Below, piece by piece: positions 1 through 64,000 of a stretch of 64,000 bases of DNA. This DNA is from an uncultured Methylophilaceae bacterium. GTDB lineage: Bacteria > Pseudomonadota > Gammaproteobacteria > Burkholderiales > Methylophilaceae. Numbering within the stretch: position 1 is the first letter of the stretch; each line of letters begins with the position of its first letter. The position numbers were made by a program, and so were the translations under genes. Location: the NCBI GenBank assembly GCA_905182075.1, contig CAJIZS010000001.1, positions 620,001-684,000 on the forward strand. The letters are read 5' to 3'. A model generated the notes under the pieces. That model saw only the letters and a list, made by a program, of their open reading frames with translations. It did not search any database and was not told where the DNA came from.

Positions 1-757
1 AATTATTTTAAATTTATCATCTTGTGAAGAAAGGTATTTCACAACTGAAATACCTCGTAAAGTATTACAATTCTCAAAATTAACAATAACTTTTCCAATT
101 TCTAATAGCTTTTTTTCGTAATTATTAGCATGATCAATTTTTATTAAAGGAAGGTCTGAGTCAAACCTATGACCTATTGTCTGATTGTTCGATTCCATTC
201 CATAAGCTTTTATTTTAAGAGTTTTACTCCCATGCATTATTAATAAGTTCTTAATAGGCCTTACAAAATTTACTGTTGTCCAGCCATCATTAAGCTGATA
301 TGTCATCATTTTTTTAATTGGTAATTGATTGAGGCTTTTAGTAATGATTTCGGCAAGTTCATTTTCAAGTTTCTCACCAACAAATTCTTTTTGAAGGAAT
401 AGTACCTCTTCATCCCTTTCTTTTTTTTGCACAATATTTTCTAAATCTTTATATGACTCGCCTAATGAATTAAGTTTTTTTATAAGAGCTTGTGTCGGTT
501 TTTTATTTTCATCAAAACCAAAATCTGATCCTGGTATTATTAAAATATTATTTATTTTAGCTTGCTCCTTAACTAAATTTATTCTTGCACCTATTCGCCT
601 AGGGGTTGAATAAAAACTTAATTAACTGTACCGCACGGATTTCAGTACATCCTAGTTTACTTGCAATAAACTCAGAAAATTTTAAACCCAGCTCCTTCTG
701 TGAACTTGGTGGGAGTTCTTCTGTAAGCAATTCAATTAAAAGATTCTCTATTTTCAT
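1..757 (-). CDS. glyS: Glycyl-tRNA synthetase beta subunit (5' part)
   Basis: Beta subunit of the alpha2beta2 glycyl-tRNA synthetase, which charges tRNA-Gly in the cytoplasm. The reading begins [17 protein letters not shown], the standard GlyS amino end, and continues past a TPRR motif into the family's body; the gene runs off the window's left edge, so only about 250 residues are seen. The reading frame changes once between about 590 and 640, before the TPRR motif. The start overlaps the glyQ stop as ATGA, so the two subunits should be translationally coupled. Confidence 0.93.
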
Positions 758-1677
758 CTTTTATCACTTTTTTTATTTAATGAATTAATTACTTCCCTTG
801 AGTGTTCGGAGTCAGCAAGAGGGAACCCAAGTTTTTTTCTACTTTGAAGATAAGAGTTAGCAACTTCTCTGGAAATTTTTCTAATTCTAGCGATATAATC
901 AGCTCTTTCTGTGACACCTATAACTCCTCTCGCATCCAGTAAATTAAATGTGTGTTCCACTTTTAGGATCAATTTCAGGTTCGCCTAGAATATGTTTACA
1001 TTCAGCCTCTGCATCTTCAAAGTGTTGAAGTAGAATACTCGTATCTGCTACATCAAAGTTCCATCTTGAATACTCTTGTTCTGTTTGACGAAATACATCT
1101 CCATATTTTAATTCAATAATTGAACCAGGAGAATTAAATGGCATGTCCATTACATGATCCACACCTAAAACATACATTGCTAATCTCTCAAGCCCGTATG
1201 TAAGCTCACCAGATACAGGCTTACAGTCATGCCCACCAACTTGTTGGAAATATGTGAATTGTGATACTTCCATACCATCGCACCAGACTTCCCAGCCAAG
1301 CCCCCAGGCTCCTAATGTAGGACTTTCCCAGTCATCCTCAACAAATCGAATATCATGCAATTCCATATCAATTCCAATTGCACTCAATGAACCCAAATAT
1401 AATTCCTGAAAGTTTTTTGGACTAGGTTTGATTATAACTTGATATTGATAATAATGTTGCAACCTGTTTGGATTTTCACCATATCTTCCATCTGTTGGAC
1501 GCCTTGATGGTTGGACATAAGCCGCAGCCCAAGGTTTTGGACCCAATGCTCTCAAAGTAGTTGCTGGATGAAATGTCCCTGCGCCAACCTCCATATCGTA
1601 TGGCTGCAAAATAGCACACCCTTGCTGAGCCCAATAAGTTTGGAGATGCAATATAATATCTTGGAAACAAGGTTCAT
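754..1677 (-). CDS. glyQ: Glycyl-tRNA synthetase alpha subunit
   Basis: Catalytic alpha subunit of tetrameric glycyl-tRNA synthetase. Very conserved stretches are readable ([57 protein letters not shown]), ending near [10 protein letters not shown] and a C-terminal helix. About 307 residues, against 303 in E. coli. Two frameshifts: just after the proposed ATG at 1677 (one base missing) and near 960, where the conserved HTFNLLDAR resumes in another frame. The TGA stop overlaps the glyS ATG. Confidence 0.93.
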
Positions 1678-1734
1678 AATTTTAGCTTTAAAGTTATGTA
1701 CTATTTTACTGCTTTTTTAAGCCACCTCAAAGAA

Positions 1735-3192
1735 TTAGATATTAAGAAATAAATTATTTAATTTTTTTTTTATGAAAATGAAATAAATGTAAAAAATTGG
1801 AAATAATAATATTGAAATAGATATTATAAAAATTGGGATGTTGGTAAAAAAAGTGTAAGGAGTACGGCCTTCATACCCTTGAACCGTTTGAGTTAATATA
1901 CCGGACACAAATTGCGGTAATTCTTTTAAAATCTTCCCATCAACATCAATAAAAGCGGTTACACCTGTGTTTGTAGCCCTTACCATCATCTTTCCTGTCT
2001 CAATTGACCTAGCTTGAGATATTTGTAAGTGTTGCTGGGCTGCAATTGATTTCCCATACCAAGCATCATTACTTATATTCACATAAAGGTTGGGCAAACT
2101 AACCTTACCGTCGTAGCGTTTTATAATCTCACTACCAAAAACATCTTCATAGCATATATTTACCGCAATAGATGTATCGTTGACCCAAAATTTTGGAGCA
2201 TTGCTTGATAAACCTCTCTGTAAACTATTAAAGGGAATATGCAGCCAATTTTCATAAAAATAACCTAAATAATTTTCAAAAGGTATAAATTCGCCGAATG
2301 GAACTAGGTGCTCTTTTCTATATGTTTGTGCCTGCTCACTCCCAATTAAAAATGCTGAATTATAAAACCCATGATTACTCGATTCAATGGCTCCTAAAAT
2401 AACGTTACTTTTGTTGTGGAAAGTATGGTCTTCGATATTTTGTAAAAATTTTTGAGGTAAGTCCTTAAATAAAATCGGCATAGATGTTTCCGGTAAGATT
2501 ATTAGTGATGAGTCACTGCTTAAAATTAACTTTTGATAATGATCCAAGGACGCATTAATCATACTTTTATCCCACTTCTTATCTTGTGAAATATTTCCTT
2601 GGATAAGGGAGATGCTGAAAGGGTCACCTTTGGGTTTTGTCCATTTAATACCTTTAAGATATTGTCCACCCACCCAAATAGATATAAGCACGGTTAGTAA
2701 TAATACTTTAGCGGAATCTTTTTTGAAAAATTTAAAAAATAAAACAGATGAAAGACCTACTAAACTATTTTTACTTGCATGAAAATGACAAGCAGCCGTT
2801 CAGCCAGGTGTCAGTGTGGCTATAGCCTGCATAAAGCCAAGGAAATCCTGTAAAAACCCATACTTCTTAATAATTCAATTAAAGTAAAGAATGTATTAAT
2901 AAAATAAATAGTATTTTTTTCTCTTGAATAAAGAAAAGGGCAAAAAGAAAAGAGCAAGATATAAACATAAAGCTAATGTTGAAAAAACTGCCATCAGGGA
3001 GGGCATACCTCCGAATTTTTGTAAGCATATATAGATCCAGTAAATACCAAAAATAAAAAAACCGCTCCCATATAGGAAGCTTTTAATATTTTCTGAGCCA
3101 TTACTATTCGTTATATAAAGTAGGCTAGTTATTGTAAAAAAAATTAATGGATAAAAATCAGTTAAGTAATCTTGTTGTAAGATGTCTAATAC
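1735..3192 (-). CDS. lnt: Apolipoprotein N-acyltransferase
   Basis: Inner-membrane enzyme adding the third acyl chain to lipoproteins. The carbon-nitrogen hydrolase domain is clean: LPETSMPI (catalytic Glu), KEHLVPFGEF (Lys), NICYEDVF (Cys) and ISNDAWYG. Upstream, membrane segments with IYWIYICLQKFGGMP and GFPWLYAGYSHTD match the Lnt amino half but lie in broken frames between 2690 and 2900. The true start is not resolved: the frame closes at a TAA at 3193-3195, some 20 residues short of the usual amino end. Bases about 2790-2850 are clearly GC-richer than the surroundings. It follows corC, the usual order in proteobacteria. Confidence 0.88.
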
Positions 3193-3297
3193 TTAAACAT
3201 AGTGAGGTATTTATATGAAATTACCAAGTGTAATTGCATTAAAAAGTTTTATTAAAATAAATAGTACTTTAACTTTATTAATTAAGAAGGACTAGCT

Positions 3298-3708
3298 TTA
3301 AAACATATTCTCAGGTCTATCAACCTCGTATTTTTGACCTTCAAATTTTGAATTTTCATCAACTTCGTTCATGAAAACTACTGACTCAACATAGCCATCA
3401 ATTATATCTAACTCTGTGGTTGGAAAGTACTTTCCATTTTCATCGGTATTTAAATTGTGGTAATACCAAGTACTTGCAATAACTTCATTTGAAGATTTCA
3501 TTTTTAGATCTAGTTTTTTTGCAGGATCACCAATAATGTTTACTATTTCTTCAGGTGTTAAAAGCCCAATAACACTAACAAACTCACGATATTCTGTCGG
3601 TATTTCTGTAATTAGGAGTTCCTTCTCAACATCTTGAACGATTTCATGATGATTTGTGTGACCCATTGATATATGTAGTAGAAAAAATAGACTTGCAATA
3701 TATTTCAT
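3298..3708 (-). CDS. Small secreted protein of unknown function
   Basis: Open frame of 136 codons between corC and lnt, same strand, uninterrupted. It begins with a basic residue and a hydrophobic run (MKYIASLFFLLHISMG), a plausible Sec signal peptide without a lipobox cysteine. The mature part is acidic, with a PTEYREFVSVIGLLTPEEIV segment and an ITSTWYYHNL-like aromatic patch. I do not recognise the family. The codon use and AT content match the neighbours and the frame is intact, so it is probably a real gene; a role in envelope lipoprotein metabolism would be a guess from position only. Confidence 0.6.
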   Translation of the reverse strand: MKYIASLFFLLHISMGHTNHHEIVQDVEKELLITEIPTEYREFVSVIGLLTPEEIVNIIGDPAKKLDLKMKSSNEVIASTWYYHNLNTDENGKYFPTTELDIIDGYVESVVFMNEVDENSKFEGQKYEVDRPENMF

Positions 3709-3767
3709 AAGATTATCCTATTAAATAAAATAAGTAGAGCATTTTAAATTCAATAAAGTTCAAAGTA

Positions 3768-4591
3768 TTAGACTTTAGTTTCTGGCAAATTAATATCAAT
3801 TAAAATTGTATAAACTTTCCTGCTATCAGCTCTAAGAATTGTTACATCAAATCCATCAAATGATATTTTTTCATCTTTTTCGGGTAGATACCCAAATTTA
3901 TGAATAACTAATCCACCAATAGTAGTAAATTCTTGATCACTAAATCTGTGGAAAAATACTCGTTGAATTCATCAATTGGCGTGAGCGCCTTAACGATGTG
4001 ATTATGGTCGTCGAATTTCTTAATAAAGCTGTCGTCATCCACGTCGTGCTCATCTTCGATTTCACCGACTATTTGCTCAAGGACATCTTCGATAGTCACA
4101 ACGCCGCCAACGTTGCCGTATTCATCTACAACAATAGCTATATGATTTCTATTTGTTCTAAAATCTTTTAGTAAAACATTTAGTCTCTTAGATTCAGGAA
4201 CAAAATTAGGAGGTCTTAACATGTCACGTATTTCAAACTCTTTATCAGTATTAAACTTTAGTAGGTCTTTTGCCAAAAGAATGCCAATTACGTTGTTTAT
4301 ACTATCTTCGATAACAGGGAACCTTGAATGGGCAGTTTCAATTACAAAAGGAATAAACTTTCCAGACGGCTTTTGGATGTCAATAACATCCATCTGCGAA
4401 CGTGGAATCATAATATCGCGCACTTGCATTTCTGAAACATTGAGAACTCCTTCAAGCATCATCAATGAGTCTGCATCTAGTATATTTTTATCAAAAGCAG
4501 ATTTTAGTATGTCTGCAAGTTGCCCCTTGTCACCGGGGTTAAGTAGAAATTTTCTTATTTTTTTTATAAGCTGCATTTTTTTACTTTTCAT
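3768..4591 (-). CDS. corC: CorC/YbeX-type CBS-domain protein
   Basis: Cytosolic CBS-pair plus CorC/HlyC domain protein linked to magnesium/cobalt efflux and, by neighbourhood, to ribosome maturation. Visible: VRDIMIPRSQM opening the CBS pair, SRFPVIEDS, IAIVVDEYGNVGGVVTIEDV (second CBS), and the transporter-associated domain ending FTTIGGLVIHKFGYLP. About 275 residues (E. coli 292). One frameshift near 3955. The stretch about 3955-4135 has noticeably more G+C than the rest of the gene. It sits 5 bp behind ybeY, in the conserved phoH-ybeY-corC-lnt order. Confidence 0.92.
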
Positions 4592-4596
4592 TTTAT

Positions 4597-5040
4597 TTAA
4601 AACCCTAGGTAAGGGTCTTTTATCCCTAATATTTTTAAAATTTTCTTTTCTCTAGCTTCCATTTTTTTTTCATCAACTTTATTTTCGTGGACGTACCCCA
4701 AAAGATGTAAATACCCATGAATAATTAAATGAGTGTAGTGGTCGATTATTTTTTTTTGTTGTAATTTTGCTTCTTTTTTTATTATTGAATGGCATAAGAC
4801 AAGGTCGCCCATAAGTGGCTTACTCTCAATCAAGAATGATAAAACATTGGTGGCACAATTTCTATTGCGATATTTCATATTTAATTTTTTAGATTCTTTT
4901 TCAGAAACAATCCTGATAGTGAGTTCAGTTTTTTTATTTGAAACAATGGATAGCCAATCATAGCAATCCTTCAATTTTACTTTATTTCTCTTGTGAAGAG
5001 TGTCTTGTATATAGATTTTAATATTATTTTTGATATTCAT
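4597..5040 (-). CDS. ybeY: Endoribonuclease YbeY
   Basis: Metal-dependent RNase for 16S rRNA 3' maturation and ribosome quality control. The zinc motif reads HGYLHLLGYVHENK: the three histidines are present, but the usual Asp of GYDH is Val. NVLSFLIE and MGDLVLC are the other family landmarks. I take the ATG at 5040 (147 codons) because it aligns with the E. coli amino end and lies 7 bp after the phoH stop; an ATG at 5076 would overlap phoH by 29 bp and add 12 unmatched residues. Confidence 0.9.
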   Translation of the reverse strand: MNIKNNIKIYIQDTLHKRNKVKLKDCYDWLSIVSNKKTELTIRIVSEKESKKLNMKYRNRNCATNVLSFLIESKPLMGDLVLCHSIIKKEAKLQQKKIIDHYTHLIIHGYLHLLGYVHENKVDEKKMEAREKKILKILGIKDPYLGF

Positions 5041-5047
5041 ATTTTGC

Positions 5048-5973
5048 TTAATTGCTATCAAATTTTTCATAGGCATTAATAATTTTTTGGACCAACGGAT
5101 GCCTTACAACATCAGCTGAAGCTCACTAACTTATACCTGAAATCTTATTTATCAAAGGTAATGCATGTACTAATCCAGAAAAAGCATTGGGCAAATCAAT
5201 TTGTGTTACATCCCCTGTTATGACTGCTTTTGAATTTTTTCCTAATCTTGTTAAAAACATTTCCATCTGAGCAATAGTAGTATTTTGACCTTCATCTAAT
5301 ATTATAAATGCATCATTTAATGTTCTTCCTCGCATATATGCAAGCGGGGCTATTTCAATGACTTTCTTTTCTATCAGCCTAGTTACTCTTTCAACTCCAA
5401 CTATTTCATTAAGAGCGTCATATATTGGCTGTAAATATGGGTTTACTTTTTCAGATAAATCACCAGGTAAAAAACCCGAGCTTCTCACCAGCCTCAACAG
5501 CAGGTCTAATCAAGATTATTCTTTGAACCTTATCAGTTAATAATGCATCTACTGCTGCAGCCACTGCTATATATGTCTTACCTGTTCCAGCTGGGCCAAT
5601 TCCAAAATTTAGTTCATATTTTGAAATTCTTCTCATGTAATCTTGTTGATTCTTGCCCTTGAAGCTCATCTTTAAGTGTAATAAGTTGTGGGGATTTTTT
5701 CATATCTTTTTTATCAATTTTATTAACTTCAACCAAACTTAATTGAATGTCTTCAGGGCTTATTGATCTACTTGCTCTCGCATAAAAACTTTCAACTAGT
5801 TGCGAACCAAGTTCGATATTTTTTTTTTGACCTGAAAATGTAAAAAGCGCTCCTTTTCTGTTAATCTCGATGGCTAATCCAGCACTTATTTGCGCTATAT
5901 TTTCATTTAGAACTCCGCAAAGATTCGCTAACTTTTTATTATCATTTTCTGGTAGCCTTAATTCAGTTTTCAT
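5048..5973 (-). CDS. phoH: PhoH-like ATPase (YbeZ)
   Basis: Cytosolic ATPase of the PhoH family that partners YbeY. After an amino KH-like region the Walker A motif GPAGTGKT and Walker [11 protein letters not shown] are clear, with [19 protein letters not shown] and [12 protein letters not shown] typical of the family. About 308 residues. Frame changes near 5655, 5475 and 5125; the last hides the conserved end, which reads [19 protein letters not shown] to TAA at 5048-5050. First gene of the phoH-ybeY-corC-lnt cluster, divergent from cysG. Confidence 0.92.
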
Positions 5974-6150
5974 GAATTTATTGTCAATATTTTATGCAGC
6001 AAAATTATATTGGTTTATTCGACAACTAAAAGTTTTGATAAAAAATTCTTTGCTCATAAATTAATTTTTTTTAAAGTCAGTAATTATAGCTTTTTTTGAA
6101 GAAATCTATTAAATATGTATATATGTAGATTATTAGAGTAACATTTTATT
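5974..6150. promoter_or_regulatory. Divergent promoter region phoH / cysG
   Basis: 177 bp, very AT-rich, separating the two divergent genes. It must hold both promoters, but I could not assign a convincing -35/-10 pair or an operator by eye. Confidence 0.4.
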
Positions 6151-7517
6151 ATGGAAAATTTCCCAATATTTTTAAATCTTAAGAAAAAATCAGTATTGGT
6201 AATTGGGGGTGGAGATATTGCACTTCGTAAGGTAAAGCTACTGATTAAAGTTAAACCAGAAATAAAAATTATCGCAAAACAATTTTGTGAGGAGCTTGAG
6301 TGTTTAGCTAAGTCTAATTCAATTAAATTAATTAAAAAAAGTTTTGTTGAGGCTGATGTTGATAATCCCATGATTATAATTGCAGCTACAAATGATATTA
6401 AATTAAATAAAAAACTTTCTTTATTAGCAAAGAAAAAAAATATTTTAATAAATGTTGTTGATCAACCAAGCTTATGTACTTTTACAATGGGCTCTATTAT
6501 CGAAAGAGATTCTTTAGTAATCGCAATTTCTAGTGCTGGCAAGGCTCCTGTTTTAGCAAGAAAAATTAGGGAAAAAATTGTTCTAATTGAGCCCATTCTC
6601 CTCTGTTTAAATCGTCAATTTGCATAGCACAATTGATAAAAGAAAAAATAAAACTAGTCAGTAAGAGAAGGTTTTTTTGGGAACAGTTCTTTGAAAGTCT
6701 ATATTTATCTGATATAGTTAAGTTTGGAATAATATTTGATAATAAATTAATTAAAAAGTTAATAAAAGAATCTAATCTTAAGTTAGGAGAGGTTTATCTA
6801 GTAGGTGCGGGCCCTGGAGAAAGAGATTTATTAACACTTCGAGCTCTTCAGTTAATGCAAAAGTGCGATCTCTGTATCTATGATAATTTAGTTTCCAGTG
6901 AAGTGCTTGAGTTAGTTAGAAGGGATGCAGATTTAATCTATGCAGGCAAAAAGTTAGACCAGCACACCCTCAGTCAACAAGAAATAAATAAATTATTAAT
7001 AAAATATGCGAAGAAAGGCAAGAAAGTTTTGCGCTTAAAAGGCGGTGATCCTTTTATTTTTGGAAGAGGCGGAGAGGAAATTGAATGCCTAATGAAGGAG
7101 AAAATTAATTTCCAAGTAGTGCCAGGAATTACAGCAGCAAATGGTATTTCAGCCTACGCAGGCATACCATTAACACATAGAGATTTTGCACAAAGTTGTT
7201 TATTTCTAACGGGTCACTTTAAGGAAGGAAAGATTGATTTTAATTGGCCTATGTTGGTTTCAGAAAAACAAACTTTAGTTATTTACATGGGCTTATTAAG
7301 TTTAGCTGATTTAACTTTTAACCTTATAAAAAACGGAATGAAGAAAGATACTCCTGTTGCAGTTATTGAGAGTGGGACAACTAGTAAGCAAAAAGTGATT
7401 ATTGGAAAATTAAGCCACATAAGGTCAAAAGTGTCTAGGGCAAACATAAAATCTCCAGCGTTAATTATTGTTGGGGAGGTCGTCAATTTAAGACAAAAAC
7501 TTAATTGGTTTAAGTAA
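6151..7517 (+). CDS. cysG: Siroheme synthase (fused CysG)
   Basis: Two-part enzyme making siroheme from uroporphyrinogen III for sulfite/nitrite reductase. Residues 1-150 are the precorrin-2 dehydrogenase/ferrochelatase part (VLVIGGGDIALRKVKLL Rossmann motif; SSAGKAPVLARKIREKI). The C-terminal half is uroporphyrinogen-III C-methyltransferase with VYLVGAGPGERDLLTLRA, LRLKGGDPFIFGRGGEE, VPGITAANG and PLTHRD. Total about 455 residues, normal for the fusion. One frameshift near 6600-6620 splits the two halves; the linker continues naturally across it. Ends 3 bp from the convergent envZ stop. Confidence 0.95.
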
Positions 7518-7520
7518 ATG

Positions 7521-8846
7521 TTATGCGCTGATTATAGGTATGGTTATTTTTGCTTCTAACCCACCTTTTTTTATATTTATGAGTTCGAGTTTTCCATCAT
7601 GAGATTTTGCTATTCGGTCAGCTATTGTTAAGCCTAACCCGCAGCCTCCTGCATTTCCTCTGGCTTCATCAACTCTTTCGAAGGGCTTAAGAAGTTGTGC
7701 CTTTTGATCCTCAGGAATACCTGGACCTTTATCAATTATACTTATTGATAAAGACTCTTCATTAAGGGTGGCCTGAACCAGAACCTTGTCATTTGAGTAA
7801 TAAAATGCGTTATTAATAAGATTATCTAAACATCTCTGAAAAGCAAGAGGCCTAATATCTAAAAATAATTTTTTTTACATATTCTTTATATTCTTCTTTT
7901 TTAATGTGAAATTTTGTCCCATACGAGCATGTTTAGTTTGAATTTCTTTCAATAACCTTCCTATATTGACAGGATTTTTTGGCTCATCATTAAAGCCTCT
8001 GGCAAAATCAAGGAACTGATTTAATATCTCATTAAGCTCTTGCATATCTTCTTCCATACTTTTTTTAAGCTCTTCAGTGCCATCAGGAAGCATCTCGGTA
8101 GCAATCCTAATTCTTGTTAGTGGGGTTCTGATGTCATGAGATACACTTGCAAGTAAAAAGCGCCTTTCGCTATTAATCTTTGCAAGATTATCTATCATTT
8201 CGTTAAATGCTATGCTGAGCTCCTTGAATTCATCGACGCTATCAAGAGGTAATTTATCTACAGCATGACCCTTTCTGACCTGATCTGCAGCTTCTATTAA
8301 TCTATTAATAGGTCTACTAATTCTTTTAGTTGTTGCGTACGCTGCTACCAGAGTAAGAATAGCAATAATTGCTCCCCAACCAACCCAATGCCAAGGGAAG
8401 GGACGGTCTGCAATTGATTTCGGTATTGAGACCCAAAAAGGGTTGTTATTAATATCAAAGCTTACCCAGATACCATCAATTCCATAGTGATTAACTGCGA
8501 TCAGAGTTCCCAGCGGAAGTTTTTTGCCAATTTTGCTAACAACTAGTTCAAGAAATGGGTCTTCTGGTATCGGCTCTATTTTTTCAAAGTAATTAGCTGG
8601 GTAAATTCTTACATTTCCAGTTCCATCTAGCTCATTAAGTAACTGCAATCTTTTATTAGGGGAGGCTGCTGAAATAGATGCTTTTGTAAATTTAACAATC
8701 GTTGCAATTTCTACAGCTAACGTTTCTGCTCTAGGCTCTCTTTCGTATAGATCAAATATTTTAAGAGAAAAAAGCTGACTTATAACCAGAAGTGCCGCAA
8801 TAAGCAATACAAATCTTGTAAGTAATTTTTTTGGGAATAATTTCAA
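7521..8846 (-). CDS. envZ: EnvZ-type sensor histidine kinase
   Basis: Inner-membrane sensor kinase of the OmpR partner family. Visible in order: amino transmembrane helix (about residues 10-30), periplasmic domain, second helix (WVGWGAIIAILTLVAAYATT), HAMP, dimerisation helix with phospho-acceptor His in SVSHDIRTPLTRIRIATEM, and an ATPase domain with NLINNAFYYS (N box), DKGPGIPEDQ (G1) and GGCGLGLTI (G2). One frameshift near 7870. The start is TTG at 8846, immediately after the ompR stop: the preceding in-frame triplet is that TAA, so no earlier start exists as read. Confidence 0.92.
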
Positions 8847-9523
8847 TTATAATATTTCGCCGTCAGGATTAAAAATATACCCATAACCCCATTTTGTTTG
8901 AAGGTAACGGGGGCGATTAGGATTATCCTCTATAAGTCTTCTAATCCTTGATATTTGTACATCAATACTTCTATCAAAAACATCTAACTCTTTCCCTTTG
9001 GCTAGTTGCATTATTCTATCTCTAGATAAAGGTTGTTTTGAGTGGTCGGTAAATACTTTAAGGAGATCAAACTCTCCAGCAGTAATAGAAATATTTTTCC
9101 CATCTCTACTTAAACTTCTGCTTCCTGTATCAAATTCATAAGCCCCAAATTTAATTAATTTATTTTTTGGTTCTATTTTAGGGGCATTTTGCCTCCTAAG
9201 TACTGCTTTAATTCTTAAAATTAACTCTTTAGGCTCGAATGGTTTAGGTAGATAATCATCCGCTCCAGTTTCTAGACCCTCAACTCTTTCACTTGCTTCA
9301 CCTTTGGCAGTTAAAAGATATTAAGGGGATCACCTTTTAAATATTTAAGTACTTCAAGACCACTCATGTCAGGCATCATTAAATCTAAAATAATTAAGTT
9401 TAAAACCTATATTTGCGCAAAACTTTAAAATGCGTCTTCACAAAAATTTAGTTGTTGCTGTGATATCATCTTTTGAGTATAAGGCGATGGGGTAGCGCCA
9501 AAGATTTGAATTTTTTCACTCAT
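8847..9523 (-). CDS. ompR: OmpR-type response regulator (receiver part damaged)
   Basis: DNA-binding partner of the envZ kinase. The winged-helix domain is complete (ITAGEFDLLKVF, DRSIDVQISRIRRLIEDN, YLQTKWGYGYIFNPDGE) and the receiver contains LIILDLMMPDMSGLEVLKYL with the phospho-acceptor Asp and ETGADDYLPKPFEP. The first 40 or so codons, however, cannot be read as a receiver: the paired acidic residues expected near residue 11-12 are absent in all three frames, and the frame changes near 9425, 9400 and 9320. The ATG at 9523 is only a plausible start. Sequence damage is more likely than a dead gene. Confidence 0.85.
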
Positions 9524-9592
9524 AGTATTTTTCTACAATTTTATAATTATTCCTTCATCAGGTGAATTATTCTTTATACGCATACTTTAATA

Positions 9593-9613
9593 GTTACAAT
9601 TTTGTTACAAAAT
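9593..9613. promoter_or_regulatory. OmpR-like binding site between ompR and the EF-hand gene
   Basis: In the 161-bp divergent gap the sequence reads GTTACAATTTTGTTACAAAA. The spacing of two TTAC half sites separated by a T-rich run resembles E. coli OmpR sites such as those of ompF. A further TTTTTGTAATATT follows just downstream. Assigned by resemblance and position only. Confidence 0.3.
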
Positions 9614-9684
9614 CATATGTTTTTGTAATATTCCGTTAACATTCAGGTAGGAAAATATCCTTCCAGTTTAAAAAGTTTTAATTA

Positions 9685-10203
9685 TTGAATTTGAGTAAAT
9701 TTTTAAATACTAAGTTACTGTTATCATTAGTTTTTTTTGCTTACGGCCATTCTATTGCTGAAGTAAAAGCAGATAATATGCAGGTAGTAGATGACCAAAA
9801 GTATACTGAATCTTCTGATTTAGAAGGAATTCATGAGGCATTGTCAATATTTTCTGGATCAAATAAGCAATACAATCTAATATACGAACAAAAAAAGAGA
9901 GAAATGCTTGATAGTGTAGAAGAGCGTTTTTTAGCCTGCGATTCAGATAATGATCAAACTCTTGACGTGTACGAGACAACTCAATGCTTACCACAGGTAG
10001 CGAGACAATTTAGAGAGGTTGATACAGATAATGATAATTTAATTACATTGGATGAAATGTCAATTTTAGCAAAAAATTATCAGGAGAGATCTGACCAAGA
10101 TAGCAATTCATCGGGCACTAAAATTGCCGAGGACGATAAAAAAGATCCTGCCGCCACACTTGAAGGTAGTAATTCAGTTAATACTGATAATAAGTCTTTA
10201 TAG
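9685..10203 (+). CDS. Secreted EF-hand calcium-binding protein
   Basis: 172 codons from a TTG at 9685 (the frame closes just upstream). A signal peptide is likely (LLLSLVFFAYGHSIAEVKA). Two canonical EF-hand loops follow, DSDNDQTLDVYE and DTDNDNLITLDE, with acidic residues at positions 1, 3, 5 and 12, separated by a cysteine-containing helix; the rest is an acidic, Ser/Asn-rich low-complexity tail. Probably a periplasmic Ca2+ binder; the partner is unknown. It is divergent from ompR with an OmpR-like site between, so control by EnvZ/OmpR is possible. Confidence 0.8.
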   Translation: MNLSKFLNTKLLLSLVFFAYGHSIAEVKADNMQVVDDQKYTESSDLEGIHEALSIFSGSNKQYNLIYEQKKREMLDSVEERFLACDSDNDQTLDVYETTQCLPQVARQFREVDTDNDNLITLDEMSILAKNYQERSDQDSNSSGTKIAEDDKKDPAATLEGSNSVNTDNKSL

Positions 10204-10244
10204 TTCTTTACTTAATACAAAATTATTACTAGACTCAATCTCCT

Positions 10245-11297
10245 ATGATTGAGATAACCTCTTACCCTAGTTACACCCAGCTTAAAAAATCTTTAACAAA
10301 TTTATTAATCGAATCCCCATTTTTAGACTTATGTTTTTTTGAGGCCTTGGAGGCTTCAAAATCAATTGGGGGCGAGACAGGATGGAAGTCTTTTCCAATA
10401 GTCGCAACTAAAGAGGCAGAAGTGGTTGGTTTTATGCCAGTTTTCTTAAAAAGTCATTCGTACGGAGAATATGTTTTTGATTGGTCCTGGGCAGAAGCGT
10501 TTGAAAGACATGGCTTGAGCTACTATCCGAAAATGATTTCTGCGATTCCATTCACTCCAATTACTGGTAAAAGAATAGTATCAAAAGATTCTGAAATAAA
10601 AAAATTAATGATTAAGGCCTTAGAAAAAATTTTGATAGAACATAAGATTTCTTCATGTCACATTTTATTTCCTGAGAAAGAAGACTCTGATTTATTTAAA
10701 AATATGGGTTGGTTGCACAGAGAGGGGGTCCAGTTTAAATGGGAAAATAAATCATATCCATCATTTAATGATTTTCTGTCAGACTTATCACATAATAAGA
10801 GAAAAAAAATTAAACAAGAGAGGCGAAAGGTTTTAGAAAGTGGTATTAAGGTAATTGTAAAAACTGGAAATGAAATTGAGAGGGAAGATATTTATTTTTT
10901 CTATTTATGTTATTGCAAAACCTATGAGCTTCATGGCTCTTCTCCCTACTTAACCAAAGAATTCTTTTTAAAATTATTTGAATCAATGCCTGACAAATTA
11001 GTTTTTATTTTTGCAAGTAGGGGCGGAGAGAATATAGCGAGCGCATTAAATATAATTGGGTCTGATACTCTCTATGGCCGTTATTGGGGTGCCTTAGAGT
11101 ATGTCCCTAGCCTTCATTTTGAATTATGCTATTACCAAGCTATTGATTGGGCTATAAATCATAAATATAAATTTGAGGGTGGCGCTCAGGGCGAGCATAA
11201 ACTGGCTAGAGGTTTTAAGCCATTTAAAACTTTTTCCAACCATTTCATTGCAAATAAAGATTTTAGATCAGCAATAAATGATTTTTTGGAAGTGTGA
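10245..11297 (+). CDS. DUF482 / FemAB-like GNAT acyltransferase
   Basis: 350-residue intact frame of the DUF482 (PF04339) family, predicted peptidogalycan or amino-acyl N-acyltransferases with a double GNAT fold. Landmarks: FFEALEASKSIGGETGWKS, VFDWSWAEAFERHG, SAIPFTPITGKR, the basic SHNKRKKIKQERRK linker, and GRYWGALEYVPSLHFELCYYQ with GGAQGEHKLARGFKP near the C-terminus. Starts 41 bp after the EF-hand gene on the same strand. Substrate unknown; usually cytosolic. Confidence 0.88.
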   Translation: MIEITSYPSYTQLKKSLTNLLIESPFLDLCFFEALEASKSIGGETGWKSFPIVATKEAEVVGFMPVFLKSHSYGEYVFDWSWAEAFERHGLSYYPKMISAIPFTPITGKRIVSKDSEIKKLMIKALEKILIEHKISSCHILFPEKEDSDLFKNMGWLHREGVQFKWENKSYPSFNDFLSDLSHNKRKKIKQERRKVLESGIKVIVKTGNEIEREDIYFFYLCYCKTYELHGSSPYLTKEFFLKLFESMPDKLVFIFASRGGENIASALNIIGSDTLYGRYWGALEYVPSLHFELCYYQAIDWAINHKYKFEGGAQGEHKLARGFKPFKTFSNHFIANKDFRSAINDFLEV

Positions 11298-11388
11298 TCA
11301 AAAAAGACTTAGAATTAAAAATTGGATAAAAAGAAGTCCTTTTAAAAAATAGTTGAATTTTAACTCATTTTATTAAGAAGATATAATT

Positions 11389-11583
11389 TTATTTAAAGAT
11401 AAATTTAATAAAATTAGGAGCTACGCCTAAGGGTAAATAAAAATTAGAGACTGTATTTTCAATAAATTCATCGTGAAGTTGTTGAAGTTTATCATCCGAA
11501 TTCCAATAAGAAACCAGTTTACTTTTAATTATAGAAATTATTATAACTATTTTTTTTACTAGGTTTTTTTTACTTACTCTCAA
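11389..11583 (-). pseudogene. HMG-CoA reductase N-terminal fragment, flavobacterial type
   Basis: 64 codons. The core reads KLQQLHDEFIENTVSNFYL followed by PLGVAPNF, which I recognise as the N-terminal substrate region of class II HMG-CoA reductase as found in flavobacteria. The similarity stops at NF, the frame ends six codons later, and nothing of the remaining roughly 370 residues follows. The organism's own isoprenoid route in this window is MEP (ispE), so a reductase piece is out of place. The upstream residues are lysine-rich and poorly matched. Either a gene remnant or a patch of foreign sequence. Confidence 0.5.
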
Positions 11584-11591
11584 TAATAAAA

Positions 11592-11668
11592 TGGTAGTGA
11601 TGGAGAGACTTGAACTCTCGACCTCAGCATTATGAATGCTGCGCTCTAACCAACTGAGCTACATCACC
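11592..11668 (-). tRNA. tRNA-Met (anticodon CAT)
   Basis: 77 nt with encoded CCA. Acceptor stem 7 bp (first pair G-U), D arm AGTTGGTTA, anticodon stem CAGCA/TGCTG with loop TTCATAA (anticodon CAT), T stem GAGAG/CTCTC with loop TTCAAGT. The elongator Met form is favoured; a CAT anticodon could also be tRNA-Ile2, which sequence reading alone cannot exclude. Confidence 0.93.
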
Positions 11669-11719
11669 ATATGATTAATTAACGTGAGATTATATTTTCT
11701 TAATTAAAGTTCCTAATAT

Positions 11720-12776
11720 TTAAACATTAAATCTAAAGTGCATTATATCGCCATCTTGAACAATATATTCCTTGCCCTCGACAGCTAACTTGCCCGCCTC
11801 TTTACAGGCTAATTCAGAACCTAGAGCCACATAATCATCGTATTTAATTACTTCAGCTCTAATAAAGCCTTTTTCAAAATCTGTGTGTATAACACCAGCA
11901 GCTTGAGGTGCAGTACACCAACATCAATAGTCCAGGCTCTTACTTCTTTTTCACCCGCAGTAAAATAAGTTTGTAGGTTTAATAATTTATAAGCACCTCT
12001 AATCATGCATCAAGGCCGGGCTCTTCTAAACCCATCTCTGAAAGAAATAATTTTTTTTCATCATTTTCGAATTGTAAGTTTTCGAACTGACTTTTAAATG
12101 ATTTTAAGCTTTTGAGCATAAGAGCTCAATTCATCTAGGGATGAATTATCTTTAAAACCATTTTCATCTACATTTGCTAAAAACATTATTGGTTTAATTG
12201 TGATTAGGCAAAGTGGCTTAATCAGTATGTTCATCCTCATCTAAGCCTAAATTTATTGCTAACTTACCATCATTAAAAGTTTCTTCAACTTTTTTGTAAA
12301 TATTTAATAATTTTTCAAGTTAAGTCTCTAATATAGCTTTCTTAGACTCTTTTTGTATTGCTTTTTGTTCTACCTTCTGATCCTGCACGCATGTGGTTTA
12401 TGGTTTCTATATCAGATAAGGGATTAATTTTTCCAGATACATGAACCACATTATCATCAGAAAAACATCTAACAACATGCATAATTGCGTCTGTTTCTCT
12501 TATATTCGCTAAAAATTTATTACCCAATCCCTCTCCCTTTGACGCTCCTGCTACTAATCCAGCTATATCAACAAATTCAACTATGGCTGGTAGTGTCTTT
12601 TCAGGAGCAACTATTCTTTCAAGCTCTGTGAGCCTAGGATCTGGTACCTCTACGATACCTACATTAGGTTCTATAGTGCAAAATGGGTAATTATCAGCGT
12701 CAATTCCAGCTTTGGTAATAGCGTTAAAAAGTGTTGATTTACCTACGTTTGGGAGCCCTACAATGCCACATTTCAT
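11720..12776 (-). CDS. ychF: Ribosome-binding GTPase/ATPase YchF
   Basis: Cytosolic Obg-family P-loop NTPase that prefers ATP and binds ribosomes. Amino part: [15 protein letters not shown] (G1), [17 protein letters not shown] (G3). The G4-like NVDEN motif lies near 12170, and the C-terminal TGS domain ends [12 protein letters not shown]. About 352 residues (363 in E. coli). At least five frame changes between 12360 and 11900. ATG overlaps the pth stop as ATGA. Confidence 0.93.
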
Positions 12777-13366
12777 ATAATAAATTCCAAAATATTTAAG
12801 CTGAGTGAAGATTTAAGAATTGCTTTATCAAATTGACCCTTGTTCAAGTAGTGCAAAAATTTTATAACTATTAAGTATTGAATCTTCAATTAGTCTTCAG
12901 ATTTTGTTGGTTTTTTAAGAACATAATTACTGACTAAGCTTTTTTCACCTGGATGACCAATTCCTATCCTTAATCGCCAGAAATTATTGCTTTGAAGGGA
13001 TGAAATAATACTTTTTAACCCATTATGCCCTCCGTGACCTCCTCCAAGCTTTAATTTAACTTTAGAGGGCTCTAAATCGAGCTCATCGTGAACAATAAGA
13101 ATTTCTTCTGGTTTTATTTTATAAAATTTTGTGAAAGCAGCTACTGATATACCGCTGTCATTCATAAAGGTTTTTGGTTTTAGTACAAAGTAATTACTGT
13201 CTTCTGTGTTTTTACCGAATGCACCAAAGAATTTTGTACTATCATGCATAGCTAAACGATGATTTTTACATATGAAGTCTATCCACCAATAACCGGCATT
13301 ATGCCGGGTATTTTGATAGGACTCACCTGGATTGCCGAGACCAACGAATAATTTTATGCCGCCCAT
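12773..13366 (-). CDS. pth: Peptidyl-tRNA hydrolase
   Basis: Recycles peptidyl-tRNA dropped by ribosomes. Readable: [20 protein letters not shown] (Asn and catalytic His), [48 protein letters not shown]. The frame breaks at about 12893 and 12840; beyond them the C-terminal helix is readable ([19 protein letters not shown], then [11 protein letters not shown]) to TGA at 12773-12775, overlapping the ychF ATG. Roughly 197 residues. Confidence 0.93.
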
Positions 13367-13411
13367 CTATCTAGCCTTGTGCACTGTTTAGTGGTGTGCA
13401 TCTTAGTTGAG

Positions 13412-14140
13412 CTATTTCTTTGAATCTTCTTTTTTGCCATCACTTGAATCTGAAGAGTCTGACTTTGTAGAAGCATTACTCTTCGCCTGCGCTCCTCTGA
13501 ATCATCTGCACTTTGCTGGAGCTTCAGGCGCTGCTCGCATCTTCTATGACTATCTCTTTTGGCTTGTTGATAGTGAACTACAGATAGAGTCATGATCAGG
13601 ACCATGGCTTAGAGCAACACTTTCAACACCCTTAGGCAGTTTAATATCTGAAATGTGGACATTCTGCCCAATTTCAACAGCAGTCATATCAACTTCGATG
13701 TACTCAGGAAGATCTTTAGGCAAACAGAAAATTTCTAGATCAGTCATGGTGTGGGCAATTATGCCGCCGCCAATCTTAACGCCTGCGCAGATATCTTCAT
13801 TGGTAAAGTGCAACGGTACTTTGGTTTGCAGTTTGGTTGATTTGTTGACGCGCAAGAAATCAACGTGCAAAACAATCTGCTTAGCAGGGTGACGCTGCAC
13901 ATCTTTAAGAATCACATCTTCAGATGAGCCATCTATGTTCAAAGACACAATGTGAGAGTAGAACGCTTCATTTTCTAGCGCTTTAACCACGTCTTTGTGA
14001 AGAAGAGTCAATTTGGCGGGATCTTTCTTTCCACCATAGACAATTGCAGGTATTTCTCCGGCCAGACGACGCAGGCGGCGGCTCGCACCTTTCCCTGTGT
14101 CTTCGCGACCTTTCGCATGTAATGTAAAATCAGTAGACAT
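13412..14140 (-). CDS. rplY: Ribosomal protein bL25 (CTC/TL5 form), gammaproteobacterial type
   Basis: 5S rRNA-binding large-subunit protein of the long CTC type, about 240 residues. Features: GKGASRRLRRLAGEIPAIVY, VQRHPAKQIVLHVDFLRV, VPLHFTNEDI, IFCLPKDLPEYIEVDM and a Ser/Lys/Asp-rich tail ending SSDGKKEDSKK. Start: ATG at 14140 with GGAG 8 nt upstream (a TTG at 14152 would contain the ribosome site). Frame changes near 13600, 13515 and 13480. The gene is distinctly GC-richer (near one half) than its neighbours, and HPAK with FTNEDI resembles gammaproteobacterial L25 more than betaproteobacterial L25. Confidence 0.9.
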
Positions 14141-14220
14141 TTTAGTCTCCAAAGTTATGCCATTGCAGACCGCGACCAGACCTGTAATGGAGTTTAAGAG
14201 CCTCTTATGAGGCGGTTATA

Positions 14221-15161
14221 TTAATCAATAAATAACGAGCTTACAGAATCTTCGTGGCTAATTCTTTTTATTGTCTCAGCTAAAATTTTAGCAACTGACA
14301 GCTGCCTTATTTTTTCACAGCCTCGAGCATTTTTTTCAAGCGTAATTGTATCAGTAATTACAATTTCATCAAGCTCAGACAATTGAATTGATTCAATGGC
14401 TTTCCCTGAAAAAATAGGATGCGTGGCGTAGGCAACTACTTTTTTTGCGCCTTGTTTTTTTAATGCAGCTGCGGCTTCACACAAGGTGTTCGCTGTATCA
14501 ACAATATCATCAACAATAATACATGTTCTATTATTTACATCACCAATAATATTCATAACTTCTGATACGTTAGGTTTTGGACGTCTTTTATCGATTATCG
14601 CTAAATCTGACCCCAATATTTTAGCAACCGCACGAGCTCTGACAACACCACCAACATCTGGCGAAACAATAACCATATCCTTATAGTTCTGTTTAATTAA
14701 GTCCTCAAGCAATACTGGCGTTGCATAGATATTATCTACAGGAATATCAAAAAAACCTTGTATTTGATCAGAGTGGAGGTCCATTCGTTAGTAAGTCGGT
14801 CTACACCAACACTTGTCAGCATGGTTGCTAACTTGCAGTTATTGCAACTCTAGTGACAATCGCTGACCAAGTTCTAAAAGCATGGTAAGGATATAGCTGC
14901 TGTAATTCTTGCAGCTGATGACCTTCTTAAGGCATCAACCATTACCATAATTTCCATTAAATTATCATTAGCAGGTGATGAAATTGATTGAATAATAAAA
15001 ACATCTTTACCTCGAACATTCTCTAATAATTCAACCATTGTTTCTCCATCACTAAAACTTCCAACAGAAGCTTTACCTAAGATAAGACTTTTTAGTGGTA
15101 ACTTCTTTTGCAAGATCTTTATCAGCATTACCCCAAGTACCTTCACCTTTTTATTATTCAA
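14221..15161 (-). CDS. prs: Ribose-phosphate pyrophosphokinase
   Basis: Makes PRPP for nucleotide, His and Trp synthesis. Motifs: [80 protein letters not shown] and the PRPP loop [13 protein letters not shown], where family members normally have DTAGTL or DTGGTL. I choose the TTG at 15161: AGAGGA lies 6 nt upstream and the reading then gives [19 protein letters not shown]. Frame changes at about 15130, 15085 and across 14785-14885. A 5-bp hairpin (14200-14213) follows the stop but has no U-run. Confidence 0.93.
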
Positions 15162-15179
15162 AAGTTTGTCCTCTAATAT

Positions 15180-15256
15180 TGGCTGGGGAGGAAGGATTCG
15201 AACCTTCGCATGCATGGATCAAAACCATGTGCCTTAACCAGCTTGGCGACTCCCCA
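15180..15256 (-). tRNA. tRNA-Gln (anticodon TTG)
   Basis: 77 nt including CCA. Acceptor TGGGGAG/CTCCCCA, anticodon stem CATGG/CCATG with loop TTTTGAT (anticodon TTG), T stem GAAGG/CCTTC with loop TTCGAAT. It lies between ispE and prs, the place it holds in many beta- and gammaproteobacteria. Confidence 0.95.
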
Positions 15257-15261
15257 ATAGT

Positions 15262-16134
15262 TTAACAGTAATTAAAAGGGTGTGCTGAAAGCCCTTTTAC
15301 AATAAAACTTTTAATATTTTTAGGTTTACCTTTATCATTATCAACTAATCTAGCTTCATCTTCATCTTTAACTTTAATGAATACACTTGAACCAGATCCT
15401 GACATTCTTGCAAAACCGAAGTTCTTTAACCATGATAATAAGTCAGCTATTTCTTTATGTTTTCTAATTACAGTACCCTCTAAATCATTTTTAGCTGAGT
15501 CATAGCTTTCAGTATCGAAATAGGTCGCTATTTTCAACGGAATTGTTGGTTTTGTCAATTCAAATGAGTTAAAAATTGATTGTGTTGAGATTGAAAGATC
15601 TGGTGTGCAAATAAAAAATGTGGACTCAGGAATATCAACGGAGCTAGTTGCTCTCCAATACCCGATGCACCCATTGCATTTTTGCCTAAAACAAAGAAAT
15701 GGAACATCTGCTCCAAGTTTTAATCCTAGCTTCATTAGTTTATTTTTTTTAAAGTTGATTGAGCCTAAAGAATTTAGAGCCATTAAAATAGTTGCGGCAT
15801 CTGAACTACCACCTCCAAGACCGGACCCAACTGGGATATTTTTATCAATCACAATATCTGCTCCGATTTTGGTATCTGCTAGTAAAATTTTTGCAGCTTT
15901 ATAACCAAGATCTAACTCTTTTGGTATTGGAACAGCAGTGTTTTGAAGATTTATCTTTCCGTCATTTCTCAGCTTTATATAAATTTCATCGTATAAGCTA
16001 ATATTCTGAAAAATACTTTGGAGATTATGGTGGCCATCAGATCGCTTGTTAATGATTTTTAAAAATAAATTTAGCTTTGCAGGAGCAAGTTATTTAATGT
16101 AACCATTTTTTTCCAACATAGTCTGGTTTTTCAT
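15262..16134 (-). CDS. ispE: 4-diphosphocytidyl-2-C-methyl-D-erythritol kinase
   Basis: GHMP kinase of the MEP isoprenoid route. PAKLNLFLKIINKRSDGHHN opens the fold, PVGSGLGGGSSDAA is the ATP loop, and ARMSGSGSSVF is the C-terminal glycine loop. The likely start is the ATG at 16134, overlapping the lolB TGA. That reading (MKNQTMLEKNGYIK) meets an in-frame TAA directly before LAPAKLN; all downstream codons to TAA/15262 are in the same frame, so this is a stop substitution or an indel pair and not a simple frameshift. About 290 residues. Confidence 0.9.
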
Positions 16135-16689
16135 ATTACCCACTCTGTAATAAATACTTTAAGAGCTAATGGTGGTTTTTCAATTTCAATAATATGAGGC
16201 ATATTAATGTTATTTACCTTCATTAACCCCTTAAATTTAATATCCCAGTTATTAAGGTTAACGGAAACATTATTTGTCTCCGATAGCTGTACTGGATAAT
16301 TGATCAATAATTCATTCAAACCAAAAATTTCCTCTTTGTTACCAAATATTTTATAAATTAAACTTTCTATTTCATTTTTGGTTTTTGAATTTGGTTTAAA
16401 ATCTATTGTTTTTGTTGTTGAATCAAGGGTAATTTTTGATACTAAAGTATTAAAAGGGTTGTAGATTGATATAGAGCTTCTGGTTGTTGCTATATTTCCA
16501 GGTAATAAAACCGGAAAAGCCTTTTTGTTCAACAAAAAATGAAATCTTTCCAGAAAGCTGGAATTCTGAAATTTCAAGGTTTTTTTTTGTATTTTGATAT
16601 TGCTTGTAAGTAATATTCTCAGAATTTTTTAGTTCTACTGAAGAGCACCCATTAAGTAATAAGACAATTAAAATAAAAGAAAATCTCAT
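16131..16689 (-). CDS. lolB: Outer-membrane lipoprotein insertion protein LolB
   Basis: Receives lipoproteins from LolA at the outer membrane. A lipoprotein signal with lipobox LLNGC (Cys about 15) is followed by an LSGKISFFVEQKGFSGFITW strand pair typical of LolB, then a beta-rich body ending KPPLALKVFITEW. About 186 residues. One frameshift near 16515. TGA overlaps the next ATG (ispE). Confidence 0.85.
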
Positions 16690-16714
16690 TGAGGCTCCAG
16701 TCGAGTAACTATGC

Positions 16715-18422
16715 TTAACGAAACTTGTCGATAGTATCTAATAGTACCTTATTATTTGGATTACTTCTTAGTGATGATTGCCATATTTTTGAAGCTTTTT
16801 CTTTCTCTTTCATTTTCCATAAGACTTCGCCGAGATGGGCAGCAATCTCTGGGTCTTCTTGAGCAGCATAGGCTTTTCTTAAAAATTCTAGTGCTATCTT
16901 ATTGTTTCCAAGCCTATAATAGACCCAACCCATACTATCTAAAATGTAATGATTTTTAGGCTGAATTGAAAGTGCAATCTCGATATTTCTTTTTGCTACA
17001 TCAAGATTAATATTTCGATCAGCATATGAGTACCCTAATGCATTATATGCAACAGCATAGTCTGGCTTAAGCTTAATTGCCTCAATGAGAAGCTGCTCCA
17101 TAAGTAAAGTATTTCCCATTTTTTCTGATAGAACCGCATAATCAAATTTGAATTCTGCTGAATCCTTAAAATTATTATCTTCATTTTTCATTAGTTCATA
17201 GGCATCTTCTCCCCTGTCATTACTTAATAGAAGTGAGGCTTTAGTTTTGAGGATAATTAATTTTTCATTGATGTCTGTGGAATTGTAGGAATCCAGGAGA
17301 GTTAGAGCTTTATCAACTGTTTGATGCTTTGCTGTAAATTGCGCACCTAAAATTTTTGCTTCTAAGAAGTTAGGCCCAGATGACACCTTGGTAAGCCATG
17401 ACATCGCCGCATCATAATCATTCCTAATTTCGTAAATTCTAGCTAGATAGATATAGATTTGCCCTGGTTGCGAGTAACCACGTTCTAAACTTTGGTTAAA
17501 TACTTTTCAGCAAGCACGTTGTCATCGAGCTCAATAGCAAGCAATGCAACTGTTAGACTCATATCTGAAGAAGCAAGTGAGCCATTAACTAACTTTAAAA
17601 ATTCTTTTTTAGCTTCATCATATTTTTTTAGGTTCGTAAGGATTTTTGCATATTCAAGCCTAACTTCATTCGCAGTTTGATTTTTTCTTAAATAATCAAG
17701 ATAAAAGGCTTCAGCTTTTTCTGGCCAATCTTGCTGAATAATAAAGCCTCGAAATAAAATTGCGGTTTCCCACTTTGAATCGATATTTTCAATAATATCT
17801 AATTCTTTATTTGCTAGATCCTTCTTATTTGCAAAAAAAGCTGCATGTGGACCTCCATATCCTCATTGGATTCCAGATAAGGTTCAGCAATATCGACAAT
17901 AAATCTAAGAGCATTTTTTTTATTCTCTACTTTTGAAAGTATACTATTTAGATATAAAAAACCTTCTCCTCTTTCCTTATCTTGCTCTAAAAGTTCTTTT
18001 ACAATAGGGGTGGCTTTACTTAGGTTGCCACTTGAAATATATAGCTCAGCAAGTATTTGCTTTACCTGAAGTGAATTGGGTTCCAGTTTACTCCAAACCT
18101 TAGCAGCATCAAGAGCAAGACGACCATTTCGTGAGCTACCTGATATTCGAGTAGCACGCTCGGCCAGTGGAATGCTTTTAGTTAGTTTTGCTAAATCTAA
18201 ATAAAGGTGTCCAGCTGTGTTTAACTCTCCTCTTTGAGCAGCAACTTCCGCTAGTAAAAATTTATAGATAAACTCTGCGTTGGCTTTTATAATTTGTGGG
18301 GGGGACGATGGATTAAAGATATCTTTATCTTGTGAAGCTAGAGTAGCATTGTCTTGTGCTCTCAAACTTGTATTGAAGTGTAAAAGACACAATGAAACTA
18401 GTAAGGTAATTATTTTTTTCAT
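16715..18422 (-). CDS. Secreted TPR-repeat protein
   Basis: About 569 residues with a signal peptide (MKKIITLLVSLCLLHFNTSLRA) and many tetratricopeptide repeats: AAQRGELNTAGHLYLDLAKL near the amino end, and PDYAVAYNALGYSYADRNIN with NHYILDSMGWVYYRLGNN near the C-terminus. Frame changes near 17830 and 17490-17410. This protein precedes lolB-ispE in Pseudomonas and many betaproteobacteria; periplasmic or outer-membrane location is likely, the binding partner unknown. Confidence 0.85.
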
Positions 18423-18619
18423 ATTATTTATTGTTATTACTTAGATTTTAAGAAAAAACTTGTGCTATTATCTATTTATTCTAAACTATTTAATACACCA
18501 GGTAGATAATAACAATGACTATGATTTTTATCCTGCTGCTTTTATATTAACTTCTTGAAACTTTTTTTTTAATATAAACTCTATATTCAAAAATCTAAAA
18601 ATAAATTTTTAGGATTACT

Positions 18620-19560
18620 ATGAGCAGTAACACCCTACAAGTCAAAAACTTATCTAAGTTATTTGGCGAGAACCTGGCAGTAAATGACGTTTCCTTTCAT
18701 CTAGAGAAGGGAGAGGTGCTTGGTTTTTTAGGCCCAAATGGTGCTGGAAAATCAACTACAATGAGGATGTTAACTGGAAACTTAGCCCCCTCTAATGGAG
18801 AGGTTAAAATTTGTGGTATTGATATAATTGATGAGCCAAAAAAAGCTAAAGCTTTACTTGGTTACCTTCCTGAGATGAGACCTTTGTACAAGGAGCTTAC
18901 TGTAGATGAGTACCTCAGTATTGCTGCTCGATTCCACAATGTTCCTTCTTCTAAAATAAGAAAGTCGGTTGACTTTGCAAAAGATAGGTGTGGACTTTCT
19001 CATATGAGTAAAAGATTATGGAAAACTTATCAAATGGTTATCAGCAAAGAGTAGGAATTGCACAGGCAATTGTGCACGACCCTGAAGTTTTAATTCTGGA
19101 TGAACCCACTAGTGGTTTAGACCCTAACCAACTGGAGAGATATTAGAGCATTAATTAAGGAATTAGGTCAGCGATACATACGTGTAATGCTATCTACCCA
19201 TATTATTGCATGAAGTTGAATCTATTTGCGATAGAATGCAATATTATCAATAAAGGTGACCTTGTATTTCATGGCTCTGTAGAAGACCTTAAAGAGCAAA
19301 GAAAAGGAAATAAATTATTAATAGGTTTTTCAAAAGTACCAACCATAGCAAAATTAAGAGCGATAAAAAGTGTTAGCAAGGTCGAGAAAGATGGAAATGG
19401 TATGTTTAGATTCCACTTTAAAGAAAAATACTTACCTGCTGAAGAAATTGTTAATCTTTCGGTTAAAGAGGGCTGGGGTCTTTATCATATTAATATGGAC
19501 ATAACAAGTAATGTTAAATTTGTAAACTTAACTAAATCAGACTGTAAACCAGAGAATTAA
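18620..19560 (+). CDS. ABC transporter ATPase, Gld/ABC-2 type
   Basis: Nucleotide-binding subunit of a four-gene ABC-2 system. Walker [13 protein letters not shown]-loop [10 protein letters not shown], signature [15 protein letters not shown] (G at the usual S/G position), Walker [15 protein letters not shown]-loop STHI. About 313 residues. Frame changes near 19020, 19135, 19172, 19206 and 19240. Preceded by a 197-bp divergent gap to the TPR gene. GldA-like ATPases of this type work with the next three genes; the substrate in proteobacteria is not established. Confidence 0.88.
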
Positions 19561-19563
19561 CTT

Positions 19564-20311
19564 ATGATTATTAATGTCGCCAGGAAAGAGCTAAAGAGCT
19601 TATTTGCTTCGCCAATGGGTTGGATAATTTTGTCTTTGTTGATGTTTGGCTTTGGATTTATGTATCTAGATGGGGTAAATAAATACTTTGAGGTTATGTC
19701 TGGTTCTGTAAGGCCAGCAGAGAGGGTAGGTGTCACAATTTTTGTGGGGCAGACTGTCTATGGTATTGCTAATTTTTTATTGACTAGCGCAACACCTTTG
19801 CTAACAATGAGACTTATTAGCGAGGAGAGAAAAAACCAAACATTACCTTTCTTGTTCAGTGCACCAATATCATTAACTGAGATAGTATTAGGGAAAGTTT
19901 TTAGGACTAGTTATTTTTCTTAGTATTTTAGTTTTATATATATTTGCTATGTTGGCTACGTTAAATATATGGGCTGATATTGATTTTGGATATTTACTTG
20001 GCAACTCTTTTGGGTTATTGCTTTTAATAGCAAGCTTTTCAGCTCTGGGTCTTTATTTTTCAAGTCTTACTTCCCAGCCAATTATTGCTGCTATTTCAAC
20101 TTTTCTATCATTAATTGCTATGGGTGTCTTGGGGAATTATTTTGCAAGTGATCCGGGCCATTGGTTTGGCTACATATCAATGACGAAGCACTATCAATCA
20201 TTTACAAGGGGTGTTATTGATAGTTCAGATGTTATTTATTTTATTTTATTTATTACTACATTCCTAACCTTAACAGTTAGAAGGTTAGATTCAGACAGGT
20301 TAAGTGGATAG
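19564..20311 (+). CDS. ABC-2 type permease, GldF-like
   Basis: Membrane subunit, about 249 residues and six hydrophobic segments. Begins VARKELKSLFASPMGWII, with RLISEERKNQTLPFLFSAPI and GSFGLLLLIASFSALGLYFSS-like membrane helices typical of the GldF family. One frameshift near 19905. Three bp after the ATPase stop. Confidence 0.85.
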
Positions 20312-20316
20312 TTATT

Positions 20317-21695
20317 ATGAAAGTTAATAAAAAATTAAGGCTTCAATATTTAGTTCAAAACAGCTTCTTTGTTTTACTTTTCATTTCACTCGTTATTTTA
20401 ATTGGGTATTTAGGCAATCAATTTGTTTATGTAAAGGATATGACACAGGCAAACCGAAGTGTGCTCACCCAAGGAAGTATAGAGATACTTGATGGGATGG
20501 ATGGAGCCTGTTAATCTTAACAGTTTTTGCAGCAATGATGACTGCAAACAAAGGTGAACCTTTCGCCAGGGAATGGTTAATTTTATTGCAAAACCAATAT
20601 CATTAGGCTTAAGACTTTAATTTATAACCTTATTGAAGAGCCAAAATTAGCGCAAGAACTTGGAATAAGAACTGATGGCGAGGTTATTGTTGAATATAAT
20701 AAAAGAACTGAAAGCATTGCACCTCCGCTTTGCAGAGCAAGATCTAACTAATTTATTGGTTCGATTGTCTCGATCTAATGAAAAGCCGTTAATGTACCTT
20801 GATGGCCATGGTGAAAAAAATCTAATCGGGATTAAAACAAATGATCTTGGTGGCTTTGGTAGTCAACTTAAAAAAAGAGGATTGAAATTGTCTAATCCAG
20901 ATTTAATTACTATCAAGGCTGTGCCTAAAGAGGGCGCAATGTTAATTATCGCTAGTCCACAGGTAGATGTCAGTCAAGTTGAAGCAAATAAAATTTTAAA
21001 TTACGTAAATTCAGGCGGTAATTTATTATGGTTACTTGATGATAACGAGTAAAATAGCACCAGATTCGAAAACTGATATTTGACGCTTGGTATCTAAAGA
21101 ATCTGTGATTGATCCTTCATCATTTAGATCCGGTGGCGATGAAAGCATTACATTTGGCGTGAAGTATGGGGAACACCCAATAACACGTAATTTTATGTTG
21201 CGCCCATTGTTCGATAGCGCTCATGAGGTGCTTGCTAAAGGAACGTATGAGAATGGTTGGGAGGTTAGCGAATTAATTGATGTAGCCGCTAGTGGTTGGT
21301 TATCGTCTGAGGGTAAAAGTCAAAAAGATAAGCTAAACTTTATTGAGGGAAAAGATAAGGCTGGGCCAATAAACATAGCTGTCGCACTTAAAAGAAAGTA
21401 TGAAGAAAAAGGACAAAGAGTTGTTGTTGTTGGTAACGCTTCATTTTTATCTAATACCTTTATTACCTCGGCAGGTAACTTGGACCTTGGTATAAATATA
21501 ATTAATTGGTTAGCTGGGGATGATCAGTTAATAACAATTCAGCCAATGCCACTAAAAGATATTAACGTAACAATTCCGAGTGACAGTAAGTCTGTGTTCC
21601 TTGCTTGGGTAGTGTTTCATGTTTTTCAGTATTTTATACCTATTGGATTATTGATACTGGGATTCGTTGTATGGTTTAGAAGAAGGAAGGCTTAA
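20317..21695 (+). CDS. GldG-like ABC-system auxiliary protein
   Basis: About 460 residues: amino transmembrane helix (NSFFVLLFISLVILIGYLG), a large periplasmic PF09822-type domain with LMYLDGHGEKNLIG and GGNLLWLLDD, and a C-terminal helix (VFQYFIPIGLLILGFVVWF) ending in RRRKA. Frame changes near 20505, 20600, 20690 and 21050-21080. Follows the permease by 5 bp; the order ATPase-GldF-GldG-DUF4340 is conserved in several proteobacterial groups. Confidence 0.82.
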
Positions 21696-21698
21696 GGT

Positions 21699-22586
21699 AT
21701 GAGTAGAAGATGGGCAGCTAACCTTATTTTATTAATTGTTGTTATTTTGGTATCAATACTTGCATGGAGTATCTCTCAGAAAGAACTTGAAAAAAGTAAT
21801 CTCTTTGAAATTAGTAGCTTTAAGTTATCAGATTTTAATGAAATTCAGATAGATTTTCCTTCCAGAGTTAAGACACACTTTAAAATTGAAAAAAATTCAT
21901 GGCGAATGCTTTCTCCTCACAACGCAAGAGCTGATGAACTTTATGTTTATAGGATTCTATCTTTATTGGCAACAAAAAGTAGGGAGAAATTAAGTGCTAA
22001 CGATTTAGAGAAATATGGCTTGGATAAGCCGCGATTAAAAATAACATTTTTAAATAACAGTCAAAAAGAAGTATTTTTATTTGGTAGCTACAATCCTGTG
22101 AATGAGGAGCAATATGTTAGATACGGAGATAATGTCTACTTAATTAGCGGTGGCTTTTCTGAAACAGCATCTTTTGTTCCACAAGAGTTAATCGATAAAA
22201 ATGCAATAGCAGCTTATGAGAATATTAAAGGTTTTGACTTTTCAAGATTAGAGAGTTGGCAAGCCAGTCAGCTTAAATTATTATTTACTAATGGTAAGTG
22301 GACTGCTAAGGGCAAAGGTGTTGAATTAATCCAAGCTGATATTCTTGATTGGCTTAGTATGACATGGCAAAAACCTACAAGTGACTTAGTTGAACCCTAT
22401 AAAATGGACCCTAGAGTTGGCTACAAGAGCTTTGATATTCTTCTCGATAATAAAAAAGTAACTTTTTTTCGTATTCAGGAATCACCAAAGTTAACTTTAT
22501 ATACATGAGCAGGATAATTGATAAAATCAGGAGATTTGGGTTTTACAATGTTGAGCCCACATGTCAAACTAAAAGATTCTAATTAA
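21699..22586 (+). CDS. DUF4340 membrane-anchored protein
   Basis: About 295 residues: one amino helix (ANLILLIVVILVSILAW), then DUF4340 repeats with WRMLSPHNARADELYVYRIL and EKYGLDKPRLKITF. One frameshift near 22500; the tail then reads GDLGFTMLSPHVKLKDSN to TAA at 22584-22586, whose last base is the A of the mutM ATG (TAATG). Fourth gene of the Gld-type operon. Confidence 0.82.
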
Positions 22587-23394
22587 TGCCTGAGCTTCCA
22601 GAAGTAGAAGTTACCAGGTTAGGTTTAACTCCTCTTCTTAATCTAAAAATCAATCAAGTAATTATTAGAAATTACTCACTTAGGTGGCCAATACTACCAA
22701 ACCTAAAAAAAATATTAATAAATCAAGTTTTAAGGAAGTTATCCCGTAGGGGAAAGTATATTTAGATGAATCTTTTTGTTTAATTCATTTAGGAATGTCA
22801 GGTAGAATTTGTATTACTAAGAAGAATGAGCCACCTAAAAAACATGATCACGTCGATATCATTTTTGGAGATAGTGAAAAGGTTATTATGAGGTACAGGG
22901 ACCCAAGAAGATTCGGGTCAATTCATTGGACAGAAAAAAATCCTTATGAGCACAAGCTAATCAAAAAATTAGGACCTGAGCCGTTAAGTGACGAGTTTAG
23001 TGTTGAGTACCTTTATCATAAATTAAAAAATAAAAAACAGTGTATAAAGAATTCAATTATGGCTAAAAAATTTGTATCTGGAATTGGTAATATTTATGCA
23101 AGTGAATCTTTATATTATTCTGGAATAAAGCCAAATAGAGGCTCAAATAGAGTTTTAAAAAGGGAGGTTTCAATTTTAGTGAAGGCAATTAAGCAAGTAA
23201 TTATTGCTGCTATTTCAAAAGGTGGGAGTACTTTAAATGATTTTTTAGATGTAAATGGCGAAAATGGATACTTCCAAGATGAACATAAAGTCTATGGACG
23301 AGAAAATGAGCCATGTTTAAAGTGTAAAACCCCAATAACTCAATTGAAGCTTGGGCAGCGCTCAAGTTTTTTCTGTAAAAAATGTCAGACATAA
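22586..23394 (+). CDS. mutM: Formamidopyrimidine-DNA glycosylase
   Basis: Base-excision enzyme for 8-oxoguanine. MPELPEVEVTR gives the catalytic Pro2/Glu3; HLGMSGR, RYRDPRRFGS, the helix-two-turn-helix around VSGIGNIYASE, and the zinc finger CLKCKTPI...FFCKKC are all present. About 270 residues. One missing T near 22760 shifts the frame after RGKYI. Confidence 0.95.
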
Positions 23395-23395
23395 T

Positions 23396-23710
23396 TTACA
23401 AGTTCATTAACTGAGGAATTTCAATAACATTGTCCGACAAATCTATAGCATTTTGAGACACGCCCTTTACTTCGTTCCCTAAAATAATAGCATGTTTAAG
23501 GTTGTTTGAAATTTTCAATTTATTTAGTTTACTAGAATTCTCAGTTTGCTCGATACTCCAAATGTGAACACCTTCTTTTTTTAAGTTTTTAATTACTAAA
23601 CTTACTTCCTTATGATACTCCCAATCTATACTCTCGGTTGATCCTAATGCGGTTTTTTGTATGTCTTTGTTTGGAGGGCTAGCAGTAATTCCACACAAAA
23701 TAATTTTTTC
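23396..23710 (-). pseudogene. SpoU/TrmH rRNA methyltransferase fragment, fused in frame to ubiB
   Basis: About 104 codons at the C-terminus of the ubiB frame that are not Ubi[48 protein letters not shown] and VIEIPQ are SpoU-family motifs, closest in wording to Bacteroidetes members. It lacks motif 1 (the NVGS..R region) and stops right after IPQ, before the SLN motif 3 of the knot, so it cannot be a working SPOUT enzyme. The 3' cut falls beside the mutM stop. The join to UbiB occurs at a short similar word ([10 protein letters not shown]). Confidence 0.72.
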
Positions 23711-24884
23711 TAACATCGTTAGTTGTGGTTGAATTTCCATATTAAACTGTCTGGAAGTTTGAAAAAGCCTTATTAATAGCTTCCCAAAAGAAATTTCTTT
23801 TAAGGGTTTATTAAATATAGGCTCACAAACTGAACGAATAGCATTTTCAAATTCATCAATTGAGGTTTCTGCAGGAACCCATCCCGATTCAATATGAACT
23901 CTTGCAACCTCTCGATAATCTCTTTTGAAAAATGCGGCAAAATTTTTGGCTAAATAAAGTTTGTCCTGCTCATTAAGCGTACCCATTATGCCAAAATCCA
24001 TTGCAATATACTTCCCATTTTTTGCTATGATTCCGGGATGCATATCCGCATGGAAAAAACCATCTCTAAATACCTGTGTAAAAAATATTTCAACACCATC
24101 TGTAGCAAGTTTAGGAATATCAATTCCTTTCCTTTTTAGGTTTTTTATATCACTAATAGGCGTGCCATACATTCTTTCCATAACCATAACTTGCTCATTG
24201 CAATAATCCCAAAAAACTTCAGGTACTAGCAATAATTTTTTGTCAGAAAAGTTTTGACCAAGATGACTGCAGTGTGCAGCCTCTAATAAAAGATTTAATT
24301 CAGAGTCAGTATGCTTTGAAAATTCTTTTACAACTTCCCTTGGTTTTAGTCTTTTTCCATCACTCCATACTATCTCCAGAATATAAGCTAGCCAGCCAAG
24401 AAGTCTTATGTCTTTTTTCACTGCATAAGCAATTTTTGGACGGAGCACTTTTACAGCAACTTTAGTTCCATTTTTTAATTCAGCAAAATGAACTTGAGCA
24501 ACCGAAGCACTTGCTTCTGGTATCTTTATTGAATTCATTAAAGACTGTGTTTAAACTTCCCGAGTATTCTTTTTCAATTATTTTTTTTACTTCATTGAAG
24601 CTAAATGGAGGAACTTGATCTTGTAATTTGGACAGTTCATCAGAGATATCCTGTGGAATTAAATCTCTTCTAGTCGAAAGCATTTGCCCAAATTTAACAA
24701 AAATGGGCCCAAGAGTTTCAAGTGCGCGCCTTAGCCTTATCGCTCTATTAATTTTGTTTGATTGAAACGCCCTAATGGGAGAGACTAGGTACCCAATCAG
24801 AATGATAAAACGAGACTCAAAGAATTCATCTAGTCTAAATTTTAAAATTATAAATATGACATAAATAAATCTAATAAAACTCAT
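23711..24884 (-). CDS. ubiB: UbiB-family atypical kinase, C-terminus missing
   Basis: Atypical kinase/ATPase of ubiquinone synthesis, membrane-associated. Readable: [15 protein letters not shown] (KxGQ motif), [24 protein letters not shown] (Lys), [25 protein letters not shown] (DFG). The residue after HADMHPG is Ile where the family has metal-binding Asn. About 390 residues are UbiB-like, followed by a foreign SpoU piece in place of the last 130 or so residues and membrane helices. One frameshift near 24540. TAG of ubiJ is directly followed by its ATG. Confidence 0.88.
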
Positions 24885-25454
24885 CTAATCCATACCTTTT
24901 AATAATAAATCTAGCCTTTGTTCTGCGCGATCAACGTCTTCAGAGATAAGGTCAACTTGTTTAACATATTTTTCAATCTGTGTTTTTCTATGAGAAATTT
25001 TATTTTCTTCTTGCCAGTATTCAATAACTGTTTCAGCAAATGAGGTTATATTTTTCTTCGAATTAGTAACTATGCTCCGACTAATTTTTGCAATACTTGC
25101 TGCCGCTGCATCGCCTATGTAATTACTTAGATCATTCTCATAATCCCATTTAATTTTTTTTAGTACATCTGTAATTTTTTTTGCTAGTTCAACGTTACCT
25201 TCTAAGTTAACTCCTGACATTTTCTGAATAGTTATTTGATCAATTAATGATTTAAGATTCATCTTTATTGATACATCTGGTTTTTCATAACTATCTATTA
25301 GAAAAATTTGACCATAACTATCTATTTCAAAATATATTTTAATTTCAGATATTTTTATCAGAACTACATTTCCTTCAAAGCCCACCAATTCTGTTTTCAT
25401 CCAATCATTTTGTAATAATATGTGATTAGCGATTTTTTCTTTTAATGATGGCAT
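24885..25454 (-). CDS. ubiJ: UbiJ-like SCP2 accessory factor
   Basis: 189-residue intact frame. Lipid-binding SCP2 fold of the cytosolic ubiquinone-synthesis complex: VSIKMNLKSLIDQ, GVNLEGNVELAKKITDVLKK, WDYENDLSNYIGDAAAASIA, and a C-terminal coiled coil from about residue 150. Assigned mainly from these plus its place between ubiE and ubiB. ATG overlaps the ubiE stop (TAATG). Confidence 0.86.
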   Translation of the reverse strand: MPSLKEKIANHILLQNDWMKTELVGFEGNVVLIKISEIKIYFEIDSYGQIFLIDSYEKPDVSIKMNLKSLIDQITIQKMSGVNLEGNVELAKKITDVLKKIKWDYENDLSNYIGDAAAASIAKISRSIVTNSKKNITSFAETVIEYWQEENKISHRKTQIEKYVKQVDLISEDVDRAEQRLDLLLKGMD

Positions 25455-26175
25455 TAGAATTTAAATCCTTTATGTATTGCAACAATCCCAGCAGTAACAT
25501 TTAAAAAGCTTGTTTTTTTGTAGCCTTGCTCTTTCATTAAATTTGCAGCTTTTGATCTGGATGCATTCTTATTGATTCAACAAGATATTGATAACTTTCT
25601 GCATCGTTTGCAAATAGCTTCCCTAATTTTGGAACTAATTTAAATGAATATAAATCATATAATTTTCTTAATGGTTTATATATTTCTGAGAATTCAACAG
25701 AAGAGGGCAATGTTTTACTTCGTAAATCATTATTGCGACAAACTTCTTTTGTCATATTTCTCAGCCCAAAGCTAATTGTTACGCAATCAAAGTAATTACT
25801 TGGAAATGGTAATGCCTCTGCATCACACGCAATAGAGGGCATCACTATGCCATTGTCTATTATTTTTTTTTGGCCTTCTTTTATCATCGATAAATTAATA
25901 TCAGTTTGATATATCTCAAAGCTTTTATTTTTTTTTGACAGTGCAATAGCTAGGTCAGCTGTTCCTGAAGCAATATCTAATATTTTTGCATTTTTTTTAA
26001 GTGAAGCAGACTCTATTAGCATTTTTTTCCATACTTTATGAAGCCCCATTGACATCAAGTTATTCATTAAGTCATATTTTCCTGCGACTGAATTAAAAAC
26101 TGCTTTTACTTTAGGCGCTTTCTCATTTTCAGAAATTTTCTTATATCCAAAGTGAGTTTTTTTATCATCTACCAT
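25454..26175 (-). CDS. ubiE: Ubiquinone/menaquinone C-methyltransferase
   Basis: SAM methyltransferase. FGYKKISENEK, VFNSVAGKYDLMNNLMSMG, LDIASGTADLAIAL (SAM loop), TISFGLRNMT, YDLYSFKLVPKLG and ESIRMHPDQ are family signatures. Start: ATG at 26175 with an upstream GGAAA; an upstream start would only add unmatched residues. Between about 25690 and 25760 the frame leaves and returns (the expected IYEVLKxGG..LLLLEFS appears in the alternate frame), and a further shift near 25555 hides the tail ending NVTAGIVAIHKGFKF. About 240 residues. Confidence 0.93.
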
Positions 26176-26176
26176 T

Positions 26177-26551
26177 TTATTTCCTTTTGATTCCAGCAGC
26201 ATCTAATTTTCCTATATATTCCAGCCACATCTGCTCATAGTTTTTTGCTAAATTATGAAGGTATTCCCAAGTATATAGGCCAGTATCATGCCCATCTGTA
26301 AAATGAATTTTAATAGCATAATTACCTACAGGTGTTATATCTGAGATATTAACATCTTCTTTTCCCGTTTGAAGTACTGCTTGCTCAGGACTATGACCTT
26401 GGACTTCAGCTGAAGGGGAATATACTCTGAGAAATTCGCAAGATAACATACACTCAGTTTTATTATCAAAAATTATTTCTAGTAATCTTGAGCTTTGGTG
26501 GAGTTTAATTTCTTTAGGTGAGGGTGATTTTTCCATTAAATATTTATTCAA
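26177..26551 (-). CDS. DUF971 protein
   Basis: 124-residue intact frame of the DUF971 family (gamma-butyrobetaine-hydroxylase N-terminal-like). LHQSSRLLEIIFDN, LRVYSPSAEVQGHSP, VGNYAIKIHFTDGHDTG and LYTWEYLHNLA are typical. Function not established. Its place immediately before ubiE is common in betaproteobacteria. Confidence 0.88.
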   Translation of the reverse strand: MNKYLMEKSPSPKEIKLHQSSRLLEIIFDNKTECMLSCEFLRVYSPSAEVQGHSPEQAVLQTGKEDVNISDITPVGNYAIKIHFTDGHDTGLYTWEYLHNLAKNYEQMWLEYIGKLDAAGIKRK

Positions 26552-26599
26552 TAAAGATTGATATTTTAGCAGAAAACTTTCTTTGTTTGCTTTATGTAT

Positions 26600-27441
26600 T
26601 TATTGATTTTGCAGCATTAAGCTTTTAATTTTTTGCATAGCATTTTGTTCAATTTGCCTAATTCGCTCGGCTGATATATTAAATCTTTTAGCCAAATCTT
26701 GAAGTGTTATCGCTTTATCATTTTGCAACCACCTCGCTTGTAATATTTCTTGGCTTCTTGTATCGAGCTTATTCAGAGCATTTTTTAATGCATTTGAACT
26801 ATTTTTCGAGACTTCGTTTTTTTCTAATTGATCTAATGGGCCAGGGGCCTTATCCTTTAGGTATGAAATTGGTCGGTAAGCATCTTCTTCAGACTCTTCA
26901 CCGCTGTAGTCTATTGCTATTTCATTGCCATTAAACCGGTACTCCATTTCCCGCACCTCTTCTTCTTTGACGTTTAATTCAGTTGCAATTGATTTAATTT
27001 CATTTAAATCTAAAGTTTGAAGAGTTTTTCTTTATTCAATTGGATTAAAGAATAATTTTCTTTGTGCTTTAGTTGTTGCTACTTTAACAATTCTCCAATT
27101 TTTAAATATATATTCATGAATTTCGGCCTTAATCCAAAGCGTTGCATAAGATACTAGTCTGACACCTCGATCAACATCAAATTTTTTAACTGCTTTCATT
27201 AGTCCAATATTTCCTTCTTGAACCAGGTCTGGGATCGGAAGACCGTATCCACGAAAGGACCTTGCTATTTTAATTACTAGCTTTAGATGAGATAAAACTA
27301 ACTTTTTGGCTGCATCGAGATCATTTGTATTTTTCAGGCGCAATCCTAGTTCACGCTGTTGAATTTGGTATGGGTACATCCTTACGAAGAAAAGATTATA
27401 CAAAAGCTGCAGAAAGTGCTCTTAAAGATGCATTGTGGCAT
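26600..27441 (-). CDS. rpoH: Heat-shock sigma factor RpoH
   Basis: Sigma-32. Region 2 is clear: [76 protein letters not shown] (RpoH box). Region 4 ends [20 protein letters not shown]. Frame changes near 27030, 26960 and 27380-27400. The amino end is uncertain; the ATG at 27441 is the best candidate but overlaps a CIRCE-like repeat, so a start a little downstream is possible. Downstream of ftsX in the conserved ftsYEX-rpoH order. Confidence 0.9.
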
Positions 27442-27464
27442 AACTCTTTAAATATGAGTGCTAG
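27438..27464. promoter_or_regulatory. CIRCE-like inverted repeat before rpoH
   Basis: On the plus strand: GCATAACTC, nine bases, GAGTGCTAG. The consensus CIRCE is TTAGCACTC-N9-GAGTGCTAA; the right half matches 8 of 9, the left 5 of 9, and the spacer is exactly nine. The cognate repressor gene hrcA is in this window (44730-45740). Confidence 0.35.
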
Positions 27465-27496
27465 TTTTTATTAAATTATGTATTATATTCAATGAG

Positions 27497-28408
27497 TTAT
27501 TTATTAACTTCGAATTTTTTTATTGAGTTTCTTGCCGCAATGTATGATGCAAGCCACCCAATAAACATTGCACCCACTATGATGAAAGCATTATATTCGA
27601 GGGGCAATCCTCTAAGGGTTACCAAGGTACCAAGAATATTTTCCAACCTATCACCTACCTTGTTGAAGGTGAAAGTAATTAATTTTAAAATACCAACTGT
27701 TATAAGTCCTCCACCTAAGCCATAAATTAAGCCAGTGTACATAAATGGCCTTTGGATAAAGTTATTAGTTGCCCCTATTAACTTACTCACCTCTATTTCA
27801 TCTTTGTAAGTTAATGTTTGTAGGCGAATTGTGTTGCCAATAACTACAATTAGTACAATAATTAACAGCGCTCCCAGGAACCCGATACTTAGTTTAATTA
27901 GGTATAAAATTGATCTTAATTTTTTTATCCAGTTTCCATCGATAACAATGTTATCGATCCCTTCAATAATCTTTAAATTTTGAATCATTTCTTTAATTTG
28001 AACTGAATTTAAAGTATTTAATGATACAAAGAATGCGTCGGGCAGAGGGTTCTCACTAATCCCTGAGGAAATTGGCTGAAGATTTAATTTAGCTTGTAAT
28101 TTATCCCATGCAACAAGCTTGGCTTCAAAGTGAATTTTTTTTACCAATGAGCTTTTTTTCAATGCTAGGTTTATAAAATCAATTTGATCTTTATCCACCT
28201 TTTTTTTAAGAAAGATACTTATTTCTGCTTCATGCTCGATGTTATGTGAGATTTGTCCAGCATTTTCTATTAATAATAGCCCCGCACAAGGTAAGCATAA
28301 TGTTATTCCGATAACAATAAACATCATGAGTGAGGCGTTAATATTTCTAACAACTCTCTGGCTGCCCCCAATAAATGCCTGATAGTGGTTATGAAGGTAA
28401 TTGAACAT
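27497..28408 (-). CDS. ftsX: Cell-division ABC permease FtsX
   Basis: 303-residue open frame without breaks. Four membrane helices: one near the amino end (LMMFIVIGITLCLPCAGLLLI) and three after the extracytoplasmic domain, with LTYKDEIEVSKLIGATNNFI and RPFMYTGLIYGLGGG, the classical FtsX loop. Works with FtsE to activate septal peptidoglycan hydrolases. Confidence 0.93.
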   Translation of the reverse strand: MFNYLHNHYQAFIGGSQRVVRNINASLMMFIVIGITLCLPCAGLLLIENAGQISHNIEHEAEISIFLKKKVDKDQIDFINLALKKSSLVKKIHFEAKLVAWDKLQAKLNLQPISSGISENPLPDAFFVSLNTLNSVQIKEMIQNLKIIEGIDNIVIDGNWIKKLRSILYLIKLSIGFLGALLIIVLIVVIGNTIRLQTLTYKDEIEVSKLIGATNNFIQRPFMYTGLIYGLGGGLITVGILKLITFTFNKVGDRLENILGTLVTLRGLPLEYNAFIIVGAMFIGWLASYIAARNSIKKFEVNK

Positions 28409-28414
28409 TTCTCG

Positions 28415-29067
28415 CTAGGCGCATCTAGGTGCCCACCATTTAAATGAAAGTGATTATATATGGTTAATAACAGGTCCTAATTCATGGGTGGAAATAATTA
28501 CTGTTACACCAACTTGCTGAAAGCTATAAAATATATTCATAATTTCATCAGCATATTCTAAATCAAGATTTGCTGTAGGCTCATCTGCAATTAACAGCTT
28601 CGGCCTAGAAACAATAGCTCTTGCAATTGCAAGACGCTGCTGTTCTCCTCCAGAAAGACTTATTGGCATCATTTTTTCTTTATTTAATAGCCCTACTTTA
28701 TCCAATGCAGCCCTAACTCTTCGATTTGAGTCATGCTTAGTCATACTGTTAATATATAGTGGAAGCGTGACATTTTCAAAACAGTTTCTATCGTATAGCT
28801 GGTTTGCGGGTCTTGAAAAATCATACCAATCTTCTGAGCCCGAATTATTTCTTATCTTTAATGCTTGAAAGATTTTGACTTTCAAAAATAATTGATCCTG
28901 ACGCTTGGTTTTTCTACAGACGAGATAAGCTTTAATAGAGTAGATTTACCGGCGCCTGAAGACCCGGTTACAAAAATTAATTCTCCAGAAATAATTTTTA
29001 AGCTGATATTTTGAAGAGCGTCTAAGTTCCCCGGATATCTTTTAAATACTTGTTCAAAATTAATCAT
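28415..29067 (-). CDS. ftsE: Cell-division ATPase FtsE
   Basis: ABC ATPase: FVTGSSGAGKSTLLKLI (Walker A), LYDRNCFENVTLPL, SLSGGEQQRLAIARAI (signature), LLIADEPTANLD (Walker B), STHE (H-loop). Frame changes near 28890, 28845 and 28810, and again near 28455, after which the tail reads NHFHLNGGHLDAP. The exact stop is uncertain by a few codons. ATG overlaps the ftsY TGA. Confidence 0.9.
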
Positions 29068-30164
29068 TCAAACATTGCCTCAACATAGTCTTTTGCGTTA
29101 AATATTTTTAAGTCATCAATACCTTCACCATAACCAATGAAACGAAGTGGGGTGGGTATGTCCTTAGCAATTGCTGCAATAATCCCACCTTTGGCTGTAC
29201 CATCAAGTTTTGTAATTATTAATCCTGTTATGCCGATAGCTTCATTAAATACTTTCAATTGAGTGATTGCATTTTGACCTGTATTTGCGTCAATAATTAG
29301 TAAAATTTCTTGGGGTGCCACCTGATGGCATTTGCTAATTACTTTTTTTATTTTAGCAATTTCATCAATCAAGTTTTTTTGTGTAGGTAGTCTCCCAGCA
29401 GTATCTGCTAAAACAATATCAATATTTTTTGCTTTAGCAGAGCTTACAGCATCAAAAATAACAGCACTGGGGTCCCCATTTTTTTCTCTGAATCACTTGA
29501 GCACCAACTCGTTTTGCCCCAAGTATTCTAACTGCTGCAACGGCTGCTGCTCTAAAAGTGTCTCCAGCACCAATTAATACCTTTTGTCCTTCACTTTGGA
29601 ATATTTTAGTTAACTTTCCAATGGAGGTTGTTTTTCCTGTTCCATTTACGCCAACAACCATAATTACAAATGGTTTATTTTGACTTATTTTAAGAGGGCT
29701 TTCTATAGTTTTAAGTAGCTCTAATAAATGAATTTTTAGTATATTTTTTAATTGTGAAGTTTCTTTTACATTTTGATTTTTTACCGATTCCCTTGTTTTA
29801 TTTATTAGCATTGTAGTTGCTGAAATACCAACATCTGCAGTTAATAATATTGTTTCTAGTTCTTCGTATAAAGTCTCATCAATTTTATTACTTAAAAATA
29901 ATTCTGTTAGCTGGGAATTAAGTTTTTCTCGAGTTTTTTTTAAGCCACCTTTAATTTTATCTGAAAAAGATAAAATTCCGTGCTCTGGCTTCGATACTAC
30001 CTTTTTTAAGGCTTCTTTGGCTTTGGCTTCGATACTACCTTTTTTAAAGGCTTCTTTGGCTTTGGCTTCGATACTACCTTTTTTAAAGGCTTCTTTGGCT
30101 TTGGCTTCGATACTACCTTTTTTAAAGGCTTCTTTTTAACTAATTTTTTTAGAAATTCAAACAT
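29064..30164 (-). CDS. ftsY: Signal-recognition-particle receptor FtsY with basic N-terminal repeats
   Basis: SRP receptor GTPase at the inner membrane. NG domain: VGVNGTGKTTSIGKL (G1), DTFRAAAVAA, the DTAGRLPTQ region in a shifted frame, ITKLDGTAKGG (G4) and IGYGEGIDDL. The ATG at 30164 gives MFEFLKKLVKKKPLKKVV, then a 13-residue Lys/Pro/Val repeat (KKPLKKVVSKPKP) four times. The last unit lacks one base at about 30008, which would give a stop; past it the protein resumes with SKPEHGILSFSDKIKGGLKK. A second break lies near 29490. The short, basic N-region contrasts with the acidic A domain of E. coli. Confidence 0.92.
29990..30135. repeat. 39-bp tandem repeat in the 5' end of ftsY
   Basis: Units start at 29990, 30028, 30067 and 30106; lengths 38, 39, 39 and about 30 (partial). 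The full unit carries TTCGATACTACC and CTTCTTTGGCTTTGGC on the plus strand and encodes 13 residues on the minus strand. Copies are identical except for one base missing in the first, near 30008. Confidence 0.95.
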
Positions 30165-30236
30165 TTTTTATGTTGGTTAGAACTTAATATAAAGTTGTTG
30201 GTCAATTTAATATGTTGTTATTATACTAGTATTTAA

Positions 30237-31568
30237 ATGAAAGGAATGACTTTGAATTTATTAAAATTAACGTTTATTTTATGCTTGGTACCATTTTTTG
30301 CTCAAGCAGATAATGAAATACAAGAAATCACCCTCGATAATGGAATGAGAGTAATTGTAAAAGAAGATCATCGCTCACCTGTTGTGGTTTCAATGGTTTG
30401 GTATAGGGCGGGGAGTCTTGATGAGGTTAATGGAAAAACAGGCGTAGCACATGTTCTTGAGCATATGATGTTTAAGGGAACTAAAACGACAAAACCCGGG
30501 GAGTACTCAGAAATCGTCGCAGCTGCAGGCGGAAGAGAAAATGCTTTTACTGGTTTCCAGCGACTTAGAAGTTTAGAAAAATCAAAACTACCAGTTTCTA
30601 TGAATATGGAATCTGACAGAATGCAGAATCTAGTTATTACAGAGGCGGAATTTAAAAAAGAAATAAAAGTAGTAATGGAAGAGCGTCGATGGAGAACTGA
30701 TGATAAACCTAAAGCCCAAGTTAATGAATTGTTTAACTCCCTTATATTTAGAGTTCATCCCTATGGTAGACCGATAGTTGGATGGATGAATGATCTTGAG
30801 AATATGACATATGATGACGCAATTGAGTGGTACAAAATGTGGTACAGCCCTAGCAATGCCATTATGGTTGTTGCTGGTGATGTTGATACAAAAAAAGTTT
30901 TTTCTGAAGCAATAAAATATTTTGCCAAAATCCCCGCTTATAAAGTTGCTAATAGAAAGCCTCAGGCTGAGCCAGAACAAAATGGACCTAGAAGGGCTGT
31001 CTTAAAAGCACCGAGCAAGCTATCTTATATTCAAATGGGTTATCCAGCACCTACATTGGGTAAAGATGGAATAAAAAATAATAAAGAAGCTTTTGCGCTT
31101 GAGGTATTGGTTGGAATATTATCGGGGACAAGTTCATCTAGACTTAATCAAAATTTAGTAAGAAAAACTTCAAGTGCACTAAGTGTCGGTGCATCCTACA
31201 GTATGCTTTCGCGAGGAGGCCAAAGTACATTTGAAATGTATGGTACCCCTAGTAAAGGAGTCTCTGTCGTTGATTTAGAGCGTTACCTTAAGATTGAATT
31301 AAAAAAAATTGTTGATAACGGGGTGACTGACACTGAGTTAAATAGAGTAATAACGAGTGTTATTGCCGGCGAAGTTTACCAAAAAGACTCTGTTTTTGGC
31401 GCTGCTATGCAAATTGGCCAATTAGAAACAATGGGCTATTCTCATAAAATAGTCGATGATTACATTGGTAATATAAAAAATGTAACCTCTACAGATATTC
31501 AAGAAGTTATTAAAAAATATTTTCATGATGATGCTTTAACAGTAGTTATTTTAAAATCCTTAATCTAG
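30237..31568 (+). CDS. M16 zinc peptidase (active subunit)
   Basis: 443 residues with signal peptide (LLKLTFILCLVPFFAQA), zinc motif HVLEHMMFKG (inverted HxxEH) and distal Glu in VVMEERRWRTDD, then YSPSNAIMVVAGDV and the C-terminal M16 half. Periplasmic PqqL/processing-peptidase type. The region expected to read NAFTSRDYTAYFQ is NAFTGFQRL: about five residues shorter, probably a local sequence error. The extreme C-terminus may also be shifted. Confidence 0.9.
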   Translation: MKGMTLNLLKLTFILCLVPFFAQADNEIQEITLDNGMRVIVKEDHRSPVVVSMVWYRAGSLDEVNGKTGVAHVLEHMMFKGTKTTKPGEYSEIVAAAGGRENAFTGFQRLRSLEKSKLPVSMNMESDRMQNLVITEAEFKKEIKVVMEERRWRTDDKPKAQVNELFNSLIFRVHPYGRPIVGWMNDLENMTYDDAIEWYKMWYSPSNAIMVVAGDVDTKKVFSEAIKYFAKIPAYKVANRKPQAEPEQNGPRRAVLKAPSKLSYIQMGYPAPTLGKDGIKNNKEAFALEVLVGILSGTSSSRLNQNLVRKTSSALSVGASYSMLSRGGQSTFEMYGTPSKGVSVVDLERYLKIELKKIVDNGVTDTELNRVITSVIAGEVYQKDSVFGAAMQIGQLETMGYSHKIVDDYIGNIKNVTSTDIQEVIKKYFHDDALTVVILKSLI

Positions 31569-31598
31569 ATAAAAATAAAAAATTAAAAGGAAAGCCGC

Positions 31599-32876
31599 AT
31601 GCTCATTAAAACTATTTTAATCTCAGCACTAATATTATTTTCAAATATTATTTTTAGAATCAGAATCATTAAAATCAACCTGTTTATAATTATCTATTTT
31701 ATTGAAAATCATGATTTAGCCTTTGCGATACTGCTGGCAATTTGTGTGTATGGATATTTTGCACTGACCAACGAATATTTCGCCACACATCGCACAGGTT
31801 TCTTATGGTTATGGGATCGGGTGGAATTGACGAGGAAGATTTAGCTAATCAGTTTACAGATTTAGGCGCACAATTAAACAGCTCATTCAATCAAGATAAA
31901 AGTGGATTTAGTTTAAGGACCTTATCTGATAAAAAAAACGAAGCTATTGATTTATTAGCATTGGTTCTTCATAAACCAAATTTTGATAAAAAAACCATTG
32001 ACACAAAAAAAGAAAAGATATATTTCAATTAATACAAACAAATGTGATGCCGGCAACAATAGCTTCAAAAGCTTTTATGAAAGCTTTATATGGAGACCAT
32101 CCTTATGGATTATCAAGTTCCAAAAGAAGAACAAACAATTGAAAAAATTATAAAAAAAGATTTAGATAATTTCTATAAAAATAATTATTTATCGAATGAA
32201 TTATCAATTGTAATTGTTGGAGATATTTCTCAAAAAGAAGCTGAGGGTATCGGTCAAAAAATTAGCCTTGGTTTTACTGAGAATAAAATGGTTTCATCAA
32301 TTCCTTTAGTGAGGGATAAAAAAGGTGAAGAGATTAGAATAAACCATCCTGCTAAACAAGCACATTTATACTATGGTGCCCCAATTATTAAAAGAGGAGA
32401 CCCTGATTTTTTAAGCTTATACTTAGGAAATTATATTTTAGGTGGTGGAGGTTTTGTGTCCAGACTTACTCAAGTAATTAGAGAGGACAGAGGACTAGCA
32501 TATAGTGTCTATAGTTACTTTATGCCATACATCGAAGCTGGTCCTTTTCAAATCGGGGTTCAAACAAAAAAAAATCAAGTTAAATGGATATATGAATCTA
32601 ATGAAATCATTGATTGATTTTATTAAAAATGGGCCAACTTCTAGTGAATTAAAAAGGGCAAAAGATTTTATGATTGGTGGATTTCCACTTAAACTTGATA
32701 GCAATAAAAGCATTTTAGAATATGTAAGTATGATGGCCTTTTATAAATATCCATTAGATTATCTTGATACTTTTACAAAGAAAATTGACAAAATAACTGC
32801 TGAAGAAATTAAATCTGCTTTTCAAAGGCGTGTTGATATGAGTAAATTTTCTACAGTTATTGTTGGTAGTGAATAG
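31599..32876 (+). CDS. M16 peptidase-like partner subunit
   Basis: About 425 residues, second member of the M16 pair, without the zinc motif, as usual for this partner. Readable: GSGGIDEEDLANQFTDLGAQ, SGFSLRTLSD, IVIVGDISQKEAEGIG, YYGAPIIKRGDPDF, GGFVSRLTQVIREDRGLAYS, TSSELKRAKDFMIGG. Frame changes near 31680-31830 (the ENHDL region is scrambled), 32030, 32095 and 32600. Starts 30 bp after its partner. Confidence 0.85.
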
Positions 32877-33398
32877 TAATTACAAAAGCATAGTAAAAAT
32901 TATTGGTGGAAAATGGAAGAGGAAGAGTATTTCATTTCATGAAGCGAAAGGGTTAAGACCTACCTTAGGCAAAGTTAGAGAAACATTATTTAACTGGCTA
33001 GGGCAAGATTTAAACAATAAAGTATGCCTCGATTTGTTCGCAGGCACTGGTGCGCTTGGCTTTGAAGCCTTTATCTAGAAACGCATCTTCTTGCACCTTT
33101 ATTGAATCTAATAAATCTTCTTATTTAAAGCTCTTAGAAAATAAAAACAACTTAAATGCAGTTGGAGCTAAAATACTGGAAACTGATGGTTTAAAATTTT
33201 TAAAAAGTAATGATGAATTGTTTGATGTTATTTTTTGTGACCCACCTTTTGGAATGTTTGATTCTGTGGATTTAATTGATTTAGCAAGCCAACATCTGAC
33301 TAATGATGGATTAATTTATTTTGAGTCGACCTAGATTTCTGCTAAAATTTAAATATTTACAAGAACTAAATGCAACATACTTTTATTTAATAAAATAA
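32869..33398 (+). CDS. rsmD: 16S rRNA m2G966 methyltransferase
   Basis: SAM-dependent rRNA methyltransferase. IIGGKWKRKSISF, LRPTLGKVRETLFNWL, CLDLFAGTGALGFEA (SAM site) and VIFCDPPFG (catalytic DPPF/Y motif) are clear. I take the GTG at 32869, overlapping the M16 stop. Frame changes near 33070 and 33330; the tail then reads RPRFLLKFKYLQEL to TAA at 33396-33398. About 176 residues. Confidence 0.92.
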
Positions 33399-33412
33399 AA
33401 AGTATACTAATT

Positions 33413-33884
33413 ATGATTGCATTATATCCTGGAACATTTAGAAAATGAATTTAGATAATTCACGCTATTCGACACACGCTCTAAATTATTTGATCATTTA
33501 GTTGTAGGGGTTTCTAAAGATAACTTAAAAAATAATAAATATTCTCTTGAAGAAAGATTGCATATGCTATCTTTCCTTTCTAAAAGTTTACCCAACGTAA
33601 CATGTGAATCCTATAGTGGCTTAACAGTTGATTTTGCAAATAAAAAAAAGGCTGAAGTTATAGTCAGAGCTTGTCGAGATACTAACGATTTCAATTTTGA
33701 GGCTAGTTTATTTAGCATGAATAATAAAATTAATCCAAAAATAGAGTCAATAATAATGATTTCCTCAGATTCCACTAAAAGTATTTCATCTTCTAATATC
33801 ATGAGTATTCTTAATGCTGGCGGAGATGCATCTTCATTTCTATCTAATGAAGTTTACAATTATCTTAGAGGTCTTAATAAATAG
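33413..33884 (+). CDS. coaD: Phosphopantetheine adenylyltransferase
   Basis: Penultimate step of coenzyme A synthesis. MIALYPGTF and, further on, SKLFDHLVVGVS, YSLEERLHMLSFL, YSGLTVDFA and RDTNDFNFEASLFSMN are CoaD. The 13 codons between GTF and SKLF, which should hold the nucleotide-binding TNGH motif, are unreadable in any frame. Spacing is almost normal, so local errors are likelier than loss. About 157 residues; follows rsmD as in many betaproteobacteria. Confidence 0.88.
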
Positions 33885-33912
33885 CTTTGAAATTAATCAT
33901 TTTAGGATGTAT

Positions 33913-34304
33913 ATGAGAATACTTCATACAATGTTGAGAGTTAACGATTGGATATTTTAATTGATTTTTATTCAAATATGTTTATTAATTACCGTCATAA
34001 ACAAAAAGATTATCCAGAGGCTAAGTTTTCTTTAGCTTTTATTGGTTACGGAAATGAGAAAAATGACACTGTTATTGAACTCACTTATAATTGGGATAAA
34101 AAAGAATATAATCAGGGTGATGCCTTTGGCCACATTGCAATTGAGGTTGATGACGCATACCAAGCTTGCGAAGACCTAGAAGCTGGAGGTGCCAAAATCA
34201 TTAGTCCAGCTAAACCTATGAATGCTGGAACTCGAATACTTGCATTTATTGAAGATCCAGATGGATATGTCGTAGAACTTAATGAAAAACTTAACTTAAC
34301 TTAA
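33913..34304 (+). CDS. gloA: Lactoylglutathione lyase (glyoxalase I)
   Basis: Metal-dependent detoxification of methylglyoxal. Starts MRILHTMLRVND (metal His5), then one frameshift near 33948, then LIDFYSNM, FSLAFIGYG, VIELTYNWD (Glu), FGHIAIEVDD (His), EDPDGYVVELNE (Glu). About 130 residues, normal length. Confidence 0.93.
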
Positions 34305-34316
34305 AAAGGGATAAAA

Positions 34317-34480
34317 ATGAGTAATAAACCACAACTATATAAATTTGGTGACATTGAGCACCGTTTACACACTTTAGAGCCAGGACAAAGCTATATCAAG
34401 CCTTTTGTTACTAGTGCAGTTAGTGATACGATGTGCGGCGGTTTGAATTTTTTAAACCAAGTATCTGTGCCATCGGACTA
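34317..34480 (+). pseudogene. Cupin-like protein, 5' end only
   Basis: About 55 codons from ATG with a good upstream AAAAAGGG. LEPGQSYIKPFVTSAVSDTM and CGGLNFL look like the first strands of a small cupin (EutQ-like), but the family call is tentative. The similarity and the AT-rich composition end near 34475-34485, where the sequence changes abruptly to GC-rich dnaJ on the opposite strand. Cut by a junction and not by a natural stop. Confidence 0.45.
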
Positions 34481-35385
34481 TCTGACGGCCTGCTTGGCTG
34501 CCTGAAGGAATCTGTACGCGACCACGGCCACCATCGATGGTCGGCACCTCGATGCTGCCACCCAAGGCTGCGGTGCTCATTGATACAGGGACGCGGCAAA
34601 ACAGGCTTAGGCCATCACGCTCAAACAGTTTATGTTCGGATACTTCGATGAAGATGTATAGATCACCTGATGGTCCGCCACGCATGCCCGCTTCGCCTTC
34701 GCCTGATAGGCGAATACGTGTACCTGTTTCGACTCCAGCAGGGATATTTACAGAAAGTGAGCGGTCTTTCTCGACGCGGCCTGCGCCAGAACAAGACTTG
34801 CATGGGTTGTTAATAATCTGGCCCATGCCGGAGCACGTTGGGCAAGAGCGTTCAACAGTAAAGAACCCTTGCTGAGCACGCACTTTGCCCATGCCAGAAC
34901 ATGTTGAGCATGTAGATGGTTCAGCACCACCTTCAGCACCCGTACCTTCGCACCCGTCACAGGCGAGCGCAGTTGGAACATTGATGGTCTTTTAGCAGCT
35001 TTCTCGAGGGTTAGCTCCATGTTGTACCTTAAGTCAGCACCACGATAAACATTGGACCTATTATTTTGTCTTCCACCGCCGCCAAATATATCACCAAATA
35101 TATCACCAAAAGCATCGCCGCATCACCTGCACCTGCACCTGCACCACCCATACTTTGATCTATGCCAGCATGCCCATACTGATCGTATACAGATTTTTTT
35201 TGTGGGTCAGATAGGATATCGTAAGCTTTTTTGACTTCTTTAAAAGTTTCAGTTGATTCTGGATCACCGTTATTGCGATCGGGGTGATGCTTCATTGCAA
35301 GCTTCTTATAAGCTTTTTTAATTTCAGTATCAGAAGCTTCTCGAGGTAATTTTAAAGTATCGTAGTAATCTTTTTTATCGGCCAT
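34481..35385 (-). CDS. dnaJ: Chaperone DnaJ, mosaic and lacking its C-terminus
   Basis: Hsp40 partner of DnaK. The J domain ([31 protein letters not shown]) is AT-rich like its neighbours. From about 35035 downward the DNA is GC-rich (over half) and encodes the zinc fingers ([20 protein letters not shown]) and client domain ([34 protein letters not shown]) in an alphaproteobacterial style. It stops at SQAGRQ, about 70 residues short, at the junction with the cupin gene. Frame changes lie near 35100, 35040 and in the zinc-finger region. Confidence 0.85.
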
Positions 35386-35397
35386 AGGGTGTTTGGA

Positions 35398-35422
35398 GTA
35401 GAGGAAATTATCTTACCTCTAC
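35398..35422 (-). other. Inverted repeat between dnaK and dnaJ
   Basis: GTAGAGG and CCTCTAC form a perfect 7-bp stem with an 11-base loop in the 54-bp gap. No U-run follows, so it is not a standard terminator; it could moderate dnaJ expression or protect the dnaK mRNA end. Confidence 0.4.
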
Positions 35423-35439
35423 TTTATAATAATTATAAT

Positions 35440-37391
<1,952 letters not shown>

Positions 37392-37411
37392 TTTATTATT
37401 TTCTTTTTATT

Positions 37412-37912
37412 TTATTTTTTTTTCGAAACTGTTACTAGCGCAGGGCGCAGGACCCTATCATTTAACTTATATCCTTTCTGAATAACAGACAGTACTTGGT
37501 TGGCTGTTTTTTCAGATTCCACCATTGCCATTGCTTGATGAAAGTTTGGATCAAATACTTCATCTTGTGGATCGATTGGCTTAATATTAAATTTATCAAA
37601 AATACTTACAAGTTGTTTTAGAGTAAGCTCTACTCCATCCTTATAACTTTCTACTGTGGCAGTCTCTACCTCAATCGCAGCGTCTAAACTATCTTTTACT
37701 AGTAATATTTCTAAGCATATTTTTTCGATTGCATATTTTCTTGTTTTTTCAGTTTCCTCTAAAGATCTTTTACGTGCATTTTCTGCTTCTGCTTTTCCGT
37801 AAAGAACTGCCGCCTCTAGCTCTGCTATTTTTTCATTTTGCAAATTACTTTTTTCAATATCCTTTACGTCAATTTTGGACTTGCTAGTAGATTTAGTATT
37901 TTTTTTAACCAT
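37412..37912 (-). CDS. grpE: Nucleotide exchange factor GrpE
   Basis: 166-residue intact frame. Charged amino part, long coiled coil (ELEAAVLYGKAEAENARKRS), then the beta domain with FDPNFHQAMAMVES and VIQKGYKLNDRVLRPALVTV, the GrpE signature. First gene of grpE-dnaK-dnaJ, downstream of a sigma-32 promoter. Confidence 0.95.
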   Translation of the reverse strand: MVKKNTKSTSKSKIDVKDIEKSNLQNEKIAELEAAVLYGKAEAENARKRSLEETEKTRKYAIEKICLEILLVKDSLDAAIEVETATVESYKDGVELTLKQLVSIFDKFNIKPIDPQDEVFDPNFHQAMAMVESEKTANQVLSVIQKGYKLNDRVLRPALVTVSKKK

Positions 37913-37945
37913 TATGTAAATTATTAATTATTAAGTTAATTTCAT

Positions 37946-37973
37946 ATATGGTGTCGAAATTTTAAATTTCAAG
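37946..37973 (-). promoter_or_regulatory. Sigma-32 (RpoH) promoter for grpE-dnaK-dnaJ
   Basis: Minus strand: CTTGAAA (37973-37967), 13-bp spacer, CACCATAT (37953-37946). The E. coli heat-shock consensus is CTTGAAA, 11-16 bp, CCCCATNT. The -10 end lies 33 bp before the grpE ATG. rpoH itself is in this window. Confidence 0.72.
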
Positions 37974-38093
37974 CTCTAGATTTAATTTTTTTCATTTTAT
38001 TTTAGTTTTATCGTTAGTTAGTATTTCAAGTAGATTTGACTTAACTGTAATTTTTAATTGATAATGGTCAGCTAAACTTAACATTTAAATATT

Positions 38094-39908
38094 ATGAAAC
38101 AATCAATCATTGAAATAACAGAGAGAATAAAAGAGAAAAGCTATAAGACAAGGTCTGAGTATCTTAAGAAGCTTACCGTAATGAAAAATCGTGACCGTGG
38201 CACAGATAGGTTAGGTTGTGCAAATGTGGCTCATGCTATTGCGGCTCTCCCATCAGGTGATAAATTTAAGATAGTAGAGGAAAAAAAACCAAATTTAGCA
38301 GTTGTTACTGCCTACAATGATATGTTGTCAGCTCATAAGCCATATGAAGCTTATCCGCAAATAATAAGAGAAGCGCGCATGTATGGTGCAACAGCGCAAA
38401 TGGCTGGTGGTGTTCCAGCAATGTGTGACGGAGTTACTCAGGGCGAACCTGGTATGGAGTTAAGTCTTTTTTCAAGAGATAATATTGCGATGGGAGCGGC
38501 TATTGGGTTGCATCATACTTTTGATGGCATGTTAATGCTTAGGTATATGCGATAAAATAGTACCTGGATTACTTATTGGGGCATTACACTTTGGCCACCT
38601 TCCTACAGTATTTTCTCCTGCAGGACCCATGTCAACAGGTATTGACAATACATACAAAATCAAAGGTGAGGGAGAAGTATGCTCAAGGACTTAGTGGGGA
38701 GAGAGGAGCTATTAGCTCAGAATCTGCCAGCTTATCATGGTGAAGGAACATGTACATTTTATGGTACAGCAAATAGTAATCAAATGTTAATGGAAGCCAT
38801 GGGGCTTCACGTTCCTGGTGCCGCATTCATTCATCCGCATGAAGGGATAAGAAAAAGTATTACTGAAGAAGCTGTAAGACTAATTATTAATAATATTACG
38901 AAAGAAGAAACTATATCGATTGGCGAGCAAATAGACGAAAAAGTTATAGTTAACGCAATGGTGGCATTACTATCGACAGGTGGCTCAACCAATCACTTGA
39001 TTCACTGGGTTGCAATTGCAAGGGCAGCTGGAATCATTATTGATTGGACCGATTTTAATGATTTAGCTATGGAGGTACCACTTCTTGCAAGTGTATATCC
39101 TAATGGAAAAGCAGATGTTAATGAATTTCAAGAAGCTGGTGGGCCAGCCTTCGTTATAAGGGAATTAATAGGCGCTGGTTGTATGTATCCAGATGCAGTT
39201 ACAGTAAGTCACGGTGGTTTAATTGATTACACAAAAAAACCTGTATTAAAAAACAATGCTATTTATTGGTCTGACTTACCAGAGCAAAGTGGCGATGAAA
39301 CTGTTGTTCGAAAAGCAGATAATCCATTTAGTGAAACCGGAGGTCTGAAATTGTTAAAAGGAAATATTGGAAGGTCTGTTATTAAAATATCAGCAGTTCC
39401 ATTGGAAAAGCATATTATTGAGGCTCCTGCTCTAATTTTCAATAGCCAAGAAGAATTATTAATTGCTTTTGATGAAGGAAAGTTAGATCAAGATTTTATA
39501 GCTGTTGTAAGATTCCAAGGTCCAAAGGCAAATGGAATGCCCGAACTTCATAAATTGACTCCACCACTTTCAGTAATTCAAAGTAAGGGATATAAGGTTG
39601 CAATTGTGACGGACGGCAGAATGAGTGGAGCGTCAGGCAAAATACCAGCAGCCATTCATATGAGTCCCGAGGGTGCAGCTGGGGGGGATATCGCTAAAAT
39701 AAAGGCTGGAGATTTAATTAGAGTTGACGCAACTAATGGTACATTAGATGTATTAATCGATTCTAAAGTTTGGAAAGAAAGAAAAATAGAGGAAATGACT
39801 GACGCTCAAAAATCTCAAAATTCACAAGGTATAGGTAGGGATCTTTTCTCAAGTATGAGGAAAAATGTACTATCTGCAGAAGAGGGTGCAATCACTTGGG
39901 TTGGTTAA
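38094..39908 (+). CDS. edd: 6-phosphogluconate dehydratase
   Basis: Entner-Doudoroff dehydratase, an Fe-S enzyme of the IlvD/Edd family. [33 protein letters not shown] (cluster Cys), [20 protein letters not shown] (cluster Cys), [19 protein letters not shown]. About 605 residues, normal. Frame changes near 38550 and 38670. Starts 181 bp from the divergent grpE gene and is followed by eda. Confidence 0.95.
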
Positions 39909-39934
39909 AATAAATTAATATAATAAAGAGAAAA

Positions 39935-40518
39935 AATGAAACTAGACCTACAAGTAAGGATCCTTTGACCAGTGATTGTTTTAGCTAATATAGACTGCTG
40001 GCAGTTCCGCTCGCAGAAAGTCTATTAGCTGGGGGAATAAAAGTCTTGGAGGTTACCTTAAGATCTGAATGTGCATTAAAAGCTATTGAAGAAATATCAA
40101 AAAAAGTTTGTGCGTCTAGCCCAAGTACTTTGAGAACTCTTGCAGATGTTACTAATGCAAAGCTTGCTGGAAGTAAGTTTGCAGTTAGCCCTGGGTATAC
40201 ATCAGAAATGGGCGAAGCATGCTCTAAGATTAATCTTCCGTTGCTACCAGGAGTTTCAACAGGTAGCGAGGTAATGAAAGCCAATGGAGATGGTTTTTAT
40301 TTTTTAAAATTATTTCCTGCAATTGCCGTAGGCGGCATTAATTTATTAAAAGGATTTGCAGGTCCATTTGCTGATATTTCATTCTGCCCAACCGGAGGCA
40401 TTACATTAAAACCGCTAAAGATTTTTTAGCATTGTCAAATGTTCCTGTATGCGGTGGCACTTGGCTAACACCAAAAGAATTAATTAAGAAAAAAAATTGT
40501 GAAGAAGATCTTACATAA
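39935..40518 (+). CDS. eda: KDPG aldolase
   Basis: Splits 2-keto-3-deoxy-6-phosphogluconate to pyruvate and glyceraldehyde-3-phosphate. VPLAESLLAGGIKVLEVTLR (Glu), AVSPGYTSEMGE, LPLLPGVSTGSEVMKA, LKLFPA (Schiff-base Lys), FCPTGGI. Frame changes near 39962, 39998 and 40425; the segment near 40110-40140 that should contain GAGTV is scrambled. About 194 residues. With edd it gives a complete ED branch, used by many RuMP methylotrophs. Confidence 0.92.
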
Positions 40519-41200
40519 ATATTTAAAAAAGATTAAAAAAAATAAAAAGTATTTTTTATCAAAAAAAGACATAATTTTTCTTGAAGCATTAAAATCAGAT
40601 GGAATTCAAATTTCAAAAAAATACGATGATCTTTACAAAGTTAATCAATCTGAAATGCCAGCAGATATTCAGGCCGAAGCACTTGTTAAGTATCATGTGG
40701 AGTTAACTGGAATTTCTCGTAATATCAAATTTAAGTATTTTTTAAAAGAAATTATGTGTGAAGAAGTAACAAAGCAATCAATGAATAAATTAATTAACAG
40801 TTTAAATGATCAGGTAATACACTTACTTAATGATTGTGAAGTAACATCAGGTTTAACTGAACTAAAAAACAAAACCAATAATATTCCATGGATGGTTGCA
40901 TCGGGAGGTGACCAAGAGGAGATAAGATATTTGTTCAAAAAAAATAAAATAGATTTATTTTTTAGTGAGGGCATCTATGGAAGCCCAAGCTCAAAGCATG
41001 AGATTATAGAAAAAAAATTAAAGAATCATAACTTTCTTCCAGCATTATTTTTAGGCGATTCCTTGTATGATATTCAAACAGCAAAAAAATATGATTTAGA
41101 TTTTGTTTTTATATATGGGTGGACGGATCTAGAGGAGTGGGAAAAAGTTTGTGCCGATTATGGTTTAGATTATATTGAGAAAGTAAAAGATTTAATCTAA
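40499..41200 (+). CDS. HAD-superfamily hydrolase-like protein
   Basis: 233 residues from GTG at 40499, overlapping the eda end by 20 bp. HAD motif II (VASGGDQEE), motif III region (SPSSKHEII, Lys) and motif IV (LFLGDSLYDIQTA) are visible, with a helical cap including YHVELTGISRNIKFKYF. Motif I should be DxD; the aligned words read LKSDGI, with Lys at the nucleophile. The first 25 residues are Lys-rich and unmatched. It precedes, convergently, the heptose genes; substrate unknown, possibly a sugar phosphate. Confidence 0.7.
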   Translation: MKKILHKYLKKIKKNKKYFLSKKDIIFLEALKSDGIQISKKYDDLYKVNQSEMPADIQAEALVKYHVELTGISRNIKFKYFLKEIMCEEVTKQSMNKLINSLNDQVIHLLNDCEVTSGLTELKNKTNNIPWMVASGGDQEEIRYLFKKNKIDLFFSEGIYGSPSSKHEIIEKKLKNHNFLPALFLGDSLYDIQTAKKYDLDFVFIYGWTDLEEWEKVCADYGLDYIEKVKDLI

Positions 41201-41619
41201 CCTAATTTATTAATAATTTTAGTCGTACTTTTCCCTTTAACAACAGGTATTAAAATTACCTTTCCATTCCATTCTTGAATTTCAATTGCACCAACGACAT
41301 TTTTTTTACTGTAGTCATCACCCTTCATTAAAATATCAGGTTTTATTAATTTTATGAGTTTGATGGGCGTAGATTCATTAAATAAAATAACCGCATCAAT
41401 TGATTCTAGAGCACAGAGAACTCTAGCTCTATCCGCCTCACTTACAATAGGTCTATTTTTGCCTTTTATAGTTTTAATGGAGGAGTCTGAATTCAGACCT
41501 AATATCAAATAATCAACCTGAGATTTTGCCTTCTCTAGGTAAGTTACATGACCTGAATGCAATATATCAAAGCAACCATTTGTAAATACTAATTTTCTTA
41601 TTTTTATTTTTTAATTCAT
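41197..41619 (-). CDS. hldC: Heptose-phosphate adenylyltransferase (HldC-like)
   Basis: Nucleotidyltransferase of ADP-heptose synthesis for LPS. FTNGCFDILHSGHVTYLEKA (HxGH motif), LGLNSDSSIKTIKGKNRP, LMKGDDYS. About 138 residues: separate from the kinase, unlike the fused HldE of E. coli. The likely ATG at 41619 (TAATG overlap with the kinase stop) is followed at once by an in-frame TAA within an A-run, most likely a homopolymer error. Confidence 0.85.
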
Positions 41620-42634
41620 TAGATTAGATTTAATAAAACACTTTTTAAAATAATTTTATTTTCTTGGCCTCGTTTTTGACTTTGAAGTTCTTCAAGTAAT
41701 TCAGTATTTTTAATGGGAGGTGGCCAACTTCCAAATCTTCTTCACCGCTGAGAAGCTTGCATCAACTGAGACTCCCGCAACTATACTTGCTGCTAGTGTT
41801 GATATTACTGTATCTCCAGCACCCGATACATCAAAAACTTGCCTGGATGATGAGGTTGGATAATTAATCGCTTTATTACTATTTACGTATTTTATTCCAA
41901 AGTCGCCCATTGTCATCGCAATAAATTCAAATTCATATTTTTTTACTATTTTTTTTAGTGAATATTCAAGCAATTCTTCATCCTTATTATGAATATTTGA
42001 TAGCAAAAATGCTTCTTTTTTGTTTGGAGTAATAGCGGTAGCACCTCGGTACTTTTCGAGATCTTTACCTTTTGGATCTACTAGAACAGGAATTTTTTTT
42101 CTAGTAGCAGTTTGTATTATTTTGTGAAGAATAGGTTTTGTTAATAAACCTTTTTCATAGTCTGAGATAACCACTACACTTGGATTTTTTTTAAGTAAGG
42201 TTAATATTTTTTTTAATTCGATGTTACTTATTCCTAATGAAGGCTCTTCATCATCGATTCTAACAACTTGTTGCTGCCCACTCATAATCCTAGTTTTTGT
42301 GGTCGTTGGCCTTTTAGTTTTAATTAAAAATTTTTTAGAGATTAATTTTTCTTTAACCATATCTACTGCGATTTTTGCCAGAAATATCATTACTAATTTC
42401 ACCAACTAAAATTGGTTTGATCCCGAGCCCTTGAAGATTAAGGGCAACATTACCTGCGCCGCCAATTCTTTCAATTTGTGAGGTCTTCTTTAATATGGGA
42501 ACTGGGGCTTCAGGAGAAATTCTATCAACATTACCAAAAATATATTGGTCAAGCATGATATCCCCAACAACTAAACACCATTTATTTTTAGCATTAAAAT
42601 TATTAGTAACTACATTAATGAGATTATCTTTCAA
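41619..42634 (-). CDS. hldA: Heptose-7-phosphate kinase (HldA-like)
   Basis: PfkB-family kinase. VVGDIMLDQYIFGNVDRISP, PVPILKKTSQIERIGGAGNV, VVISDYEKGLL, LVDPKGKDLEKYRGATAITP (typical of HldE domain 1), FDVSGAGDTV (anion hole and catalytic Asp). Start TTG at 42634, two bases after the hldD stop. Frame changes near 42365 and 41730; the tail reads IKNTELLEELQSQK to TAA at 41619-41621. About 338 residues. Confidence 0.88.
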
Positions 42635-42636
42635 TT

Positions 42637-43607
42637 TTATGCATACCTATCTTTTTGTAGAAGATAATTTTGGACATAGTCTGTGACCCCTTCTTTCAAA
42701 GTGTTTAATTTTAAATCAAAACCCAACGATTCTATTTTATCAAGGTTAGCTTGAGTATAGTACTGATATTTGTTTCTTAAATCATTTGGCATGTCAATAT
42801 ACTTAATGTCTGAATTTTCTCCTTTAACATTATGGATGACTGATTCAGCAAGTTCTTTAAATGAACCAGTCTGGCCTGTCCCAACGTTATATAGCCCTGA
42901 AATATTATTATTTTTTACTACAGACTCTAGCAAAATTAACTGCATCTTTTACATAAATAAAATCTCTAAGTTGCTCTCCGTCTTTGTAGTCTTTATAGTT
43001 TAATCTGACCATCTTGCTTAAATTGTTCAAAAGCATGCAAAACCACACTTGCCATTCTATTTTTATGGTATTCATTTGGGCCGTAAACATTAAAAAATTT
43101 AAGCCCACACCATTGAGGCGGAATTAATTTTTTAGTTTTAATCTCATTTTGAATCCATCTATCAAAAAAATGCTTTGAGTATCCATAAGGATTGAGTGGA
43201 GAAAGTTGGCTTAATGTTGATTCATTATCTACGTAACCACTTTCACCATCGCCATAAGTTGCAGCTGAGCTCGCGTAAATAAAGGGTACATTTTTATTGG
43301 CACAAAAATTCCAAAGCATCTGGCTGAACCTAATATTATAATGAAGTAGTCGATTAAAGTTAGATTCGGTGGTAGCACTTATAGCTCCCATATGAATTAC
43401 TGCGGAAATATTTTTTTTATCACTTAGATATTTTTCTAAATCATCTTTTGCAATATATTCAATGAACTTACGCTTATTAAAATTATTTTCTTGTTGCTCA
43501 TTTATTAAATCATCAACAATCACAAAGTCATCAAAATTCATTTGTGTATTTAAATGCCAAGCAATCATACTTCCAATCATCCCACCTCCACCTGTGAGAA
43601 TTATCAT
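42637..43607 (-). CDS. hldD: ADP-L-glycero-D-manno-heptose 6-epimerase
   Basis: SDR epimerase finishing ADP-heptose. TGGGGMIGS (NAD loop), IHMGAISATTE, YASSAATYGDGE, PLNPYGYSKHFFDRW (Tyr-x3-Lys), KFFNVYGPNEYHK, GEQLRDFIYVKDAV, GLYNVGTGQTGSF. Frame changes near 43010 and 42930. About 323 residues. Its ATG overlaps the hemH TGA. Confidence 0.94.
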
Positions 43608-44716
43608 TTTGAAATAGCCTTCACTTTGTTATACATTTTCTTTGTTAAGTTCGAAGCACTATTCTCTTTTTTCTGAGTCCACTTGTGATCTATCCATCCT
43701 TGTATATTTGTATCAATTATTTCTGACATTGCATTAATCCATTCTTCATTAGCATTTAATGCAGGAATATAATCATATTCTTGTCCACCATGTTCCATGA
43801 ATATATTTTTACCTTCAATATTTATCTCCTCTAATGTTTCAAGACAGTCACTCATAATTTCGTTAACGACTTCATGAATTTTTTTATTTTTTTGGTCTTG
43901 ACCAAGTGCGCTAATAATATCTGTAAAATATGGCTTTAACCATTCAGCTTTTCCAAAGCGCGATTGAAAGCAAATTTGATATTCATCCTCTTTTAATTTT
44001 AACGATTCAGCCAAAAGCCGACCTGTTTTAAGGCATTCACAATGATAAGGGTCTCCTTGCATTAGGGATTTTTTTGGTACCCCATGAAAACTTATGACAA
44101 GTTTGTTTGGCTTGCCATTCTTTGCCCAGAAATCCTGCACAGATTTTTTTAAAGCTGTTATATAAGGAAGTTGATCGTGATAGTTTCTAATTGTTCTAAT
44201 TTCAGGAACATTCCTTGATTTTAATAAAATACGCCAAAGACTATCCATCGAAGAAGCAGTTGAGGATGCTGCATATTGAGGGTAAAGAGGAAATAGTAAA
44301 ATCTTTGTACAATTTTTTGATCTTAATTTGTCGTAAGCTTTATCAAATGATGGTTGTCCGTAGCTCATTGCTAACTCAACCTCTATTGGCTCTAAATATT
44401 TTTTTTGTATTAAGATTCGTAATAACCTAGTTTGTTCTTTTGCATTAACCATTAATGGAGAACCTTTATTGGTCCATATTTGCTTATATTTTTTAGCTGA
44501 AGCTGAAGGCCTGAATACTAAAATAATAAAATGAAGAATTAACCACCAAATAAATCTTGGTATTTCTACAACCCTTCGGTCCATAAGAAATTGACCCAAG
44601 TACCTCCTTAAAGCCTTAGGGGTAGGAGATTCTGGAGTTCCAAGATTGGAAATAATGATTCCAATTTTTGGAGTGTCACCATGTGTATAGGAAGGCTCGG
44701 GTCGAAAGTAGCTCAT
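43604..44716 (-). CDS. hemH: Ferrochelatase
   Basis: Inserts Fe2+ into protoporphyrin IX. IISNLGTPESPTPKALRRYL, PLYPQYAASSTAS, LVISFHGVPKKS (catalytic His), CFQSRFGKAEWLKPY, SDCLETLEEI. 370 residues, open throughout. The expected VICPGF before SDCLETLEEI reads HEVVNEIM, a probable short frame excursion near 43855. It lies between hldD and hrcA. Confidence 0.95.
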   Translation of the reverse strand: MSYFRPEPSYTHGDTPKIGIIISNLGTPESPTPKALRRYLGQFLMDRRVVEIPRFIWWLILHFIILVFRPSASAKKYKQIWTNKGSPLMVNAKEQTRLLRILIQKKYLEPIEVELAMSYGQPSFDKAYDKLRSKNCTKILLFPLYPQYAASSTASSMDSLWRILLKSRNVPEIRTIRNYHDQLPYITALKKSVQDFWAKNGKPNKLVISFHGVPKKSLMQGDPYHCECLKTGRLLAESLKLKEDEYQICFQSRFGKAEWLKPYFTDIISALGQDQKNKKIHEVVNEIMSDCLETLEEINIEGKNIFMEHGGQEYDYIPALNANEEWINAMSEIIDTNIQGWIDHKWTQKKENSASNLTKKMYNKVKAISK

Positions 44717-44729
44717 ATTTTAATCTATA

Positions 44730-45740
44730 TTATTTAATTGATTTGCCTAACAGTTTAGCAGTGATATCAACAATTGGAATGACTCTTTCGTAAGCCATTC
44801 TTGTTGGACCTATGACTCCCAAGGTCCCAAGAATCTCTCCATCGGACTTATAAGGAGCCGTAATAATGCTGCATTCGTCTAAAGCTTGGTAGCCTGATTC
44901 TTCTCCAATAAAAATTTGAATCCCATCAGCTTGATGGCTTTTTTCAAGTAATTGTAACAAGTTTGATTTTTGTTCGAAGATTTCAATAATTTTTCTGATA
45001 CTTGAAACATTTTGAGACAGTTCTTCATTATTAAGAAGATTTCGTTGCCCAGCCATTATCAAATTATTATTTTGGTTGCAGTCCTCTGTTGTTTTAATTG
45101 CTGCACTCATGAGTGCAGTCATTTTATTTTTCATTGATTTTAGTTCGACTAATAACTTGCTCTTAACATCCTCAACATCACAACCCATATAATTCTCATT
45201 AAAGTAGTTTGTAGCTTCTATTAGTGCAACTTGATCATAATCTTTTTCAGTATCAAGAACTCGATTTTGAACAGCACCATTATTTGTCACAATAATAACG
45301 AGAATTTTATTTTTTGAAAGGTTTAGAAATTCAATATGCTTGAATGTTAATTTTTTTAAACGGGGAATCATCACTACACCAGCAAATTTGGTTAGATAGG
45401 AGAGTGTATCGGCAGCTGTGTTTATTAAGTCCTTGTTGTCTGACGGAGCTAAATTACTTTTAAGAGAAAGTATTTCAGAGTCATTTAATGTTTTTTTTGA
45501 AACCAAGCTGTCAACAAAAAATCTGTAGCCCTTTTGTGTTGGAACTCTTCCGGAAGAAGTATGCGGACTTGCTATGAAGCCTGCTCCCTCTAAGTCCTTC
45601 ATAATTGTTCTTATTGACGCAGAACTTAGGTCTAATCCAGTTGTTGTACATAATGTTTTTGAAGCCACTGGGTTGCCATCATTAATATGATGGGTTATTA
45701 ATGCTTTTAAAAGAATTTGTGCTCTTTTATCAAGTTCCAT
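44730..45740 (-). CDS. hrcA: Heat-inducible repressor HrcA
   Basis: CIRCE-binding repressor, 336 residues, no breaks. LDKRAQILLKALITHHINDG and PVASKTL form the winged helix, ASIRTIMKDLEGAGFIASPH and TSSGRVPTQKGYRFFVD are the signature, and GTLGVIGPTRMAYERVIPIV ends the GAF-like domain. Together with rpoH this gives both heat-shock systems in one window, as in betaproteobacteria. Divergent from nadK. Confidence 0.96.
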   Translation of the reverse strand: MELDKRAQILLKALITHHINDGNPVASKTLCTTTGLDLSSASIRTIMKDLEGAGFIASPHTSSGRVPTQKGYRFFVDSLVSKKTLNDSEILSLKSNLAPSDNKDLINTAADTLSYLTKFAGVVMIPRLKKLTFKHIEFLNLSKNKILVIIVTNNGAVQNRVLDTEKDYDQVALIEATNYFNENYMGCDVEDVKSKLLVELKSMKNKMTALMSAAIKTTEDCNQNNNLIMAGQRNLLNNEELSQNVSSIRKIIEIFEQKSNLLQLLEKSHQADGIQIFIGEESGYQALDECSIITAPYKSDGEILGTLGVIGPTRMAYERVIPIVDITAKLLGKSIK

Positions 45741-45848
45741 GTAAATAAGTAATTAATTAGTTAATTGAATTGTTATTGCTTTAAAATACCTAGTATAAGT
45801 TTTATTTTACTGATTCAAACGAAAGATAGCTAGCTTTTATAGATAGAT

Positions 45849-46712
45849 ATGAAATTACAAAAAATTGCAATTATTGGTAAATATCCGTCAACCATTGAGT
45901 CGAAGGATATTCATTCACAAATCATTGAGCTTATTACCCATCTTAGTAGTAGGGGATTCGACTTGTTTATCGAAAAAAAAACACAACAACAGATTAAGTT
46001 AAGTAAATACATAACTATTGATTTAAAAGATGTTGGCTCTAAAGTGGATGTTGCAATTATTGTTGGCGGCGATGGGACCATGCTAGGGGTAGCAAGGTCT
46101 TTGGTTGACTTCAATATTCCATTAATTGGGATTAATCAGGGCCGCTTTGGATTCTTGGCAGATATAAGTGCTTCTAATATGCGACAAGCTATCGATAGTA
46201 TTTTGGACGGAGAATTTATACAAGATAACCGTATGTTGCTTGATACAAAAATTATACGAAACAATAAAACTATCTATGAGTCATTTTCACTAAATGATGT
46301 TGTGGTAAAGAGCGGACTTAGATTAATTGAGCTAGAAGTTAAAATTGATAATAAGTTTGTTCATACCCAGAGGTCAGATGGGATAATTGTAAGCACACCT
46401 ACGGGAACTACAGCATACGCACTCTCTGCTGGAGGGCCTATTTTACATCCAAACCTTGATGCGATTTCGATTGTACCGATTAATCCTCATACCTTGAGTA
46501 ATAGACCAATCGCTATTGATGCAACAAGTGAAATAGATATAAAGATTGTCCAAATGGAGGAAGCTTCATTGAGTATCGATGGCCAAATTAAATTTCCTCT
46601 TGATATGAGAGATAAGATTCAAGTCACCAAAGCTAAAAGAACCATTTCAATATTGCATCCAAAGAATTATTGCTATTTTGATATGCTAAGAAAAAAACTA
46701 AACTGGGGCTAG
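45849..46712 (+). CDS. nadK: NAD kinase
   Basis: 287 residues, intact. AIIVGGDGTMLGVAR (GGDG), INQGRFGFLADI, FSLNDVVV, SDGIIVSTPTGTTAYALSAG, GPILHP and LSIDGQ match the family exactly. Makes NADP. Followed after 6 bp by recN, the usual hrcA/nadK-recN arrangement. Confidence 0.96.
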   Translation: MKLQKIAIIGKYPSTIESKDIHSQIIELITHLSSRGFDLFIEKKTQQQIKLSKYITIDLKDVGSKVDVAIIVGGDGTMLGVARSLVDFNIPLIGINQGRFGFLADISASNMRQAIDSILDGEFIQDNRMLLDTKIIRNNKTIYESFSLNDVVVKSGLRLIELEVKIDNKFVHTQRSDGIIVSTPTGTTAYALSAGGPILHPNLDAISIVPINPHTLSNRPIAIDATSEIDIKIVQMEEASLSIDGQIKFPLDMRDKIQVTKAKRTISILHPKNYCYFDMLRKKLNWG

Positions 46713-46718
46713 GCTTTT

Positions 46719-48348
46719 ATGCTCGAAAATTTAACAATTAAAAACTACGTAATTGTAGGTGAACTTAATCTAAATTTTTCTGAGGGTTTCTCCGTTTTAA
46801 CAGGAGAAACTGGAGCAGGAAAGTCTATTTTAATAGATGCTCTTTCTTTGGCATTAGGGCAAAGAAGTGAGAGTGGAGTGGTAAGAAAGAATTCAGATAA
46901 AGCAGATATATCGGCATCATTTGACATTAAAAATAATAAGTTTGCTCAGGAGTGGCTCTCTGAAAATGAATTCGATTCCGAGGAAAATGAACTTATTTTA
47001 AGGAGAGTCATTTATGTCGATGGAAAATCAAAAGCCTTCATAAACGGCATACCAGCAAATATTTCACAGGTTAAGGCCTTAGGAGAGTACTTGGTCGATA
47101 TTTATAGTCAGAACTCTCACCACTCACTTTTAAAGATTTCAACACAGAGAGAGATACTGGATAGTTTTTCTGGGCATAATAAAGAAGTAGCTGAAACAAA
47201 GTTATCGTTTAAAGTTTGGCAGGAACTCTATTCTGAGAATCAGGAGTTTGAGAAAAATAAAGAAAACTATGTTGAAGAATTGAGAGAGCTTCAAGACAAA
47301 AATTCAGAGTTTTTAAAGTTAGATTTTAGTTCTTCGGGCTGGGAAAAATTACAAAAAGACCACAAGATTCTTGCTAGCGGGAATGAGCTTATAGAAGGCG
47401 TTAAGATATGTCTCTCTAACCTGGAGTTAGATGATAATTCATTAAATAAAACTATGAGTAAATTATTAGCTAAGTTATGGTTGCCATAGATAGTAGACTT
47501 GAAACTCAAAAAAAAATAATTGATTCATTAGAAATAGACTTATCTGCTGATGCAGGGAGCTCAATAATTATTTGCATTCCCTTGAGACTAATGAGGGGCT
47601 GCAGGATGAGATTGAAACCAAAATACAATCTGTATTTGATTTTTGTAGAAAATACCGTATTAAGCCTATTGAATTAGAAGCTCAAAGCCGAGAATGGCAT
47701 CATAGATTGGAAAAATTAAATATTTTACTAGGTGAAGAAGGGGCATCTCTTGCAGTTAAGGATGCAAAAGTTAAGTATGATCGATGCGCAAATAAATTAA
47801 CAATAAATAGAGAAAATACGGCAACTTCTTTAAGTAAAATTATTACAGAAAAGCTTAATCAATTATCTTTTAAAGATGCAGATTTTTTAGTAAGTCTAAA
47901 ACCAATTCAACCAAGCCTTAACGGAAATGAACAAGTTGAATTTTTAATTTCTACACATATGAATGCTGATTCTAAGCCAATTCAGAAGGTTGCCTCTGGC
48001 GGAGAGTTATCAAGAATTAGCTTAGCGATAAGGGTTGCATCTATATCTGAAGCAGATGTCCCCTCTATGATTTTTGATGAGGTGGATGTTGGTATTGGAG
48101 GAGGTGTTGCGGAAGTTGTTGGAAAATTGTTACAAAATCTTGGTAACGGCAATCCTGCAACTCAGGCAAGAGATTTAAGCCTGATGAATGAGCACTATAA
48201 AGTAACAAAAGAAATTATAAATAATGAGACAGTAAGCGCCATTAAATTACTTGACGAGAATCAACGTATAGAAGAAATTGCTAGAATGTTAGGCGGGTTA
48301 AAAATAACTGAAGCTACAATTGATCACGCTAAAGAAATTTTAAGTTAA
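46719..48348 (+). CDS. recN: DNA repair ATPase RecN
   Basis: SMC-like double-strand break repair protein, about 543 residues. Amino head: FSVLTGETGAGKSILIDALS (Walker A), LGQRSESGVVR, AFINGIPA, LVDIYSQNSHHSLL; coiled coil; C-terminal head KVASGGELSRISLAIRV (signature) and SMIFDEVDVGIGGGVAEVVG (Walker B). The D-loop/H-loop region that should contain THLPQVA is unreadable at 48150-48190. Frame changes near 47485 and 47565. The stop shares TTAA with the convergent fur stop. Confidence 0.92.
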
Positions 48349-48810
48349 TTTTCTTTGTGGCACTTATCAATATTTTCTTTTCCACCCAAGCGGCAGCTGC
48401 AAGGTTTTTTCATGCAGTCAGCAGTAATATATAATGAATGATCAATTATTTTAAAGCCTAATTCTTCGGCAACTTGTTCTTGAATTCTCTCAATATCATT
48501 CATTAACAAACTCTGTGACATGTCCACATTGGAGGCAGACAATATGATCATGATGGCTCTTTTCATTGAGCTCAAAAACAGCCTTGCCACTTTCAAAGTG
48601 ATGTCGGATTAATAAACCTGCTTGCTCAAATTGGGTTAACACTCGATAAATCGTTGCAAGCCCAACTTCTTCACCACCACCTATCATTTCTTTGTATATG
48701 TCTTCAGCTGTCAGATGCTTTTCTTTGCTTCGTTCAAATATATCCAAAACTTTTATTCTTGGGAGAGTTGCTTTTAATCCTGATTCTTTAAGGTTCATAT
48801 GATCTGCCAT
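48345..48810 (-). CDS. fur: Ferric uptake regulator Fur
   Basis: Iron-responsive repressor. [47 protein letters not shown] (recognition helix), [24 protein letters not shown] (zinc and CxxC), and a second Cys pair CMKKPC. One frameshift near 48500. About 155 residues. Divergent from bamE with an 80-bp gap. Confidence 0.95.
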
Positions 48811-48890
48811 GTTTTATATCTCCAAATATATTCAATAACCATCCAATTCAAATGTTATATTATCAATGTTTACAAATAAAGTCCCAATCT

Positions 48891-49604
48891 ATGCGATTAA
48901 TTTTAATTTTTTTATTACTTAACCTAACAGCTTGCTCCTTAATTGGGACCAATACTAATTCTGAGGAAGATACAAGTGAGGTCGAAACTGACACTAGTAT
49001 CTCTTTAGTACCGTTTATAAATTTGGCTATTAAAATGTTACCTGAAACTTATAGGCTTGAAGTTCAACAAGGAAATGAAATTAATGCAGACATGCTAATG
49101 AAGCTTAAACCAGATATGACAACATCTCAGGTGAAGTTTATTTTAGGTACGCCGCTTATCCAAGATAGCTTTCATAAGGATAGATGGGACTATGTGTATG
49201 TGATGAGAAAAGAGGGTAAGGTAATAGAATCGAGGCACGTTGTTTTACTTTTCAAAAATGAATTACTAAGCGAAATCAAGGGAGATGTAATTGAATCAAA
49301 CAATAAGGTGGGTCTTGAGGATGATGAAGCAACTGTAAGGTTTGACTCAGAAGCACTTCCAAGAGAAGATACTGTTAATAATGACACAGTGAAAGAGAAG
49401 GTTACTTTTGGAGAGTCTGCAACTGGCTCTACAAAGATAGTGCAAGAAAATAAAGAGTTAATGATTAAGAATAAAGAACTAAATCCGGTGATTAGTTCAT
49501 CTGACTCAGCAGGTAACGTCGTAAGAGACGATATAGCTGACTCTTTGCCAGATGAAGATCAACCTGGATACTTCGAATTATTAATTGAAAGTATAGGATT
49601 TTAA
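48891..49604 (+). CDS. bamE: Outer-membrane assembly lipoprotein BamE
   Basis: Lipoprotein of the BAM complex. I start at the ATG 48891 (RLILIFLLLNLTAC gives lipobox LTAC); an upstream start only adds unmatched residues. YRLEVQQGNEI, MLMKLKPDMTTSQVKFILGT and DRWDYVYVM are the BamE/SmpA core. 238 residues, over twice the E. coli length: the last 110 residues are an acidic, Ser/Glu-rich extension of unknown role. Intact frame. Confidence 0.92.
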   Translation: MRLILIFLLLNLTACSLIGTNTNSEEDTSEVETDTSISLVPFINLAIKMLPETYRLEVQQGNEINADMLMKLKPDMTTSQVKFILGTPLIQDSFHKDRWDYVYVMRKEGKVIESRHVVLLFKNELLSEIKGDVIESNNKVGLEDDEATVRFDSEALPREDTVNNDTVKEKVTFGESATGSTKIVQENKELMIKNKELNPVISSSDSAGNVVRDDIADSLPDEDQPGYFELLIESIGF

Positions 49605-49606
49605 TT

Positions 49607-50405
<799 letters not shown>

Positions 50406-50519
50406 AATTTGATGAAGTTTAAATTGAAGAAAATTCTTTAATGCTTTATTTAATCTTGTCTGGCCTATAAACCACCCGTTTGCTTCATCTAGAGACACCA
50501 TAACTTCGAGGATTTTTTT

Positions 50520-51654
50520 TTGCATAAATTGCCGGCCATCTTAGTGCTTGCAGACGGAACAAAGTTTCGAGGCTTCTCAATTGGTTCCACCGGTTCATCA
50601 ACTGGTGAAGTTTGTTTTAATACATCAATGACTGGTTACCAAGAAATTTTTACAGACCCATCTTATTTTGGACAAATAATATCTTTTACTTATCCTCATA
50701 TTGGTAATACTGGAATAAATTTGGAGGACAATGAGTCTGATCAGGTTCATGCCAAAGGTATTATTATTCGAGATTTATCTCTAATTCATTCAAATTTTAG
50801 ATCAAATCTTTCCCTTTCTGATTTTTTGAAACAAAAAAATATAATTGGAATAGCAGGGATTGATACAAGAAGCCTAACAAAACATTTGAGAGAGTTTGGC
50901 AGTCAATCTGGATGTATTATTGCGGGGGATATAAATGAAGAAAAAGCTTACCAAGATGCTAAAAATTATGGAGGTTTGGTTGGTTTAGATTTGGCTCAAG
51001 TTGTTACCACAAAAAGTCCTTATGTTTTTCAAGAGGGAGAGTGGTCGTTAGGAAAAGGCTTTCAAAAAAATCTTAAAGAAAAATATCATGTGGTTGCTTA
51101 TGACTTTGGGATTAAAAGAAATATTTTAAGAATGCTAGTTTCTAGAGGCTGCAAGGTGACTGTAATGCCGGCTAAAACTTCTGCTGATGAATTACTCGCT
51201 ATGAAACCGGATGGTGTGTTCTTATCAAATGGCCCGGGTGACCCAGAGCCATGTAAGTACGCTATTGATAATATTAAAGTTTAATTAAAAAAAATTTGCC
51301 TATATTTGGGATTTGTTTGGGTCATCAAATTATTGCTCTTAGCATTTGGTTCCAATACTTATAAAATGAAATTTGGTCATCATGGTGCAAATCATCCTGT
51401 TCAAGAATTAAGATCCCGAAAGGTTTTAATCACAAGTCAGAATCATGGTTTTGCTGTGGATTCTAGCTCTCTTTCAAAAAATTTAAAGATTACTCATTTA
51501 TCTAATTTTGATAAAACTCTACAAGGTATTGAAAGAATAGATGTTCCTGCGTTTGGTTTTCAAGGCCACCCTGAAGCGAGTCCCGGCCCCATCTGACGTA
51601 GGTTATCTTTTTGATAAATTTATAAAAATGATTGATTTAAGGAAGGTGAATTGA
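50520..51654 (+). CDS. carA: Carbamoyl-phosphate synthase small subunit
   Basis: Glutaminase subunit supplying ammonia to Car[57 protein letters not shown] (nucleophile Cys), [38 protein letters not shown] start at 50520, with GAGG 8 nt before it and a run of nine T between the two. Frame changes near 51285, 51325 and 51590. The TGA overlaps the carB TTG. Confidence 0.94.
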
Positions 51655-54600
51655 GTAAAAGACAAGACATAAAAAGTATTTTAATTATAGGTGCTGGACC
51701 AATCGTCATTGGACAGGCTTGTGAATTTGATTATTCTGGCGCTCAAGCATGTAAGGCCTTAATGGAAGAGGGCTATCGAATTATTTTAGTAAATTCAAAC
51801 CCTGCAACCATTATGACTGATCCTAATATGGCTGATGCGACCTATATCGAACCAATTCAATGGCAAGTAGTTAGTAAAATAATTGAAAAAGAAAAGCCTG
51901 ACGCACTCTTGCCAACAATGGGGGGACAAACTGCATTAAGGCCACTAGATTTAGATAAGAATGGTATTTTAAGTAAATTTAATGTCGAGATGATAGGAGC
52001 TAGTAAAGAAGCTATTGATAAAGCGAAGACAGACAAAAATTTGCAGATATGTATAAAATTGGTTTAGCTTCTGCTAAGTCATTTATAGCTCACAGTCTCG
52101 AAGAAGCATTTCAAGTTCAAGCAAATATTGGATACCCAGCAATAATTAGACCATCATTTACTATGGGTGGAAGTGGAGGAGGCATTGCTTATAATCGAGA
52201 GGAATTCATTTTAATTTGTGAAAGAGGGCTTGATGCTTCACCAACAAAAGAGCTGTTGATTGAAGAGTCATTGTTGGGGTGGAAGGAGTATGAATTGGAA
52301 GTACTTAGAGATTCAAATGATAATGTGCATTATCATTTGTTCCATTGAAAATTTAGACCCGATGGGTGTTCATACTGGAGATTCTATAACAGTTGCTCCT
52401 GCCCTTACCTTAACAGATAAAGAATACCAAATAATGCGTAAGCCTCGATTGATGTTTTAAGGGAAATAGGTGTGGATACAGGTGGTTCAAACGTCCAGTT
52501 TGCAGTTAATCCAGATGATGGGAGAATCGTTGTTATTGAGATGAACCCAAGAGTTTCAAGATCCTCAGTTGCATCAAGGCAACTGGCTTTCCAATTGCAA
52601 AGATAGCAGCAAAATTAGCAGTAGGTTACACTTTGGATGAACTAAGATAATGATATTACAGGCGGTAAAACACCTGCATCATTTGAGCCAACTATTGATT
52701 ATGTGGTTACAAAAATACCTCGCTTTGCTTTTGAGAAATTCCCAGGTTCTAAACTTAACTACTGCAATGAAGTCTGTTGGCGAAGTTATGGCAATTGGCA
52801 GAACTTTTCAAGAATCATTTCAAAAAGCACTTACGGGTCTTGAGGTGGCTCTGATGGGCTTAATGAAATGTCCTGTTACATGATGGCGATATTTATCAAG
52901 AATTAAGCGAACCAGGCCCTGAACGAATTTGGTTCTGGCGATGCATTTAGAGCAAGGATTATCAATTGATGAAGTTTTTGAGCATTCAAAGATAGATCCA
53001 TGGTTTTTGACTCAAATAAAAGATTTATTGATTTGAGAAGCCCTATTAAGGGAAAGACTTGCTTAATACCTAATAGATGAAATTTTTAGCTTAAGTCTAA
53101 AGGGTTTTCTGATAGTCGTATTGCAGATATTTTGGGAATATGAAAACTTAATTAGGGAGCTATAGAGATATAGCTATAATATACACCCTAGTTTTCAAAA
53201 GAGTTGATACCTGTGCAGCAGAATTTTCGACTGAAACGGCCTACATGTATTCTACTTATGAAGGAAATATGTGAGTCACTGCCTACAGATAATAAAGAAA
53301 ATAATTTTATTGGGGCGGTCCGAATAGAATTGGGCAAGGGGATTGAGTTTGATTACTGTTGTGTTCACGCAGCTTTGCCATGCGAATGTGGTTATGAAAC
53401 AATAATGATAAATTGTAATCCAGAAACTGTTTCAACAGATTACGATATATCAGATCGTCTTTATTTTGATCCAGTTACATTAGAAGATGTTCTTGAGATA
53501 GTATAAGGAAAATCCTTTTGGTGTAATTGTTCAGTATGGAGGGCAAACTCCTTTAAAGATTTCTAAGGCTCTTGAGGAGAATGGAGTCCCTATTATCGGA
53601 ACCTTACCAGACGATATTGACGCAGCTGAAGACCGCGAGAGATTTCAAAAAATACTAGTTGATTTAAAGTTAAAGCAACCTCCAAATAGGATTGCAAAAA
53701 CTATAGACGAAGCTGAAAAGTTAGCAGAAGAAATTGGTTTTCCTTTATCCGTTTCGTACATAAGTTTTAGGTGGTAGAGCTATGGAAATAGTTCATGAGA
53801 AAAAAGATTTAAATAGATATATGAGGGAAGCTGTAAATAGTCTATAATTGAGGAACCCATTTAATTGGATAAATTTTTGAATAATGCTGTTGAAGTTGAT
53901 GTAGATGCTATTTCTGATGGGGAAGATGTGGTGGTCGGAGGCATAATGGAACATATTGAGCAAGCAGGCGTTCACTCTGGAGATTCGGCTTGTTCGCTTC
54001 CTCCTTACAGCGTCTCTCTTGAGTAATTACAGAAATTGAAACCCAATCTATAAGGATTGCAAAGGAATTAAATGTTGTGGGTTTAATGAATATTCAATTT
54101 GCAATAAAGAATGATGTTTTTATTATTGAAGCAAACCCAAGAGCATCAAGAACTGTACCATTTATTGCAAAAGCCTACGATGAGCCATATAGGGGCTAAA
54201 TGTATGGCAGGTGAAACATTGAAATCACAGCACATAACTAAAGAAATAACTCCAAGAGTTTTTCTCAGTAAAAGAAGCTGTTTTTCCTTTTAATAAATTT
54301 CCTAACGTTGATCCTATTTTAGGTCCTGAAATGAAATCTACTGGGGAAGTTATGGGAACAGGTGGTTCGTTTGCCGAGGCCTTCATTAAGTCGCAACTTG
54401 GCGCGTCCATGGTTTTACCAAAATCAGGTAAAGCATTCATTAGCGTTAAGAAAGAAGATCACTTGAATGTTGTTGATATTGCTGAGTCACTTAGCAAGCT
54501 TGGATTTTCATTAGTCGCAACAAAGGGAACAGCTCAGGTTCTCTCTGAGAGCGGATTAAAAGTTCATGCTGTAAATAAAGTTGCTGAAGGTAGGCCCCAC

Positions 54601-54822
54601 ATAGTTGATATGATTAAAAATGATGAAATTGACTTTATAGTTAATATAACCGAAGATAAACGAGCAATTGAAGATTCTTATGAGATAAGAAGAAATGCCC
54701 TTCAGAATAAAATAACTTATTACACTACTCTTGCCGGTGCAAAAGCTGCATGTATTGGTATGAACTATGTTGACGAACTGCATGTGAACTCTCTGCAAGA
54801 CTTGCATAATATAAAGTCTTAA
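51651..54822 (+). CDS. carB: Carbamoyl-phosphate synthase large subunit, heavily frameshifted
   Basis: Synthesises carbamoyl phosphate for Arg and pyrimidines. Span equals about 1057 codons (E. coli 1073), so both halves are there: [20 protein letters not shown] (first ATP-grasp), [17 protein letters not shown], then [14 protein letters not shown] and [20 protein letters not shown] (second half), ending with the allosteric domain ([33 protein letters not shown]). From about 52040 to 54300 the frame changes at least a dozen times, about every 200 bp, while the allosteric end is open. Start TTG 51651 behind AAGGAAGG. Confidence 0.93.
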
Positions 54823-54882
54823 AATAAACTCAATTTGATTACATTATATTAAAATCAAATATTTATTTAGTTAGGAATTATA

Positions 54883-55337
54883 ATGTTACAATTCTGAGTT
54901 GCTCATGACAATTAAAGCAAAGAGTGTTAAGAATCTTGAAACTATTGAAAGACCTAAGATTTCACAACAAATTGGTGAGGCAAGGGATAAAGGTGATTTA
55001 TCTGAAAATGCTGAGTATCACGCTGCTAAAGAAGAACAAGGCTTCATTGAAGGAAGAATTCAAGATATTGGATCTAAGTTATCTCGATTACAAGTCATTG
55101 ATGTTAGGCGGCCGATGTGTATTTGGAACGACTGTTGTTATTCAGGATCTTGATTCTGAGGATGAGGTTGAATACCAAATTGTTGGAGATGATGAGGCAG
55201 ATGTTAAAAGTAAAAAAATTTCAATTAACTCACCATTAGCTAAATCATTAATCGGAAAGCAAGAAGAGGATGATGTTGAATTCGAAACCCCTGGTGGTCG
55301 AAAGAATTTTGAAATATTAAGTGTTAAATATATATAA
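54883..55337 (+). CDS. greA: Transcript cleavage factor GreA
   Basis: Rescues backtracked RNA polymerase. [20 protein letters not shown] (coiled-coil tip acidic residues), [55 protein letters not shown]. Frame changes near 55110 and in the first 25 codons, where the amino end is garbled; ATG 54883 is the likely start. About 151 residues (158 usual). Confidence 0.93.
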
Positions 55338-55340
55338 AGT

Positions 55341-55787
55341 ATGAATATTTTTTTTGAAAAATTTTCAATAGTTCTGACTTCTTTGTGGGTAGGGGGATTA
55401 TGGGCGATGCTTATGGTTACAACTATATTGTTTAATAAAATACCTGGCAACTATATAGCAACTGCAATAGCATTAGATATGCTTTTATTTATGAATTTAT
55501 TTGGGGTAACTAGCTCCTTTATTCTTTTATTTATTGGGTTTAAGTCAACGGGTGCTACATTTTTAAAGAGTAGTGTTTTTTGGCTAATCATTATTTTATT
55601 GCTAATTATTTCTATTAGTTATTTTGGTATTAATCCATTTTTAGAGAGTTTAAATGTTAACGATTTACCTAAAGAGCTTATGGAGGGGGTCTTTGCAGAA
55701 CGTTTTGACAATTGGTATGGTATTGCAAGTATTGCTTACCTTATTGAATGCGTTTTAGGTATTTTCTTGTTACTTAAGATCCGTTAG
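55341..55787 (+). CDS. DUF4149 membrane protein
   Basis: 148 residues, intact. Four hydrophobic helices; SIVLTSLWVGGLWAM near the amino end and RFDNWYGIASIAYLIECVLG at the C-terminus are the DUF4149 landmarks. Function unknown. Between greA and yhbY, exactly where betaproteobacteria carry it; three bp after greA. Confidence 0.85.
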   Translation: MNIFFEKFSIVLTSLWVGGLWAMLMVTTILFNKIPGNYIATAIALDMLLFMNLFGVTSSFILLFIGFKSTGATFLKSSVFWLIIILLLIISISYFGINPFLESLNVNDLPKELMEGVFAERFDNWYGIASIAYLIECVLGIFLLLKIR

Positions 55788-55788
55788 A

Positions 55789-56075
55789 TTAAGGTAGAGT
55801 AATTTTTGATTTTTGTGACGCTTTAAAAATTACAAATTGCCGCCCAATATGATTCACTCTTTCTGCTCGAATTTTTTCGCATAGTGAGTTTAGAATTAAA
55901 TCTCTTTTAACTTTTAAATGTGCTTTAACTTGTATTTTTATTAATTCATGGGCATCTAAATTAGTTTCAATTTCTTTTGAAACTCCTAAAACAGCTTCTG
56001 ATTACCGATAATTACAACGGGTTTTAGTTTGTGAGATAGACTTTTTAAATATGAAATTTGTTTTGATGTAAGCAT
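55789..56075 (-). CDS. yhbY: CRM-domain RNA-binding protein YhbY
   Basis: Small ribosome-assembly-associated RNA-binding protein, about 95 residues. MLTSKQISYLKSLSHKLKPV and VIIGNQ (GxxG region), ELIKIQVKAH, HIGRQFVIFK. One frameshift near 55999, just after IIGNQ; it continues AVLGVSKEIETNLDAHE. Divergent from rlmE. Confidence 0.88.
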
Positions 56076-56127
56076 TTGATAATAGAGTATTCTTAAATTT
56101 AAAATGATTTGATGGGTATCATAGCAG

Positions 56128-56741
56128 ATGAATAAAACTAATAAAAATTGGATTAAAGAACATATTGCTGATACATATGTAAAAAAAGCTCAATTGGACG
56201 GATATAGATCAAGAGCTGCTTATAAATTAATTGAAATTAATCAGAAGTACAGGTTGTTTAAGAAAAATATGAACGTAGTAGATCTTGGCTCAGCACCAGG
56301 TGGTTGGTCCCAAGTTGCAGCTAAATTGGTTGGTGATTCGGGGAAAGTATTCGCAGTAGATTTACTGGATATGACTCCCATTAAAAATACTGAGTTTATT
56401 TTCTGTGGTTAGAGGATATAATGAATGTAGTTTATCTAGATAAAAGAATATTAAATTTAGATATAGACCTTGTAATTTCAGATATGGCCCCCAATATTAG
56501 TGGTATAAAAATGGTTGATCAGCAAAGAGCTATCAATCTTAATGAATTAGCACTGGATTTTGCTAAAAAACATTTGAAACAAAATGGATGTTTTTTGGTC
56601 AAGAGTTTTATAGGCGCTGATTTTGATAACTATATTAAATCAATTAAAACTTTATTTAAAAAAGTTATTAGAGTTAAGCCAGAAGCCTCAAGAAGTAGAA
56701 GTTCAGAAATATTCATTCTAGCTTATAAAGAAATTAAATGA
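56128..56741 (+). CDS. rlmE: 23S rRNA 2'-O-methyltransferase RlmE (FtsJ/RrmJ)
   Basis: Methylates U2552. RSRAAYKL (catalytic Lys), VVDLGSAPGGWSQVA (SAM), LVISDMAPNISG (Asp), CFLVKSFIG (Lys), RVKPEASRSRSSE (Glu). About 204 residues; one frameshift near 56410. Forms the classical rlmE-ftsH pair. Confidence 0.95.
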
Positions 56742-56802
56742 TTAAAATTTTAAAACATAATTTATATATAATATTTTAGCTAGCTAAATAAAAGGTGAAA
56801 TA

Positions 56803-58690
56803 TTGAATAATAATACAATTAAAAGTATAGCAATATGGATTGGGATTGGTCTCGTTATGATGACTGTTTTCAATCAATTCTCTGGGTCTACTAGGCTAGA
56901 AAACAAATTAGTTTACTCTCAATTTATGGCGCAAGTAAAGTCTGGAAACATTGCTAAGGTAGAGATTGATGGCAATAATATTTATGGGCAAACGATAGAG
57001 GGCAAGCGATTTAAAACCTATGCTCCAACTGACCCATGGCTGGTTTCAGATTTACTTAAAAATAATGTCATAGTAGATGCTAAGCCTGCAGAGAAACAGT
57101 CTTTTCTAACTAGTATTTTTATCTCATGGTTTCCTATGATTCTTTTGGTAGGCGTATGGATATTCTTTATGAGACAAATGCAGGGCGGAATGTCTGGTAA
57201 AGGCGGTCCTATGTCATTTGGAAAAAGCAAAGCTAAGTTAATGGAAGTCAAATAAAACTACTTTTTCTGATGTCGCTGGCTGTGATGAAGCCAAAGAAGA
57301 GGTTGCAGAGTTAGTAGATTTTTTAAAAGATCCAACAAAATTTCATAAGCTAGGGGGAAACATCCCTAGGGTGTTCTTATTGTAGGGCCTCCTGGAACAG
57401 GTAAAACATTATTAGCAAGAGCAATTGCAGGTGAAGCAGAGGTGCCGTTCTTTACAATTTCTGGATCAGATTTTGTTGAAATGTTTGTAGGTGTAGGTGC
57501 TGCAAGAGTAAGAGATATGTTTGAGCAAGCAAAAAAAACTTCTCCATGCATTATTTTTATTGATGAAATTGATGCAGTAGGAAGAAGTAGAGGTGCAGGT
57601 ACGGTGGTGGCAACGATGAGCGTGAGCAAACATTAAATCAATTATTAGTTGAGATTAGGCTGGTTTATAGAAAGTAGAAGTAATTGTAATGGGTGCTACT
57701 AATAGAGCTGATGTTTTAGATAAAGCTTTACTTAGACCAGGCAGATTTGATCGACAAATTATGGTTGGCTTACCAGATATCAAAGGCAGGGAAGAAATTC
57801 TAAAAGTTCATATGAGAAAAGTACCTGTATCTGACGACGTTGAACCCTCTATTATAGCAAGAGGCACACCAGGTTTCTCTGGAGCAGATTTAGCAAACCT
57901 AGTTAATGAAGCAGCTTTATTCGCTGCAAGATCAAGTAATAGTAAAGTAAGTATGGTTGAATTTGAAAAAGCTAAAGATAAAATTATGATGGGTGCAGAA
58001 AGAAAATCAATGGTTATGAGTGAAGATGAACGAATGAATACTGCATATCATGAATCCGGTCATGCAGTTGTAGCGAAGTTGTTGCCAAATGCTGACCCAG
58101 TTCATAAGGTAACAATCATGCCTAGGGGCTATGCATTAGGATTAACATGGCAACTTCCCGAATTTGATAGATTTAGTAACTTTAAGACTAAGATGCTTGA
58201 AGAGATATCAATACTATTTGGTGGGCGTATTGCTGAGGAAGTATTTATGAAGCAAATGTCTACAGGTGCCGGAAATGATTTTGAAAGAGCAACAAAGCTT
58301 GCAAGAGATATGGTGACTAAATATGGTATGTCAGACAAGCTCGGAACGATGGTTTACGCTGATGAAAACCAAGAGTCAATTTTTGGTGGTTCCAAATCTA
58401 TTTCCGAGGCAACACAGCAAGTTGTTGACTCTGAGATTAGATCTATATTAGACGATCAGTATAAGGTTGCTAGAAAACTAATAGAAAAAAATAAAAAGAA
58501 AATTGAAGCCATGGCAAAAGCTTTACTTGAGTATGAAACAATAGACAGTAACCAGATTAATGATGTGATGGCCGGTAAAAAAGTTAGACCACCAAAACCA
58601 TCAAAAAGTAAGGCAAGCCCTAAAAATACTAAAGGCCCATCAGGGGGAAGTACTTCTACTATAACGCCCCAACCAACGGCTAAATCTTAA
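56803..58690 (+). CDS. ftsH: ATP-dependent membrane protease FtsH
   Basis: Two amino membrane helices flanking a short periplasmic domain, then AAA+ domain: [20 protein letters not shown] (Walker A), [17 protein letters not shown] (Walker B), [18 protein letters not shown] (second region of homology), and the zinc protease motif [12 protein letters not shown]. Start TTG at 56803, AAAGGTGA six bases upstream. Frame changes at 57250, 57368, 57605 and 57655. About 629 residues, with a Pro/Ser/Lys-rich tail. Confidence 0.96.
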
Positions 58691-58695
58691 AAGTA

Positions 58696-58720
58696 GTGGG
58701 GGTTTAATCCCCCCTATTTT
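58696..58720 (+). terminator. Possible terminator after ftsH
   Basis: GGGGG-TTTAAT-CCCCC stem followed by TATTTT, 5 bp after the ftsH stop and just before the folP ATG. The T-run is short, so partial read-through to folP is likely. Confidence 0.6.
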
Positions 58721-58724
58721 CATT

Positions 58725-59596
58725 ATGACTAAAATTCATAATCTCCTTAAAAAAAATGAACCAATAGTCATGGGTATATTGAATGTCACTCCAGATTCTT
58801 TTTTTGACGGAGGTAAGTTTAATAATATAGATTCTGCATTAATACATTCTGAAAAAATGATAGCAGAGGGTGCTCATATTATTGACATAGGCGCTGAATC
58901 TTCTAGGCCTGGTGCTGAAGCAATATCAGTAAGTGAGGAGCGACTTAGGCTGGAGCCTATTTTAATTGCATTGAGAAAAGAGTTTTCTATACCAATATCC
59001 ATTGATACTTATAAGCCTGAGATAATGAAAATCGCAATTGATTATGGTGCTGATATGATAAATGATATATTTGCTCTACAAAGGCCAGGCGCGATCGATG
59101 TGGTTTCAAGTTCTGATATACATATATGCTTAATGCATATGCAAGGAGATCCATTAAATATGCAAGAAAAATCCAATTTACAAAGATATTTTTTCTGAAG
59201 TTAATCAATTTTTAAAAAATAGGAAAAGTTCTTTAGACGATGTGGGTTATTAATGATATTATTTATTGATCCTGGTTTTGGTTTTGGTAAAACATTTGCA
59301 GAATATAACAGAATTTATTTAATTCAATTAATAAATTCGAAATGAATGATGTTCCATTGCTGATTGGTTTTTCAAGAAAGTCTATGATAAAAAAAATTGT
59401 AGACGGCAAGAAGGAACTTATTTGTGGACTAGGTTCATATATGGCTGCTAAAGGCATCATTGCTGGAGCAAGAGTTATTAGAACGCATGATGTTAAAGAA
59501 ACAGTCGTTGCTTTAAATAAAGGAAAATCAGAAATGATGCTTGAGGAAAAATTGTTCTACCCCTTGGTTGGTGAGTTTGGATTTTATGAAGGCTAG
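58725..59596 (+). CDS. folP: Dihydropteroate synthase
   Basis: Folate synthesis. [16 protein letters not shown] (pterin loop), [44 protein letters not shown] (Lys), VIRTHDV. Frame changes near 59187, 59245 and 59340. About 290 residues. Seven bp from glmM, the usual partner. Confidence 0.94.
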
Positions 59597-59603
59597 AAAA
59601 AAT

Positions 59604-60915
59604 ATGACAAGGAAATATTTTGGTACAGATGGCATAAGAGGAAAAACTGGAGAGCATCCAATCACATCTGAATTTTTTGTAAAACTTGGATATGCTGCGG
59701 GGATGGTTTTAGCTCAGAATAATAATACGCAAGATAGACCTTCTGTTGTAATCGGGAAAGATACTAGAATATCTGGGTATATTTTAGAATCTGCTCTTGA
59801 AGCAGGCTTTGCTTCTGCAGGCGTAGATGTTTTACTAACAGGTCCTTTGCCAACTCCTGCAATCGCTTATCAAACTCAACTTCTTGGAGCTCAAGCTGGT
59901 GTAGTTATATCAGCTTCACATAATTCTTACGAAGATAATGGAGTTAAGTTTTTTTCAAGTCAAGGAACAAAGCTTTCAGAAAAAATTGAATCGGAGATTG
60001 AGTACTATTTAGAGAAAGAAATAAAGCTTGTCTCTCCGGAGTTACTAGGAAAAGCCAAGAGGCTAGAGAATGCTGCTAGTGAATATATTAATTTTTGTAA
60101 AAAGACTGTTTCAGGTGGATTTTCTCTAAAAGGCTTAAAGATTATTCTGGACTGCGCGCATGGCGCTACATACAATGTAGCACCAAAAATATTTACTGAA
60201 CTTGGCGCAGAAGTTATTACTATTAATAATAAGCCAAACGGTTTAAATATTAATGAGAATGCCGGATCAATTCACCCTGAGAATTTGCAGCAGCGTGTTG
60301 TAGCTGAGGGTGCAGACCTGGGTATTGCTTTTGACGGCGATGGTGATCGACTGGTTATTGTTGATGATACAGAAAAAGCACAGCTTAGTTATGAATCTAT
60401 TATTTTTAATCATGAAGATAGTATTCATTTTGTAGAGGCTCGTAATCAGTATCGTATATTGAGAGGCGATCTAATTAATTAATCACAACATGTTAACTAA
60501 TGATAATTTACAACGTAACTGCTAATATAGATGATAGCATCCACGAAAAATGGTTAGAGTGGATCAAGCAACACATTCCAAAAGTTCTTTCAACAGGCTT
60601 ATTTTTAAAGGCAACGTTTACTATCACTCCTTCATTTTAAAAAAACCTTATATCAAGCATTGCAGGAGCTTCCGCTTTATCCTCAGGTTTTAATGAAAAA
60701 GCCTTTAAAAGAAAAAATTAATTTTAATACGCCAGAAATGAAAGCTTTTATCAATAAGGCAAAAGAAGTTATGAAGGGTAAGGGGCGCCTATGATAGCAA
60801 CTGGATTGCCCCTTTAGGGCCTAATGTAACTGCTTTTGAGGAAGCTTTAGAGAAATATGTAAAAGAAGAAGCTGAAATTATAGTAAAAAAAATTAAAGAA
60901 GAAGCTAAGGGTTAG
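59604..60915 (+). CDS. glmM: Phosphoglucosamine mutase, interior replaced by foreign sequence
   Basis: Makes glucosamine-1-phosphate for the cell wall. Amino 250 residues are perfect: [37 protein letters not shown] (phospho-Ser loop), [14 protein letters not shown] (metal loop). From about 60380 the reading is no longer GlmM until about 60645, where [12 protein letters not shown] and [13 protein letters not shown] are again GlmM. The RxSGTEP phosphate-binding motif expected near 60790 is replaced by an unrelated piece; the tail [16 protein letters not shown] to TAG may be GlmM. As written it cannot encode an active enzyme. Confidence 0.85.
60382..60483 (+). other. TPR-protein tail inside glmM (Bacteroidetes type)
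   Basis: In frame after the GlmM metal loop: [19 protein letters not shown] followed by [10 protein letters not shown] and a stop. This looks like the end of a tetratricopeptide protein of the kind that lies before DUF4286 in flavobacteria. It does not match GlmM. Based on recognition only. Confidence 0.5.
60500..60640 (+). pseudogene. DUF4286 protein, amino half
   Basis: 46 codons: [38 protein letters not shown], then six unmatched residues and TAA. The DUF4286 family is about 100 residues long and, as far as I know, restricted mainly to Bacteroidetes. Its second half is absent and glmM-like sequence resumes immediately after. Confidence 0.68.
60787..60861 (+). other. DegT/DnrJ aminotransferase amino-end snippet inside glmM
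   Basis: About 25 codons: [20 protein letters not shown], the opening motif of sugar aminotransferases of the DegT family (typical [17 protein letters not shown]). It stands where GlmM should have its RxSGTEP region. Short, so the family call is moderate. Confidence 0.45.
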
Positions 60916-61700
60916 CCAAACTTACCAGTTATATAGTCCTCTGTTTCTTTTTTAGATGGGTTTGTAAAAATTTGGTTAGTTTTATCATGTTCCACCAATG
61001 ATCCCAGGTACATATATGCAGTGTAATCAGAAATCCTAGCTGCTTGTTGCATATTGTGCGTCACTATTAAAATAGATAAGTTTTTGCTTGAGTCCTGCCA
61101 TTAGCTCTTCAATATTCATCGTTGCAATTGGGTCTAATGCTGAGGTAGGTTCGTCGAACAACATTATTTCTGGTTCGGTAGCAAGTGCCCTGGCGATACA
61201 AAGTCTTTGTTGTTGCCCCCCTGAAAGCTCAAGGCATGGTCATGAAGTCGTCCTTGAGCTTCTTTCCATAGAGATGCACCTTTAAGGGCTTCTTCTACCT
61301 TATCATCACTTATCTTCAGGGACCTCCTGAATTTCAAGTCCATAAGCCACATTTTCAATAATGATTTGGGGAATGGGTTTGGTTTTTGGAATACCATTCC
61401 TACTCTTTCTCTTAAAGAGACAACATCTAGTTCTTTATCATTAACTTCTATGTCTAGGGTAATTTGACCGTCAATATTACATGAGTCCACCAGATCATTC
61501 ATTCGATTAAAGCAACGTAACAAGGTTGATTTACCGCAACCAGATGGACCTATTAGAGCTGTAATTTTATTTTCATAAACCGGTAAATTAACTTTTTTTA
61601 ATGCTTGAGTTCCATCCGCGTAAAAGAAATTAAGTTCCTTTGATTCAGCCTTAATAACTTCATTATGCTTCGATTTTGGGACTGTTTTTTTATTTACCAT
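60912..61700 (-). CDS. pstB: Phosphate ABC transporter ATPase
   Basis: Energises Pst phosphate uptake. [20 protein letters not shown] (Walker A), [11 protein letters not shown] (Q-loop), signature [14 protein letters not shown] in a shifted frame, [12 protein letters not shown] (Walker B), [13 protein letters not shown] (H-loop). Frame changes near 61330, 61230 and 61075. About 262 residues. Starts within the last codons of pstA; its stop overlaps the convergent glmM stop. Confidence 0.95.
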
Positions 61701-62621
61701 TTAATTTTTTTCCTAATGTTATATCTTATTTTAATTGCTGCGCCATTCATTAGCAATGTAAGCATAATAATTACAGCTCCAGTTGCAGCGGCATTAATAT
61801 GAAAGGCTAACTGAGGTCTTGATATCCAATTAAACATCTGAATTGGTAGAACAGTAAACCCTGCATTTAGCCAATCAAAATTAATAAAAGGAGGCTCTAT
61901 CCCAACTGGACTCGGCGGTAAAAATGCAATAAAAGTTAAGGCGCCAATTGTAATGACAGGAGCAGTTTCTCCTATAGCTCTGGCCATCCCAATAATTACT
62001 CCCGTCAGAATTCCTCCGTAGGAATAGGGTATAACATGCTGTAAGCATACTTGCCATTTTGTTGCTCCAACAGCATATGCCGCCTCTCTAATGTGAACAG
62101 GAATAGCTCTAATTGCTTCTCGTGTTGACACAATTACTATGGGGAGCATCAAGAGAGCTAGCGTTAGTCCAGCCGTTAGAATAGTTTGCCCCAAGCCAAA
62201 TTGATAAACAAATAAACCTAGAGCTAAAAGACCATATATGATGGAAGGAACGCCTGCAAGATTTGAAACATTAATTTCAATTAAGTCAGAAAACCAATTC
62301 TTTTTTGCATACTCTTCAAGATAAACACCGGCAGCAATCCCTAAAGGGACGGCTGCAAAAAAAGTGACAATCAAAACTAATGATGAACCTACCCATGCTG
62401 ACAAAATGCCTGCTCTTGCAGCACGTCTTGAAGGAAAGTTGCTAAAAAAATCAAGATTAAGTCTAGGGTAGCCATCGATTACCAAATCTAAAAATAGTAT
62501 CAGGAGCGTAATTGTCAGAGACGCTAAAACAAAAATACCTAATATGGCAAAAATTCCTGATGAGCAAAAGCCCTATTATCACCTGCAACTGTGTAAGTAA
62601 GTAAAGCAGGTCTTTTTTCAT
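61694..62621 (-). CDS. pstA: Phosphate ABC permease PstA
   Basis: Inner-membrane permease, about 309 residues. Long amino helix (GIFAILGIFVLASLTITLLI), then ILSAWVGSSLVLIVTFFAAV, GVPSIIYGLLALG, EAAYAVGATKWQV (EAA loop) and GMARAIGETAPVITIGA. ATG at 62621, two bp after the pstC stop; one frameshift near 62565 in the first 20 codons. Confidence 0.94.
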
Positions 62622-62623
62622 TT

Positions 62624-63550
62624 TTAGTAGCGCTCCGCGAATTTTTTGCGGGCAATATGTCCTAAGATATTCAAAAATAAAGTCATAATCAATAAAGTTA
62701 ACCCAGCTGCAAAAATACTTTGATAGCCAATCCCATCATGCTCTAGGTCACCTAGAGCTACAGAAACAATATATGCAGTTATTGTTGCAGCACTTTCAAC
62801 CGGGTTAAAAGTGAAGTTTGCTTGTTGCCCTGCGGCAATTGCAACTATCATGGTTTCCCCAACCGCCCTACTAATAGCTAGTATATATGCAGCAATAATC
62901 CCAGAAATTGCTGCAGGGGTTATTACCCTAACTGCTGTTTGATATCGAGTGGCTCCCATTGCATAAGCACCTTCTCTCATCGCCATAGGAACTGCTCTCA
63001 TAGCATCTTCAGCAAGAGAGGCAATATAAGGCACTATCATTATGCCCATAACAATTCCAGGCCCAAGCATGTTAAATGTACTTAAATCTGGGTAAATTTT
63101 TTGTAAAAAAGGGGTTACTATCATTAAAGCAAAGTAACCGAACACTACAGTCGGTACTCCAACCAGAAGCTCTAAAATAGGTTTAATTGTTTCTCTTACT
63201 TTATGGGTAGCAAATTCTGATAAATATATGGCAGTAATTGTCCCTAATGGAACGGCAACTATAAGCGCAATACCAGTAGTTGTTAATGTCCCTGAAACTA
63301 GGGGCAAAATCCCGTAGTGTTTGATTGAAAAATTTGGAGTCCATACCGTATCAGTTAAAAATTCATAAATACTGACATGCTGAAAGAAAGGTATAGCCTC
63401 AGAAATAAGGACATATAAAATTGCTATAGTGATAAATACTGCGATTATTCCTGAGAATAACAGACCAAGCTCAATCAATCTTTCAATAAAATTCCTACGG
63501 AAATTTTTTGCGAGCCTAGGGCTAATTGTTAAATTTTTTGTGGAATTCAT
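62624..63550 (-). CDS. pstC: Phosphate ABC permease PstC
   Basis: 308 residues, intact. Six helices; GILPLVSGTLTTTGIALIVA, VGVPTVVFGYFALM, REGAYAMGATRYQTAVRVI (EAA-type loop), ISRAVGETMIVAIAAG. First of pstCAB, separated from pstS by a terminator. Confidence 0.95.
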   Translation of the reverse strand: MNSTKNLTISPRLAKNFRRNFIERLIELGLLFSGIIAVFITIAILYVLISEAIPFFQHVSIYEFLTDTVWTPNFSIKHYGILPLVSGTLTTTGIALIVAVPLGTITAIYLSEFATHKVRETIKPILELLVGVPTVVFGYFALMIVTPFLQKIYPDLSTFNMLGPGIVMGIMIVPYIASLAEDAMRAVPMAMREGAYAMGATRYQTAVRVITPAAISGIIAAYILAISRAVGETMIVAIAAGQQANFTFNPVESAATITAYIVSVALGDLEHDGIGYQSIFAAGLTLLIMTLFLNILGHIARKKFAERY

Positions 63551-63621
63551 TTAGGTATTTTAGTTAGTTTTAAGCAAGATAAAATCATACTTAATATAAT
63601 TTAAATTACAAATCATTTAGG

Positions 63622-63653
63622 AAAAAAAGCGGTGATTTACACCGCTTTTTTTT
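63622..63653. terminator. Rho-independent terminator between pstS and pstC
   Basis: A7-GCGGTG-ATTTA-CACCGC-T8: a perfect 6-bp GC-rich stem extended by A/T pairing, with a T-run in either direction. It lies just after the pstS stop and 70 bp before pstC, so it should limit pstCAB relative to pstS. Confidence 0.9.
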
Positions 63654-63686
63654 AGTTACATTACTAACCTTTATTTAAAGTTATAA

Positions 63687-64000
63687 TCACTTAGCTGCTG
63701 AACTTGCTAGAATCTCTTCAACAGAAAGACCAATTGTAGGCCCGCCTTTAAATCCTGTCCCAGTTTTAAGTGTTTCAACATGTTTTTTTACAGCAGCATA
63801 TTCTTTTTTACTAAGAGGCACATATCCGACTTCTGCTGAAAGTTCGGCCGCATGTTTAATATAAAATTCAATGAATGCTTTAACATTTGGATCAAATGCT
63901 GCTTTTGTAGCATTCAGATAGATGAATAGTGGTCTCGAAAGAGGATTATAAGAGCCATCCATAACTGTTTCTGGAGACGGGGTTACATAATTTCCATCTT
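63687..64000 (-). CDS. pstS: Phosphate-binding protein PstS (3' part)
   Basis: Periplasmic phosphate receptor; only the last 104 residues are in the window. DGSYNPLSRPLFIYLN, VKAFIEFYIKHAAELSAEVG, YVPLSKKEYAAV and a short tail ending ASSAAK are PstS. The frame stays open to the window edge. Any Pho box lies outside. Confidence 0.93.
   Translation of the reverse strand, partial: DGNYVTPSPETVMDGSYNPLSRPLFIYLNATKAAFDPNVKAFIEFYIKHAAELSAEVGYVPLSKKEYAAVKKHVETLKTGTGFKGGPTIGLSVEEILASSAAK

Follow-up and report, generated by a model that had tools for sequence, protein, structure and literature searches.

Racon-like polishing works in windows of 500 bp, the trimming of which has been named as giving rise to clipping events (PMC13087279). 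Another tool uses windows of 400 bp, and chimeric reads are a named source of error in long-read metagenomics (PMC12424758). Here, we describe a locus in a 64,000-nucleotide stretch of a Methylophilaceae assembly (the window) at which the middle of the host dnaJ gene is replaced by that of another bacterium. The locus resembles the errors of racon-like polishing in that it forms a patch of about one window (514 bp) with abrupt borders in an error-rich contig. It differs in that the account of clipping events in PMC13087279 concerns windows left too short, not letters of another organism. Among the papers listed in our literature survey, we saw none on patches derived from other classes, judging by titles and the first lines of abstracts.

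Two natural sequences also resemble this locus. The dnaJ gene of Ascidiaceihabitans is matched almost letter for letter, but only the middle of that gene is present here, without the ends of the donor dnaJ or the donor dnaK. An alphaproteobacterial gloA-cupin pair, found in the genome G508 and on the Leisingera thetidis plasmid NZ_CP109788.1, is matched in gene order, in close spacing and, for G508, in the sequence of the cupin start. Here, however, the cupin gene halts after 54 codons, and gloA is closer to the host gene in its 5' part.

Extent, donor and seating of the block in dnaJ

An earlier sequence-only reading had placed a G+C-rich stretch of alphaproteobacterial type in dnaJ, between 34481 and 35035. 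In 500-bp steps, the G+C content of the window has a mean of 0.340 (s.d. 0.039) and reaches its maximum, 0.542, in the step beginning at 34501. A plot in 100-bp steps bears out the G+C-rich stretch, with values of 0.50-0.62 at 34500-34999, 0.40-0.47 at 35000-35299 and about 0.2-0.36 at 35300-35799. The ungapped match to donor-type dnaJ runs from 34480 to 34993 on the minus strand (514 bp; G+C 54.5% versus 34% in the window). The left edge had therefore been placed correctly to a base, but the right edge had not, as the foreign DNA ends at 34993.

The best DNA match to the block is the dnaJ of Ascidiaceihabitans AH-578-E10 (L031), which is 97.86% identical over 514 bp (34993-34480) without a gap; two other Ascidiaceihabitans sequences, AH-135-O06 (L007) and g1_MAG_00011 (L008), match at 94.9% and 80.4%. 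Among the best 80 of 573 relatives in a protein scan of genome contigs with 146 block residues, the three top matches were again L031 (99%), L007 (97%) and L008 (95%), all titled Ascidiaceihabitans, and the lower matches were Roseobacter-type, Rhodobacteraceae-type or titled only Alphaproteobacteria. Of the 169 residues encoded by the block, 167 are identical to L031; 88-91 of 168 are identical to five host relatives, the relatives in this comparison belonging to the genus and order of the host itself. Residues 1-88 of DnaJ, in contrast, are nearest to two sequences of the host genus, L088 (74/87 identical) and L087 (72/86), the best value among the other sequences being 46/85. In maximum-likelihood trees of 21 rows, these residues join L087 and L088 at 100/100, and the block is placed within Ascidiaceihabitans (99/98 and 97/93). 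The parts of DnaJ thus do not all descend with the host genus: residues 1-88 belong to the host and the block to Ascidiaceihabitans. Separate trees for the two parts had been named beforehand as the test that could refute the sequence-only reading. They led to different organisms and did not refute it, and its alphaproteobacterial assignment can be narrowed to Ascidiaceihabitans on the protein scan, the DNA match and the block tree.

The 97.9% match may be to a different strain, so that the presence of the donor in the sample is not proven. The assembly's own dnaK shares only 65% identity with the donor locus, and the window holds no other piece of the retrieved donor-type loci at more than 85% identity, these loci covering little of the donors' genomes. 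A known plasmid was rejected as the source of the block: six plasmid records were matched, the best at 73.0% over 73% of the query.

When the DnaJ of a relative is compared with the assembly, residues 1-90, 87-139 and 133-300 are matched as three separate pieces. The donor dnaJ ends at 34480, at about residue 300 of the relative's DnaJ, and host DnaJ beyond this residue was not found in the assembly in a search with the relative's protein. At 34993, where host dnaJ passes to donor type, ten alignment columns are absent and the frame is lost; the join falls on a short A-rich run common to both sides. With a further frame change near 35120, no single open frame runs from the J domain to the C-terminus.

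On both sides of the block the gene order of the relatives is retained. In the relatives G010 and G008, gloA (plus strand) and dnaJ, dnaK and grpE (minus strand) stand end to end behind genes that we take, from their proteins, to encode two M16-type peptidases, RsmD and CoaD, with one extra gene before gloA in G010. The window and a third relative, G004, form a single alignment over 28782-62518. The block ends at 34480 and 34993 correspond to 5097 and 5618 of G010 and to 5823 and 6344 of G004. Because 514 bases take the place of 522 in both relatives, the replacement is in register. We rejected a plain insertion, since part of the host sequence is absent and the spacing almost unchanged.

Table 1. 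Features of the composite locus (positions in the window;., no strand)
Feature	Position	Strand	Basis
5' part of host gloA, carrying a frame break	33913..34149	+	First 65 compared residues nearer to host relatives
gloA, 3' part, probably of the same third source as the cupin gene; switch not sharp	34150..34304	+	Last 45 compared residues
Cupin gene of a third source, first 54 codons, truncated at the dnaJ block	34317..34478	+	89% identity to G508 over residues 1-54
Non-homologous join of donor dnaJ, at about residue 300, to codon 54 of the third-source cupin gene	34479..34480	.	Matches to G508 and L031 stop there
Foreign block, middle of an Ascidiaceihabitans-type dnaJ (about residues 133-300 of a relative's DnaJ)	34480..34993	-	97.86% over 514 bp to L031; 167/169 residues; position on host DnaJ
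5' part of host dnaJ (J domain and Gly-rich stretch); frame changes near 35120	34994..35385	-	Residues 1-88 nearest to L088 and L087

A third source beside the block

At its far end the block abuts a second foreign sequence, the start of a cupin gene (Table 1). The earlier reading had caught the dnaJ part of the foreign stretch, which stands, but overlooked the cupin start and what is probably a foreign 3' part of gloA. Among 385 genomes of the donor's class, the cupin start was found in one, G508, and the match stops at cupin residue 54, where the dnaJ block starts. The cupin start on the Leisingera thetidis plasmid is 46% identical, and in both G508 and this plasmid the cupin gene follows directly after gloA. 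Leisingera thetidis and G508 also share the wider arrangement (L101:1560-4014 and L114:256-2588), a row of three genes (gloA, a small cupin gene, a glutamine-synthetase-like gene) preceded by a ring-hydroxylating-dioxygenase-like gene.

The cupin start was found in none of 20 host relatives, in none of 397 further genomes sampled from the phylum, and in none of 14 Roseobacter-type genomes, the last in a search without a positive control in which some genomes were incomplete. Searches with it gave no viral contig, no phage record and one plasmid record. The gloA-cupin DNA had no match among plasmid or phage records, the gloA end had none among viral contigs, and the gloA protein matched 85 plasmid records, all at less than 60% identity. 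G508 was the sole member returned by a search for its family, and Pfam gave no family for the 56-residue cupin piece.

The change within gloA is less abrupt. Over the first 65 compared residues, 41-44 are identical to host relatives and 29 to alphaproteobacterial gloA. Over the last 45, identities number 28-29 to two alphaproteobacterial gloA and 17-25 to three host relatives, the split point having been set by eye and the marker residues past it being mixed. On these residue counts, gloA probably passes to the third source near 34150, with a soft border, and the third source is probably anchored in this adjoining gene.

Another mosaic gene and further candidates in the assembly

The assembly comprises 1,107,123 bases in 2 contigs and has a completeness of 47.36%. 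Judged by the proteins of relatives, the frame changes 35 times over 54.4 kb, about once per 1.6 kb. These changes fall in 27 of the 60 genes that were matched, dnaK, dnaJ and gloA among them, and may be the reason for the 47% completeness. The lack of insertions and deletions in the block was considered as proof of a different read type and rejected, given the rate of about one frame change per 1.6 kb elsewhere.

The window and one 20-kb stretch around rpoBC were scanned for 200-bp bins that are much less like relatives than the relatives are like each other. Against G010 and G004, 6 of 322 bins were flagged, four in 34201-35000 and two at 59401-59700; against four relatives, 34301 and 37801-38100 were flagged, and against G006 and G008, 6001, 14001, 31701 and 34301. 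The bins at 59401-59700, at the end of a folP-like gene, resemble G010 and G004 far less than these two resemble one another, show 40-48% identical residues, and are possibly another patch. At 13881-14260, the start of an L25-like gene, G+C rises to 0.49 and identity to G006 and G008 is about 48%; this stretch may be a patch or may simply have diverged. Two of the three remaining flagged stretches, 6001-6200, 31701-31900 and 37801-38100, are very A+T-rich.

In the rpoBC stretch three bins were flagged, all of them in rpsG (L116:7391-7800; G000:C1, about 165390-165800), which lies outside the window. This gene has an open frame of 158 residues. Residues 1-104 are identical at 91 of 104 positions to the S7 protein of PDB 7jil, which we take to be that of Flavobacterium johnsoniae, and at 45 of 100 to G010. 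Residues 105-158 show the reverse, with 32 of 54 identical to the PDB 7jil S7 and 49 of 54 to G010. With its patch of about 400 bp, rpsG is a second mosaic gene in the assembly, and its donor differs from that of the dnaJ block.

Overwriting, misjoining and transfer

In our view, the block is likely to be a consensus error in a metagenomic assembly that is rich in frameshifts and was probably built from long reads; letters of the host would have been overwritten by foreign reads. During consensus building or polishing, the conserved middle of host dnaJ would have recruited reads of Ascidiaceihabitans, a marine member of the Roseobacter group, and the neighbouring gloA those of a different alphaproteobacterium, and at both genes the recruited letters would have replaced those of the host. 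Were the consensus built in short separate windows (about 500 bp, racon-like), two foreign stretches could come to lie side by side with an arbitrary meeting point, which would here fall inside two unrelated genes, host gene order resuming on both sides. We infer read misrecruitment, a windowed consensus and a mixed-community sample.

Several observations speak for this account rather than for gene transfer. Foreign letters lie in register on a conserved gene, with host order continuing on both sides, and more than one unrelated source occurs in more than one place in the window and the 20-kb stretch scanned (the dnaJ block, the cupin gene and rpsG). The lost frame at 34993, the failure to find host DnaJ beyond residue 300, the donor dnaK that did not accompany the block, and the many frame changes and low completeness of the assembly point the same way. 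The length of 514 bp fits a polishing window but proves nothing. Against overwriting, the switch in gloA is blurred, the best host relative being close behind the alphaproteobacterial sequences (25/45 versus 29/45). In addition, identity between donor and host DNA is only about 60% (about 50-67% with host relatives in 60-bp bins), and read recruitment must therefore have been very loose.

The non-homologous join at 34479/34480 is of the kind that chimeric reads produce, and that at 34993 lies on a short shared run; both would suit a misjoin, in which pieces of three genomes were joined by chimeric reads or by a wrong route through the assembly graph, no correct draft having been overwritten. 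A misjoin would, however, rarely lead the contig back to the host on either side in the right order and at nearly the right spacing, and rpsG likewise returns to the host; we therefore regard a misjoin as unlikely, and less likely than overwriting.

The sequence-only reading had offered overwriting by reads of a community member and intragenic recombination as alternatives, and the first is the better supported. A real transfer would have the host recombine a piece of Ascidiaceihabitans dnaJ into its own dnaJ and acquire a second alphaproteobacterial piece beside it. The replacement within dnaJ is indeed in register and, as would follow from a very recent exchange, the donor-type sequence has hardly changed. 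A block sharing 88-91 of 168 residues with host relatives is, however, a poor substrate for homologous recombination. Gene conversion would leave both tract ends in sequence shared by donor and host; here one end, at 34993, lies in dnaJ and the other abuts the cupin gene. Intragenic recombination is unsupported because the far end is the truncated cupin gene of a third organism, because host dnaJ beyond residue ~300 was not found in the assembly, because the frame breaks at the junction, and because rpsG carries a like patch from another donor. Nor does the join recur elsewhere in the lineage: it is present in none of 30 further genomes of the genus, of which 14 reach at least 90% completeness. 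With one end non-homologous and the product out of frame and lacking the host C-terminus, we consider natural recombination very improbable. The foreign stretch in dnaJ is a true feature of the sequence file and most likely not of the organism.

That a streamlined marine bacterium carries fresh, nearly unaltered pieces of the housekeeping genes dnaJ and rpsG from distant bacteria, each in register, strikes us as barely credible. If it were true, the in-register, out-of-frame patch in dnaJ would capture recombination between classes at a moment when selection has yet to purge it. Otherwise, the main value of the dnaJ case is as a warning for transfer screens. Patches of this kind, lying in conserved genes and nearly identical to a donor that can be named, would mimic recent transfer between classes in automated screens, and they also harm the marker genes on which trees and estimates of completeness rely. 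The case offers a signature by which others like it may be filtered: a few hundred bases replaced in register, a non-homologous junction with a third source, loss of host sequence, and a contig rich in frameshifts.
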